Shown here: positions 1-46,467 of the stretch, in pieces | Layout of the letters: each line of letters opens with the position of its first letter | How positions within the stretch are numbered: the first letter of the stretch is position 1 | Notes under the pieces: model-generated | Told to the model about the DNA's origin: nothing | The model's database searches: none | What the model saw: the letters and a program-made list of their open reading frames with translations, nothing else | Position numbers and translations under genes: made by a program | Assembly: GCA_022824405.1 (NCBI GenBank) | Contig: JAJDZZ010000043.1 | Coordinates: 1-46,467, forward strand | Origin: Opitutales bacterium | GTDB taxonomy: Bacteria > Verrucomicrobiota > Verrucomicrobiia > Opitutales > UBA2995 | Reading direction: 5' to 3' | Length of the DNA stretch: 46,467 nucleotides

Positions 1-107
1 ATACCTGTGTATACCTGTGTATACCTGTGTATACCTGTGTATACCTGTGTATACCTGTGTATACCTGTGTATACCTGTGTATACCTGTGTATACCTGTGT
101 ATACCTG
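1..107. repeat. Decamer tandem repeat, ten full copies plus seven bases
   Basis: The unit ATACCTGTGT is repeated ten times without a mismatch, and a seven-base partial copy ends at 107. The array begins at base 1, so its true length is unknown. It encodes nothing recognisable. It could be a real microsatellite or a place where an assembly stopped on a repeat. The remaining bases up to the first gene (108-334) hold a small inverted repeat, GTTAACC (122-128) and GGTTAAC (135-141), and no coding signal that I can see. Confidence 0.97.
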
Positions 108-334
108 ACCCATATGTTCAAGTTAACCCGGATCGGTTAACCTGTCAAGCTTTGGCGTGGAAAAAATTCGAATTGTAATTGGCTCTTCTTTCCTTTGCCT
201 ATACTTGTCCGCTACATTTTCATCAAGGGTGAATCCAAGACCCGATTCTGCGTTCCATTGTCTGTTGTTTTTCTAATCCTGCCCACCTGCCGCAGCTTTT
301 GGCCCGAATATGTCACAAATCATGCATTATGGGG

Positions 335-1156
335 CTAATGCTGCCTGCGGGTTGGGTCTTGGGGGAGAGCGTGGGGGAAGCTGCCAAAGGAAACACTAAC
401 TCCGGTCCAGAAAATATTTTCCAAGCCGGTGGTGGCGGCGAGGTGGAAGGAGGCTTCCATTTCCTGGGATAGAGAGGTGGTAGCAGTAAGGCCGAATTGC
501 AGATTGTTAAAGGTTTCAGGTTCCTCGGGAATATACCCGCGGTTGATGCCCAACAGGATGTAGGGGGTAAGGATAAATTTTTCCCTGACAATATCGCTTG
601 AGGCAACCAACTCGATAAAGGTTCCCTCGGCTTCGGTGGAATAAACGAAGGCGGAGGAAAAGTCGAATTCGTCAAACAACCCGATTCCCAGCTGAAGATC
701 AAATTCATGGTCGGAAGCATCGGGTCCATTGAAATCCAACCAGGTATGGCCAATAGCGCCATCCATTTCCCCAATGGCGAAGCTGGAACCCAGTGAAAGG
801 TTCAACTCGGTATAGGGCGTTGCAAGGCTCTCGGCGAACCAACTGGAAAAGTACCATGTATCCATGAAAGGGAGAGGGGATGGTCTATCCAAATCCACTG
901 CAACTGAAGCAATGCCGCCATCTTCGAGGTTGTCGCGGCCTTCCGACACGTATCTGCTGTTCCAGGCAAAGTTCAAGGTGAAGGTTTCAGCGGGAACCGT
1001 TTCCGGAGCGAGTTCCGGGAGGTCGGGGAGTTGAGGCGACGGTGCGGGCTGCGCAAGCAAGCTGGAAAGGATGGGGTAGAGGATCAGCGCCAACCCGGCC
1101 ATAATAAGTCGAGTTGCCCGGAGCCGCGTTTTGGACATTCCAGGGATTAAGAACAT
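335..1156 (-). CDS. TorF-like outer-membrane beta-barrel protein, copy 1
   Basis: The protein has an N-terminal hydrophobic export segment, a proline-rich spacer, and then alternating amphipathic strands beginning FAWNSRYVSEGR. That pattern resembles the TorF/Gcw_chp family of putative porins, whose members often start their barrel with a similar S-x-Y-x-S/R-G motif. It is a tandem paralogue of the gene at 1251-2081 and matches it nearly end to end, including the ending FWTGVSVSFG. I chose the ATG at 1156 because it aligns with the start of the paralogue and has GAGGT upstream. A GTG at 1174 is possible. An outer-membrane location is inferred. The transported substrate, if any, cannot be read from the sequence. 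Confidence 0.7.
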   Translation of the reverse strand: MFLIPGMSKTRLRATRLIMAGLALILYPILSSLLAQPAPSPQLPDLPELAPETVPAETFTLNFAWNSRYVSEGRDNLEDGGIASVAVDLDRPSPLPFMDTWYFSSWFAESLATPYTELNLSLGSSFAIGEMDGAIGHTWLDFNGPDASDHEFDLQLGIGLFDEFDFSSAFVYSTEAEGTFIELVASSDIVREKFILTPYILLGINRGYIPEEPETFNNLQFGLTATTSLSQEMEASFHLAATTGLENIFWTGVSVSFGSFPHALPQDPTRRQH

Positions 1157-1250
1157 GATGGGGTGGGACCTCACCTGTGAGAGTGGAAGCGGTAGAAAAT
1201 GGTCGGGTGGCCGACAAGGTCAAGTCCCTTGGTGACGCCGGTGGGTTGAA

Positions 1251-2081
1251 TTATTGGCGGTCAAGGAGGAAATTTTCACCCAAGGAAAGGCTCACCCCGG
1301 TCCAGAATAATTCTTCCAGGCCGGTCGAGTTGGCGAGGTAGAAGGTTGTTTCCACGCTATCGAATAGCTCGGTTGTAGCACTGAGGCCGAATTCCAGATT
1401 GTTGAAGGTTTCAGTTTCATCCGGAATAAACCCGCGGTTGAGGCCTATTAGGACGTGGGGGGTGAAGACCCATTTTTCCTTTTCGATATCGGTCGAGGCT
1501 ACCAGCTCGATAAAGGTTCCACCGGCATCAGGGGAATAAATGAAGGCGGAGGAAATGTCGACCATGTCAAGCAACCCGAATTCGAGCTCCAGCTCGATTT
1601 CATTTTCGGCAAACTCATGGTCGTGGCCTGCCTCAGCGGACTCCTCGTGCGCGTGACCTTGATAGGCCGACCAGGCATATCCAACGGTTAAATCCACCTC
1701 CTTGATGGAGAATCCGTAACCGAGCGCCAGGTTCAGCTCGGCGAAATCCACTTCAAAGCTATCCGCATACTTACTGGAGAAGTGCCATTCGCCGCCGACT
1801 TCGAGGGGCATCGACCTTTCCATGGCTAGGGAAGGGATTCCGACATCCCCGAGGACGGTGCGGCCTTCCCGAACGTATTTACTGTCCCAAGCGAGACTAA
1901 AGGCGAAGGTTTCAGAGGAAATCCTTTCCGGACTTGGTTCCGGGAGATCGGGGAATTGAGAAGATGGTTCGGGCTGCGAATACAAGCTGGAAAAGATGGG
2001 GTAGGGGACCAGAGCCAACCCGGCCAGAAAGGGTCGGCTTACCTGGAGCCAGGATTTGAACACTCTGGGAATAAAGAGCAT
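1251..2081 (-). CDS. TorF-like outer-membrane beta-barrel protein with His-rich loop, copy 2
   Basis: This is the upstream member of a same-strand tandem pair. It has the same architecture as its neighbour: an export segment, a proline-rich linker, a first strand FSLAWDSKYVREGR, and a closing strand FWTGVSLSLG. It differs by an insertion of about thirteen residues around GHAHEESAEAGHDHEF, which places five histidines among acidic residues between two predicted strands. Such a loop could bind divalent metal, but that is inference. The open frame continues upstream of 2081. I chose the ATG at 2081 because the paralogue begins at the matching point (MLFIP versus MFLIP) and the upstream residues are not protein-like. 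Confidence 0.7.
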   Translation of the reverse strand: MLFIPRVFKSWLQVSRPFLAGLALVPYPIFSSLYSQPEPSSQFPDLPEPSPERISSETFAFSLAWDSKYVREGRTVLGDVGIPSLAMERSMPLEVGGEWHFSSKYADSFEVDFAELNLALGYGFSIKEVDLTVGYAWSAYQGHAHEESAEAGHDHEFAENEIELELEFGLLDMVDISSAFIYSPDAGGTFIELVASTDIEKEKWVFTPHVLIGLNRGFIPDETETFNNLEFGLSATTELFDSVETTFYLANSTGLEELFWTGVSLSLGENFLLDRQ

Positions 2082-2218
2082 GATCGGGATGAGATTTCTT
2101 CTCAAACAATGAAACCTGACAATGAAAAAATGCAGGTTGGTTCTGCGTATTCGGGGAGCGGCACGGGGTGAATTTGGATTGGAAATTCCCGAGGCCTGCT
2201 TCAGCTTGAAGGGATCAA

Positions 2219-2626
2219 ATGCCGGAAAACCCCATAATCTTTTTCGACGGTAATTGTGGCTTTTGCCATTCCTGGGTGAAATTTGTGGCCGAGCGCGACG
2301 CGGGAGGACGCTTTCGATTTGCCCCATTGAACGGGTCCACCTTCAGGAATTCGTTTTCGGCGGAAGAAGCGACTGCTTTTCCCGATAGCGTCGTCCTGTT
2401 GACCCCGGAATCGGATAAGCTGTTTTTATCGGATGCCGTCATCTACACCTTGCTCCGGCTGAACCCGATTTGGGCCGGGACGGGTCGTATTTTGCGGCGG
2501 CTGCCCCAACCCATGCGGGATTTCGTCTATCGCGGCATAGCGGCGTCCCGGCGAAAGCTCTTCAGGAAACCGGTTGGGGTGTGCCCCCTGGTCCCGCCCG
2601 AATTGAAATCGCGGTTCCTTGATTAA
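2219..2626 (+). CDS. DCC-family thiol-disulfide oxidoreductase-like protein (DUF393)
   Basis: This small protein of 135 residues begins with a beta strand followed by FFDGNCGFCHSWV, the D-x-x-C-x-x-C signature that names the DCC (DUF393, YuxK-like) family. Family members are thioredoxin-like and thought to act in thiol redox chemistry, but their substrates are generally unknown. GAAGGGA lies five bases before the ATG and fixes the start. The gene is divergent from the barrel protein at 1251-2081 and ends four bases before a MITE-like element, so it is probably transcribed alone. Confidence 0.85.
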   Translation: MPENPIIFFDGNCGFCHSWVKFVAERDAGGRFRFAPLNGSTFRNSFSAEEATAFPDSVVLLTPESDKLFLSDAVIYTLLRLNPIWAGTGRILRRLPQPMRDFVYRGIAASRRKLFRKPVGVCPLVPPELKSRFLD

Positions 2627-2629
2627 ACC

Positions 2630-2783
2630 AAAAGGGGTCAAACGTAGAAAATAGAATTATCCCTTCCTTTGTAGTTAATTCCCCCAATAACCAGCGCCCA
2701 AAATGCAATCAACCAGGGCCTTTCAACCGATTTGCGATGGCAATTAGGAAGGGAAATTCTATTTTCTACGTTTGACCCCTTTT
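2630..2783. mobile_element. MITE-like element with long terminal inverted repeats
   Basis: Two arms of about 38 bases (2630-2667 and 2746-2783) are near-perfect reverse complements. Each begins AAAAGGGGTCAAACGTAGAA at its outer end. The only visible difference is one extra base in the left arm. The 78-base centre has no open frame. The size, the arms and the position between two convergent genes fit a non-autonomous element mobilised in trans, or a REP/BIME-like unit. No transposase is present in the window. The RNA would fold into a long hairpin, so it may also act as a bidirectional transcription stop. Confidence 0.75.
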
Positions 2784-2791
2784 TCGCCTGA

Positions 2792-3685
2792 TTAGTTGGG
2801 GGTGGGACCGCGTACTTGCATGGCTAGGGAGTAAACCGACTGACGGGCCGTGATAAACAGCGTTTTGCCGTTTTTTCCTCCAAAACAAACGTTGCTCGGA
2901 CGTTTTGGCACCTTGATTTCCTGCAGGAAGGACCCATCGGGCCGGTAGACTTTCACTGCGTCGGTGGTCAGGTAGATGTTGCCATTTTCGTCGATCGTCA
3001 CCCCGTCGGAGCCTTCCGGGGCGAACAATCGCTTATTGGTCAGGGAGCCATTTTCCCCCACGTCGTAGGCGTAGGTCTTGCCGCCGCCGTGATCGGCGAT
3101 GTAGAGGGTTTTCCCGTCGAGCGAACCGATCAATCCGTTGGGCCTGACCAGGTCGTCGGTAACCTGGGTCAGGGTTTCCCCGTCGGGGGACAGGTAGTAG
3201 ACCTGTTCTCCGTCCAATTCCATGTCATCCCGGTTTTGGCCGTAGCGGGGATCGGAGAAATAAATGCCGCCGTCCTCGTCTATCCACAGATCGTTCGGGC
3301 TGTTGAATTTCTTTCCCATGAAATTGTCCGCCACGACTTCGCTCTTTCCGTCCATATGAAATTTGGAAATCATGCGCCCTCGTCCCTGGGCCACAATCAG
3401 GTTTCCCTCTTCATCGATCCAGCAACCGTTAGCTCCCTGGGAGTTTTCCCGAAACAAGGAGACCGTATTGTTTTGGGCATTCCAGACATGGACCCGGTTA
3501 TTGGGAATGTCGGTAAAATAGACGTTTCCTTCGCTGTCGCGGGCGCCGCCCTCGGTAAAGGAATAGCCGCTGGCTATTTCGGTGACCTCGGCGTCGGGAG
3601 CGACAATTTCCGAAGCGCAAATGGAGATGGTAAAAAGCGGGGCCGACACCCACGGGAGAAAACGGCGATATACGGTAGCATTCAT
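2792..3685 (-). CDS. SMP-30/gluconolactonase/LRE-like beta-propeller protein
   Basis: The 297-residue protein has a short hydrophobic N-terminus and is probably exported. Repeated propeller blades follow, carrying motifs such as EGGARDSEGNVYFTD, NSPNDLWIDEDGGIYFSD, RPNGLIGSLDGKTLYIAD and GVTIDENGNIYLT. These are typical of SMP-30/gluconolactonase-type calcium-dependent lactonases, including the conserved N-D pair that helps hold the metal. Hydrolysis of a sugar lactone is the family expectation; the real substrate is unknown. The open frame extends far upstream in low-quality sequence. I chose the ATG at 3685 because the propeller and signal sequence begin there. The gene is convergent with the DCC gene across the MITE-like element. 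Confidence 0.85.
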   Translation of the reverse strand: MNATVYRRFLPWVSAPLFTISICASEIVAPDAEVTEIASGYSFTEGGARDSEGNVYFTDIPNNRVHVWNAQNNTVSLFRENSQGANGCWIDEEGNLIVAQGRGRMISKFHMDGKSEVVADNFMGKKFNSPNDLWIDEDGGIYFSDPRYGQNRDDMELDGEQVYYLSPDGETLTQVTDDLVRPNGLIGSLDGKTLYIADHGGGKTYAYDVGENGSLTNKRLFAPEGSDGVTIDENGNIYLTTDAVKVYRPDGSFLQEIKVPKRPSNVCFGGKNGKTLFITARQSVYSLAMQVRGPTPN

Positions 3686-3868
3686 GGTTTGTATATTGAA
3701 ATGGGTTCGATCCCCCACCTTTAGGGCAATCCGATACCTTGGAAAGCCAAAAATAAAAAGCGGCACGGTCTTCCCTTTTTCCCGCTTTGTTCCCCGGATG
3801 CGCCTGGGTCCGAATTCTTGAGGTGGGTTGGAAAAAGTTCTTGAGCGCGGGATTCCGTCTGCCTTAGC

Positions 3869-3885
3869 TTGGGTGGTCTTTTGCG
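3869..3885 (+). promoter_or_regulatory. Candidate sigma-54 promoter of amt
   Basis: The sequence TTGGGTGGTCTTTTGCG has GG (3871-3872) and GC (3883-3884) separated by exactly ten bases, and matches TTGG and TTGC of the sigma-54 consensus TTGGCACGNNNNTTGC. It lies about 24 bases before the amt start codon. A competing sigma-70 reading exists (TATGCT at 3887-3892 with a weak -35). Sigma-54 control of amt-glnK is common in Proteobacteria; its use here is inference. Confidence 0.4.
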
Positions 3886-3907
3886 TTATGCTAACTCTAC
3901 TTAAATC

Positions 3908-5212
3908 ATGATCTTCATCCGCCGCTTGTTTCAATCGCTTCCCTGTTTTCTGTTGCTGACGTTCTTTCCAGCCCTGTCCTTTGGCATGAGCCACGGGGCG
4001 GATGCCTTGGATACGGGAGATACGGCATGGATGCTGACCGCAACCGCCCTGGTCCTGTTCATGACCCTGCCCGGTCTGGCCCTGTTTTACGGAGGGCTGG
4101 TCCGTTCCAAAAACATCTTGTCGGTGTTGATGCATTGTTTTGCCATCGCCTGTCTGGCCTCCCTGCTTTGGGTGGTTGGGCTCTACAGCCTGGCATTTTC
4201 CGGAGGCAATGCCTGGATTGGCGATCTGGAGCATCTTTTCCTCAGGGGTATTGCGGTGGATGAACTCAACGGCGGCACGTTCCCCGAGACGGTGTTCGTC
4301 ATGTTTCAGATGACCTTCGCCATCATTACCCCGGCCCTCATTGTCGGCGCCTTCGTCGAGCGCATGAAATTCAGCGCGGTTCTGCTCTTTACCGCGCTTT
4401 GGCTCCTCATCGTTTACGTTCCGGTGGCCCATTGGGTATGGGGCGGCGGTTGGATGATGAATGACGGGGTGCTCGATTTGGCCGGGGGAATCGTAGTGCA
4501 TGCCACGGCGGGAATTTCCGCGTTGATTCTGGCCAAGATGCTGGGCCCCCGGGCGGATTTTCCCAAGAGGCTCCATCCCCCCCATAATCCGGCTTTGGTA
4601 ATGATCGGGGCCTGCATGCTCTGGGTCGGTTGGTTCGGCTTTAATGCGGGCAGCCAGGTGAGCGCCGGATCGGCCGCGGGAATGACCATGCTCGTCACCC
4701 ATATTTCGGCGGCAGTGGCCAGTTTGACCTGGATGGTCGTGGAATGGATAAAAACCGGGAAACCCGGATTGGTCGGTATCGTAACCGGCATGGTGGCCGG
4801 GTTGGCCACCATTACCCCCGCTTCCGGAAACGTCGGTCCCGTCGGAGCAATTTGTATCGGTTTTCTGGCCGGTTTTGTCTGCTATCTCATGTGTGGTTTT
4901 ATTAAGGATAAGCTGGGGATCGACGATTCCTTGGACGTATGTGCGGTCCACGGTGTCGGCGGCACCCTCGGCACCATAACCGTGGCCATATTCGGTACCG
5001 CCGCTTTCGGCGGTATGGGGGTGGACAACATGGGGGCGCAGTTGATTGTCCAACTGAAGGGAATCGGTTTCGCACTGGTCTGGTCTGCCGTGGGGACCTT
5101 TGTCATCGTGGTGATATGCAGGGCTGTAACCGGTCTCCGCGTATCCGACGAAGATATTCAAACCGGTCTGGATCGGGCCGAGCACGGAGAAACCGCCTAC
5201 ACCCTGGAATAG
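3908..5212 (+). CDS. amt: Ammonium transporter (Amt/MEP/Rh family)
   Basis: The 434-residue membrane protein has a cleavable-looking N-terminal signal followed by about eleven hydrophobic segments. The family landmarks are present: LPGLALFYGGLVRSKN in the first helix, the pore histidine in VAHWVWGGGWM (near residue 174), WVGWFGFNAGS, and the second pore histidine in DVCAVHGVGGTLG (near residue 346). It moves ammonium across the inner membrane. It lies 41 bases upstream of a P-II gene, the usual pairing in which the P-II trimer plugs the transporter when nitrogen is sufficient. No clear ribosome binding site precedes the ATG. A sigma-54-like promoter lies immediately upstream. Confidence 0.97.
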   Translation: MIFIRRLFQSLPCFLLLTFFPALSFGMSHGADALDTGDTAWMLTATALVLFMTLPGLALFYGGLVRSKNILSVLMHCFAIACLASLLWVVGLYSLAFSGGNAWIGDLEHLFLRGIAVDELNGGTFPETVFVMFQMTFAIITPALIVGAFVERMKFSAVLLFTALWLLIVYVPVAHWVWGGGWMMNDGVLDLAGGIVVHATAGISALILAKMLGPRADFPKRLHPPHNPALVMIGACMLWVGWFGFNAGSQVSAGSAAGMTMLVTHISAAVASLTWMVVEWIKTGKPGLVGIVTGMVAGLATITPASGNVGPVGAICIGFLAGFVCYLMCGFIKDKLGIDDSLDVCAVHGVGGTLGTITVAIFGTAAFGGMGVDNMGAQLIVQLKGIGFALVWSAVGTFVIVVICRAVTGLRVSDEDIQTGLDRAEHGETAYTLE

Positions 5213-5238
5213 ATTGGCCCATTAGACCAAAACTGTAA

Positions 5239-5592
<354 letters not shown>

Positions 5593-5646
5593 CCTGCCCA
5601 GGTAACAGGGGGTCCACTTTTTCCAAGAACTAAACCTATCTCATTT

Positions 5647-6111
5647 ATGAAAATACGTCTAATCTCCACGCTTTTATCGCTGTTTATCCTTTCGGGCGGC
5701 CTGAATCTTTCCGTTTTGAATGCCGCGTCCCATGAAGATCATGGCTCCGACGAGGGCACCGAACTGAGCGGCCATATGGAAGAAATCAGCAAGGTCTTTC
5801 GCCGGGTGCGTCGTCAAATCAGGGATGCTTCAAAGAACGCGAATTCCGCCGAATTGGTGGGAGAAATGCTGAAGCATGCCAAGGCCTCCCTCGAACTGAA
5901 ACCGGTTTGGACGATGGACCAACCGAAATCGGAGCAAGCCGACTTCGTAGCCGGATTCAAAAAGAATATGAAGGAGTTCATCGGCATGCTGGAAGATCTC
6001 CAGGCCGCTTTCCAAGCCGGCGATAACGACAAAGCTGCCGCCGTGGTGGCAAAATTACGCGATCACCAGAAGAAAGGCCACGACGCTTACAAGAAACCGG
6101 ATGACGACTAG
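5647..6111 (+). CDS. Cytochrome b562-like periplasmic four-helix protein
   Basis: The 154-residue precursor has a clear signal peptide, a short His/Asp-rich linker and a helical bundle. There is no CXXCH, so haem would be non-covalent. When laid against E. coli cytochrome b562, the axial methionine matches Met44 (in SGHMEEI) and the axial histidine matches His145 (in KKGHDAYKK), with similar helix lengths between them. Both haem ligands are therefore in place. Periplasmic electron carriage is the family expectation, though many relatives have no assigned role. It follows the P-II gene by 54 bases and may share its transcript. A link to nitrogen metabolism is only a contextual guess. Confidence 0.7.
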   Translation: MKIRLISTLLSLFILSGGLNLSVLNAASHEDHGSDEGTELSGHMEEISKVFRRVRRQIRDASKNANSAELVGEMLKHAKASLELKPVWTMDQPKSEQADFVAGFKKNMKEFIGMLEDLQAAFQAGDNDKAAAVVAKLRDHQKKGHDAYKKPDDD

Positions 6112-6319
6112 CGCTTTTGGACTCTCGCAAAGAGCGCCAAGAAACGCCAAGAGGAAACCACAGAAGGCACAAAAAACTGAAAAAATTTTCTTGGACTAAC
6201 TCAGATTTCACTGATGAAGGCGCTGGAGGCGCCTCTTAGCGTTCTTAGCGAGCTTGGCGAGAGGAAATCCTGAAGGGACCAAAAGGCTCTCCACTCTGCA
6301 CTAACCACTCTCCACTAAA
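6112..6319. repeat. Spacer built of dispersed micro-repeat modules
   Basis: The spacer contains the CGCAAAG/CGCCAAGA module (from about 6122), the ACCACAGAAGGCACA module, a line resembling 'cagatttcactgatgaaggcg', an inverted CTTAGCG module (from 6237), and finally CTCCACT/CTAACCACT units that run directly into the start codon at 6320. No open frame or RNA gene is recognised. Confidence 0.85.
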
Positions 6320-7087
6320 ATGACCCGTTCCATCTTGATTCCAGCCCTCATCTGGTTGAGCCTCTCCGGGGTGGCCAGGACTGAAGCTCACGATTCCCGC
6401 GTGTATGAGTTGCGCACCTATTATGCCCAGGAGGGTAAACTGGAGGCGCTATTGGATCGGTTTGGCAACCACACCTGCCGGATTTTTGAAAAGCACGGCA
6501 TCGAAAATATCGGTTATTGGGTTCCGGAGAATAATCCCGACAACATTCTGATTTATTTCATCGCCTTTCCCAGTCGCCTCGACCGGGAATCGATGTGGAA
6601 GGCCTTTATAAACGATCCGGAGTGGAAAGCGGCCTACCAGGCTTCCACTGCAAAAGGAAAACTGGTCAAAAAAATCGATAGCCTGTTCCTGATGACAACG
6701 GACTACTCCATGCCGATAAAGCGGGTGCAATCCGAGCCGGAACGTTTATTCGAGTTGCGTACCTACAAGGCAGCAAAGGATAGGCTGCATCACCTTGATG
6801 CGCGTTTCAGAGACCATACCATCGACCTCTTTGCCAAACACGGCATGGAAAACCTGGTCTATTTCCATCCTTTGGCGGACCAGACAGGCGCCGCGGATAC
6901 CCTGATTTATGTTATTGCCCACAAGGACAAAGCGGCCCGTCAGGCATCCTTTGCCGCGTTCCGGGAAGATCCCGATTGGCGGAAGGCCCGGTCCAATTCG
7001 GAAGCAAGGGCCGGCGGCAGCCTCACCGTCAAGGGCGGCGTAACTTCTCAGCTTTTGCGCCCGACGTATTTTTCGCCCATGAAGTAA
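6320..7087 (+). CDS. Secreted NIPSNAP-family protein (two tandem domains)
   Basis: A signal peptide is followed by two dimeric alpha/beta-barrel-type NIPSNAP domains. Each starts with the family hallmark, VYELRTYYAQEGK at about residue 28 and LFELRTYKAAKD at about residue 140, and each has a matching KHG(I/M)EN-hydrophobic motif. The two halves are clearly a duplication. NIPSNAP proteins are ferredoxin-fold proteins without a settled activity in bacteria. Exported two-domain versions are frequent in Planctomycetes and Verrucomicrobia. The ATG abuts a repeat tract, and no ribosome binding site is visible. A repeat-bearing spacer separates it from the convergent DUF1080 gene. Confidence 0.9.
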   Translation: MTRSILIPALIWLSLSGVARTEAHDSRVYELRTYYAQEGKLEALLDRFGNHTCRIFEKHGIENIGYWVPENNPDNILIYFIAFPSRLDRESMWKAFINDPEWKAAYQASTAKGKLVKKIDSLFLMTTDYSMPIKRVQSEPERLFELRTYKAAKDRLHHLDARFRDHTIDLFAKHGMENLVYFHPLADQTGAADTLIYVIAHKDKAARQASFAAFREDPDWRKARSNSEARAGGSLTVKGGVTSQLLRPTYFSPMK

Positions 7088-7153
7088 GGGAAGAGGCGCC
7101 TCTTTGCGAGAGATAATCTTAAAAAGACTCTGTGTTCTCTGTGCCCTCTGTGA
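7088..7153. repeat. Short convergent spacer with repeat modules
   Basis: Between two convergent genes the spacer carries an inverted CTTTGCGAGAG module and CTCTGTGTTCTCTGTGCCCTC, the reverse complement of the CACAGAG module. No terminator hairpin is evident. Confidence 0.8.
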
Positions 7154-7783
7154 TTAATTCTTCACCACGTCGATTCTGCGGAATTCGAGCAAACCGTGTT
7201 CGCCTTGGATTCCGATGTGTCCGGTAAGGTTCTTTATGTTCTTACAGGTGGTGATGACGGCGCCATTGAGCTTGATTTCCATGGTCTCCCCCCGGCAGGT
7301 AATTTCGTAGGTTTGCCACTCTCCCGCCGGCCTATAGACACGTTTGAGGGCCTCGATGTCCGATTCACTTTCGAAGTCCGGCGCTCCGTAGGGGATCATG
7401 TGGGCCAGGGGATACTGGCCTTCGAGCGTATCCATGCACTGCACCTGATATCCGTTGTCGGGCCAGCCGTTTTCATCGTCATTGCTGGTTGGTCCGGTGC
7501 GGACGAAGATGCCGCTGTTGGCCTCTTTTTCCAGAAACCGGAATTCCAGGATCAAGGTAAAGTCGGCAAAGCTCCGGGAGGACCGTAACCATCCAACCCC
7601 TTTATCGAGTTTGATGACCCCGTCGGCCACGGAGAATTGGCCGCCATTCTCGATGATCCAACCGTCCAGGTTTTGGCCGTTAAAGAGGTTGATTTTTTCA
7701 TGGGCTTTCGCTTGGGGCGGACAAACGAGCGCCAGCAGGAGGATGAATGCCGGCAAAATTGCCGAGGTGGAGAAACGATTCAT
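7154..7783 (-). CDS. Secreted DUF1080 (3-keto-disaccharide hydrolase-like) protein
   Basis: The 209-residue protein has a signal peptide ending near QAKAHE and then the DUF1080 concanavalin-like fold. Motifs include INLFNGQNLDGWI, a jelly-roll strand DFTLILEFRFLEKEANSGI, and a closing strand GLLEFRRIDV. DUF1080 domains are numerous in Planctomycetes and Verrucomicrobia, and some members hydrolyse 3-keto-glycosides. The activity here is not proven. It lies 15 bases downstream of the aldehyde dehydrogenase on the same strand, so the two are probably one operon. Shared sugar or aldehyde catabolism is a guess from that context. Confidence 0.9.
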   Translation of the reverse strand: MNRFSTSAILPAFILLLALVCPPQAKAHEKINLFNGQNLDGWIIENGGQFSVADGVIKLDKGVGWLRSSRSFADFTLILEFRFLEKEANSGIFVRTGPTSNDDENGWPDNGYQVQCMDTLEGQYPLAHMIPYGAPDFESESDIEALKRVYRPAGEWQTYEITCRGETMEIKLNGAVITTCKNIKNLTGHIGIQGEHGLLEFRRIDVVKN

Positions 7784-7798
7784 GGTAAGGGTAAGGGG

Positions 7799-9352
7799 TT
7801 ATCCGGGGTAATCCGAAACGAAGATGGCCTTGACCTGGAGGTAATCGCGCAAGGTTTCCGCACAATTGGTTCCGGCTCCGGGTCCTCCGGATATGCCTTG
7901 ACCGCTGTAGGGTATGCCGGGGGCAACCGTATTGTGGCAGTTTACCTGGCCGGTTCCGTCCCGGAAACGTTTGGCGATCCGTTGACCGAGTTCCAGATCC
8001 TTGGTCCAAACACTGGAACCCAGGCCGTAGCGGGTGTTGTTGGCACACTGGATCGCCTGCTCCAACGAATCGACGGGTTGGACGTTGACGAAAGTGTGAA
8101 AAATTTCCGCCGGATTGCAGTCCGACCAGGTTTTCGATCTCAGCAAGGTCGGTTTCATGTAGTAACCGTCGTAACCCGGCACGCTGGCGCGGCCTCCCCC
8201 GAGTATGGGCTCTGCTCCATTGGCCCTGGCCAATTCTATGCCCTGAATGATCCGTTGCGGTTGCCGGGAATTGATGACCGGACCGAGCTGAGTGCCCCTC
8301 TCAGCCTGATTTCCAATTTTAAGCCCCTTGAAAAACGCTTCCGAGGCGTCGACGAAATCGTCGAATACGGGACGTTCCGCGAAAACCCGATGGATGGTGC
8401 TGCAGGTTTGCCCGAAATGCTGATTGGCGTTGCGTCCGATCAAGCGGGCGACCAGTTCCGGATCGGCATCGGCGCAGACGATGGCGGATCCGTTTCCGCC
8501 CATTTCCCGTTTAACCCGGGTGCCGTGTTTGTCCGCGGCGCGAAGGATGCTCTGTCCCACCCCGGGCGAACCGGTAAAGGCGATGAATCGAACCCCCGGA
8601 TGCTCGGCGATGAATTTGCCGGACAATTCACCGCGCCCCGGCAGGACGTTGATCACCCCGGGCGGGAACCCGGCCTCATCGGCCAGTTTGGCAAAATAAA
8701 GCGCGCTCAGCGGGGTTTCTTCGCTGGGTTTGACGAGGATGCAGTTTCCGGCAATCAAGGCGGGCATCATGAACCATGCGGCCAGGACGACCGGATAATT
8801 CCAGGGAATGATCCCGGCGACCACGCCCCATGGTTCCGCATAGGTATAACCGTCGAGGCCCCGCCTCACCCGCTGAACGGAGCTGTCGCCAAAAGTCGTC
8901 TCCCGGGCTACTCCGATAAAATATTCGGCCGTCCTCCGAACGGCTCCCATGTCCCCATGGGCCAGTTCGGAAACTTTTCCACCGTTCAAAATTTCACAGG
9001 CGAGGAAAATCTCCTTATCCCGCTCGAATAACTCGACCAGTTTCATGATCAAGGCGGCGCGCTCCTGCAAAGTGGTGTTTTTCCAGCCCCCTTGGAAGGC
9101 CCGGTAACCCGCTTCGACGGCGAGGTTCACTTCATCGTAACCCATTTCCGATACCCTGGCCAGGACCTCCTTGGTCCCGGGATTGATCACGTCGATAACC
9201 GCGTTCATCGAACCCGGGACCGATTTCCCGGCGATCACTCCGCCGAGCGGTTTTCCGCCGTTGTAACAAAAATTTTCAAATGCTTGGGGCGCAGTAAAAT
9301 CATCCGCGGTAAAGGCTTGGATATCTCCCGGCGCCATAGTTGTTGTAGCCAT
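7799..9352 (-). CDS. Aldehyde dehydrogenase family protein, divergent betaine-aldehyde type
   Basis: The 517-residue NAD(P)-dependent aldehyde dehydrogenase has the cofactor-binding segment GVVAGIIPWNYPV, VKPSEETPLSA, the catalytic glutamate in KREMGGNGS, and the catalytic cysteine at about residue 317 in GQTCSTIHRV. It would oxidise an aldehyde to an acid in the cytoplasm. Two conserved regions depart from the family: EIFGPV is replaced by EIFHTF, and the C-terminal GGYKQSG-type motif is replaced by SGQGISGGPGAG. The substrate therefore cannot be assumed to be betaine aldehyde. It heads a probable two-gene operon with the DUF1080 gene. Confidence 0.88.
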   Translation of the reverse strand: MATTTMAPGDIQAFTADDFTAPQAFENFCYNGGKPLGGVIAGKSVPGSMNAVIDVINPGTKEVLARVSEMGYDEVNLAVEAGYRAFQGGWKNTTLQERAALIMKLVELFERDKEIFLACEILNGGKVSELAHGDMGAVRRTAEYFIGVARETTFGDSSVQRVRRGLDGYTYAEPWGVVAGIIPWNYPVVLAAWFMMPALIAGNCILVKPSEETPLSALYFAKLADEAGFPPGVINVLPGRGELSGKFIAEHPGVRFIAFTGSPGVGQSILRAADKHGTRVKREMGGNGSAIVCADADPELVARLIGRNANQHFGQTCSTIHRVFAERPVFDDFVDASEAFFKGLKIGNQAERGTQLGPVINSRQPQRIIQGIELARANGAEPILGGGRASVPGYDGYYMKPTLLRSKTWSDCNPAEIFHTFVNVQPVDSLEQAIQCANNTRYGLGSSVWTKDLELGQRIAKRFRDGTGQVNCHNTVAPGIPYSGQGISGGPGAGTNCAETLRDYLQVKAIFVSDYPG

Positions 9353-9545
9353 ACGATAGTTCTCCTATTTATGAATTGATTTTCTGAAAAGACTCCCCTC
9401 AATCAGGGCAATGGGCCCCATATGGGTCAAATGAAAAGCGTTGAATTCCATTTAGAATAACCCAGGCCGGACCTCTTTCTCTTCAGACCAGGTCCAACCC
9501 GGCCCCCAAAGCTGAGACAAAGCGATTTCCCATCCCGTAAAGATT

Positions 9546-10487
9546 GTGGTTCCGGGGGACGATCCCCCCCAGATTCAAGGTTCTCCCCACCTGGAGAGGT
9601 TGAAGGGGCGCGGCCGCGTCGTGGTGCACACCGACCGGCCGAAAAACAGGGCTGACAAGATAGCCCGGGTCGCCGGAGCCGAGATTATCATGAATACCCG
9701 GGGGACCGTAAAATGGGGTGGGGAAGACTTTGCCCTGTTGCCGGACTTGAAAATGATCACCACCTGTTCCATTGGCACCGACATGTTCGATCTGGAGGCG
9801 GCAAAATACCACGACGTGGTTATTTGCAATCAGCCGGGGAGGACGGCTCCGGTGGTGGCGGAACACATGTTCGGTCTGATGTTGGCCGTGGCCAAGCGCG
9901 CCGCTTTTTTTACGGAGCGGATGAAGCGGGGCGAATGGTTTCGGATGGACAACATCATGTTGCGGGGAAAGACCCTGGGAATTCTCGGGACGGGAGCCAT
10001 TGGGGCCGAGATGGCCCGGCTGGGGCGGGCCATTGGCATGAGGACGCTGGCCTGGACCTTCCATCCGTCCGATGAGCGGGCCAGGGCACTGGGGGTTACC
10101 TACAAGTCCTTGGATGAGGTGTTGAGGGAATCGGATGCGATCAGTGTTCACGTAAAGCTGACCGAAGAAAGCAGGCGTCTGATGGGGGTCGATCAATTCG
10201 CCAGGATGAAGAGAAACAGTATATTTCTCAACGGAGCCCGGGGCGGGGTGGTGGATACGGATGCCTTGGCCCATGCCCTCAACGAGGGGCGCCTGATGGG
10301 GGCGGGGATAGATGTCTTTGAGGAAGAACCCCCTCCTTCCCATCACCCCTTGTTCGCGTGCGAAAACGTGATCCTGACGCCCCATTGCGCCGACATGACC
10401 CCCGAGGGGATTGATCTTCTGAACGGTGGAGCGGTGGACAATGTGATCGCCTATCTGGAGGGTAATCCCCGGAACCGCGTCGTTTAG
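9546..10487 (+). CDS. D-isomer specific 2-hydroxyacid dehydrogenase
   Basis: The protein has the two-domain architecture of the family. The Rossmann motif is LGILGTGAIGAEMARLGRAI. The catalytic Arg, Glu and His lie in NGARGGVVDTDAL, GAGIDVFEEEP and LTPHCADMTPEG. It would interconvert a 2-keto acid and a D-2-hydroxy acid with NAD(P)H; the substrate is not evident. The start is a problem. The first clear start is a GTG at 9546, yet the natural first beta strand (VKIVVPGDD) begins upstream. The frame is open back to 9516 without ATG, GTG or TTG before 9546, and an ATT at 9525 sits where homologues would begin. The given start may be short by about seven residues. Confidence 0.88.
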   Translation: MVPGDDPPQIQGSPHLERLKGRGRVVVHTDRPKNRADKIARVAGAEIIMNTRGTVKWGGEDFALLPDLKMITTCSIGTDMFDLEAAKYHDVVICNQPGRTAPVVAEHMFGLMLAVAKRAAFFTERMKRGEWFRMDNIMLRGKTLGILGTGAIGAEMARLGRAIGMRTLAWTFHPSDERARALGVTYKSLDEVLRESDAISVHVKLTEESRRLMGVDQFARMKRNSIFLNGARGGVVDTDALAHALNEGRLMGAGIDVFEEEPPPSHHPLFACENVILTPHCADMTPEGIDLLNGGAVDNVIAYLEGNPRNRVV

Positions 10488-10556
10488 GGTTTAACGGATT
10501 CCGCTGGTCCGCGTGGGGGTCCGCCACCGGCCAACAAATCAAGTAGCCAATACGGG

Positions 10557-10832
10557 TCAAGCCAAGGCCTCGACTCGTCCGGCCATATCGAAGTCGTTTC
10601 GGGTGAGGCCCTTGGCCGTGTGGGTCCACCAAGTGAGGGTCACGCGTCCCCATTCCGTTAAAATTTCCGGATGGTGGTCGTATTCTTCCGCCAACGCGCC
10701 CACCTGGTTGGTAAATGCAAGGGCTTGGGCGAAATTTTTGAACCGGTAGGATTTTTTCAATTGGGCGACGTCGTTTATTACAACGATTTTCCAACCGGGG
10801 AGTCTTCGAAGCTCGGATTGAAAGTCATTCAT
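10557..10832 (-). CDS. phhB: 4a-hydroxytetrahydrobiopterin dehydratase (PCD family)
   Basis: The 91-residue protein matches the pterin-4a-carbinolamine dehydratase family in length and motifs. It has a hydrophobic start with PGW, then EEYDHHPEI with the paired active-site histidines, TWWTHTAKGLTRNDF with the third histidine, and a terminal alanine-rich helix. The family dehydrates 4a-hydroxytetrahydropterin after aromatic amino-acid hydroxylation. Members in bacteria without such hydroxylases may have other pterin-related roles. No hydroxylase gene is in the window. It is convergent with the 2-hydroxyacid dehydrogenase. Its upstream region is a long repeat-rich spacer. Confidence 0.93.
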   Translation of the reverse strand: MNDFQSELRRLPGWKIVVINDVAQLKKSYRFKNFAQALAFTNQVGALAEEYDHHPEILTEWGRVTLTWWTHTAKGLTRNDFDMAGRVEALA

Positions 10833-11218
10833 GGTAGGGAAGGCGTGTTCAGTGGTCAGCGTTCAGATTTCAGTTTTGAATCTCGCAAAGAAGCGCAAAG
10901 AGGGAACCACAAAAAGCACAGATAATTTTCATCAAATAACCACAGATTACGCAGATAAGCACGGAATTAATTTAAACAACGCTTCGCTTGAAGCCTACGG
11001 CAACAGGATGGAGCAACGCTCCGAGAGGATAATTTTAAAAATTTTTTGTTCGCGAAGCGATCCTGTTCCGGCGCAGCCGGATCAAGTGAAGCGTAGTTAG
11101 AAAAAACTTTGCGCCTCTTTGCGAGTTTTGCGAGAGTCCCCTCTATGCCTTCTCTCCCTGGCGAGATCTAATTCCAAATTCCTTACTGGCGCCCTTGGCG
11201 CCTTTTTGTCTCAACTTT
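10833..11218. repeat. Repeat-rich spacer
   Basis: No gene is visible here. Modules in order: CTCGCAAAGAAGCGCAAAG (about 10882), ACCACAAAAAGCACAGAT, AACCACAGATTACGCAGATAAGC (from about 10939), and the larger GC-rich module with ACAACGCTTCGCTTGAAGCC and CGGCAACAGGATGG. These are followed by an AT-rich hairpin-like tract, the sequence CCTGTTCCGGCGCAGCCGGA (about 11060-11079), and inverted CTTTGCG modules. The final part, GGCGCCCTTGGCGCCTTTTT, precedes the start of the next gene. Confidence 0.85.
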
Positions 11219-11992
11219 ATGTCCGAGGATTCCTTTTACGAAACGGAACAGGCAGCTTCCGAGTACCTGCTCCTGCATTATGGCGCCCGCGAAGAGGTTT
11301 TGCCTTATATTTTCGGTCCTTCCACTGCTTTGAATTACCCGGTGCGGTGCGTAATCGAGTGTCTGGACAAGGGGTTGCTCCCGCCCAAGGCAAAGGGTTT
11401 GGACCTGGGTTGCGCGGTGGGTCGTTCCACCTTTGAGCTGGCCCGCACCTGCCGCCAGGTCATCGGCATCGACGCCTCCAAGCGCTTCATTGAAATCGCC
11501 AACAGGCTGAAAGAAAAGGGCGCCTTGACCTATCGGCGCAAAGATGAGGGGGAATTATTCACCGAACTAATGGCGCGCATTCCCAGTGGAGTCGATCCGG
11601 ACCGGGTTACTTTCAGGCCCGGGGATGCCATGAATTTGCCGGGAGGTCTGGGGTTGTTCGACGTGGTTCTGGGGGCAAACCTGATCGACCGACTGGCCGA
11701 CCCGCGCAAATTCCTGCAGGCGCTTCCGGGATTGCTCAGGCCTGGGGGTCAATTGATTCTCACTTCTCCCTATACCTGGACGGAAAACCACACCCCGCGG
11801 GAAAACTGGTTGGGAGGCCTGCAACGGGAAGGGGCCGGGCAATCCACCTTGCAAGGTCTGATCGAGGAATTATCGGAAAATTTCGTCCTGGTCCGCGAAC
11901 TGGATTTGCCGTTTCTGATTCGGGAACACGCCCGGAAATTTCAATGGAGCGTGGCCCAGGCCACCATCTGGATCCGCAAGGGACGGTATTGA
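11219..11992 (+). CDS. Stand-alone ovothiol-type (4-mercaptohistidine N1-) methyltransferase
   Basis: This is a class I SAM-dependent methyltransferase of about 257 residues. The SAM-binding motif is LDLGCAVGRSTFELA (from about residue 61), with the acidic strand end in VIGIDASKRF. The C-terminal region SPYTWTENHTPRENWLGG, and the ending LIREHARKFQWSVAQATIW, match what I recall of the methyltransferase domain at the C-terminus of OvoA, which N-methylates 5-thiohistidine in ovothiol synthesis. Here the domain stands alone. No DinB/FGE-type sulfoxide synthase is in the window. The ATG at 11219 was chosen because the domain starts there (MSEDSFYETE); an in-frame start exists at 11195. The actual substrate is inferred. 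Confidence 0.8.
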   Translation: MSEDSFYETEQAASEYLLLHYGAREEVLPYIFGPSTALNYPVRCVIECLDKGLLPPKAKGLDLGCAVGRSTFELARTCRQVIGIDASKRFIEIANRLKEKGALTYRRKDEGELFTELMARIPSGVDPDRVTFRPGDAMNLPGGLGLFDVVLGANLIDRLADPRKFLQALPGLLRPGGQLILTSPYTWTENHTPRENWLGGLQREGAGQSTLQGLIEELSENFVLVRELDLPFLIREHARKFQWSVAQATIWIRKGRY

Positions 11993-12058
11993 TGGGCGAT
12001 GGAATGAGAAGGGGGAAGGCGCCGATGGCGCCAATGAGGAATGAGGAATTTAGTGCCT

Positions 12059-12331
12059 TCAGCCTTTATCCTTGAGCCACACCCAGGTGGCTCCCCAGCT
12101 CCCGGAGCGCTCGCCGGCCAGCCTGAATTTTTCCACGCAAGCCATTCGGGCCAGCAAATGGTGCACGGTTTCGCGCAATGTGCCCATTCCTTTCCCATGT
12201 ATGACTCGAACTTTGTAAATGCCTTTGTTGCGGCATAATTCAAGGTAATCGGGAACCAGATCCTTGACCTCCTGGGGCCTGAATTGGTGCAGGTCCAATT
12301 CGCCATCGATGGGGTATTCGACAGGCTCCAT
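12059..12331 (-). CDS. Small Smr-domain protein
   Basis: This 90-residue protein consists almost entirely of an Smr domain: a D-L-H motif in GELDLHQFRP, followed by VRVIHGKGMGTLRETVHHLL containing the conserved H-G-x-G. Smr domains, named from MutS2, are associated with nicking or cleavage of nucleic acids, and several act on RNA. A stand-alone version this short has no assigned function. It lies 14 bases downstream of cstA on the same strand and is probably cotranscribed. The chosen ATG at 12331 gives a compact domain. The preceding 12000-12058 spacer contains GGAATGA-type repeat units. Confidence 0.85.
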   Translation of the reverse strand: MEPVEYPIDGELDLHQFRPQEVKDLVPDYLELCRNKGIYKVRVIHGKGMGTLRETVHHLLARMACVEKFRLAGERSGSWGATWVWLKDKG

Positions 12332-12345
12332 TCCTGGGCGGACGT

Positions 12346-13971
12346 TTATCGGGTGGCGGGGAGTTCCCGGGCGGGCTCGTCTTTGGCGGTCAAAAGGCGA
12401 AATGCCGTGATCGCGACCAATAACCCCAAAGCGAACATGACGATGCTGCTGATGCCGATAATGCTTTGCAGCCCGAAGGATTTCATGAGGAAAAGCAGGG
12501 CGGAGAGCGGCATGGTGAGCATGATTACGGCCGGAACGATGGCAAACCCGGCTTTGATTTTCTGACTGCGCAGAAAAACCACCACGGTAACCAGGGCCAG
12601 GCCGGCCAGCAATTGGTTGGTGGCTCCGAACATGGGCCATACCGCCTTCCAGGCCGGTTGGCCGTGGAAAGTTTGGAGGGCAAAAAAGGCCGGAAGAATG
12701 AGAACCAGGCTGGTGCCCAGGTAGCGGCTCAATTCGGAACGCCATTCCAGGAGTTCCTCCAGGATAAACCGGCACAACCGGGTGCAGGTATCGAGAGTGG
12801 TCAGCAGGAAGGTGGTCAATCCGAGCAAAGCAAATTCGATTCCGATTTCAGTGGGTATGGAAAAAGCGCTCAGAAATTTGGCAAATCCTGCGGCGAACAC
12901 CAGGTTTGGGTTGCCGCCTACTTTGGCAATGTCGGATGAGGCGAGCACGATGACGGTAGCCAGGGACAAGGTGGCCAGAATTCCCTCGACCAGCATGGCG
13001 CCGTAACTGACTTTGCGCACGTCGCTTTCCTTTAGAATCTGCTTGGAGGTCGTTCCGCTGGAAACCATGGAGTGAAAACCGCTGCAGGCCCCGCAGGCAA
13101 TGATGATGAACAAACCGGGAACCAGGTAGGCTGGGGTAGCCGTTTCGTTGATCCAGCCCTTGAAGAATTCACCTTCTATGGCCGGAACGCCCAATACGAT
13201 GCCGCCGATACCGCTCAATAAAATGGCGTAAAGGAAAAAGGCGCTGAGAAAATCGCGTGGTTGGAGCAGAACATTTACCGGCATCACCGCCGCAATGAGG
13301 CAGTAGGCCAGCAGGACCACGATCCAAATGAATTTTTGCGCCTCCGGCGCCGGAAAAGTGTGCCCCAACCAGAGGCCCAAAAAGGTCAGCGGCACAAATA
13401 TCAGAAGCGAAATACCGAAGGGCATTGCGGTTCTGGAGGAGATGAAGCCGAAGATGAGGGCGGTCAGGATAAACCAGCCCGAGGCGGTGGCCACGGCCGG
13501 TCTGGCTATGAAGTTTTCCGCCGTAAGGTCCAGAAAGACGACCAGGACGTAAATGAGGGCGGCCAGAACAAAGACCATGAACAATCTCCCCGTCCAGGGT
13601 CCGATGAGGCGGGTGCTCACCTCGGCGATAGACCTCCCCTTGTTGCGCACCGAGAGAAGGGTGCTGCCAAAATCGTGCACGCCACCGACGAAGATGCACC
13701 CCAGGATAATCCACAACCAGGCCGGACCCCAACCAAAGTAGATGCCGGCAAAGACCGGGCCCACGATAGGGCCGGTGCCGGCGATGGAAGAAAAGTGGTG
13801 GCCGAAAACCACCGAGGCCCTGGTGGGAACAAAATCTACCCCATCCTCCTTGGTGTGGGCTGGAGTCGGGTTGCCGTCGTCGATGCGGCAGCGCTTGTTC
13901 AAAAAGTTCCCGTAGTACTTGAAGGCGACTGCACACAGGAGACAGGTTACTAATAAGACGGCAACTAACAT
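12346..13971 (-). CDS. cstA: Carbon starvation protein CstA family transporter
   Basis: The 541-residue polytopic membrane protein has many hydrophobic helices and the characteristic N-terminal block: DGVDFVPT, VVFGHHFSSIAGTGPIVGPV, and later GGVHDFGSTLLSVRNKG. CstA family proteins import peptides or pyruvate into starved cells. The precise substrate cannot be told from sequence. At 541 residues it is shorter than E. coli CstA (about 700), as in many non-enteric members. It precedes the Smr gene with a 14-base gap. The upstream spacer towards the MidA gene (13972-14057) carries a CGCAAAGCTCGCCAAG repeat module. Confidence 0.95.
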   Translation of the reverse strand: MLVAVLLVTCLLCAVAFKYYGNFLNKRCRIDDGNPTPAHTKEDGVDFVPTRASVVFGHHFSSIAGTGPIVGPVFAGIYFGWGPAWLWIILGCIFVGGVHDFGSTLLSVRNKGRSIAEVSTRLIGPWTGRLFMVFVLAALIYVLVVFLDLTAENFIARPAVATASGWFILTALIFGFISSRTAMPFGISLLIFVPLTFLGLWLGHTFPAPEAQKFIWIVVLLAYCLIAAVMPVNVLLQPRDFLSAFFLYAILLSGIGGIVLGVPAIEGEFFKGWINETATPAYLVPGLFIIIACGACSGFHSMVSSGTTSKQILKESDVRKVSYGAMLVEGILATLSLATVIVLASSDIAKVGGNPNLVFAAGFAKFLSAFSIPTEIGIEFALLGLTTFLLTTLDTCTRLCRFILEELLEWRSELSRYLGTSLVLILPAFFALQTFHGQPAWKAVWPMFGATNQLLAGLALVTVVVFLRSQKIKAGFAIVPAVIMLTMPLSALLFLMKSFGLQSIIGISSIVMFALGLLVAITAFRLLTAKDEPARELPATR

Positions 13972-14057
13972 GGGGTTACGGCAATGGCGGATCCTTGAAT
14001 ATTTAAGAACCCATTACCTTTCGCAAAGCTCGCCAAGAACCGCAAAGTTTTTTTTGA

Positions 14058-15122
14058 TCAACGGTTCGCAGAACCGTCCACTTTTCCCTCTCCCCTCTCC
14101 ACTGGCCTTTGGGCCCACAGGACCTGGAATTGCTGCCCCATGGAGGCGGGGTGGAGGAGGTGTTTCAGGGTTTGACGATCTTCCAGGAAGGCTCCCGGAC
14201 GCGTGGTGACGATGCGCTTGATGGTTTTTCCGGCATGGTTGAGGAAAAAAGCTTCCTGACTCTCCAGGCGGATCGATTTGAAACCGGACCTTTCCAGTTC
14301 TTCCATCAGCCAGGTCCAGCAAATATGGCAAGTGATGTCCCGCCGGCCCGGCTCCACCAGGAGATTCGGGCTTTGCCGGTGTCGGCTATAGGCGCGCCCG
14401 CTGCCCCCGGGTGTCTGGCGGATCAATTCTTCCCAGGATTTGCCATAGTCCAGGGTCAGGAACAAACCGGACCAGCCGAGTTGGACGATTTCATGCAAAA
14501 GGTCGACGGAAGGCAGGGGAAGATCCAATTGATAACCCTCCACCGCCGTAGCGGGAAGACGGTGGAGAAATCCTGCCACGGCGGGGGAGAAATCTTCCAG
14601 AATAATTTCTTCGAGGCCATCGGCCGATACGGCCACACCAAGTTCGCGCCATGCTCCATCCAGAAAAACCATCCGGTAGAAGGGCTGAGCGTCGAAGAGT
14701 TCGTTGGAAAACACCACACAGGGCCCGGAAATCCGGAGGGGATCGTTTACCCCGATACGGACCGTTTTTTTGAATGAAAGGGCCGTTTTTGCGAACCGGT
14801 TCCGGCCCGGTTCACGGCCTAATTCGACGAAGGTAAAGGCTTCCAAATCCGGGTCGGATCCCAACCAACCTTGCTCGAGCAACTTCCGGGCTGCATCCAG
14901 GACCAGTTCGGCGAAGACCTTGCCCAGACTTTGAGAGGTGTAATAATCGCTGTCCCTATCTCGGCCAACTCGCTTTCTGTTCCCTTGGTAATACCCCCAT
15001 CGGGGATGGTAGAGGGCGGCTTGAATATAGTCGCAATAATTGAGATATCCCCGAGGCTCACTCGCCTGTTGCAAAAAATTCAGGAGTTTCCGAGAGTCCG
15101 GATGTTGGGGTCGCGTTTTCAC
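14058..15122 (-). CDS. MidA/NDUFAF7-like SAM-dependent methyltransferase
   Basis: The protein resembles the COG1565 (MidA, mitochondrial NDUFAF7) methyltransferases. It has an N-terminal YHPRWGYYQGNR block, the central SNELFDAQPFYR motif, and FLTLDYGKSWEEL. NDUFAF7 methylates an arginine of a complex I subunit; bacterial functions are mostly unknown. The usual glycine-rich SAM loop, expected as E-x-G-x-G-x-G, reads FVELGREPGRNRF here and is degenerate, so activity should not be assumed. The end of the protein, after about residue 335, looks poorly conserved. It is divergent from the S41 protease at 15176 with a 53-base gap. Confidence 0.82.
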   Translation of the reverse strand: MKTRPQHPDSRKLLNFLQQASEPRGYLNYCDYIQAALYHPRWGYYQGNRKRVGRDRDSDYYTSQSLGKVFAELVLDAARKLLEQGWLGSDPDLEAFTFVELGREPGRNRFAKTALSFKKTVRIGVNDPLRISGPCVVFSNELFDAQPFYRMVFLDGAWRELGVAVSADGLEEIILEDFSPAVAGFLHRLPATAVEGYQLDLPLPSVDLLHEIVQLGWSGLFLTLDYGKSWEELIRQTPGGSGRAYSRHRQSPNLLVEPGRRDITCHICWTWLMEELERSGFKSIRLESQEAFFLNHAGKTIKRIVTTRPGAFLEDRQTLKHLLHPASMGQQFQVLWAQRPVERGEGKVDGSANR

Positions 15123-15175
15123 CTTGGGAGATCTTTATAGGTTAACGATACTCACAAGCGGAGTCTGAAAAAGTT

Positions 15176-16420
15176 ATGAAGCGAGGATTTGTTGCAATAA
15201 CACTTTTTGCGGGAATGGGTTCACTGGGCCTGACCCTTACTCTGGGGTCGATTTTCGGAGATCTTTTCGGTGGTCGGCACGGTCCTGAAGCCGGTCGGTT
15301 CAAGGAGACCCTTCAATTGGTATCCAAGCATTTCGTGCGGGCGGACGAGGTGGATGCCGGGGAATTGACGGCCGATGCGATCGACCACCTGTTGCAATCG
15401 CTGGACGAAAATTCCCAATACCTGCCCCGACAGGAAGCCCGCGATTTTGAAATCGACACGGAGCAACGGTACGGAGGAATAGGAATCGAGGTGGAATGGT
15501 CGGAAGGCTGGGTAACGGTGGTTGCTCCGATCGAGGGGAGCCCGGGCGAGTTGGCCGGATTGCTCCCGGGGGACCGGATCGTCCGCATAGAAGGCGAATC
15601 CATGAAGGGCGCCCGGTATCGGGACGTGGTGGAACGCCTGCGGGGAAGACCCGGCAGCAAGGTGGCATTTTCCATTCTTCGACCGGGATCGGGCCGGGAG
15701 ATGGACCTGGAAGTGGTCCGCAGGGCGATACAGGTAGACAGCGTGCGCCAAGCCCACATGATCGAGCCTGGCATCGGCTACCTGAGGATTACGAAATTTG
15801 GCGTAAAGACGGGACGTGAATTTCGCCAAGCGTTGGATGAATTGGATCGCCATGGGTTGGAGGGCCTGATTCTGGACCTTCGCAATAATGCGGGCGGTGT
15901 GTTGCGCTCGGCCGTCGAGGTCGCGGGCGAATTTTTCGAGCCCGGGGAGACGGTTGTTTACACGGAGGGAAAGGAAGCTTCCGCCCAAAAGCGTTACCGT
16001 GCTTCCAGTCCTAAACGGGAGGGCGATTTTCCCATGGCCATTTTGGTAAACAAGGGTAGCGCCAGCGCCTCGGAAATCGTGGCCGGCGCCCTCCAGGACA
16101 TCGGCCGGGCCAAATTGGTGGGAATGAAGACGTTCGGAAAGGGCTCGGTCCAGACAATTTTCCTCTACGACAACGGCGATGCCATGCGCCTTACCACGGC
16201 CATGTATTTTACACCGGCCGGACGCGTCATTCACAAGCGGGGGCTCGAGCCCGATTTGCCCATAGCTCAGACGGACGAGGAAATGCGCAAACTCATGCTG
16301 CAGCGCCGTTACCTGGAAATGCTGGGGGAAGAAGCCTTTGTCGAAAAGTATGGTTTTGAGCCCATCCTCGATTCCCAATTGATGGCCGCCCTCGAACTTC
16401 TCAAGGCCGAATCGCCCTGA
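15176..16420 (+). CDS. S41-family C-terminal processing peptidase (CtpA-like)
   Basis: The 414-residue protein begins with an N-terminal membrane anchor or signal, then a PDZ domain around residues 95-180 (GIGIEVEWSEGWVTVVAPI, LAGLLPGDRIVRIEGE), and an S41 catalytic core. The catalytic serine is Ser297 in GSASASEIV and the general-base lysine is Lys322 in TFGKGSVQT. The spacing of 25 residues matches characterised Ctp proteases. Such enzymes trim C-termini of periplasmic or envelope proteins. The ATG follows closely on the divergent MidA gene. An Lrp gene starts 58 bases downstream. Confidence 0.95.
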   Translation: MKRGFVAITLFAGMGSLGLTLTLGSIFGDLFGGRHGPEAGRFKETLQLVSKHFVRADEVDAGELTADAIDHLLQSLDENSQYLPRQEARDFEIDTEQRYGGIGIEVEWSEGWVTVVAPIEGSPGELAGLLPGDRIVRIEGESMKGARYRDVVERLRGRPGSKVAFSILRPGSGREMDLEVVRRAIQVDSVRQAHMIEPGIGYLRITKFGVKTGREFRQALDELDRHGLEGLILDLRNNAGGVLRSAVEVAGEFFEPGETVVYTEGKEASAQKRYRASSPKREGDFPMAILVNKGSASASEIVAGALQDIGRAKLVGMKTFGKGSVQTIFLYDNGDAMRLTTAMYFTPAGRVIHKRGLEPDLPIAQTDEEMRKLMLQRRYLEMLGEEAFVEKYGFEPILDSQLMAALELLKAESP

Positions 16421-16478
16421 GGAAGCGCTTAAATTTTTCGTGCACTCCCCCTCCTGTACCTTAGGATCACCCGCTTTT

Positions 16479-16961
16479 ATGGAAAAGATCCTGCAATTGT
16501 TAATCGAGGGAGAGCCCATTGACACCGGGCAGATGGCCGAGGTGTTGAACTATTCGGTGGAGGAAGTGGAGGCCCGTTTGGCCGAACTTAAGGAGCGGAA
16601 TATCCTGCTCGGATGGCGTCCCGTTTTCAACCCGGCCAAGGAAATCGAGGATTGGGTTCGAGCCGTCATAGAAGTAAAGATAAAGCCGGAACGGGAGGGT
16701 GGTTTCGACCGGCTCTCGGAACGTATCAGCCGCTTCGACGAAGTGGAAAGCTGTTACCTCATGTCGGGCGCTTACGACTTGCTGGTTTTTGTAAAAGGGC
16801 ATCACCTCAAAGCTGTGGCCGGTTTCGTATCGGAGCGTTTGGCCACCATCGACGGGGTGCTTTCCACCGCTACCCACTTCATGCTGCGGGCCTACAAGGA
16901 ACAGGGCTTCCTTTTGCCGGGGGCCGGGGACGATTCCGAGAAACCTAAGATCAGTCCGTGA
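16479..16961 (+). CDS. Lrp/AsnC-family transcriptional regulator
   Basis: The 160-residue protein has an N-terminal winged helix (EKILQLLIEGEPIDTGQMAE, residues 2-60) and a C-terminal RAM/AsnC ligand-binding domain (VIEVKIKPEREGGFDRLSER, YDLLVFVKGHHLKAV). Such regulators sense amino acids and control their metabolism. The ATG at 16479, with AGGA twelve bases upstream, was preferred over an upstream GTG at 16440, whose extra residues are not helix-like. Its stop codon overlaps the GTG of the aminotransferase (GTGA at 16958-16961), which implies translational coupling. It may regulate that operon; this is inference. Confidence 0.93.
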   Translation: MEKILQLLIEGEPIDTGQMAEVLNYSVEEVEARLAELKERNILLGWRPVFNPAKEIEDWVRAVIEVKIKPEREGGFDRLSERISRFDEVESCYLMSGAYDLLVFVKGHHLKAVAGFVSERLATIDGVLSTATHFMLRAYKEQGFLLPGAGDDSEKPKISP

Positions 16962-18133
16962 AAACGCCAACCATGCACAGGTCTTTCGTGGCCCGGCAAA
17001 TACGCGATATGCCCCGATCCGGCATTCGCGAATTTTTTGAATTGGTGCAAGGGGCCGAGGATGTCATTTCCCTCGGCGTGGGGGAACCGGGGTTCGATAC
17101 CCCATGGCACATCCGGGAAGCCGCCATCTATGCCTTGGAGCGGGGCAAAACCAGCTATACTTCCAATCTCGGATTGCTCAAGCTGCGCCGGGTAATCGCG
17201 CGCTATCTGGCCAGGGAATTCAGCGTGGAGTATCATCCGGAACGCCAGATTCTGGTAACGGTCGGGGTTTCCGAGGCGCTGGACATCGCTCTGCGGGCCA
17301 TTATCGACCCGGGTGACAAGGTCATGTACCATGAACCCTGTTACGTTTCCTATCATCCCTCCATTTCCATGGCCCATGGGATCGGGGTTAAGGTGCCCAC
17401 CCGCGAAGAGGACCATTTTGCCTTGGATCCGAGACAATTATGGAATTACTGGGAGCCCGGGGTGAAAGCCCTGGTCCTGAACTTCCCCACCAACCCCACC
17501 GGGGGAACGGTTTCGATCGGGCAATTGCGGGAAGTGGCCCGCTTTGCCCAGGAAAAGGACCTGCTCGTGATCAGCGATGAAATCTATGGGGAACTGACCT
17601 TTTCCGGGAAACACACTTCCATCGCCAGCCTGCCCGGCATGCGCGACCGAACGATTTTTCTGCACGGTTGTTCCAAGGCCTTTGCCATGACCGGTTTTCG
17701 TATTGGATTTGCCTGCGCCTCGAGCGAATTGACCGAGGCGATGATGAAAGTGCACCAATACAGTATGTTGTGCGCCCCTATCCTCAGTCAGGAGGCCGCC
17801 ATCGAAGCCCTCCGGAATGGCGCCGAGGCCGTGGCCCGGATGAAGGAACAATACCGCAGGAGGCGGGACCTGATCGTCCGTAAAATGAACCGATCGGGCC
17901 TGAATTGCCATTTGCCCAACGGCACCTTCTATGCTTTTCCCTCCATTCGATCCACCGGGCTGGACTCCAAAACGTTTGCCTTGAAATTATTCGAGGCCAA
18001 GCGGGTGGCCACGGTTCCCGGAAACGCCTTCGGAGAAAGCGGGGAAGGGTTTATCCGCTGCAACTATTCGACCGACTATGAAGAACTCCTGAAGGCTTGC
18101 CAATTGATCGACGAGTTCGTCCAGGAACTCTGA
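16958..18133 (+). CDS. Class I PLP-dependent aminotransferase linked to Lrp
   Basis: The fold-type I aminotransferase has the N-terminal signature ISLGVGEPGFDTP, the substrate-side NFPTNPTGG, and the PLP lysine in HGCSKAFAMTGFRIGFA. The C-terminal arginine region is GEGFIRCNYSTDYEEL. It would transfer an amino group between an amino acid and 2-oxoglutarate or pyruvate; the amino acid is not identifiable. The GTG start overlaps the Lrp stop by four bases; an ATG four codons later is possible. Coupling to an Lrp gene suggests amino-acid-responsive control. Confidence 0.93.
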   Translation: MKTPTMHRSFVARQIRDMPRSGIREFFELVQGAEDVISLGVGEPGFDTPWHIREAAIYALERGKTSYTSNLGLLKLRRVIARYLAREFSVEYHPERQILVTVGVSEALDIALRAIIDPGDKVMYHEPCYVSYHPSISMAHGIGVKVPTREEDHFALDPRQLWNYWEPGVKALVLNFPTNPTGGTVSIGQLREVARFAQEKDLLVISDEIYGELTFSGKHTSIASLPGMRDRTIFLHGCSKAFAMTGFRIGFACASSELTEAMMKVHQYSMLCAPILSQEAAIEALRNGAEAVARMKEQYRRRRDLIVRKMNRSGLNCHLPNGTFYAFPSIRSTGLDSKTFALKLFEAKRVATVPGNAFGESGEGFIRCNYSTDYEELLKACQLIDEFVQEL

Positions 18134-18500
18134 AGACCCAAGTTTCCGGATGCTGGTTTCTTGGTCGAAATTTAACCACAGAGAGCACAGAGGCCACAGA
18201 GAGAAACCACGGATTACACGGATGAGCACGGATTAAAAAAGGAGGGGGGACATTCCTGCCCCCCTCCATGCCTTTCGAGAGAGGGACAAGAATGTCCCCC
18301 CTCCGTTAACTCCTGTTCCGGCGAAGCCGGATCCCTCAGCGATCTTGGCGATCTTTGCGAGAGTCATTATTTCATCCTGTAAATCCTGTTTATCCATGTT
18401 CAATTCCATTACCCCACTACTCCCTTCTCCCCAATTCCTATTTGGCGCCTCTTTTTAGTTGGTTTATGGTAGGGGAGTTGTTAACACAGGCGCCTTTTTC
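18134..18500. repeat. Repeat-rich spacer upstream of der
   Basis: No gene is recognised. Modules in order: AACCACAGAGAGCACAGAGG (from about 18173), CCACGGATTACACGGATGAG (from about 18207), the hairpin described at 18241-18304, CCTGTTCCGGCGAAGCCGGA (about 18313-18332), inverted CGATCTTGGCGATCTTTGCG (about 18340), and ATCCTGTAAATCCTGTTTAT (18374-18393). Two copies of GGCGCCT(C)TTTT follow, the second running into the der start. Confidence 0.85.
18241..18304. repeat. GC-rich hairpin element
   Basis: GGAGGGGGGACATTC (18241-18255) and GAATGTCCCCCCTCC (18290-18304) are perfect 15-base reverse complements around a loop of 34 bases. The left arm also pairs in part with the nearer tract CTGCCCCCCTCC, so two alternative folds exist. 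There is no U-tract, so it is not a standard terminator. Confidence 0.8.
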
Positions 18501-19895
18501 ATGGAGTTCGGGCAGAAGAGTGTAGCGCTGGTGGGACGTCCCAACGTGGGGAAGAGCTGTTTGTTCAACGCCATTGCCGGCCGCCGCTTGTCCATCGTGC
18601 ACGACCGTCCGGGGGTGACACGCGACGTGGTCGGCTTTGCCCTGAATTCCGGTCATATGCTTCTGGATACGGGGGGCATAGGGATCAAACCGGAGATGAC
18701 TCCCCGGCGCTTGCAGCGCGCCACGGAACAGCAGGTGGAATTTGCTCTCCAAACCGCCGAACTGGTATTGCTTGTGGCTGACGGACTGGAGGGAATGACC
18801 CCTTTGGATGAAATTCTGGCCGAGCGCCTGAGATCGAGCGGCAAGCCTTCCTGGGTCGTGGTGAATAAAATCGATGGGCCCGAGCACGAGGACAAGGTAC
18901 ACGAGTTTAACAAACTGGGCCTCAGAGGGGTGCTCTTCACCTCGGCAGCGCACCGCCGGGGAATAAATCGGTTGCGGCAACTCATGGGAGAGGAATTGGG
19001 ATCCCCTTCCACGGATGCGGCTCAGGGGTGGAGCGGACGTATTCGCATTTCCTTTGTCGGCCGTCCCAACGTGGGGAAATCGTCCCTGTGCAATGCCCTG
19101 CTGCGGGAAGAGCGCATGATCGTGAGCGAAATCCCGGGCACCACCCGCGATGCGGTCAGCCAGGATCTCGATTTCCAAACCGATGGCGGAGACCCGTTGA
19201 AGTTCAGCTTGATCGACACGGCCGGACTGCGGCGCCGGGCCAAGGTATCCGATCCGATCGAATATTTCTCCGCCTTGCGGGTGGAGGACACCATCGCCCG
19301 AAGCGACGTGGTCTTCCTGGTTCTGGACGCCCTCGACGGGGTTACCAAACAGGACAAATTGATTGCCGGGCACATCCTCGGAAAAGGGAAGGGCATTATC
19401 GTCCTGGTCAACAAGTGGGATTTTGCGGAGAAGCGGTTCAAGGAGGCTCCCATGCCCGGCTACGGGGATTTGGAGGAGTTTCGCCACAGCTTTGAAAAAT
19501 CGCTCCGCCGGGAAATATTTTTTCTGCCGGATGCCCCCGTAATATTCGTTTCGGCCTTGGAGGGGTTGAAGATCGACGAAATACCGCCCCGGGCGGCCCT
19601 TATCTACAAAAGGCTGTTTACCGAAATACCGACGGGCCGCCTCAACTCCGTGCTCAATAAACTGATGCGGCGCAACCCGCCCCGGCTCCTTAGGAAGATA
19701 AGGTTCAAACTCTATTACGCCGTCCAAATCTCCAAACGCCCCATCAAATTCAGGTTGTTTTGTAATAATGAAGGCAGGCTGGACGATACCTACCGTCGCT
19801 TCCTGCAATCGAACCTGATCAGGGAATTCGACCTTGGAGGTTGCCCGGTTTTGTTTGATCTGGTGGGAAAGAAACCCTTCAAATCCTACAAATGA
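18501..19895 (+). CDS. der: Ribosome biogenesis GTPase Der (EngA)
   Basis: The 464-residue protein has two tandem GTPase domains, the hallmark of Der. The first P-loop is ALVGRPNVGKS (residues 9-19), with DTGG and NKID motifs following. The second P-loop starts near residue 187 (FVGRPNVGKSSL), with DTAG and NKWD following. A C-terminal KH-like domain ends in a basic tail. Der helps assemble the 50S ribosomal subunit and is normally essential. I chose the ATG at 18501, not the in-frame start at 18459, because family members start just before the first P-loop strand. The leader before it consists of dispersed repeat sequence. Confidence 0.97.
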   Translation: MEFGQKSVALVGRPNVGKSCLFNAIAGRRLSIVHDRPGVTRDVVGFALNSGHMLLDTGGIGIKPEMTPRRLQRATEQQVEFALQTAELVLLVADGLEGMTPLDEILAERLRSSGKPSWVVVNKIDGPEHEDKVHEFNKLGLRGVLFTSAAHRRGINRLRQLMGEELGSPSTDAAQGWSGRIRISFVGRPNVGKSSLCNALLREERMIVSEIPGTTRDAVSQDLDFQTDGGDPLKFSLIDTAGLRRRAKVSDPIEYFSALRVEDTIARSDVVFLVLDALDGVTKQDKLIAGHILGKGKGIIVLVNKWDFAEKRFKEAPMPGYGDLEEFRHSFEKSLRREIFFLPDAPVIFVSALEGLKIDEIPPRAALIYKRLFTEIPTGRLNSVLNKLMRRNPPRLLRKIRFKLYYAVQISKRPIKFRLFCNNEGRLDDTYRRFLQSNLIREFDLGGCPVLFDLVGKKPFKSYK

Positions 19896-19922
19896 CCGCA
19901 CGCGACAGGTTTAGGCCGAATG

Positions 19923-19942
19923 GCGCTTCGTTAAGCGCGTTT
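19923..19942 (+). terminator. Weak hairpin after der
   Basis: GCGCTT and AAGCGC (19923-19928, 19933-19938) pair around a four-base loop and are followed by GTTT. The stem is short and the U-tract minimal, so this is at most a weak terminator. Confidence 0.3.
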
Positions 19943-20053
19943 CCGGAGGAATATGGTATGGACGCCAGCCGGGGTCATGCCGTAGAAAAGTGATGCCTTT
20001 TGGAGAAAAAGGGTCCAAGGAATGACCCCGACGAGCGACCCCTGCCTTTTCCC

Positions 20054-21082
20054 ATGACCTCCCCTTCCGGCATTTCGATGGTATTTATGGGTTCCGATTC
20101 CCTCGCCATCCCGTCGCTGGATTTTCTTTGGGAAAGGCGGAACGATATGCCCATTCGGGCCGTTTATACCCAACCGGACCGACCGCACGGACGGGGGAGA
20201 AAGATCCGGCCCTCCCGGGTCAAGACCTGGGCCTTGGAGCGCGGCATCGACGTTCTACAACCTGCCTCCTTTGACGAAGGCGCTATTTCCCGGCTGAGGG
20301 GACTGAATCCGGATCTGATCCTGGTCATGGCCTACGGGCATATTTTGCCTCAGCCCGTATTGGACGTGCCGCCCTTGGGGATCTACAACCTGCACCTCTC
20401 GCTCCTGCCCAAATTGCGGGGAGCTTCCCCGGTGGAGTCCGCCATTGTTTCCGGAGAACGGGAGACGGGAATTACCCTGATGCGCCTGGTGTTGCAATTG
20501 GATGCCGGCCCCGTCATAGACCGGGAGGTCGTCCCCATCGAGGAGGACGACACCGGCGGTTCCCTGGTCGGGAAATTGTCGGAGGGGAGCCCGGCTTTAT
20601 TGGAGCGGAATCTGGAGGGCCTGTCCAAGGGAAGTTGCGAGGAATCGCCGCAAGCGGAAAGGGAGGCAACCTATTGCCGGATGATGGTAAAACAAGACGG
20701 CCGGCTCGACTTTGCCAAACCGGCTGCTCAACTGGCTCGCCGCATCAGGGGACTCCATCCCTGGCCCGGATGTTTTGCCCGCCTGGGAGACACCGTCCTG
20801 AAAATAGGTCGCGCTTCCCACCGTGAAGGAAAGACCCCGGGGAACTTCGGCCAAGTGCTGGCGCTTGGCCCTGAGGGCCTTGAAGTGGTAACGGGCGATG
20901 GGGTGCTCATCCTCAAGTCGTTGCAGAAGCCCGGGGGCAGGTTATTGCCGGTGGATGCGTTTGCCCGGGGCTTCCCCTTACGTCCGGGGGACTGCTTTGC
21001 CGGGGAAAAAATGTATCCCCTGGTCTCAAAAAAACCCATTTCCCCGAAAAGATTCTTTCAACTGCGTGACAAAACATGTTAA
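20054..21082 (+). CDS. fmt: Methionyl-tRNA formyltransferase
   Basis: The enzyme formylates initiator Met-tRNA with 10-formyl-THF. It has the N-terminal strand ISMVFMGSDSLAIPSL, the catalytic block LHLSLLPKLRGASPV with conserved N-x-H-x-S-L-L-P, the LDAGPVIDRE aspartate motif, and a C-terminal OB-like domain beginning near LARRIRGLHPWPG. At 342 residues it is of normal or slightly long size, with a short basic C-terminal tail. The ATG at 20054 was chosen because the Rossmann strand begins there. An in-frame TTG at 20000 would add 18 poorly conserved residues. No def gene is adjacent. The next gene starts 57 bases downstream. Confidence 0.95.
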   Translation: MTSPSGISMVFMGSDSLAIPSLDFLWERRNDMPIRAVYTQPDRPHGRGRKIRPSRVKTWALERGIDVLQPASFDEGAISRLRGLNPDLILVMAYGHILPQPVLDVPPLGIYNLHLSLLPKLRGASPVESAIVSGERETGITLMRLVLQLDAGPVIDREVVPIEEDDTGGSLVGKLSEGSPALLERNLEGLSKGSCEESPQAEREATYCRMMVKQDGRLDFAKPAAQLARRIRGLHPWPGCFARLGDTVLKIGRASHREGKTPGNFGQVLALGPEGLEVVTGDGVLILKSLQKPGGRLLPVDAFARGFPLRPGDCFAGEKMYPLVSKKPISPKRFFQLRDKTC

Positions 21083-21139
21083 CCTGTCCTCCAGGTTTCT
21101 TTTATCCCATCTGCCCAACCCCAAATCCCAATACCAAAA

Positions 21140-21772
21140 ATGAAATCCCAACTCGTTATCCCACTTATTGTACTTAACCTGATATATCCCGCCCTGGTTG
21201 CCGGGGCTCAAAACTTATCCCCTCCGCATCGGGTTCCGCCGAGGAGCAGCCATACGGCCGGCCTCAGTCAGGACGTGACCATGCTCAAGCAACAACTGGG
21301 GGAAATCCGCCTGGAACTGGAGCGGTTGTTCCGGGTGAGCAATTCCCTGCAGGTTCGCCTTAGCGCTCTCGAACAAAAAAATTCCGGCAGCGGATTTGTT
21401 TCGGAAGAATTTTTCAATCGGGAACTGGCTTCCCTGCGGAGCGAAGTGAACCGGTTGAACAAAGCGAACAAGGAGCAGATCGTTTCCCAGGTCAGCGAGC
21501 AAATCCGGGTCTTGGCCAGTGAAACGGAAAAATCGCTTCAATCGATGACCGGGGCAGGGGCCGCTCCGGCCACGCTGCAGGTGGTGGAATTTTCCGACAA
21601 CTACCCCAAATCGGGCATCTATTACAAGGTACAGACCGGGGATACCATGTCCAAGATCGCTAAGGAATCCGGTTCCAGGATTTCCTATATCATCAATGCC
21701 AACAAGATCCCGAATCCGGATCGGCTACAGGTAGGGAAAGAGCTTTTTATTCCAGTGGATAACCCCAACTGA
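21140..21772 (+). CDS. Exported coiled-coil protein with C-terminal LysM domain
   Basis: The protein has a signal peptide (residues 1 to about 23), then a long predicted coiled coil (about residues 45-130, rich in LxxxLxxL heptads such as EIRLELERLFRVSNSLQVRL). A single LysM domain at the C-terminus begins YYKVQTGDTMSKIAKESG and ends LQVGKELFIPV. LysM binds peptidoglycan glycans, so the protein is probably periplasmic and tied to the cell wall. A role in envelope organisation or division is a guess. It lies eleven bases upstream of parB and is probably cotranscribed. Confidence 0.9.
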   Translation: MKSQLVIPLIVLNLIYPALVAGAQNLSPPHRVPPRSSHTAGLSQDVTMLKQQLGEIRLELERLFRVSNSLQVRLSALEQKNSGSGFVSEEFFNRELASLRSEVNRLNKANKEQIVSQVSEQIRVLASETEKSLQSMTGAGAAPATLQVVEFSDNYPKSGIYYKVQTGDTMSKIAKESGSRISYIINANKIPNPDRLQVGKELFIPVDNPN

Positions 21773-21782
21773 TTTCAGTCAA

Positions 21783-22742
21783 ATGGCCAAAAAGACAGGT
21801 GGACTGGGAAGAGGACTGGGTAGTTTGATTGCGGAAGGAGTGGCAAGCCCCGGTCTCTTGGAGAAAACGGAGGTCGAACCAGTTGGCAAAAATGCCCCTT
21901 CCTTCATTGAAGTACTGGAAGATGGGGCCAAGCCGGCTGGGAACCCCGAGTACCGGGATTTGAGTATCGATGCGATTGAACCGAATCCCTTTCAACCGCG
22001 CCGGGATTTTGATGAATCCCAACTAGCGGAGTTGGCCGACAGTATACGTTCGGAAGGTTTGTTGCAGCCCATTGTGGTGCGGAAGGATGGGCAAACCTAT
22101 CAACTGATCGCGGGGGAGCGCCGGTGGAGGGCCTGCCGGCAATTGAATTTGAAATCCATTCCGGCCCGCGTGGTGGAAGCCAGCGACGCCTCATCCGCCG
22201 CGATAAGTCTTATCGAAAACCTGCAGCGGGAGGGATTGAATCCTATCGAGGAGGCGATTGGATTTGCCAGCCTCCTGCGCGATTTCGACCTGACCCAGGA
22301 GCAGGTTGGCGAACGGGTGGGCAAGGGCCGCGCCACCATTGCCAACGCCCTGAGGTTGCTTCAGTTGGATAAGGAAGTGCAGGGATATATCCGGAAGGGC
22401 CATTTGTCGCGGGGTCATGCCAAGGTCCTGCTCGGCATCGAGGATGAGACCCAGCGCACCGTCTTGGCCCGGCGCATCGTCGAATTGGGTTCCAGCGTGC
22501 GGGAGACGGAACGTTTGGCCAGGCAGGTCCGTGAAAGCCGGGGTCAGACCGCGGCCAAGGCGGGGGCGGCAAAATCACCGGCCGAAGAGGCCGCTCTTTC
22601 CGAATGGGAGGGCAAAATTTCCCGACGGTTCAAGACCCGCGTCGTCCTCAGGCACACCGCCAGAAAGGGCAGAATCATCATAGAATATTTTGGCAACGAT
22701 GATTTGGCCCGGATTCTCGAAGAGATGGGTGTCGAATCCTGA
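21783..22742 (+). CDS. parB: ParB/Spo0J-family chromosome partition protein
   Basis: The 319-residue protein has the usual order of ParB parts: a ParA-interaction-like N-terminus MAKKTGGLGRGLGSLI, the box IEPNPFQPRRDF, the CTP-binding box IAGERRWRAC, ENLQREGLNPIEEA, a helix-turn-helix around LTQEQVGERVGKGRATIANA, and a C-terminal dimerisation segment. ParB clamps bind CTP, load at parS and spread on the chromosome near the origin. The expected parA/soj partner is not adjacent; a LysM gene takes its place upstream. I did not notice a full parS palindrome in the window. Confidence 0.96.
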   Translation: MAKKTGGLGRGLGSLIAEGVASPGLLEKTEVEPVGKNAPSFIEVLEDGAKPAGNPEYRDLSIDAIEPNPFQPRRDFDESQLAELADSIRSEGLLQPIVVRKDGQTYQLIAGERRWRACRQLNLKSIPARVVEASDASSAAISLIENLQREGLNPIEEAIGFASLLRDFDLTQEQVGERVGKGRATIANALRLLQLDKEVQGYIRKGHLSRGHAKVLLGIEDETQRTVLARRIVELGSSVRETERLARQVRESRGQTAAKAGAAKSPAEEAALSEWEGKISRRFKTRVVLRHTARKGRIIIEYFGNDDLARILEEMGVES

Positions 22743-22814
22743 AGGGTTGAGGTTTTTACTTGCACAGTGACGGCTTGCCCGGCAAATTAGCGCGTTTTTC
22801 AAAAGAGCCCCAGG

Positions 22815-23291
22815 ATGCAAATCACCATCGCCATATTCAGCTTCCTCCTGTTGTTGTTGTGTTTATTTACCCTCTTGCTGGTTTTGGTGCAAAAGCCCAG
22901 GGCCGATGGAGGTTTGGGAGCGGCTTTGGGAGGCGGTTCCATGGAGGCGGCCTTGGGGGTGGAATCCAGCAACGTCCTCAACAAGACCACCATCTATAGC
23001 GTCATCGGTTTCTTTATCCTGACCTTCGCCCTCTACCTGGGAAATCTGACCGTTGTCGAGGATAGCCAGGTTACCGGCAGTGAAGGACTCTTGAGCGAAG
23101 TGATTGAGGCTGAAGAGGGAGCGGATGCTCCAGCCGCCGCCCCGGCCGGGTCAGCTTTGGAGCCGTCCTTGCCCGAAATCGGCGCCGAATCGACTGACCG
23201 GGAGGTTCCAGTCCCGGCCGAAGAAGGACAAGCGGAGGAAGCGGCCGAGTCCGCGGCATCTACTCCCGAAGAAGGGGTTGAACAACCCTGA
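22815..23291 (+). CDS. secG: Protein-export membrane protein SecG with acidic C-terminal tail
   Basis: The first 80 residues match SecG: a membrane helix (LLLLCLFTLLLVLVQKP), the cytoplasmic glycine-rich loop DGGLGAALGGGSMEAALG, and a second helix (TTIYSVIGFFILTFALYL). SecG assists SecYEG translocation. Residues from about 90 to 158 form a Glu/Ala/Pro-rich, low-complexity tail not needed by the minimal family; it would lie on the side reached after the second helix. Total length is about 50 residues more than E. coli SecG. The next gene follows closely. Confidence 0.92.
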   Translation: MQITIAIFSFLLLLLCLFTLLLVLVQKPRADGGLGAALGGGSMEAALGVESSNVLNKTTIYSVIGFFILTFALYLGNLTVVEDSQVTGSEGLLSEVIEAEEGADAPAAAPAGSALEPSLPEIGAESTDREVPVPAEEGQAEEAAESAASTPEEGVEQP

Positions 23292-23307
23292 AGCGGTTTT
23301 TAGGGTC

Positions 23308-24171
23308 TTGAAACTCCTCCCTTGGAAGCACCTTGCCTTGGCCGCGTGTCTGGTCGGCTTCGCCTGCGGGGAAATCTGGGGACAGGGTTCGCAGCGCCGT
23401 CCGAGAGTGGAACTGCTGCGGGAAATCGATTTGGAGGAAGGCCGGGAGCGGCTCAAGGTATTTCGCAATCTCTGGATAGACGGCGACTTCAGCACCCGGT
23501 TTGAATTGCAGTTCATCCCGAGACGGGGAGAACCCGAAAAAGTGACCGGAACGCTCTGGGGCAGCAATTTGCCCGACGGCCCCGTTTCGCTCCTCAAGTT
23601 GAACGACGCGTCCGGGCACGAGTTCTACCTGCGCAACGGTCCGGAAGGGTTTATATCAATGCGCAATGCCCAGGCTCCGCAATGGAATCGCCTGCCTGAA
23701 TTGGACTGGCTCCGGGAGACGGCGGAGGGGTTCATGGTTACCCCTTTCGATCTGATGATGCCCTACATCTACTGGGATGACTGGGAGTACGATGGGGTAA
23801 CCAAAATACGGGGCCGGGTTGCCCATTCATTTTTCATGCTGGCCCCGGAGGACTTCAGAGGAAAGATGGCCGACCTCAGCGGTATATTGATTTATCTGGA
23901 TGAAGCGTTCAACGCCATGCTCAAGGCCGAGTACGTGGACGGGGAGGGCAATACGGTTAAAACCTTTCGGCTACTCGACCTGAAAAAGGTCGATGGAATC
24001 TGGTTGCCCAAAACCATCGATTTCATGGACGAGAAAAACCGCAATAAAACCAGGTTCAGGATTACCGACGCCGCCATGGGCCTGGAGTTTTTCAACCATC
24101 CCTTTGGCCGAGGCGAAATTCCAACCCTCCCGCCCGAAATTCCCTCCTCCTTCTATAGCGAGGTTCGATGA
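23308..24171 (+). CDS. Exported LolA-like protein (outer-membrane lipoprotein-sorting type)
   Basis: A signal peptide (KLLPWKHLALAACLVGFACG) is followed by a domain of about 255 residues. Its repeated amphipathic strands and the passages MVTPFDLMMPYIYWDDWEYDG and KKVDGIWLPKTIDFMDEKN resemble the LolA-like proteins annotated as outer membrane lipoprotein-sorting protein (PF17131-type). These resemble the LolA half-barrel, but their role is usually unproven. No ATG is available at the expected point. I take TTG at 23308; another TTG at 23278 would overlap secG. Position directly after secG suits an envelope role. Confidence 0.65.
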   Translation: MKLLPWKHLALAACLVGFACGEIWGQGSQRRPRVELLREIDLEEGRERLKVFRNLWIDGDFSTRFELQFIPRRGEPEKVTGTLWGSNLPDGPVSLLKLNDASGHEFYLRNGPEGFISMRNAQAPQWNRLPELDWLRETAEGFMVTPFDLMMPYIYWDDWEYDGVTKIRGRVAHSFFMLAPEDFRGKMADLSGILIYLDEAFNAMLKAEYVDGEGNTVKTFRLLDLKKVDGIWLPKTIDFMDEKNRNKTRFRITDAAMGLEFFNHPFGRGEIPTLPPEIPSSFYSEVR

Positions 24172-24301
24172 GGGGATAAGGGCCGGAGATGAAGAATTGG
24201 GCGCTGGAAAATTTTTTCGTTCCTTTTACTTGAAGGCGAGGGGCAAAGTTACTCAGATGAAACGCCTCAGTATATCGACACGAATTTAGACTTAAATTAT
24301 T

Positions 24302-25477
24302 ATGATACTATCTACTTGGGCAAAAAACGTCTCTCCCTCTCCCACCTTGACGGTGGATGCCAGGGTCAAGGAAATGATCGCGGCCGGTGAGGATATCGCC
24401 GGTTTTGGGGCCGGAGAACCGGACTTCGATACGCCGGATTTCATCAAGGAGGCCTGTAAGGTCGCGTTGGATGAGGGCAAAACCAAATATGCGCCCACCC
24501 CCGGCATTCCCCCGCTTCGCTCGGCTTTGGCGGAAAAATTTCGTTCCTTCAACCATATCGAGACCGCCGCCGCCAATGAGGTGGTCGTCTCTCCCGGGGG
24601 AAAATTCTCCCTCTATCTGGCCATTCTCGCCACTTGCGGTCCCGGAGATGAGGTGATTATCCCGGCGCCTTACTGGGTGAGCTATCCCGAAATGGTCAAG
24701 TTGGCCGGAGCCACTCCCAAGATTATCGCGGCGGGGGACGACCAGGGATTTAAAATAACCCCGGAACAATTGAAGGATGCCATCACCCCCCGCACCCGCA
24801 TGCTGATATTGAATTCTCCTTCCAATCCGACCGGCGCCGTTTATTCGCGGGATGAACTGGAAGCCGTCATGGAGGTGGTGGTGCGCAATGGGATCTACGC
24901 CATGTCCGATGAAATCTACGAGTACCTCTACTACGACGGTCTCAGCCACGATTCACCCGCCTCCTTCAGTAAGGAAGCCGCCGCCTCGACCATTACGGTA
25001 AGCGGGTTCAGCAAAACGTTTTCCATGACCGGTTGGCGGCTCGGGGTTCTGCACGCCCCGGGTCCTGTTGCCAAGGCCATTTCCAGCCTGCAAAGCCAGA
25101 CCAGTTCCAATGCCACCACTTTCGCCCAATGGGGCGCCTTGGCCGCCCTGGAACACCCGGAACAGGCCCGGGCCGCCATAGATGAAATGCTCGTGGCCTT
25201 CGACCGTCGTCGCCTGTTTCTGCTGGAGGGCCTCCAGGCCATTGCGGGGGTGACCTGCTTGCGGGCTCAGGGGGCCTTTTACCTCTTCCCCAACATCTCC
25301 TCCTTCGGACTGACTTCCGATGATTTCGCCGCCCGCCTCCTCGAAGAGAGCAGGGTGGCCGTCGTCCCCGGCAGCGGATTTGGATCCGACGCCTATATCC
25401 GCCTCAGTTACGCCACTTCCGACGCTATCATCGAAAAGGGCCTCAACCGCCTCACTGAATTCTGCGGTCGGTTTTAG
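24302..25477 (+). CDS. aspC: Aspartate aminotransferase-type PLP enzyme (class Ib)
   Basis: The 391-residue aminotransferase carries [15 protein letters not shown], the substrate-binding [16 protein letters not shown], the PLP-facing aspartate-tyrosine segment [14 protein letters not shown], and the PLP lysine in [15 protein letters not shown]. The C-terminal arginine is in [10 protein letters not shown]. Overall it resembles thermophile and alphaproteobacterial class Ib aspartate aminotransferases, so conversion of aspartate and 2-oxoglutarate to oxaloacetate and glutamate is likely. It is a separate lineage from the Lrp-linked aminotransferase at 16958. It is followed by a 606-base repeat-rich spacer. 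Confidence 0.93.
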
Positions 25478-26083
25478 GGACTAACCACAGAGGGGAAAGG
25501 AAGAAGGAAGAAAAGGGGAGAAAGATGGACCACGGATTACACGGATAAGCACGGATGGGGGAGAGGGAGAAAAGGCTAAAGGTTGAAGGCTGAAGGCTGA
25601 ATAATCGTGATCGTGATCTTGATCGTGATCGAAGGGAACGGACTTGAGAGAGGACTCTCGCAAAGATCGCGAAGGACGCAAAGATAGGCGCCGATGGCGC
25701 CAATTTGGAATTAGGAATGAGGAATGAGGAATTGGGAATTGGGAGAAGAGAAACTAAAAACGGGAAGGCAAATTTCACTAACCACTAGCCACTAATGAAA
25801 CGAAGGCTGAATAATCGTGATCGTGATCGTGATCGAAAGAAGGCGGAGAGACTTTGGCGATTTTTGCGAGATTCCTCTTGCCCGCGATTGGCAGGTGGCG
25901 GCCAATCGGCTTTTCGCCGAAAACATCTGGACATTTTGTGTCTAAAAGGACACTGATATGCAGCCAGGGGAATGAGGGCGTGTTTCTTTCGCGATATGAA
26001 CTTTTGTGGGTCCTGCGGTTGGAGGGGTTTTCCGGGGAGGGTGCATTCAAATAGAGGAGCCTGCTTGAAATTTTGAAACTGGT
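25478..26083. repeat. Longest repeat-rich spacer, 606 bases
   Basis: No credible gene is seen. Modules in order: AACCACAGAGG; GGATTACACGGATAAGCACG (25533-25552); AAGGCTGAAGGCTGA (25586-25600); AATCGTGATCGTGATC with further GTGATC units (25603-25631); CTCTCGCAAAGATCGCGAAG (about 25655); GGCGCCGATGGCGCC (25688-25702); GGAATTAGGAATGAGGAATG (25707-25726); CTAACCACTAGCCACTAATG (25777-25796); a second GTGATC array (25813-25836); and an inverted CTTTGGCGATTTTTGCGAG. From about 25880 to 26083 the sequence is unique and holds no recognised feature. Confidence 0.88.
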
Positions 26084-27070
26084 ATGAAGGGAACAGCGGG
26101 GAAATCCTCCAAAAGAAAGAAATCGTGGAACCACACGACGCCGGTGGTTTTCACCCCACTGTTCGATTGGCCGCCGAATCCCAAGGCCTTCGTGATTGCG
26201 CTGACCAAGCGTTGGGTGACGGTATCGCGGAATGTGCTCTTTCTCATCATGGCTGCATTGGTCTACCGGTATTGGGTTCCGGATCTTTCCGCGATGCGGT
26301 CTCTCTCGTCCGATTGGATCGGGCTGATCTTTTTGCGCAACTTTCTCTTCATGCTGGTGGTTGCAGGCGGCCTTCACCTCTACCTGTTCACGTTCCGCCT
26401 GCAAGGCAAGCGCCTCAAATACGATGCCCGGGAGAAGTTTGACAAGAGCCGGAAGTTTTCCTTTCGCAATCAGGTTTGGGACAACATGTTCTGGTCATTG
26501 GCCAGCGGGATGACGGTCTGGAGCGTTTACGAAGTCCTGTATTTCTGGGGCTTGGCCAACGGGGTGATTCCCCGTTTCGCCTTCATCGATTATCCTTTGG
26601 TTTTCGTGCTGTGGCTGCTCGTCATGCCCGTGGTCCTGTCCTCCCACTTTTTCCTGATTCACCGGCTGCTGCATTGGCCGCCCTTGTACAAGGCGGTGCA
26701 TCGCCTGCATCACCGCAACATCCATATCGGTCCCTGGTCCGGGATGTCGATGCACCCGGTCGAGCACGTCATCTACGTATCCTCAGCGCTGATACACTTT
26801 GTCCTGCCGTCCCATCCGGTCATTTTGCTGGTACACCTCTACAGCCGGTGCCTGGGTCCGGCCTTTTCCCACGCCGGTTTTGAGAAGTTGCTGGTCAAAG
26901 ATACCAGTGTGGTGGACGCCGCCGACTTCCACCACCAATTGCACCACCGCTTTTTCGAGTGCAATTACGGCACCGTGGACGCCCCTTGGGACCGCTGGTT
27001 CGGTTCCTTCCACGACGGCTCGGACGAGGCGACCGTACGGATGCGGAAGAAACGCCGCCGGGAATTGTGA
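26084..27070 (+). CDS. Sterol desaturase/fatty acid hydroxylase superfamily membrane protein
   Basis: The 328-residue integral membrane protein has four or more hydrophobic segments and the histidine clusters of the membrane di-iron oxygenase superfamily: HRLLHW, KAVHRLHHRNIH, and HHQLHHRFFECNYG near the C-terminus. The last is followed by the usual W-D-R-x-F-G sequence. Family members hydroxylate or desaturate sterols, carotenoids or fatty acids with O2. The substrate is unknown here. The ATG at 26084 has no strong ribosome binding site. Repeat-rich spacers flank both sides, so it appears to be a single-gene transcript. Confidence 0.9.
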   Translation: MKGTAGKSSKRKKSWNHTTPVVFTPLFDWPPNPKAFVIALTKRWVTVSRNVLFLIMAALVYRYWVPDLSAMRSLSSDWIGLIFLRNFLFMLVVAGGLHLYLFTFRLQGKRLKYDAREKFDKSRKFSFRNQVWDNMFWSLASGMTVWSVYEVLYFWGLANGVIPRFAFIDYPLVFVLWLLVMPVVLSSHFFLIHRLLHWPPLYKAVHRLHHRNIHIGPWSGMSMHPVEHVIYVSSALIHFVLPSHPVILLVHLYSRCLGPAFSHAGFEKLLVKDTSVVDAADFHHQLHHRFFECNYGTVDAPWDRWFGSFHDGSDEATVRMRKKRRREL

Positions 27071-27368
27071 ATTGAACATGGATAAACAGGATGGACAGGA
27101 TGAAGAATGGACTCTCGCAAAGGACGCAAAGGTATCCGGCTTCGCCGGAACAAGAATTAAATAAAACAACGCTTCGATTGATGCCTGCGGCAACGGGATG
27201 GCACAGAGGCGCGCCAATGAAGATTTAGGAATTAGGAATTAGATCTCGCCCTGGCGAGATCCCATTCCTTCTTCCTTCTTCCTTTCTCACCCTCTCTGTG
27301 TCCTCTGTGGTTTTTTATTATCCATGTCTCAGCGTTCTTAGCGATCTTTGCGAGAGTCCATTCCCCCG
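27071..27368. repeat. Repeat-rich convergent spacer
   Basis: Contains AACATGGATAAACAGGATGG (27077-27096, the inverted ATCCTGT module), CTCTCGCAAAGGACGCAAAG (27112-27131), ATCCGGCTTCGCCGGAACAA, the GC-rich ACAACGCTTCGATTGATGCC module with CTGCGGCAACGGGATGG, GGAATTAGGAATTAG, inverted CTCTGTGTCCTCTGTGG, and inverted CTTAGCGATCTTTGCGAGAG. It separates two convergent genes, and no classical terminator is visible. Confidence 0.87.
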
Positions 27369-28547
27369 TTATTTCCAAAAATTGAGGGCGAGTTCGGCGA
27401 AGCTGAGCGCTCCAATGGGAAGGGCGTCGTCGTTGAAATCGAAATGGGCCTGGTGCAGGAGGGGAGGGTCGCATTCTCCTTTCGGAGTGAGGCCCAGGGC
27501 AAAGAAACCGGCCGGTTTTTTCTGGGCGAAATAAGCGAAATCTTCACCCGCCATGGTCGGTTCCATGGGTTGTAAGACGGGTTCGAATTCAGTCGATTGG
27601 GCGAGGGTGTCGACCAGGTATTGCACCGCTTCGGGATGATTGACCAGGGCGGGGTAGCCGCGGTGGATCTCGACCTGAGCGGTCCCCCTCATGGATTGGG
27701 CCGTCTCGACGGCCAGGGATTCGATTTGGTCGAAGGCCATTCTTTGGGATTTTCGGGTTAACGTCCTGATCGTTCCGGACAAGGTTACCGTGTCGGGGAT
27801 TATATTATAGGCGGTGCCGGCCGAAATTCTTGTAACGGTGACCACGGTCCGGTCTGTCCCCGAAAGGGTGGGGGAGGTAAGGGATTGCAATGCCGTCACT
27901 ATGCGACTGCTGATGGGAATGGGATCGACCGAATCGTGGGGGAAGGCGGCATGCCCTCCTCGGCCGCGAACCTGTATGTCGAACCGATCGGCGTTGGCCG
28001 TAATGGGCCCGGAACGGCAGGCGATGGCGCCCAATTCCAGTTTCGGCCAACCGTGCAGCCCAAAAATCATGTCGACCTCGGGATCCATCAGGGCCCCGGC
28101 CTCGGTCATGGCTTTTCCTCCGGCGCCCTCTTCCTCAGCCGGTTGAAAGATAAATTTTACCGGGCCGTGCAACCGGTCCTCCAATTGGGCCAGCAACAAG
28201 GCGGCTCCCAGCAGACAGGTGGTGTGGCCGTCGTGGCCGCAGGCGTGCATGTATCCCGGGTTTTGCGAAATGTAGGGCTTTCCGGGTTTTTCGGCGATGG
28301 GCAGGCAATCCATATCCGCCCGGAAAGCAACGCATCTGCCCGGCTTATCGGCGCAAAGGGTGGCGATCAGGCCGGTTTGGGCGATCCCGGCGGTAATCTG
28401 AAATTTGCCGGTCTCGGTCAACCGTTCCACTACTTTTCCGGAGGTCCGGTATTCGGCATAGCCCGGTTCCGGGCGCCGGTGGATATCGCGGCGAAACGCC
28501 ACCAGTTCAGGCAGCAGGGCCTGTATCAATTTTTCCGGTGATTTCAT
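27369..28547 (-). CDS. M20-family amidohydrolase (N-acyl-amino-acid/hippurate hydrolase type)
   Basis: The 392-residue zinc peptidase-like hydrolase has the motifs FRRDIHRRPEPGYAEY, the metal site HACGHDGHTTCLLGAAL, the catalytic glutamates in QPAEEEGAGGKAM, and the late metal motif MAGEDFAYFAQKKPG-like near the C-terminus. The dimerisation domain is intact. It would cleave N-acyl or N-acetyl groups from amino acids. The exact substrate cannot be told among hippurate hydrolase, AmhX and IAA-amidohydrolase relatives. The start at 28547 excludes upstream in-frame residues that are translated repeat sequence (AAGGCTGAAGGCTGA) lying directly against the start codon. Confidence 0.92.
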   Translation of the reverse strand: MKSPEKLIQALLPELVAFRRDIHRRPEPGYAEYRTSGKVVERLTETGKFQITAGIAQTGLIATLCADKPGRCVAFRADMDCLPIAEKPGKPYISQNPGYMHACGHDGHTTCLLGAALLLAQLEDRLHGPVKFIFQPAEEEGAGGKAMTEAGALMDPEVDMIFGLHGWPKLELGAIACRSGPITANADRFDIQVRGRGGHAAFPHDSVDPIPISSRIVTALQSLTSPTLSGTDRTVVTVTRISAGTAYNIIPDTVTLSGTIRTLTRKSQRMAFDQIESLAVETAQSMRGTAQVEIHRGYPALVNHPEAVQYLVDTLAQSTEFEPVLQPMEPTMAGEDFAYFAQKKPAGFFALGLTPKGECDPPLLHQAHFDFNDDALPIGALSFAELALNFWK

Positions 28548-28660
28548 TACTAAAGGCTGAAGGCTGAAGGCTGAAGTTAAAAGGCTAAAGGAAGGCATTG
28601 GCCAATTGAGAAACAGCTACAAAAAGCACAAATGATTAGAGATGATGAGTTGCTGAGTGT
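28548..28660. repeat. Short repeat tract between divergent genes
   Basis: Near-perfect 7-base units GGCTGAA are repeated from 28554 to about 28573, followed by AAAAGGCTAAAGG, a weak CACAAA unit and GATGATGAGTTGCTGAGTGT. This is the same AAGGCTGAAGG module as at 25586. Confidence 0.85.
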
Positions 28661-28773
28661 CTGAGATGCCGGGAAGGGGGAGGCGCCGGGGAGCGGTGGA
28701 GAAAATATTTTACCCTTTCCTTGCCAAGGCGAAAGGGAACGTTATGGTTTGTGGCTTTTTATCGATAGAGCCC

Positions 28774-30018
28774 ATGACCCAAAAGGAATTCGCCTCATCC
28801 GAAGAAGGAATAATTACCATAAGCGATGGCCGATTGGAGGTGCCGGACCAGCCCGTCCTACCCTATATCGAGGGAGACGGGATCGGCCCCGATATCTGGG
28901 CGGCGGCGCAGCGGGTATTCGATGCGTCGGTGGAGAAAGCCTACGGCGGCAAACGCAGAATCAAATGGTTCGAGGCGCTGGCCGGAGAGAAAGCCTTCCA
29001 CCGGACCGGCAGTTGGTTGCCCGAAGAAACTCTCGATGCTTTTCGCCATTATCGCGTAGGGATCAAGGGGCCGCTCACCACCCCGGTCGGTGGCGGAATT
29101 CGGTCGCTCAACGTGGCATTGCGCCAGGAACTCGATCTTTACACCTGCCAACGTCCGGTCCGCTATTTCCCGGGAGTGGCCAGTCCGGTAAGGAAGCCGG
29201 AAGCGGTCGACATTGTGATATTTCGCGAAAACACGGAGGATATTTACGCCGGTATCGAATTTGCCGAAGGGAGCGAGAGCGTGGAAATGTTCAAGGGACT
29301 GTTAAACAGGCATTTCCCCGAGCGTTTCCGAAAAGTGAGGTTTCCCGATTCGGCCGGTTTTGCCATAAAACCGGTATCCATGGAAGGGACGGCCAGGCTG
29401 GTCGAAGCGGCCATCGATTACGCCATCGAAAACGGTCGCAAAAGCGTTACCCTGGTGCACAAGGGAAACATCATGAAGTACACGGAAGGAGCCTTCCGGG
29501 ATTGGGGCTATGAGGTGGCGCGGAAAAAATACGGGGCAAAATTGCTCGACGGAGGCCCTTGGCGCCAATTGGAAAATGGCATTGTCATCAAGGACGTCAT
29601 AGCGGACGCCTTTCTGCAGCAAATTCTGACCCGTCCGGCCGAATACGACGTGATCGCCACCCTGAACCTGAATGGCGATTACATCTCCGACGCGCTGGCA
29701 GCCCAGGTTGGCGGCATCGGCATCGCCCCGGGGGGAAACATCAATTACCAATCCGGTTGGGCCATATTCGAAGCCACCCATGGAACTGCTCCCAAGTATG
29801 CCGGACAAGACAAGGTCAATCCCGGTTCGGTCATACTTTCAGGTGAAATGATGCTCCGCTACCTCGGCTGGAACGAAGCGGCGGACCTGATAATCGATGG
29901 AATTGAGGGCAGCATAAAAAATAAAATTGTAACTTATGACTTGGCACGATTGATGGACGGTGCTAAAGAGGTTAGATGCTCTGATTTTGGGGCCTCTATA
30001 ATTAAATTTATGGATTAA
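28774..30018 (+). CDS. icd: Isocitrate dehydrogenase, NADP-type
   Basis: The 414-residue protein is very similar to E. coli Icd along its length: [13 protein letters not shown], the substrate loop [20 protein letters not shown] containing the phosphorylatable serine position, [23 protein letters not shown], the catalytic lysine-tyrosine region [39 protein letters not shown], and the cofactor loop [20 protein letters not shown]. It oxidises isocitrate to 2-oxoglutarate in the TCA cycle. I prefer the ATG at 28774, which gives an N-terminus of E. coli length; an ATG at 28744 has a better ribosome binding site (AAAGGGA). A strong terminator follows the gene. Confidence 0.96.
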
Positions 30019-30047
30019 CGTTTTTCCTCCCGAAACCCATCCCTATG

Positions 30048-30082
30048 TAGCCTCGGAAGTCCAACTTCCGAGGCTATTTTTT
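30048..30082 (+). terminator. Rho-independent terminator of icd
   Basis: TAGCCTCGGAAGT (30048-30060) pairs perfectly with ACTTCCGAGGCTA (30064-30076) over 13 base pairs with a three-base loop CCA, followed by six T residues. It lies 30 bases after the icd stop codon. It is the only textbook intrinsic terminator I found in the window. Confidence 0.95.
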
Positions 30083-30215
30083 GGCCCTGTCGATCCGGGT
30101 TGAGGGCTCTGCTCCCGCCCTCACGGGATGGGGGGAATGAAAAGGAAAAAGTTCAGAAATGGCTTGCAGACTTTTGGGTTATGCCAAATTTGAATGCGAA
30201 CCCTTTTAGAATTAT

Positions 30216-32018
30216 ATGATTATGAAAATGGATGCTCCAACCGCGCATAAGCGCTTGTTAAAATGGGTCGAAGAGACCGTGGAATTGTGTAAGCCGGACT
30301 CGGTTTACTGGGCCGATGGCTCCGAAGAAGAGTACGACACCCTGATGGGCCAGATGGTGGATGCCGGGGTGGGAATCAAGCTGAACGAGGAACTGAGACC
30401 CAACAGTTATCTTTTCCAGTCGGACCCTAAGGACGTGGCCCGGTTGGAAAGCAGGACCTTCATTTGTTCCCCCACGCCGGAAGAGGCCGGACCGACCAAT
30501 AACTGGGAAGACCCGGCCGTGATGAAGAAAAAAATGTTGAATTTGTATGAAGGATGCATGCGGGGCCGCACCATGTATGTCATACCCTTCAGCATGGGGC
30601 CGATCGGGTCCTCCATTTCTCAAATCGGGGTCGAAATATCAGACTCGGCCTACGTGGTTTGCAATATGCGGATCATGACCCGAATCGGAAGCGCCGTCCT
30701 GGATGTTCTGGGCGACGACGGTTTCTTTGTTCCCTGCCTTCATTCCGTGGGCACTCCGATTCTCAAACCCGAAGACGATGTAAAGTGGCCTTGCGATCCG
30801 GTGAATACCTACATCGTTCATTTTCCGGAGGACCGCATGATCTGGTCTTACGGCAGCGGTTACGGGGGCAACGCCTTGTTGGGCAAGAAGTGCTTTGCCC
30901 TTCGCATCGCCTCCGCCATGGCCCGCGATGAAGGCTGGTTGGCCGAACACATGTTGATCCTGGGTGTGGAGGATCCCAGCGGAAACAAAACCTACGTGGC
31001 GGCCGCATTTCCCAGCGCCTGCGGCAAAACCAATTTTGCCATGCTCAATCCACCGGCCGAGATGGAGGGCTGGAAGGTGACCACTATCGGAGACGATATC
31101 GCCTGGATCAAACCGGGGGAAGATGGCCATCTTTACGCCATCAATCCGGAGGCGGGATTTTTCGGCGTGGCTCCGGGAACGTCCGACCTCACCAACGGCA
31201 ATGCCATGGGTTCCCTCTCCAGGGATGCCATATTCACCAATTGCGCCCTGACCGACGATGGAGACGTATGGTGGGAGGGAATGACCGAAGAAGTTCCCGA
31301 TCATTTGATCGACTGGAAGGGCAATGACTGGACTCCGGATAGTCCGACCCCTTCATCTCATCCCAATGCCCGTTTTACGGCTCAGGCGCGCTTGTGTCCC
31401 ACCATCGACCCGGCTTGGGAGGATCCCAAGGGGGTAAAGATTTCGGCTTTCATATTCGGTGGACGCCGCATGAACGATATTCCCCTGGTCTTCCAGGCCT
31501 TCAACTGGTCGCACGGTGTCTACCTCGGCGCCACCATGGGTTCGGAGTTGACCGCCGCGGCCGAGGGCACGGTTGGAAAACTCCGCCAGGACCCCATGGC
31601 CATGCTTCCCTTTATCGGTTACCACATGGGAGATTACTTCCAGCATTGGTTGAACATGGGTAAAAATCTGAAGGATCCTCCCAGGATTTTCCACGTCAAC
31701 TGGTTCCGCAAGGGCCCGAACGGAGAATGGTTGTGGCCCGGATTCGGTGAGAACATGCGCGTGCTTCGCTGGATCGTCCAGAGGACGGCCGGGGCCGCCG
31801 GGGCATTTGAAGGGCCTCTCGGCTGGATGCCGGGCTACGAGGACCTCGATTGGCGCGGCCTCGATTTTTCCGAGAGCGAGTGGGAAGAACTCATGGCCAT
31901 CGACCGCGAGAAGATGAAGGCTCAATCCCTTAGCCACGAGGAACTTTTCCTGAAGTTGTTCGACCGCTTGCCCAAAGAAATGAGCCTGATGCGGGAGTTG
32001 TTGATCAGCCGCTATTAG
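30216..32018 (+). CDS. pckG: Phosphoenolpyruvate carboxykinase, GTP-dependent
   Basis: The 600-residue enzyme is the GTP-using type, judged by length and by the motif [12 protein letters not shown] (residues 265-276) with the reactive P-loop cysteine at 269. Other family blocks are [28 protein letters not shown] and FFGVAPGTS. It converts oxaloacetate and GTP to PEP and CO2, the entry to gluconeogenesis. It sits one gene after icd but is separated by the terminator, so it is an independent unit. The ATG at 30216 has in-frame ATGs at 30222 and 30228 as alternatives; no clear ribosome binding site is present. Confidence 0.97.
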
Positions 32019-32440
32019 CCTGGGAAGAGGGATCTCGCCAAGATCGCCAAGGACGCAAAGAGGTCCGGCTTCGCCGGAACAGGATCGCTACGCGGCTGGA
32101 TGCCTGCGGCAACAGAATGGCGCCCAGGCGCGCTGAGGTGCGCCAATGAGAAATTTTGTGTTTTTTGTGCGTTTTGCGGCTATTTTCTTATTTCCTGTTG
32201 GCACGGAGTGCCATCCTGTTGCCGCAGGCATCCAGCGAAGCGTTGTTTTAATTTAAATCCTGTTCATCCATGTTTTTCCTCAGAATCTCTGCGTCCTTTG
32301 CGACCTTGGCGAGAGTCCTTCCCTTTTTCCCGCTCAGAAACTCTGTGGTCTCTGAGGTTTTGTCTTATCCATGTCTCTGCGTTCTTGCGGGGTGCAATGA
32401 CCCCAGCGGGGCTTCTTTTTCTCGGGGATTGTCCAGAACG
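32019..32440. repeat. Repeat-rich spacer between pckG and metK
   Basis: No gene is seen. Modules: CTCGCCAAGATCGCCAAGG with GACGCAAAGAG (from about 32035), TCCGGCTTCGCCGGAACAGG (32064-32083), GGATGCCTGCGGCAACAGAA (from 32098), then its inverted copy (32210-32233), a hairpin GGCACGGAGTGCC (32200-32212), inverted CTTCGCTGGAT, AATCCTGTTCATCCATG, inverted CTTTGCGACCTTGGCGAGAG (32295-32314), and CTCTGTGGTCTCTGAGG. The last 60 bases carry the metK regulatory region. Confidence 0.87.
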
Positions 32441-32441
32441 C

Positions 32442-32470
32442 ATCAAGATATCGTGATATGTTGATATATT
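32442..32470 (+). promoter_or_regulatory. Palindromic operator and -10 candidate upstream of metK
   Basis: ATCAAGATATCGTGAT (32442-32457) is a 16-base palindrome with one mismatched pair. A further TTGATAT unit and a TATATT (-10-like, 32465-32470) follow, 39 bases before the metK start. The half-site TGATAT/ATATCA recurs. Palindromes of the ATCAA-GATAT type are reported for SahR-like ArsR regulators of the SAM cycle. The identity of the regulator here is inference. No SAM riboswitch fold was recognised. Confidence 0.5.
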
Positions 32471-32509
32471 GCTTGCAGTAAGGGGAATTTTCGCTCTTTT
32501 TTCCCTTTT

Positions 32510-33682
32510 ATGAGGAGTGACTATATCTTTTCATCGGAATCGGTGGGGGAAGGGCATCCGGACAAGGTGGCCGATTACATATCGGACATTGTTCTGGACG
32601 CGTGTTTGAAGGAAGATCGCGACAGCCGGGTGGCCTGCGAGACCCTGGTCAAATCCGATCGGGTAATCCTGGCCGGTGAGATAACGACGGAAGCTGCTCC
32701 CGATTACGAAGAGATTGTGCGGAAGGCCATTCGCGACATTGGTTACACCAATCACGATGATGTTTTTCACGCCGACAAAGTTACCATCTCAAACCTGCTG
32801 ACCCGTCAGTCCCCGGATATCGCCCAGGGGGTGGATTCGGTTGGCGCGGAGGGAAAAGGAACGGAAGAGCAGGGTGCCGGCGACCAGGGCATCATGTTCG
32901 GATATGCCTGTAGGGATACCCCCGAACTCATGCCGGCTCCGGTCATGTACTCCCATAAGTTGAGCCGGAAGTTGGCCGAAATTCGCCGCACCGGGGAAGG
33001 GAAATGGTTGCGCCCGGATAGCAAAACCCAGGTATCGCTAAATTATGAAGGGGATCGAGTAAAGTCCATAGCCGCGGTGGTGGTATCCACTCAACATACC
33101 GAAGAGGTTACCCATGATTTCATATACGGCTTCATCAAGGAAAAGGTCATAAGGCCCGTTTTGCCGGGCCATCTGTTGAACGGAAAGACGGACTTTCTGA
33201 TCAATCCGACGGGTCGCTTCGTGCAGGGTGGTCCCGGGGCCGATACCGGGCTGACCGGACGAAAGCTGATTGTGGATACCTATGGCGGATGGGGCCGACA
33301 CGGCGGGGGCGCGTTTTCCGGCAAGGACCCTTCCAAGGTGGACCGATCCGGCTCCTATATGATGCGTTGGGTGGCCAAGAACATCGTAGCGGCGGGTTTG
33401 GCCGATCGTGTGGAACTACAGGTGGCCTATGCCATTGGCCATCCCGATCCGGTCAGTTTGCGGGTGGATACCTTCGGGACTGGAAAAGTTTCGGACCAGG
33501 CCATTCGGAAGGCGGTGAAGAAAGCCTTCAGTTTCAAACCCGCCGATATCATCGATCAATTGGATTTACTGCGGCCAATCTATCATAAAACCACCAACTA
33601 CGGTCACTTCGGCAGAGCGGGCCTGCCCTGGGAAGCGGTCGATAAAACCGACGCAATTTTAAAGTGTATCAAAGGAAATTGA
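32510..33682 (+). CDS. metK: S-adenosylmethionine synthetase
   Basis: The 390-residue enzyme makes SAM from methionine and ATP. It carries [19 protein letters not shown] at the N-terminus, [36 protein letters not shown], and the ATP loop [20 protein letters not shown]. Length and order match the family. It is followed by ahcY with a single base between the TGA and the next ATG, so the two are translationally coupled and form a SAM-cycle operon. No gene lies within 490 bases upstream, so the promoter must be the AT-rich region at 32440-32470. Confidence 0.98.
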
Positions 33683-33683
33683 G

Positions 33684-35000
33684 ATGAATACCCCAATCGA
33701 GACGCTACAGGATTATAAAGTTAAGGACATATCCCTGGCCCAGGCGGGGCGGAAAATAATCGACATCGCGGAACCCGAAATGCCGGGTTTGATGGCATTG
33801 CGTCGGGAGTTTGGGAGCGAAAAACCCCTCCAGGGGGCGCGCATAGCCGGTTGTTTGCACATGACCACGCAAACGGCCGTTTTGATTGAAACCCTACAGG
33901 AGCTTGGAGCCTCGGTTCGTTGGTCTTCCTGCAACATCTTTTCGACGGAGGATCCGGCCGCCGCCGCCGTTGCCGCCGCCGGAACCCCGGTATTTGCCTG
34001 GAAGGGGGAAACGGACCGGGAATACGACTGGTGCATTGAGCAAACCCTGGTCTGGCCCGATGGGTCCACTCCAAACCTGCTTCTGGATGACGGGGGTGAT
34101 TTGACCGCCATCGTGCACCGGGATTACCCGGAATTACTGAAGGGCCTTCACGGATTGTCCGAGGAGACCACCACCGGAGTGCATCGCCTCTACCAAATGG
34201 AGGAACGAGGGGAATTGGGTTGTCCGGCCCTGAACGTGAACGATTCCTGCACAAAATCAAAATTCGACAATGTCTACGGTTGCCGTGAAAGTCTGGTGGA
34301 TGGGCTCAAGCGGGCTACCGATATCATGATTGCCGGAAAAGTGGCCGTAGTAGCGGGTTACGGCGGTGTGGGAAAGGGATGCGCTCAGTCACTGAAGGGG
34401 CTGGGGGCCCGAGTGGTCATTACTGAAATCGATCCCATTTGCGCTCTGCAGGCCTCCATGGAAGGATTTGAAGTTACCACCATGGAGGAAATGGCTCCGG
34501 TCGGGGATATTTTCATCACTGCCACGGGCTGTCGCGACGTAATCCGGCGCGAGCACGTGGATGCCATGAAGGACATGGCCATCGTGGGTAATATCGGCCA
34601 CTTCGACCTGGAAATTGACGTGGCCGCCTTATTCGAGGATCCTGCCCTGAAAGTCGAAAACATCCGGGCGCAGGTCGACCAGGTGGTCTACCCGGATGGC
34701 AAGCGCATCATCCTGCTGGCGGAAGGCCGGTTGCTCAATCTGGGTTGCGCTACGGGTCATCCCAGTTTTGTCATGAGCGCCAGTTTCTCCAACCAGGTGC
34801 TGGCACAGATCGAACTATTCCGGAATTCGGGCAATTATGAAAACAAAGTCTACCTCTTGCCCAAGGAACTGGACGAAAAGGTGGCCCGACTGCATTTGGA
34901 CCAACTGGGTGTCAAGCTGACCCGCCTGACCTCGGATCAGGCCGAATACATGGGCCTTCCCGCGGCCGGTCCGTTCAAGCCGGAGTATTACCGATACTGA
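33684..35000 (+). CDS. ahcY: Adenosylhomocysteinase (SAH hydrolase)
   Basis: The 438-residue NAD-containing enzyme splits SAH, the product inhibitor of methyltransferases, into homocysteine and adenosine. Visible blocks are [29 protein letters not shown], the NAD-binding [18 protein letters not shown] (around residue 217), the substrate segment [13 protein letters not shown], and the C-terminal [14 protein letters not shown] ending KPEYYRY. The ending matches the family C-terminus used in NAD binding. It directly follows metK, so SAM production and SAH removal are set together. Repeat-rich DNA follows the stop codon. Confidence 0.98.
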
Positions 35001-35120
35001 AGGCGCGCTGAGGCGCGCCAATTAGGAATGAGGAATTAGGAATGAGGAATTGGGGAGAGGCTGAAGGTGCTGAGATTAATCGTGATCGTGATCGTGATCG
35101 AAAAAACCTCTCGCCAAGAT
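35001..35120. repeat. Repeat tract downstream of ahcY
   Basis: Contains GGCGCGCTGAGGCGCGCC (35003-35020, hairpin-forming), GGAATGAGGAATTAGGAATG units, GGCTGAAGG, a GTGATC array (35078-35102), and CTCTCGCCAAGATCGCAAAG (from 35109). The array repeats the same modules as the 25.5 kb spacer in the same relative order. From about 35140 to 35216 the sequence is unique. Confidence 0.86.
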
Positions 35121-35216
35121 CGCAAAGCTCGCAAAGGTATCCGGGTTTCTGAGATAGGCGGCCAAATAGTTCTTGCCCAGGAAAGCTCCCCCCGTGTTGG
35201 ATGTCGGACCGCGATT

Positions 35217-36083
35217 GTGAAAGTATTTTTAGATGGAGAATTTGTAGATTCGGAAGAAGCAAAGGTTTCGGTCTTTGACCACGGCCTCTTGTATGGGGAT
35301 GGAATTTTTGAGGGCATCCGCCTCTACCAAGGGTGTGTCTTCAAGTTGGAAGAGCACCTGGAACGGCTGGAATTCTCCGCCAAAGCGATACTTCTCGACC
35401 TGCCCTGGTCCCGCCGGCAATTGAGCGACTGGATATGCCAAGCCTGCCGGGAAAACGGGTTGACCGACGGATACATTCGGGTGGTGGTAACCCGCGGGGT
35501 GGGTAATTTGGGACTGTCTCCCAAAACTTGTATCAAACCCAGCCTGATCGTCATCGCGGATCATTTGCGTCTCTACCCGGAGGAATATTACGAAAAAGGA
35601 CTCAGGATAATTACCGGGCCGACCCGGCGGACGAGCGCTGCGGCCCTTTCTCCGTGCATCAAGTCGTTGAATTACCTGAACAACATCATTGCCAAGATGG
35701 AAGCGGATCGCCTGGGTTACATCGAAGCTTTGATGCTCAATGAACAGGGCTACGTGGCTGAGTGCACCGGGGACAATGTCTTTGTATTGCAAGGGGGAAG
35801 GTTGTCGACCCCTCCTTCCCATGCCGGAGCCTTGAAGGGCATTACCCGAACGGCGGTTATGGAGATTGCGGCAGAGTTGAACGTTCCCTTGAAGGAGGAA
35901 AACCTTACCCGGTATGACATTTGGGTGTCGGACGAGTGTTTCCTGACCGGAACCGCGGCTGAAGTGGCGCCCGTTGTAGAGGTAGACGGCCGAATAATTG
36001 GTTCTGGCAGGCCCGGCGAGGTGACCGGCCAATTCCTCAAAGCTTTCAGATCGAAGGTTGCGAATGAGGGAACATTCCTTTAA
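35217..36083 (+). CDS. ilvE: Branched-chain amino acid aminotransferase (class IV)
   Basis: The 288-residue fold-type IV PLP enzyme has KVFLDGEFVDSEEAKVSVFD, HGLLYGDGIFEGIRLY, the PLP lysine Lys149 in SPCIKSLNYLNN, the glutamate region LNEQGYVAECTGDNVF, and the late GTAAEVAPV motif. These support transamination of Leu, Ile and Val; D-amino-acid aminotransferase relatives are less likely because of the AECTGDN and GTAAEV motifs. The frame is open far upstream through repeat DNA. I chose the GTG at 35217, which gives the family start, MKVFLDG. No strong ribosome binding site precedes it. Confidence 0.93.
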   Translation: MKVFLDGEFVDSEEAKVSVFDHGLLYGDGIFEGIRLYQGCVFKLEEHLERLEFSAKAILLDLPWSRRQLSDWICQACRENGLTDGYIRVVVTRGVGNLGLSPKTCIKPSLIVIADHLRLYPEEYYEKGLRIITGPTRRTSAAALSPCIKSLNYLNNIIAKMEADRLGYIEALMLNEQGYVAECTGDNVFVLQGGRLSTPPSHAGALKGITRTAVMEIAAELNVPLKEENLTRYDIWVSDECFLTGTAAEVAPVVEVDGRIIGSGRPGEVTGQFLKAFRSKVANEGTFL

Positions 36084-36166
36084 TTCAGGTTTATTAAATT
36101 TGGGTTCGAGAATGGTTTCTCCCAAGCTTGGAGGCTTGCCCAGCCCAAATTACTTGTTCTTGTTAG

Positions 36167-36195
36167 TTGAAAAAATTTCGATGGGAACATATTGT
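36167..36195 (+). promoter_or_regulatory. Sigma-70-like promoter of mcsA-mcsB-clpC
   Basis: TTGAAA (36167-36172) and TATTGT (36190-36195) are separated by 17 bases, about 60 bases before mcsA. A perfect ten-base palindrome CCAAGCTTGG lies upstream (36122-36131). No CtsR-type direct repeat or CIRCE element was seen. Confidence 0.6.
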
Positions 36196-36255
36196 GCTTG
36201 TAGAAAAAAGCCTTAACCTTACCCGAGAAAACCCTAGCCCAGGGAATCCTATCTA

Positions 36256-36768
36256 ATGGCCGAACCCATACAGTGCGACCTTTGCAGCAAATCGGCGACG
36301 GTCCATCTCACCCAAATCGTGGATGGAAAAATCCACAAGGTCGACCTTTGTGAAACCTGTGCCAATGAGAAGGGCGTGACCGATCCCAATGGGTTTTCCC
36401 TGGGAGATTTACTGGGCGGAAATGTGGAGAACGAGCGCTTGGGCAATGCGCCCATCCACCTTAAATGCGAAGTTTGCGGCTTTACTCCGGCCGATTACAA
36501 AAAACACGGAAGGCTCGGATGTCCAAGCTGTTACAAAAATTTGCGCCCCCTGATCATGCCCATGCTGGCCCACATGCACAAGGGTACGGTTCACGATGGT
36601 AAAATCCCGCGCCATACCCTGACTCGGGAAGAGCAAAAGCAGAAACTCGATGACCTGAACGCCAGTTTGAAGAAAGCCGTCACGGAGGAACGATTTGAAG
36701 ATGCGGCCCGGATCAGGGATGCGATCATTCGGCAAATCGAGAAAGATGAAGGGGCTCATGTCCATTAG
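36256..36768 (+). CDS. mcsA: McsA-like zinc-finger activator of arginine kinase (UVR-motif protein)
   Basis: The 170-residue protein has three visible cysteine pairs: Cys7/Cys10, Cys32/Cys35, and the second finger Cys71/Cys74 with Cys89/Cys92. A C-terminal UVR helix pair (residues about 125-162, KLDDLNASLKKAVTEERFED then AARIRDAIIRQIEK) completes the McsA architecture. In Firmicutes McsA activates the arginine kinase McsB and binds heavy metals. The stop codon overlaps mcsB by eleven bases, consistent with obligate cotranslation. It is the first gene of the mcsA-mcsB-clpC unit. Confidence 0.94.
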   Translation: MAEPIQCDLCSKSATVHLTQIVDGKIHKVDLCETCANEKGVTDPNGFSLGDLLGGNVENERLGNAPIHLKCEVCGFTPADYKKHGRLGCPSCYKNLRPLIMPMLAHMHKGTVHDGKIPRHTLTREEQKQKLDDLNASLKKAVTEERFEDAARIRDAIIRQIEKDEGAHVH

Positions 36769-37846
36769 CGCCTTAGTGGAAAGTATGGGTGAAATGACCC
36801 ATAGGGCGGGGTCCCGACGCCCCATTGTCATGAGCACCCGCATTCGTTTGGCCAGAAATTTGGCTCACTATCCCTTTCCAGGTTGGGCCAAAAAGGCGCA
36901 AAGAGATGAAGTGTTGGGACAATGTTTGGACGTGGTCATGCAAGTTCCCAAGATAAAGAGGCCAAAAGGAGGGCGCCTTGACGAACTTTCAGAACTCCAG
37001 CGGCAGATATTATTGGAGCGACATTTGATCAGCCGGGAGTTGATCTGTGAGCCGGAAGGGGCAGGAGTGATTATTTCCATTTCTAAGAACCAGGCCTGCT
37101 CTGTAATGATAAACGAGGAGGATCATCTCAGGATTCAGGTTTTGAGAAACGGTCTTCACCTGAAGCGGGCCTGGAACTTCATCGATGCCGTAGACAACGT
37201 GATCGAGCAATCGCTCAATTACGCCTATTCCAAGGAGTTGGGATATCTAACGGCTTGTCCCACCAACGTGGGCACCGGCCTCAGGGCCTCGGCCATGTTG
37301 CACCTGCCCGGCCTGGTCATATCGGGACAGATGGACAAAGTGGTGCGCGCCGTCAACCAGTTGGGCATTGCGGTGCGGGGGATATTCGGAGAAGGTTCGG
37401 ATGCCAGCGGCAGTTTTTTCCAAATTTCCAATCAACAGACATTGGGGGAGACCGAAACGGATATTCTCCAACGACTCCGCAGCGTGATGTCCACTATCAT
37501 GGAGCGGGAGCAAGACGCCCGGGAAAACGTCCTCGAGAAAGACAGTTCCAAGCTCTTGGATAAAATTGGCCGGGCTTACGGCATATTGAGACACGGGCGC
37601 CTGATCAGTTCTTCGGAAGCCATGAATCGGTTATCGCTCATACGGCTCGCCATTGACATCGGTTCCATCCCGGATGAATTTCGCGACTTGGTGGATCCTT
37701 TGTTTATCGAATGTCAACCCGGTCACGTTCAATTCAGCATAAATAAAGAAATTGAACCGACCCAGCGGGATGTTATAAGGGCTGCAATATTGCGTCAGAA
37801 GTTTTCCAAAATTCCCCAACCCGTTTTCGGTCACTTGAATTTGTAA
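36758..37846 (+). CDS. mcsB: Protein-arginine kinase McsB
   Basis: The 362-residue phosphagen-kinase-fold enzyme has VMSTRIRLARNLAHYPFP near residue 25, the acid pair in MINEEDHLRIQ (Glu120-Glu121), and CPTNVGTGLRASAM with the active-site-region cysteine at 167, the same spacing as in Bacillus McsB. McsB phosphorylates arginines on damaged proteins, marking them for ClpC. The start at 36758 lies inside the last codons of mcsA, with AAGGGG just upstream. A second long upstream in-frame extension was rejected as it is translated mcsA. No CtsR gene accompanies it. Confidence 0.96.
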   Translation: MSISALVESMGEMTHRAGSRRPIVMSTRIRLARNLAHYPFPGWAKKAQRDEVLGQCLDVVMQVPKIKRPKGGRLDELSELQRQILLERHLISRELICEPEGAGVIISISKNQACSVMINEEDHLRIQVLRNGLHLKRAWNFIDAVDNVIEQSLNYAYSKELGYLTACPTNVGTGLRASAMLHLPGLVISGQMDKVVRAVNQLGIAVRGIFGEGSDASGSFFQISNQQTLGETETDILQRLRSVMSTIMEREQDARENVLEKDSSKLLDKIGRAYGILRHGRLISSSEAMNRLSLIRLAIDIGSIPDEFRDLVDPLFIECQPGHVQFSINKEIEPTQRDVIRAAILRQKFSKIPQPVFGHLNL

Positions 37847-37879
37847 TGAGACCCTTCAACCTCCAGCGGAATACATTCC

Positions 37880-40372
37880 ATGGGACCCATGAATAACTTC
37901 ACCCCCAGAGCCCAGCAGGTTTTGGCCTTGGCCCGGAAGGAAGCCGACCGTTTTCACCATAATTTTGTGGGAACCGAGCACTTGTTGCTAGGGTTGATCA
38001 ACCTCGGTCAGGGGGTTGCGGTCAATGTTCTGCAGAACATGGGCCTGGATTTGGTCACGGTGCGAAGCGCGGTGGAAAAACAGGTCGGGATGGGACAAAA
38101 AGCCAAAACCACCGGCAACATACCCTTTACTCCGCGCGTGAAAAAAGTGCTGGCTCTGGCCAGTAAAGAGGCTAAAAACCTGAACCACAGCTACGTGGGC
38201 ACCGAACACATCCTGCTCGGATTATTGCGGGAAGGAGAGGGGGTAGCGGCCCAGGTGCTGAGGTCTCTGAACGTGGATATCGAGCGGGCCCGCCGTGAAA
38301 TCCTCAGTGAGTTGGATCCCAATTACGCCGCGAGCGGTGTGGAACAAACCTCAGGTGTGCCCCGGCAGCCGGGGGGTGAAGAAAAAAAGGAAATCAAAAC
38401 CCCCGCTTTGAAGGCATTTGGCCGCGACCTGACCGAAATGGCCCGCAAGAACGAACTCGATCCCGTGATCGGCCGCAAACGGGAGATTCGCCGAGTCATT
38501 CAAATTTTATGCCGTCGAACCAAGAACAACCCCGTGTTGATCGGGGAGGCCGGGGTGGGGAAAACGGCCATTGTAGAAGGTCTGGCCCAGGAGATTGTCA
38601 ACGGGCTGGTACCGGAACTTTTGGGGGATAAACGGCTCGTTACCCTGGATTTGGCCCTCATGGTGGCCGGAACCAAGTACCGCGGTCAGTTCGAGGAGCG
38701 CATCAAGGCGGTAATGGACGAGATCAAGCGAAGTAAGAACATCCTCCTCTTTATCGATGAGTTGCATACCATAGTTGGCGCCGGTGCGGCCGAGGGCGCC
38801 ATGGATGCCTCCAATATTTTCAAACCCTCCCTGTCGCGGGGAGAACTTCAATGCATTGGAGCTACCACCCTGGCGGAACACCGCAAGTTCATCGAAAAGG
38901 ATTCGGCTCTGGACAGGAGATTCCAGAGCATAAAGGTGGACGCCCCATCGGTAGAGGATACCATCAAGATCCTGCATGGCATTCGCGGAAAATACGAGGA
39001 GCACCACAACGTGACCTATACGGATGGAGCCCTAGAGCGGGCCGTAAAACTATCCGACCGTTATATTACGAGTCGCTATCTTCCCGACAAGGCCATTGAC
39101 GTCCTCGATGAAGCGGGTTCGCGGTGTCGCATCGCCAGCCTGAACCGGCCGCCCGAAATCGACCGGTTGCAAAAGAAAATCGATGAAGTTTGCGGAAAAA
39201 AGGAGGAGGCCATCAGTGAACAGCATTTTGAAGAGGCTGCCAAGTTCCGGGACAAGGAGAAACAACTCCGCCATAAGCGGGAGGCGCTGCTGGAGGAGTG
39301 GAGGGAAAGCCGCAAGCATATGAAGATTGTGGTGGACGAGGACGACATGCTCAAGGTCGTCTCGAATTGGACCGGAATTCCTTTGACCCGCATGGAGAAA
39401 AAGGAAACGCAGAAGTTGCTCGAACTGGAAAAGGATCTGCAGGAAGTGGTGATAGGACAAAACCCGGCAACCGAGGTCGTGGCCAAGGCGCTGCGGCGGT
39501 CACGGGCCGACTTGAAAGATCCTCGCCGTCCCATCGGATCCTTCATGTTCCTCGGTCCCACCGGGGTGGGTAAGACGCACTTGGCCAAGACCTTGGCTGA
39601 GAAGATGTTCGGCAACCCGGACGCCATAGTCCAAATCGACATGTCCGAGTACATGGAAAAGTTCACCGTCTCCCGTTTGATCGGATCGCCGCCCGGTTAC
39701 GTGGGGCACGAGGAAGGCGGCCAGTTATCCGAAGCGGTGCGGCGCAAGCCCTACGCCGTGGTGCTTTTCGACGAAATCGAAAAAGCTCACCCCGATGTCA
39801 TACAACTCCTGCTCCAGGTGTTGGAAGACGGACGGCTGACCGACAGCCTGGGCCGTGTGGTGGATTTTCGGAATACGATCATCATCATGACTTCCAACGT
39901 CGGCGCCAGGCTTATTCAGAGGGAAACATCCCTCGGTTTTGGCAAATTGACCGGACAGGCCAGCAACTTCGAATGGATCAAGGAACGAATTCTTGATGAG
40001 TCGAAGCGCATTTTCAAACCGGAGTTCCTCAACCGGATCAACGAGTTGGTGGTATTTCACTCCTTGAGGCGGGATGACCTGGTCAAAATTGTCGATATCG
40101 AATTGAAGGAAGTCATAAAGCGGTTGCAACGACACGATATCAACTTGTCCATGTCGGCTGAGGCAAAGGAGTTTCTCATCGACAAGGGTTACGACGAGAA
40201 ATATGGAGCCCGCCCGCTCCGCCGCGCCGTGGAGCGCTATTTGGAGGACCCCTTGGCGGAGTCGATTCTCAGGGGAAATCTCAAGAAGGGCGAGCCCATT
40301 TTGGTGGTGGTTGAAAACGATGAGATCAAGTTCGAGCAAAAGCAATCATCCTCGGAAGTAGCATCTAATTGA
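37880..40372 (+). CDS. clpC: ClpC-type AAA+ unfoldase
   Basis: The 830-residue ClpC has a double Clp-N domain ([20 protein letters not shown], and a second copy near residue 74), the first nucleotide-binding domain with Walker A GEAGVGKT near residue 222, a middle domain with a UVR-like [20 protein letters not shown] stretch, and the second AAA domain with Walker A GPTGVGKT near residue 559 and a tail ending [19 protein letters not shown]. It unfolds proteins for ClpP or acts with adaptors. Adjacent mcsB suggests phosphoarginine-targeted degradation. The ATG at 37880 or the one at 37889 may be used. Confidence 0.97.
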
Positions 40373-40448
40373 CTGTTAAACGGTTAATTTTGCTGAGCCA
40401 CTTTTTCGGTTTGGCATGCCTCGGGCTTCCAAGTATTGAACGCATACC

Positions 40449-40865
40449 ATGGAGAAAACCCTGATCATTTTTAAACCCGACTGCCTCAAGAAACGAATCA
40501 TGGGAACGGTGCTCGACCGATTTGAAAGGGCGGGTTTTGAAATTGCCGGTTGTAAGATGGCAAAATTGGAGCCTGACCTCCTCAAGGAGCACTATGCCCA
40601 CTTGGCAGATAAACCCATCTTTCCGGGAATCTCTGCCTTCATGGAGTCCGGTCCCGTGGTGGTGATGATTCTGCAAGGGGATAACGTCATAAAAAGAGTC
40701 AGGGAGATGGTGGGGCCGACGGATTCGGTACATGCGCCGACGGGGACGATACGGGGCGATTACGGATATAACGCAATGAAGAATGTCGTGCATGCCTCCG
40801 ATAGCCTGGAATCGGCCCAGGCCGAGATCGGACGATTCTTCGACGTGGGCGATTTCCAGATTTAA
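40449..40865 (+). CDS. ndk: Nucleoside diphosphate kinase
   Basis: The 138-residue enzyme has the family start EKTLIIFKPDCLKKR, a middle MESGPVVVMILQGDNV, the GPTDSVHAPTGTIRGDYG block, and the phospho-histidine His115 in NVVHASDS. It interconverts NTPs and NDPs and is cytoplasmic. It follows clpC by 76 bases on the same strand and may share its transcript, though no functional link is evident. The ATG at 40449 matches the family start. It is followed by a 98-base gap before the sulfatase, with no clear terminator. Confidence 0.97.
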   Translation: MEKTLIIFKPDCLKKRIMGTVLDRFERAGFEIAGCKMAKLEPDLLKEHYAHLADKPIFPGISAFMESGPVVVMILQGDNVIKRVREMVGPTDSVHAPTGTIRGDYGYNAMKNVVHASDSLESAQAEIGRFFDVGDFQI

Positions 40866-40963
40866 TCCCCTTTCCATGAGAGAGTTATGAATCATCTGCC
40901 TTTATAGTCGAAACTCATTTGAACCGAACCGGGTCATCATCGAATTTTAGCCGATCGCTAATC

Positions 40964-42871
40964 ATGCCGCGTCTCATTGCTCATATTGCCCTTCTTATCG
41001 CGATCTCCTTTCCCGCCAAAGGGAACACTCCCAACATCCTCTGGATTACGGCAGAGGATATGAGCCCGACCCTGGGTTGCTATGGAGACGATTACGCCAT
41101 CACTCCGCATATCGACCAACTCGCATCCGAGGCAGTGTCCTATGATAATGCCTTCGCTACCTCTCCCGTATGTTCACCATCCCGGTCCTGCATTATCAAT
41201 GGACTTCCGGCTACCTCCCAGGGAACGCAACAAATGCGTTCCGCCTTTCCCATTCCGGGTTACATGAAGGGCTTTCCCAGTATCCTGCGAGCAGCCGGTT
41301 ACTACACTACGAACAACGTCAAGACCGACTATAACAGCGCGAACTGGGAGACGATCATCGCTGCCTCATGGGATGAAAGCAGCGCCACCGCTCACTGGAG
41401 AGGCCGGGCGGACGATCAACCCTTCTTCTCGGTTTTCAATTTGATGACTTCGCATCAGAGCCGGAGCATGGTGTGGCCCCATCGACAGTTTGTTTCCGAG
41501 GTTCAAAGCAAGCTCGCAACCGATGAGATCCACCATCCGGAAAAGGCTCCCGTTCCTCCCTATTACCCGGATACCCCGATCGTTCGCAAAACCCTGGCTC
41601 GTTTCTACGATTGCGTTACGGTAATGGACAAGGAAGTCGGCGCGATTCTCCGGCAATTGGAGGAAGACGGGTTGGCCGAAGACACTATCGTGTTCTTTTA
41701 CTCCGACCATGGGTCGGGCCTGCCTCGCCATAAGCGAGCTTTGCTCGATTCCGGAATGAAGGTTCCCCTCATCATCCGCTTTCCGGAAAAGTTCAGGGCT
41801 CTCGCTCCTTCGGGTCCCGGAACCCGCGCGGACCGGCTGGTTAGTTTCGACGATTTCGGCCCCACCGTTCTCAGTCTTGCGGAACTCGGGATACCCGCCT
41901 ACATGGAGGGCCAACCTTTCCTTGGCCGGGTCGCAGGTCCGGCGCGGCAATTTGTCTACGGCCATCGGGACCGCGTCGATGAAGTCCTCGATCTGGCTCG
42001 CTCCGTTCGGGATAAACGTTATCTTTACATTCGCAACTACATGCCCCATCTGGGTTACAACCAGCCGACTGCTTGGCCGGACCTGGGAGAAATCAGACAC
42101 GAATTTTACGCCCACGCAGAGAGCGGTCGAATGACAGCCCCGCAAGAGCATTTTGCCGGTCCTTCCCGTCCTCCGGAGGAACTTTACGATTGCCAGACCG
42201 ATCCCCTGAACCTGGAAAATCTGGCCGGTTCCTCCCGTCACCGTAGTGTCCTGGAGAAAATGCGGGCCCAGCTCGGCGCCCATCTAATGGATAGCAGGGA
42301 CCTCGGGTTCCTCCCCGAGGCGTTGGCATGGGAACTCAGCGCCGGAACCACCCCCTACGACCTTGCCCGGACCACTGGCTCTTACCAGCAGGCGCGGCTT
42401 ATCCAGGCAGCCTCACAAGTCGGTAACGCCTCTGAAGAGACACTGTTCTCCAACCTGACAAGCGACGATCCCGGGGTCCGCTATTGGGGGGCGGTCGGAT
42501 TCAGCGCCGGTCCAGCCCTGTCCGCGAAGGCCATCAGTGCCCTGATTGGAGCCCTCCAGGATAGGGACGCCAATGTGAGGATCGAGGCCGCCAACGCTCT
42601 GGCCCGCCATGGACGCCTGGAAGAATCGATTCCCGTTCTCGCGGAAGCATTAGAGGACGAAAATCTGTCCGCCGTTCAGCATGCCGCCCGAACGATCGAG
42701 CTCCTGGGCGAAAGGGCCATTGCCGCCCTGCCCGCTGTAACCGTCTGCGACTCCCGCATGAAACGTATCCGTCCGCCCGGGACTTCACCGGTGGTGGTCG
42801 ATCCGGAAAAGGACCAGGCCATGTTCATCGGCTTCTCCACCGAAGCCTTCCTCAAGCGATTTGGTCCCTGA
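40964..42871 (+). CDS. Exported sulfatase (formylglycine type) with HEAT-like C-terminus
   Basis: A signal peptide (residues 1 to about 20) is followed by an alkaline-phosphatase-superfamily sulfatase domain. It has the metal pair in WITAEDMSPT (Glu31-Asp32), the modification site C-S-P-S-R at Cys70, and FFYSDHGSGLPRHKRALLDSG. It would hydrolyse sulfate esters or N-sulfates on a polysaccharide. The Cys needs an anaerobic-type or FGE-type modifying enzyme, which is not in the window. From about residue 490 on, helical HEAT-like repeats follow (DPGVRYWGAVGFSA, DANVRIEAANALARHG, NLSAVQHAARTIELLG). The ATG at 40964 marks the signal peptide. Confidence 0.92.
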   Translation: MPRLIAHIALLIAISFPAKGNTPNILWITAEDMSPTLGCYGDDYAITPHIDQLASEAVSYDNAFATSPVCSPSRSCIINGLPATSQGTQQMRSAFPIPGYMKGFPSILRAAGYYTTNNVKTDYNSANWETIIAASWDESSATAHWRGRADDQPFFSVFNLMTSHQSRSMVWPHRQFVSEVQSKLATDEIHHPEKAPVPPYYPDTPIVRKTLARFYDCVTVMDKEVGAILRQLEEDGLAEDTIVFFYSDHGSGLPRHKRALLDSGMKVPLIIRFPEKFRALAPSGPGTRADRLVSFDDFGPTVLSLAELGIPAYMEGQPFLGRVAGPARQFVYGHRDRVDEVLDLARSVRDKRYLYIRNYMPHLGYNQPTAWPDLGEIRHEFYAHAESGRMTAPQEHFAGPSRPPEELYDCQTDPLNLENLAGSSRHRSVLEKMRAQLGAHLMDSRDLGFLPEALAWELSAGTTPYDLARTTGSYQQARLIQAASQVGNASEETLFSNLTSDDPGVRYWGAVGFSAGPALSAKAISALIGALQDRDANVRIEAANALARHGRLEESIPVLAEALEDENLSAVQHAARTIELLGERAIAALPAVTVCDSRMKRIRPPGTSPVVVDPEKDQAMFIGFSTEAFLKRFGP

Positions 42872-42878
42872 GGTAGTA

Positions 42879-44243
42879 TCAGTCCCTGTATTTCTCCATC
42901 ATCCGGATCTGGGCGGCTTTGGCCGCCTTGACGTATTTGTCGAATGGGATGCCGGAGACTTCTTCGATGGCCTCCTTGAACAAGTCCTGCCCGGAGAGTC
43001 GCTTTTGTGAATCCAGGAGGCGAGTCCTCACGGCATCGAGAAACCGATCGGCGTAGCGCATGTAAGCGTCCAGGACGATAAAGCGAGCACCCCCGGGATT
43101 CTCGTAATTTATCCAGATTTTGGCATTGGGGCTGATGTCTTTGCCTTGGCGCTTTTCACCTTCGTGCCAGTTGAGTAAATCGAGGCCTTCACCGAGGGAG
43201 TTTTCTGAGGTTTTCCACCGGTTGTAAGCCTGCAAGTCATAGATCTCACCGACACCCAAAACTTTAATCTGAGCCACGTCATTGAGAAGGTGGGTAAAGA
43301 CGGTGTTAAACCAGTCGCGGTCGTTGACCCGAAAACGCTTCCTGCTCACCTTCTCTTTCAGTTCGTTGACGAATCCTCCGCGAAAACGGCTGTTGCGACG
43401 AGCGACCCAGGTAAACGGATCGTAGATGTGGTATAGATTGGCTACGTAGGTATCACGTAGGCGTTCAATCTGTTCGAGGGCCGGTTCCTTAGAATTATAA
43501 AATATGGGATAGGTGATCTCGACCTCCTTGAATGCGCCGGGCGGCACCTGGTGGCTAAGCCCGCTCTGCATCAAATGAAAGCCTTTGTTGGTATCCAGGT
43601 TGAGACCATCCTCCTTGATCACCCAACGGGGCCACTGGTTTCCATTCTCTTCATTACGGAACATATAAAATACCTCCCACCGGGTCAGGACGCGCCGTTC
43701 CCAGGTTTTCGTCTCTTCGTTATAACGAATGTCTTTGGCGTATTTGGACTGGGGCCGGTTGGGCAGCATCTTGTTCAACCTGTCCAGATCCCAGACGATC
43801 AGGGCTTCGATCCGGAAAAAGGGTTTGGTATTGAGCCGATAAAGAATGGATCGCTCCCGGGTCAGCCATTGCGAGCGGTCGGCTTTAAAATTGCGTATGT
43901 CGAAGCTCTCCGTCAGTTCCTGGAGGTGCTTTTCTATGCCCAATCCCGCTTGGGTGCGAAGGTTCATATGCTGAATTTCAAAACGCAGCAGTTTCTCATG
44001 ATAAGCAATAAGGTACCTTTTGAAGGTATCGACAAATCCCCAGACCACCGCATTGGTTCCGTTATATTCCTTGCCGGTAATCCCATCGATAACATCCATT
44101 TCCCCGGCGAAAATGACAAAGGGCTCCAGATTAATGATGTCCTCCTCAACCAATTCCGCATCTTCCTGGGCTAACCCGGACAGAGCGAATCCGGCGAACA
44201 GCGCAAAATTCAGCGTCTTTTTTATTTCGGTTGGTATAGCCAT
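42879..44243 (-). CDS. Exported protein of unknown function
   Basis: I do not recognise this family. The 454-residue protein has a signal peptide ending near LSGLAQEDA and an acidic stretch, then INLEPFVIFAGEMDVIDG. The L-x-P-F-x-V kind of motif is also seen at the mature N-terminus of many TonB-dependent receptors of Opitutae-type bacteria. The rest is charged, rich in Trp, Tyr and Arg, with segments such as RFEIQHMNLRTQAGLGIEKH, WEVFYMFRNEENGNQWPRW and RNSRFRGGFVNELKEKV, and no transmembrane helices. The frame continues beyond 44243, but the signal peptide fixes this start. It is divergent from the epoxide-hydrolase-like gene. Confidence 0.8.
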   Translation of the reverse strand: MAIPTEIKKTLNFALFAGFALSGLAQEDAELVEEDIINLEPFVIFAGEMDVIDGITGKEYNGTNAVVWGFVDTFKRYLIAYHEKLLRFEIQHMNLRTQAGLGIEKHLQELTESFDIRNFKADRSQWLTRERSILYRLNTKPFFRIEALIVWDLDRLNKMLPNRPQSKYAKDIRYNEETKTWERRVLTRWEVFYMFRNEENGNQWPRWVIKEDGLNLDTNKGFHLMQSGLSHQVPPGAFKEVEITYPIFYNSKEPALEQIERLRDTYVANLYHIYDPFTWVARRNSRFRGGFVNELKEKVSRKRFRVNDRDWFNTVFTHLLNDVAQIKVLGVGEIYDLQAYNRWKTSENSLGEGLDLLNWHEGEKRQGKDISPNAKIWINYENPGGARFIVLDAYMRYADRFLDAVRTRLLDSQKRLSGQDLFKEAIEEVSGIPFDKYVKAAKAAQIRMMEKYRD

Positions 44244-44252
44244 AGTTTTTTT

Positions 44253-44282
44253 ATAATAAATTCTTCGGTTGATAATTTTCAA
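44253..44282 (-). promoter_or_regulatory. Promoter for the minus-strand gene starting at 44243
   Basis: On the minus strand TTGAAA (44277-44282) and TATTAT (44253-44258) are 18 bases apart. Only nine bases lie between the -10 and the start codon, so the mRNA would be leaderless or nearly so. The whole divergent intergenic region is 43 bases, so the two promoters must overlap. Confidence 0.5.
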
Positions 44283-44286
44283 TATC

Positions 44287-45558
44287 ATGAATCGGTATTC
44301 CCGTCGACAGGCAATATTTCGCATCGCATCCTGGTTCCCGACGGTTGGAATAGGTCTGGGTATGCGCAATGCGGCCTGTGCCCAGGCTGTGCTGGCAAAG
44401 GATCCGCCAGGCGGCATGAGACAAATGGAATCCTATCCGACCGATTGGCTGCCGAAAGGAATTCGTTCGCGTTTTGTGGAGGATATCAACGGTTTGCGCA
44501 TGCACGTGCTGGAAGCAGGGTATCGAGAAGCCAACCGACCGGGGATTTTGCTGCTGCACGGTTTTCCGGAGCTGGCCTATAGCTGGCGCAAGGTCATGGT
44601 TCCTCTGGCTGAGGAGGGCTATCACGTAATGGCTCCCGATCAGCGTGGCTATGGAAGAACAACCGGTTGGGATGGGGACTACGATGGAGATCTTTATTCC
44701 TTCAGACGTCTTAATATAGTGCGCGATGCTCTGGGGTTGGTTCACGCCATGGGCCACAGGAAGGTGGCGCTAGTCGGGCATGACTTCGGTTCTCCCATCG
44801 CGGCTTGGTGTGCGGTTACACGCCCGGATGTGTTTCACAGGGTAGCTTTGATGAGCGCCCCCTTCAGTGGAACGCCCTCCCTGCCATTCGACACGGCGGA
44901 CAAGCCACCGGTTGAGCCATCGGCCGGATACGATCTGCATGCCGAATTGGGGAAACTCCCTCGGCCTCGCAAACACTACCAGCACTATTACCGCACCCGG
45001 GAGGCCAACCCGAACATGTGGCGGGCTTCTCAGGGATTACACGCATTTTTGCGGGCCTATTTTCACTACAAGAGCGCCGATTGGAAGGGGAACAAACCGT
45101 TTCGTCTGGCTGCCAGAACCGCTCCCGAGATGGCCCAAATGCCCACCTACTACATCATGGATGCGGCCGATGGCATGGCCGAAACGGCAGCCAAATTTAT
45201 GCCGTCCGATGAAGAAATCGCCGCCAATTCATGGCTTCCGGATGAAGAACTGGAGGTTTACACGAAAGAGTATCGGCGCACCGGTTTTCAGGGCGGTTTG
45301 AACTGGTATCGCTCCGGAGCGCTTGGAATCGCGGAAATGCAACTCTTTGCCGGTCGCAGGATCCATCAGCCCAGTATTTTTATTTCCGGAGCAAGCGATT
45401 GGGGGACCTATCAGAGTCCGGGCGCGCTGGAGCGGATGCAAGACCAGGCTTGCACGGATATGCGCGGAGTCCATCTCGTTCCCGGGGCCGGTCACTGGGT
45501 TCAGTTGGAACAACCGGGCCGCACGGTAGAGTTGCTTCTGGATTTCCTGAAAGGCTGA
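44287..45558 (+). CDS. Twin-arginine exported alpha/beta hydrolase, epoxide-hydrolase-like
   Basis: The 423-residue precursor starts with a Tat-type signal, RYSRRQAIFRIASW, followed by a hydrophobic core. The mature alpha/beta hydrolase has LLLHGFPELAYSWRKVM (oxyanion H-G-F-P), APDQRGYGRTTG, the nucleophile aspartate in LVGHDFGSPIA, and a late catalytic histidine in GAGHWVQLEQPG. An aspartate nucleophile in G-H-D-x-G favours epoxide hydrolases or haloalkane dehalogenases over esterases. A lid region of about 170 residues separates core halves. Folding before export fits the Tat signal. The substrate is unknown. The 43-base divergent neighbour may be functionally related. Confidence 0.88.
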   Translation: MNRYSRRQAIFRIASWFPTVGIGLGMRNAACAQAVLAKDPPGGMRQMESYPTDWLPKGIRSRFVEDINGLRMHVLEAGYREANRPGILLLHGFPELAYSWRKVMVPLAEEGYHVMAPDQRGYGRTTGWDGDYDGDLYSFRRLNIVRDALGLVHAMGHRKVALVGHDFGSPIAAWCAVTRPDVFHRVALMSAPFSGTPSLPFDTADKPPVEPSAGYDLHAELGKLPRPRKHYQHYYRTREANPNMWRASQGLHAFLRAYFHYKSADWKGNKPFRLAARTAPEMAQMPTYYIMDAADGMAETAAKFMPSDEEIAANSWLPDEELEVYTKEYRRTGFQGGLNWYRSGALGIAEMQLFAGRRIHQPSIFISGASDWGTYQSPGALERMQDQACTDMRGVHLVPGAGHWVQLEQPGRTVELLLDFLKG

Positions 45559-46100
45559 TATTTGGAGCCTAGCCTCGAAGCAAACGCGGCGTAAAGACGC
45601 TCCATTCCTTTCGATTACGATCAAGATTAAACTTTGTGCCCTTGTGCCATCTCGTCTTGGCGAGATCCCAACCCACATTCAAATTGGCTTCCCAGGCCAA
45701 GTTTTTCAGGGGAATTGTCCCCTTATTGTGGCGAAGTAACCCGTATTGCTTGGCTTGGCGTCTGATCGCCTGATCGTGCGATAGCCTCGAATTTTCAAAT
45801 CTGTTAACAATAAGTAATTAGAGAACTCCCATCAGCTCCATCTCGATCTATCCGGGTAGGCTGTAGGAAAGGCAAACTGAATCCGCAATCATATCCCAAA
45901 CAATTACGGTTCGATGAGAACGAGCCTCGATATCAACCGTTCCTATGCCGGGGGCAAAATCAATGTGAGGCTGATCGGATTGCACGATTGGCGCGAGTTC
46001 CGACAAGAACCAGCCTTCGATAAAAGCCGGCGGCTCTATGGCCGGTTGATTTCCTTCCATTTGAAAATTCACGTTTGAAGGGATGGGGGATTGGAGGCGC
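45559..46100. other. Gene-poor spacer of 542 bases
   Basis: The first 110 bases hold degenerate repeat modules: GCGTAAAGACGC, TTTCGATTACGATCAAG, CTTTGTGCCCTTGTGCC and TCTTGGCGAGATCC. From about 45680 to 46100 the sequence is more AT-rich and shows no repeat. A minus-strand frame from 46060 to 45848 (70 codons, starting MEGNQPAIEPP) is open but has no ribosome binding site and no family likeness. I cannot say whether it is a remnant gene. Confidence 0.7.
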
Positions 46101-46467
46101 CTAACTGAGAATATCCTTAACCACATGGCCGTGCACGTCGGTCAGGCGGTAGTGGCGGCCTTGGTGCTTGTAGGTCAGTTTCTCGTGGTCGATACCCAAC
46201 ATATGCAGGCAGGTGGCGTGAAAGTCATGAACGTGCACCGGATTTTCCACGATACCGAAACCGAATTCATCCGTGGTTCCATAGGTGATGCCTTTCTTCA
46301 ATCCTCCGCCCGCCATCCAAATGGTAAAGCATTCCTTGTGGTGGTCCCGTCCCGGAGCAGTCTTGGCGCCGGTCCCGGCGTTGTGTTCCTGAACCATGGG
46401 GGTGCGACCGAATTCTCCGCCCCAAATGACCAGGGTGTCTTGGAGGAGTCCCCTTTGTTTCAGGTCG
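46101..46467 (-). CDS. DUF1501 family protein, C-terminal part (runs off the right edge)
   Basis: The final 121 codons of a DUF1501 protein read into the window from the right edge. Typical motifs are visible: [56 protein letters not shown] and [20 protein letters not shown], ending in VKDILS. DUF1501 proteins belong to the alkaline phosphatase/sulfatase superfamily, are usually exported by a Tat signal and occur beside DUF1553/DUF1549 cytochrome-like proteins in Planctomycetes and Verrucomicrobia. The partner would lie upstream, outside the window. The activity is unknown. Confidence 0.95.

What the first reader, a model, noticed from the sequence alone, without database searches (positions are those of the whole stretch)
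25478..26083. Shared intergenic alphabet of unrelated micro-tandem modules
Nearly every long spacer (6.1, 7.1, 10.8, 12.0, 14.0, 18.1, 25.5, 27.1, 28.6, 32.0, 35.0 and 45.6 kb) draws on the same small set of modules. Each is made of its own short near-tandem unit: CGCAAAG in 9-base steps, CACAGAG in 9-base steps, ACGGAT in 9-10-base steps, ATCCTGT in 9-base steps, GGAATTA/GGAATGA in 7, GGCTGAA in 7, CCACTA in 7, GTGATC in 6. The units differ in sequence but share a construction rule, occur in both orientations, and never enter a gene. Similar ACCACAGAG- and GGATTACACGG-type repeats are known in spacers of several phyla without a settled origin. A common copying mechanism, for example a slippage-prone polymerase or reverse transcriptase, would explain unrelated units following one rule.
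Basis: partly seen in the sequence, partly recalled or inferred. Interest (0 to 1): 0.65.

Follow-up and report, generated by a model that had tools for sequence, protein, structure and literature searches.

The report
Spacer repeats are mini-element ends
The short stuttering repeats between genes in this bacterium are mostly the ends and leftovers of tiny mobile elements, each carrying one small gene, and the same kinds of element litter the spaces between genes in many other bacterial groups.

Summary
Micro-tandem modules of period 6-9 fill the spacers and almost never enter genes. The interpretation (unrelated units made in place by a slippage-prone polymerase or reverse transcriptase) does not hold for the 9-step modules. 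They are fixed ~27-nt triplets copied whole, and the genome has no detectable reverse transcriptase. Genes found by protein family alone explain the units. GxxExxY genes (TIGR04256/PF13366, a PD-(D/E)XK nuclease fold) are bracketed by inverted arms of 8-9-mers. 23S_rRNA_IVP genes (PF05635, the S23/Avd-like four-helix bundle) are bracketed by inverted arms of 7-8-mers. In the window's own genome and its sister genome these genes carry the window's modules: CGCAAAG and CACGGAT at GxxExxY; GGCACAAA, AAGGCTGA/GGAAGAA and GGAAGAG at four-helix genes, GGAATTA at those of the sister. So the 'alphabet' is the termini and gene-less relics of two families of ~0.45-kb mobile elements, heads outward. Two near-identical G000 copies, and G001 sites lacking them, show mobility. 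How they move, and why orphan arms keep polarity without mirrored order, is unresolved. Nearest known relative: the selfish 23S rRNA intervening sequence.

The parts
25485..25494 (+). CACAGAG-type 9-step module, single head unit ACCACAGAG
   Evidence: sequence, seed scan; same arm brackets a GxxExxY gene in G192 (L280)
25497..25512 (+). GGAAGAA 7-step module
   Evidence: arm of four-helix genes at G000:C72:166876 and C89:32738
25529..25556 (+). CACGGAT triplet module ACCACGGAT-TA-CACGGAT-AAG-CACGGAT
   Evidence: identical type lies just upstream of a truncated GxxExxY gene at G000:C49:84740
25572..25601 (+). AAGGCTGA 7-step module
   Evidence: arm of the four-helix gene at G000:C89:32738
25604..25631 (+). 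GTGATC 6-step module, first copy
   Evidence: no parent gene found in G000; nearest is a CGTAAT 6-mer arm at a PF05635 gene in G186 (L347)
25653..25685 (+). CGCAAAG triplet module with head GACTCTCGCAAAG
   Evidence: same arm on both sides of intact GxxExxY genes at G000:C92:8068 and 10386
25687..25744 (+). GGCGCC...GGCGCC hairpin head followed by the GGAATTA/GGAATGA 7-step module
   Evidence: same arm on both sides of the four-helix gene G001:C260:191
25776..25797 (+). CACTAAC 7-step module
   Evidence: no parent gene identified
25803..25839 (+). second AAGGCTGA unit followed by a second GTGATC module
25851..25874 (-). degenerate CGCCAAG/CGCAAAG module in minus sense, the only clear minus module of this spacer
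   Evidence: by reading; single seed hit at 25863-25871
18177..18236 (+). CACAGAG and CACGGAT triplets, left half of spacer 18134-18500
18344..18400 (-). CGCCAAG/CGCAAAG and ACAGGAT/ACATGGAT modules in minus sense, right half of the same spacer
27076..27243 (+). ACATGGAT/ACAGGAT, CGCAAAG, CACAGAG and GGAATTA modules, left half of spacer 27071-27368
27267..27355 (-). GGAAGAA, CACAGAG, ACATGGAT and CGCAAAG modules in minus sense, right half of the same spacer
32036..32086 (+). CGCCAAG/CGCAAAG and ACAGGAT modules, left part of spacer 32019-32542
32154..32375 (-). CACAAAA, ACAGGAT, ACATGGAT, CGCAAAG/CGCCAAG and CACAGAG modules in minus sense, right part of the same spacer

Best explanation
The modules are the inverted terminal arms, and the gene-less relics, of two families of very small mobile elements (one of them about 0.45 kb from end to end), each with a single gene. 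Nine-step (some eight-step) arms belong to elements encoding a GxxExxY protein, a ~120-aa PD-(D/E)XK nuclease fold. Seven- and eight-step, and a few six-step, arms belong to elements encoding a four-helix-bundle protein of the 23S_rRNA_IVP (S23/Avd-like) family. Shown: gene and arms form one unit; the heads of the arms face outward; unit length goes with the protein family; most module families of the window have a gene-bearing parent in this genome or its sister; gene-bearing copies sit at different sites in sister genomes. Inferred: the protein recognises its own array (several units, several contacts). In the GxxExxY family it cuts DNA at an arm or target, and the element is copied in by repair. 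Arms without a gene are mobilised in trans or left by deletion, and accumulate between genes because insertions in genes are lost.
For: GxxExxY genes chosen by protein family alone are flanked by an inverted repeat (score 14 or more, within 220 bp) in 21 of 30 loci against 1 of 150 displaced controls. PF05635 genes: 15 of 30 against 0 of 150. Arm period: GxxExxY, 21 of 60 flanks show a tandem, period 9 in 15 and 8 in 6; four-helix, 38 of 60, period 7 in 29, 8 in 6, 9 in 2, 6 in 1; controls 6 of 83 and 8 of 86. Case-control, 20 module-rich against 20 module-free genomes: PF13366 in 19 against 5 (Fisher 1e-5), RVT_1 9/9, Y1_Tnp 18/15, Ku 1/0. In G000 and G001 the arms are the window's own units: same family '+' left and '-' right by strict seeds in 8 of 14 genes examined, most others by reading. 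Two near-identical G000 copies share GGAATTGACTCTCGC...GCGAGAGGCCC with unrelated flanks; both orthologous sites in G001 lack the gene and the homologue sits elsewhere. The predicted GxxExxY structure (pLDDT 95) matches Cas4 SSO0001 (Z 10.2) and Hjc resolvase (Z 7.9). Protein and arm similarity correlate between genomes (rho 0.165, 7 of 2000 permutations reach it). At one site shared by G153 and G184 the protein (49% identical) and both arms differ together.
Against: Composite spacers are not intact nests: innermost arms belong to the same family in 11 of 89 (permutation mean 10.4), and mirrored against crossed order is 23 to 18. The polarity of orphan arms is therefore not explained by nesting alone. 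No target-site duplication was established. PF05635 does not separate module-rich from module-free genomes (17 against 14 of 20), though the pattern used reports only one 9-mer class. Nine of 30 GxxExxY loci and 15 of 30 four-helix loci fall below the repeat threshold. No parent gene was found for CACTAAC, CACAAAA or GTGATC modules in G000/G001. Some loci have heads facing inward (6 of 72 two-sign clusters in other taxa). No cutting or binding was tested.
Confidence: 0.85

Rival explanations
1. The arms are moved by some other enzyme (a transposase or recombinase acting in trans), and the GxxExxY and four-helix genes are only passengers between the arms.
For: Most copies lack any gene. Pairs also bracket other ORFs: a methyltransferase in L278 (span 1,030) and two unassigned ORFs in L281 and L282. 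The four-helix family has no known catalytic motif (family knowledge, not tested).
Against: Unit length goes with the protein family. Protein and arm vary together between genomes and at one shared site. PF13366 separates module-rich from module-free genomes while Y1_Tnp does not. No systematic search for other transposases was made.
Confidence: 0.25
2. The modules are binding sites of global regulators or nucleoid proteins, kept by selection (the reading given for paired tandem repeats in Geobacter metallireducens).
For: Fixed triplet with free linkers; paired arms; similar paired sites described in PMC2700814. In G257 the two arms share locus-specific linkers.
Against: In orthologous spacers of G000 and G001 module content is replaced (16 of 56 compared pairs have multi-unit modules). 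Modules occur beside all gene orientations. The arms bracket specific small genes.
Confidence: 0.06
3. In-place slippage or a reverse transcriptase or telomerase-like enzyme makes each array where it lies.
For: Longer exact arrays of 7- and 8-mers exist. The polarity would fit extension of 3' ends. A bacterial enzyme that makes tandem repeats exists (DRT10, PMC12632851, seen as a search listing only).
Against: Exactly three units with position-specific linkers. RVT_1 absent from G000 and from the next three module-richest genomes, 9/20 against 9/20 overall. Ku in 1 of 40 genomes.
Confidence: 0.03
4. REP/REPIN dispersal by RAYT (Y1) transposases accounts for the modules.
For: Palindromic REP-like sequences lie between the two halves of several spacers (read). 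Y1_Tnp is in G000, 7 matches.
Against: Two module-rich genomes (G257, G192) have no Y1_Tnp match; 18 of 20 against 15 of 20 overall. Micro-tandem arms bracket other genes.
Confidence: 0.03

Closest known systems
23S rRNA intervening sequences (IVS) with the S23 protein, e.g. Coxiella burnetii, PMC4990558
   Same: Selfish element of ~0.43 kb; one ORF of the S23 / 23S_rRNA_IVP kind (PF05635 by its Pfam name); terminal inverted repeats (28-bp stem there, ~27-35-nt arms here).
   Different: The IVS lies inside 23S rRNA and is cut out by RNase III. The elements here lie between protein genes, have micro-tandem arms, many arm sequences per genome and many gene-less copies. A tandem arm structure is not mentioned in the passages read.
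Paired tandem-repeat 'global regulator binding sites' of Geobacter metallireducens (classes 1-4), PMC2700814
   Same: Three tandem TCTCCGTS[Y] units in pairs on opposite strands at variable distance: nearly the reverse complement of the CACAGAG/CACGGAG triplets.
   Different: Read there as regulator sites; no link to GxxExxY or four-helix genes in the passages read.
Intergenic TAACTGA heptamer repeats (PMC4679880) and cyanobacterial STRR heptamers (recalled)
   Same: Seven-base tandem units, dispersed, intergenic, patchy across phyla.
   Different: Single family near start codons in the abstract read; no element or parent gene proposed there.
MITEs and REPINs (recalled)
   Same: Short inverted-repeat, gene-less, dispersed copies that need a partner enzyme.
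   Different: Partner here would be a PD-(D/E)XK or four-helix protein; target duplications not established.
PD-(D/E)XK homing endonucleases (recalled)
   Same: A small nuclease gene spreading with its own DNA.
   Different: No intron or intein host; bracketed by tandem-unit inverted arms.

Membership tests
23S rRNA intervening sequence (IVS) | lies within a 23S rRNA gene | tested here: not met
   no Rfam match in the window; G000/G001 four-helix copies lie between protein-coding frames as read from their flanks
23S rRNA intervening sequence (IVS) | ORF of the S23/23S_rRNA_IVP family | tested here: met
   PF05635 E 1.6e-39 to 3.5e-20 for four G000/G001 proteins
23S rRNA intervening sequence (IVS) | terminal inverted repeats | tested here: met
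   15 of 30 loci against 0 of 150 controls
23S rRNA intervening sequence (IVS) | excision from RNA by RNase III | not testable with these tools
   needs RNA
Insertion sequence or MITE | terminal inverted repeats | tested here: met
Insertion sequence or MITE | target-site duplication | tested here: inconclusive
   orthologous spacers are wholly replaced; one G001 copy has a ~50-bp direct repeat of flank on both sides
Insertion sequence or MITE | a known transposase between the ends or in trans | tested here: inconclusive
   bracketed ORFs are TIGR04256 or PF05635; no full transposase survey was made
REP/RAYT system | a Y1 (RAYT) transposase in every genome that carries the repeats | tested here: not met
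   G257 and G192 have modules and no PF01797 match
PD-(D/E)XK nuclease superfamily (for GxxExxY) | fold and conserved acidic/lysine residues | tested here: met
   PF13366; invariant D66, K78, Q90, Y94 and E/D at 76 in four proteins; Cas4 and Hjc matches
PD-(D/E)XK nuclease superfamily (for GxxExxY) | cuts DNA | not testable with these tools
   no assay
Slippage-made microsatellite | units of one array more alike than units at the same position in other arrays | tested here: not met
   linkers fixed by position; linker1 = linker2 in 0 of 13 CACGGAT arrays
Product of a reverse transcriptase | reverse transcriptase gene in the genome | tested here: not met
   0 RVT_1 matches in G000, 96% complete

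The most novel reading that the evidence does not exclude
Two unrelated proteins, a PD-(D/E)XK nuclease (GxxExxY) and an Avd/S23-like four-helix bundle, have each given rise to minimal mobile elements without a classical transposase. Each reads a short array of its own units (three 9-mers, or several 7-8-mers). Their ends and relics account for much of the otherwise unexplained tandem-repeat sequence between genes in many bacterial phyla.
Probability: 0.5. Interest if true: 0.88.

Novelty: new variant of a known kind. Interest (0 to 1): 0.8.

Why it matters
Repeats of this type occur in many phyla and were explained, where explained, as regulator sites. Tying them to two tiny gene-bearing elements gives a tentative function to two widespread protein families that are nearly absent from the searched literature. 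It predicts what each protein binds, and it makes the origin of much intergenic DNA in these bacteria testable with ordinary binding, cutting and transposition assays. It also bears on the old question of how S23-type intervening sequences got into rRNA genes.

Tried and rejected
Slippage, reverse transcriptase, Ku-dependent end joining and RAYT dispersal were tested and set aside as general causes. Growth of spacers by 3'-end extension was my first idea from the polarity; it lost ground when whole-module copying and gene-bearing parents appeared, but polarity without mirrored order leaves room for one-ended acquisition. Selection for base-pairing of arms: linkers do not match within CACGGAT pairs of other taxa (0.595 against 0.588) but mostly do in G257, and arms changed together between G257 and G026; unresolved. 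A search for gene-bearing pairs 500-4,000 bp apart found none with the CACGGAT pattern; the parents are shorter (pair spans of about 0.42-0.46 kb in most), which is why I first missed them. Rfam and tRNA scans of the window were empty. The DxK/ExK against unit-ending association (6 of 8 against 4 of 29) is post hoc with 15 of 52 loci skipped, and is not relied on. GxxExxY has no sequence match among solved structures (two proteins). Sequence searches of the literature found no bacterial paper on these repeats among the hits seen (25 of 109 listed; both hits).

Full report
1. What is there. The window is contig 42 of a 3.39-Mb genome, G000, 96% complete. Three-unit arrays are concentrated at periods 6-9, above all 7, and in spacers rather than genes: 42 against 2 at period 7, in 89 kb of spacer and 750 kb of coding sequence. 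Overrepresented 9-mers of spacers are near their expected number in genes.

2. First, polarity. With one fixed sense per family, multi-unit '+' modules lie left of '-' modules in 27 of 28 two-sign spacers of G000. In the sister genome G001 the count is 42 against 2, with 10 mixed. In 113 loci of other taxa it is 60 against 6, with 6 mixed. The sense was fixed on G000 before the last two tests, but chosen after reading G000; the same-family test, which leaves one free bit per family, gave 50 against 3 with 1 mixed. The order of families is otherwise free (CGCAAAG and GGAATTA 18:18), and the rule holds beside genes of any orientation. Second, the nine-step modules are fixed triplets with position-specific linkers, copied whole.

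3. Turnover. Of 56 spacers of G000 compared with their G001 counterparts (flanking matches average 89% identity), 16 carry multi-unit modules in at least one genome, and I saw no shared array in the alignments that I printed for a part of these; the block at 25478-26026 is replaced in G001 by about 130 unrelated bases.

4. Spread. The looser CCACRGADNNCACRGAD occurs in 168 of 288 genomes of the window's phylum, and most often in G000 (277 matches); the reversed control pattern is nearly absent.

5. The parents. In other taxa the triplets stand as inverted pairs with heads outward. In G192 pairs of span 438 and 447 enclose one small gene. A scan of the fetched loci for ORFs between pairs and a profile search gave TIGR04256 'GxxExxY' for 7 of 9 ORFs submitted, with E from 4e-33 to 2e-48; the 9 were picked by me from about 50 listed. 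The reverse test is independent of the repeats. For 30 GxxExxY loci fetched by PF13366 alone, an inverted repeat flanks the gene in 21 of 30 against 1 of 150 controls, and its arms are most often triplets of ~9-mers, each gene with its own unit. The GxxExxY family then prompted the guess that 7-mers belong to the other small orphan family known to me from such genomes. For 30 PF05635 loci the result was 15 of 30 against 0 of 150, with 7-8-mer arms. A period count separates the families: 9 or 8 in all 21 tandem-bearing GxxExxY flanks, 7 in 29 of 38 four-helix flanks (Fisher values).

6. The window's own alphabet. G000 has 3 PF13366 and 10 PF05635 matches; a tblastn with eight of these proteins found none in the window or in the 800-kb sample. 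Two GxxExxY genes on contig 92 stand between GACTCTCGCAAAG-type arms, and a truncated one on contig 49 follows a CACGGAT triplet. Four-helix genes of G000 and G001 stand between GGCACAAA, GGAAGAG, AAGGCTGA/GGAAGAA, GAGATGCT, GATTAA and GGAATTA arms, variant by variant. Other nine-step families have parents elsewhere: CACAGAG in G192, ACAGGAT in G258 and G056. CACTAAC, CACAAAA and GTGATC have none identified in G000/G001.

7. Mobility. The two contig-92 elements are nearly identical from GGAATTGACTCTCGC to GCGAGAGGCCC and unrelated outside. Both orthologous G001 sites lack the gene (they hold other modules and short N runs), and its homologue sits on another contig. Four of the ten G000 four-helix matches abut contig ends, as expected of near-identical copies that break assemblies. 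In G153 and G184 one site carries elements whose proteins are 49% identical and whose two arms differ together, against 87-89% at two sites with conserved elements. In G257 and G026 the two arms of one gene-less pair differ between species but remain near-perfect inverted copies of each other within each species.

8. The proteins. GxxExxY from four named loci aligns with invariant E27, D66, K78, Q90 and Y94. The predicted structure (mean pLDDT 95.3, four-sequence alignment) has a nuclease core; the best matches are Cas4 SSO0001 (Z 10.2, 98 residues, rmsd 3.2) and Hjc (Z 7.9, 84 residues, rmsd 2.9), with exonucleases and EcoRV below. That SSO0001 is a Cas4 protein is recalled. Foldseek E-values are modest (best 5.5e-4). 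PF05635 resembles the Avd protein of diversity-generating retroelements (PMC10053308, passages).

9. Case-control. Of the 288 genomes, the 20 with most matches and 20 of the 120 without a match, picked by hand, were compared. PF13366 is in 19 against 5, while RVT_1 (9/9), Y1_Tnp (18/15), Ku (1/0) and PF05635 (17/14) do not differ clearly. Some module-free genomes are small, so size is a possible confounder. The five module-free genomes with PF13366 can carry other arms, which the pattern does not report: two do (ACAGGAT-type in G056, L304; CACGAAG-type in G238, L310).

10. Mechanism. Shown: element anatomy, arm-family pairing, and different positions in sister genomes. Inferred: recognition of arms by the encoded protein (supported weakly by co-variation), cutting by GxxExxY, copying by repair, and trans-mobilisation of gene-less arms. 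Not explained: why left and right arms in composite spacers keep polarity although families are not mirrored, and why some lineages have heads facing inward.

11. Literature. Read: abstract of PMC4679880; passages of PMC2700814, PMC4990558, PMC10053308, PMC8934634 and PMC10910872; abstract of PMC11270868; search listing only for PMC12632851. GxxExxY occurs in 2 papers of the held library: one, read as a passage, only names the gene beside a reverse transcriptase; the other was seen as a listing only. TIGR04256, TIGR02436, PF13366, PF05635 or PDDEXK_3 occur in 2. No paper holds four of six terms on four-helix or repeat elements. Subscription journals are not covered, so 'unreported' is limited to these searches. 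Names such as STRR, MITE and REPIN are recalled.

Noticed in passing
window 1-107: Perfect 10-base tandem ATACCTGTGT, 10.7 copies, at the very start of the contig.
   Followed up: no
window 2627-2791: Spacer bounded by a long near-perfect inverted repeat (AAAAGGGGTCAAACGTAGAAAATAGAATT ... its complement); AAGGGGTCA is itself overrepresented in spacers. Possibly another element family.
   Followed up: no
window 18240-18330; C72 and other composite spacers: REP-like palindromes (GGAGGGGGGACATTCC..., GGCGGGTTTTCCAACCCGCC, TCCGGCTTCGCCGGA, GTAGGAGCGGCTTTACGCC-type) often sit between the '+' and '-' halves of a composite spacer.
   Followed up: no
L391 / G001:C197:5463-5884: A GxxExxY copy flanked on both sides by a direct repeat of about 50 bases from the end of the upstream gene, with the right arm missing.
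   Followed up: partly
L278 (G257:C60) 812-1842: A four-unit arm variant shared by both ends, 1,030 bp apart, brackets an ORF that reads like a methyltransferase: possible cargo.
   Followed up: partly
L067, L099, L126 and G191, G203: Deltaproteobacterial loci and two genomes of the phylum with head-to-head instead of tail-to-tail pairs.
   Followed up: no
L351 231-343 (G000:C92 about 6230-6342): A ~95-bp repeat with about twenty matches at 80-90% identity in G001; not identified.
   Followed up: no
L111 and L117: Long tandem runs of whole CACGGAT triplet elements (Planctomycetota and Muribaculaceae), as if the element itself had been duplicated in tandem.
   Followed up: no
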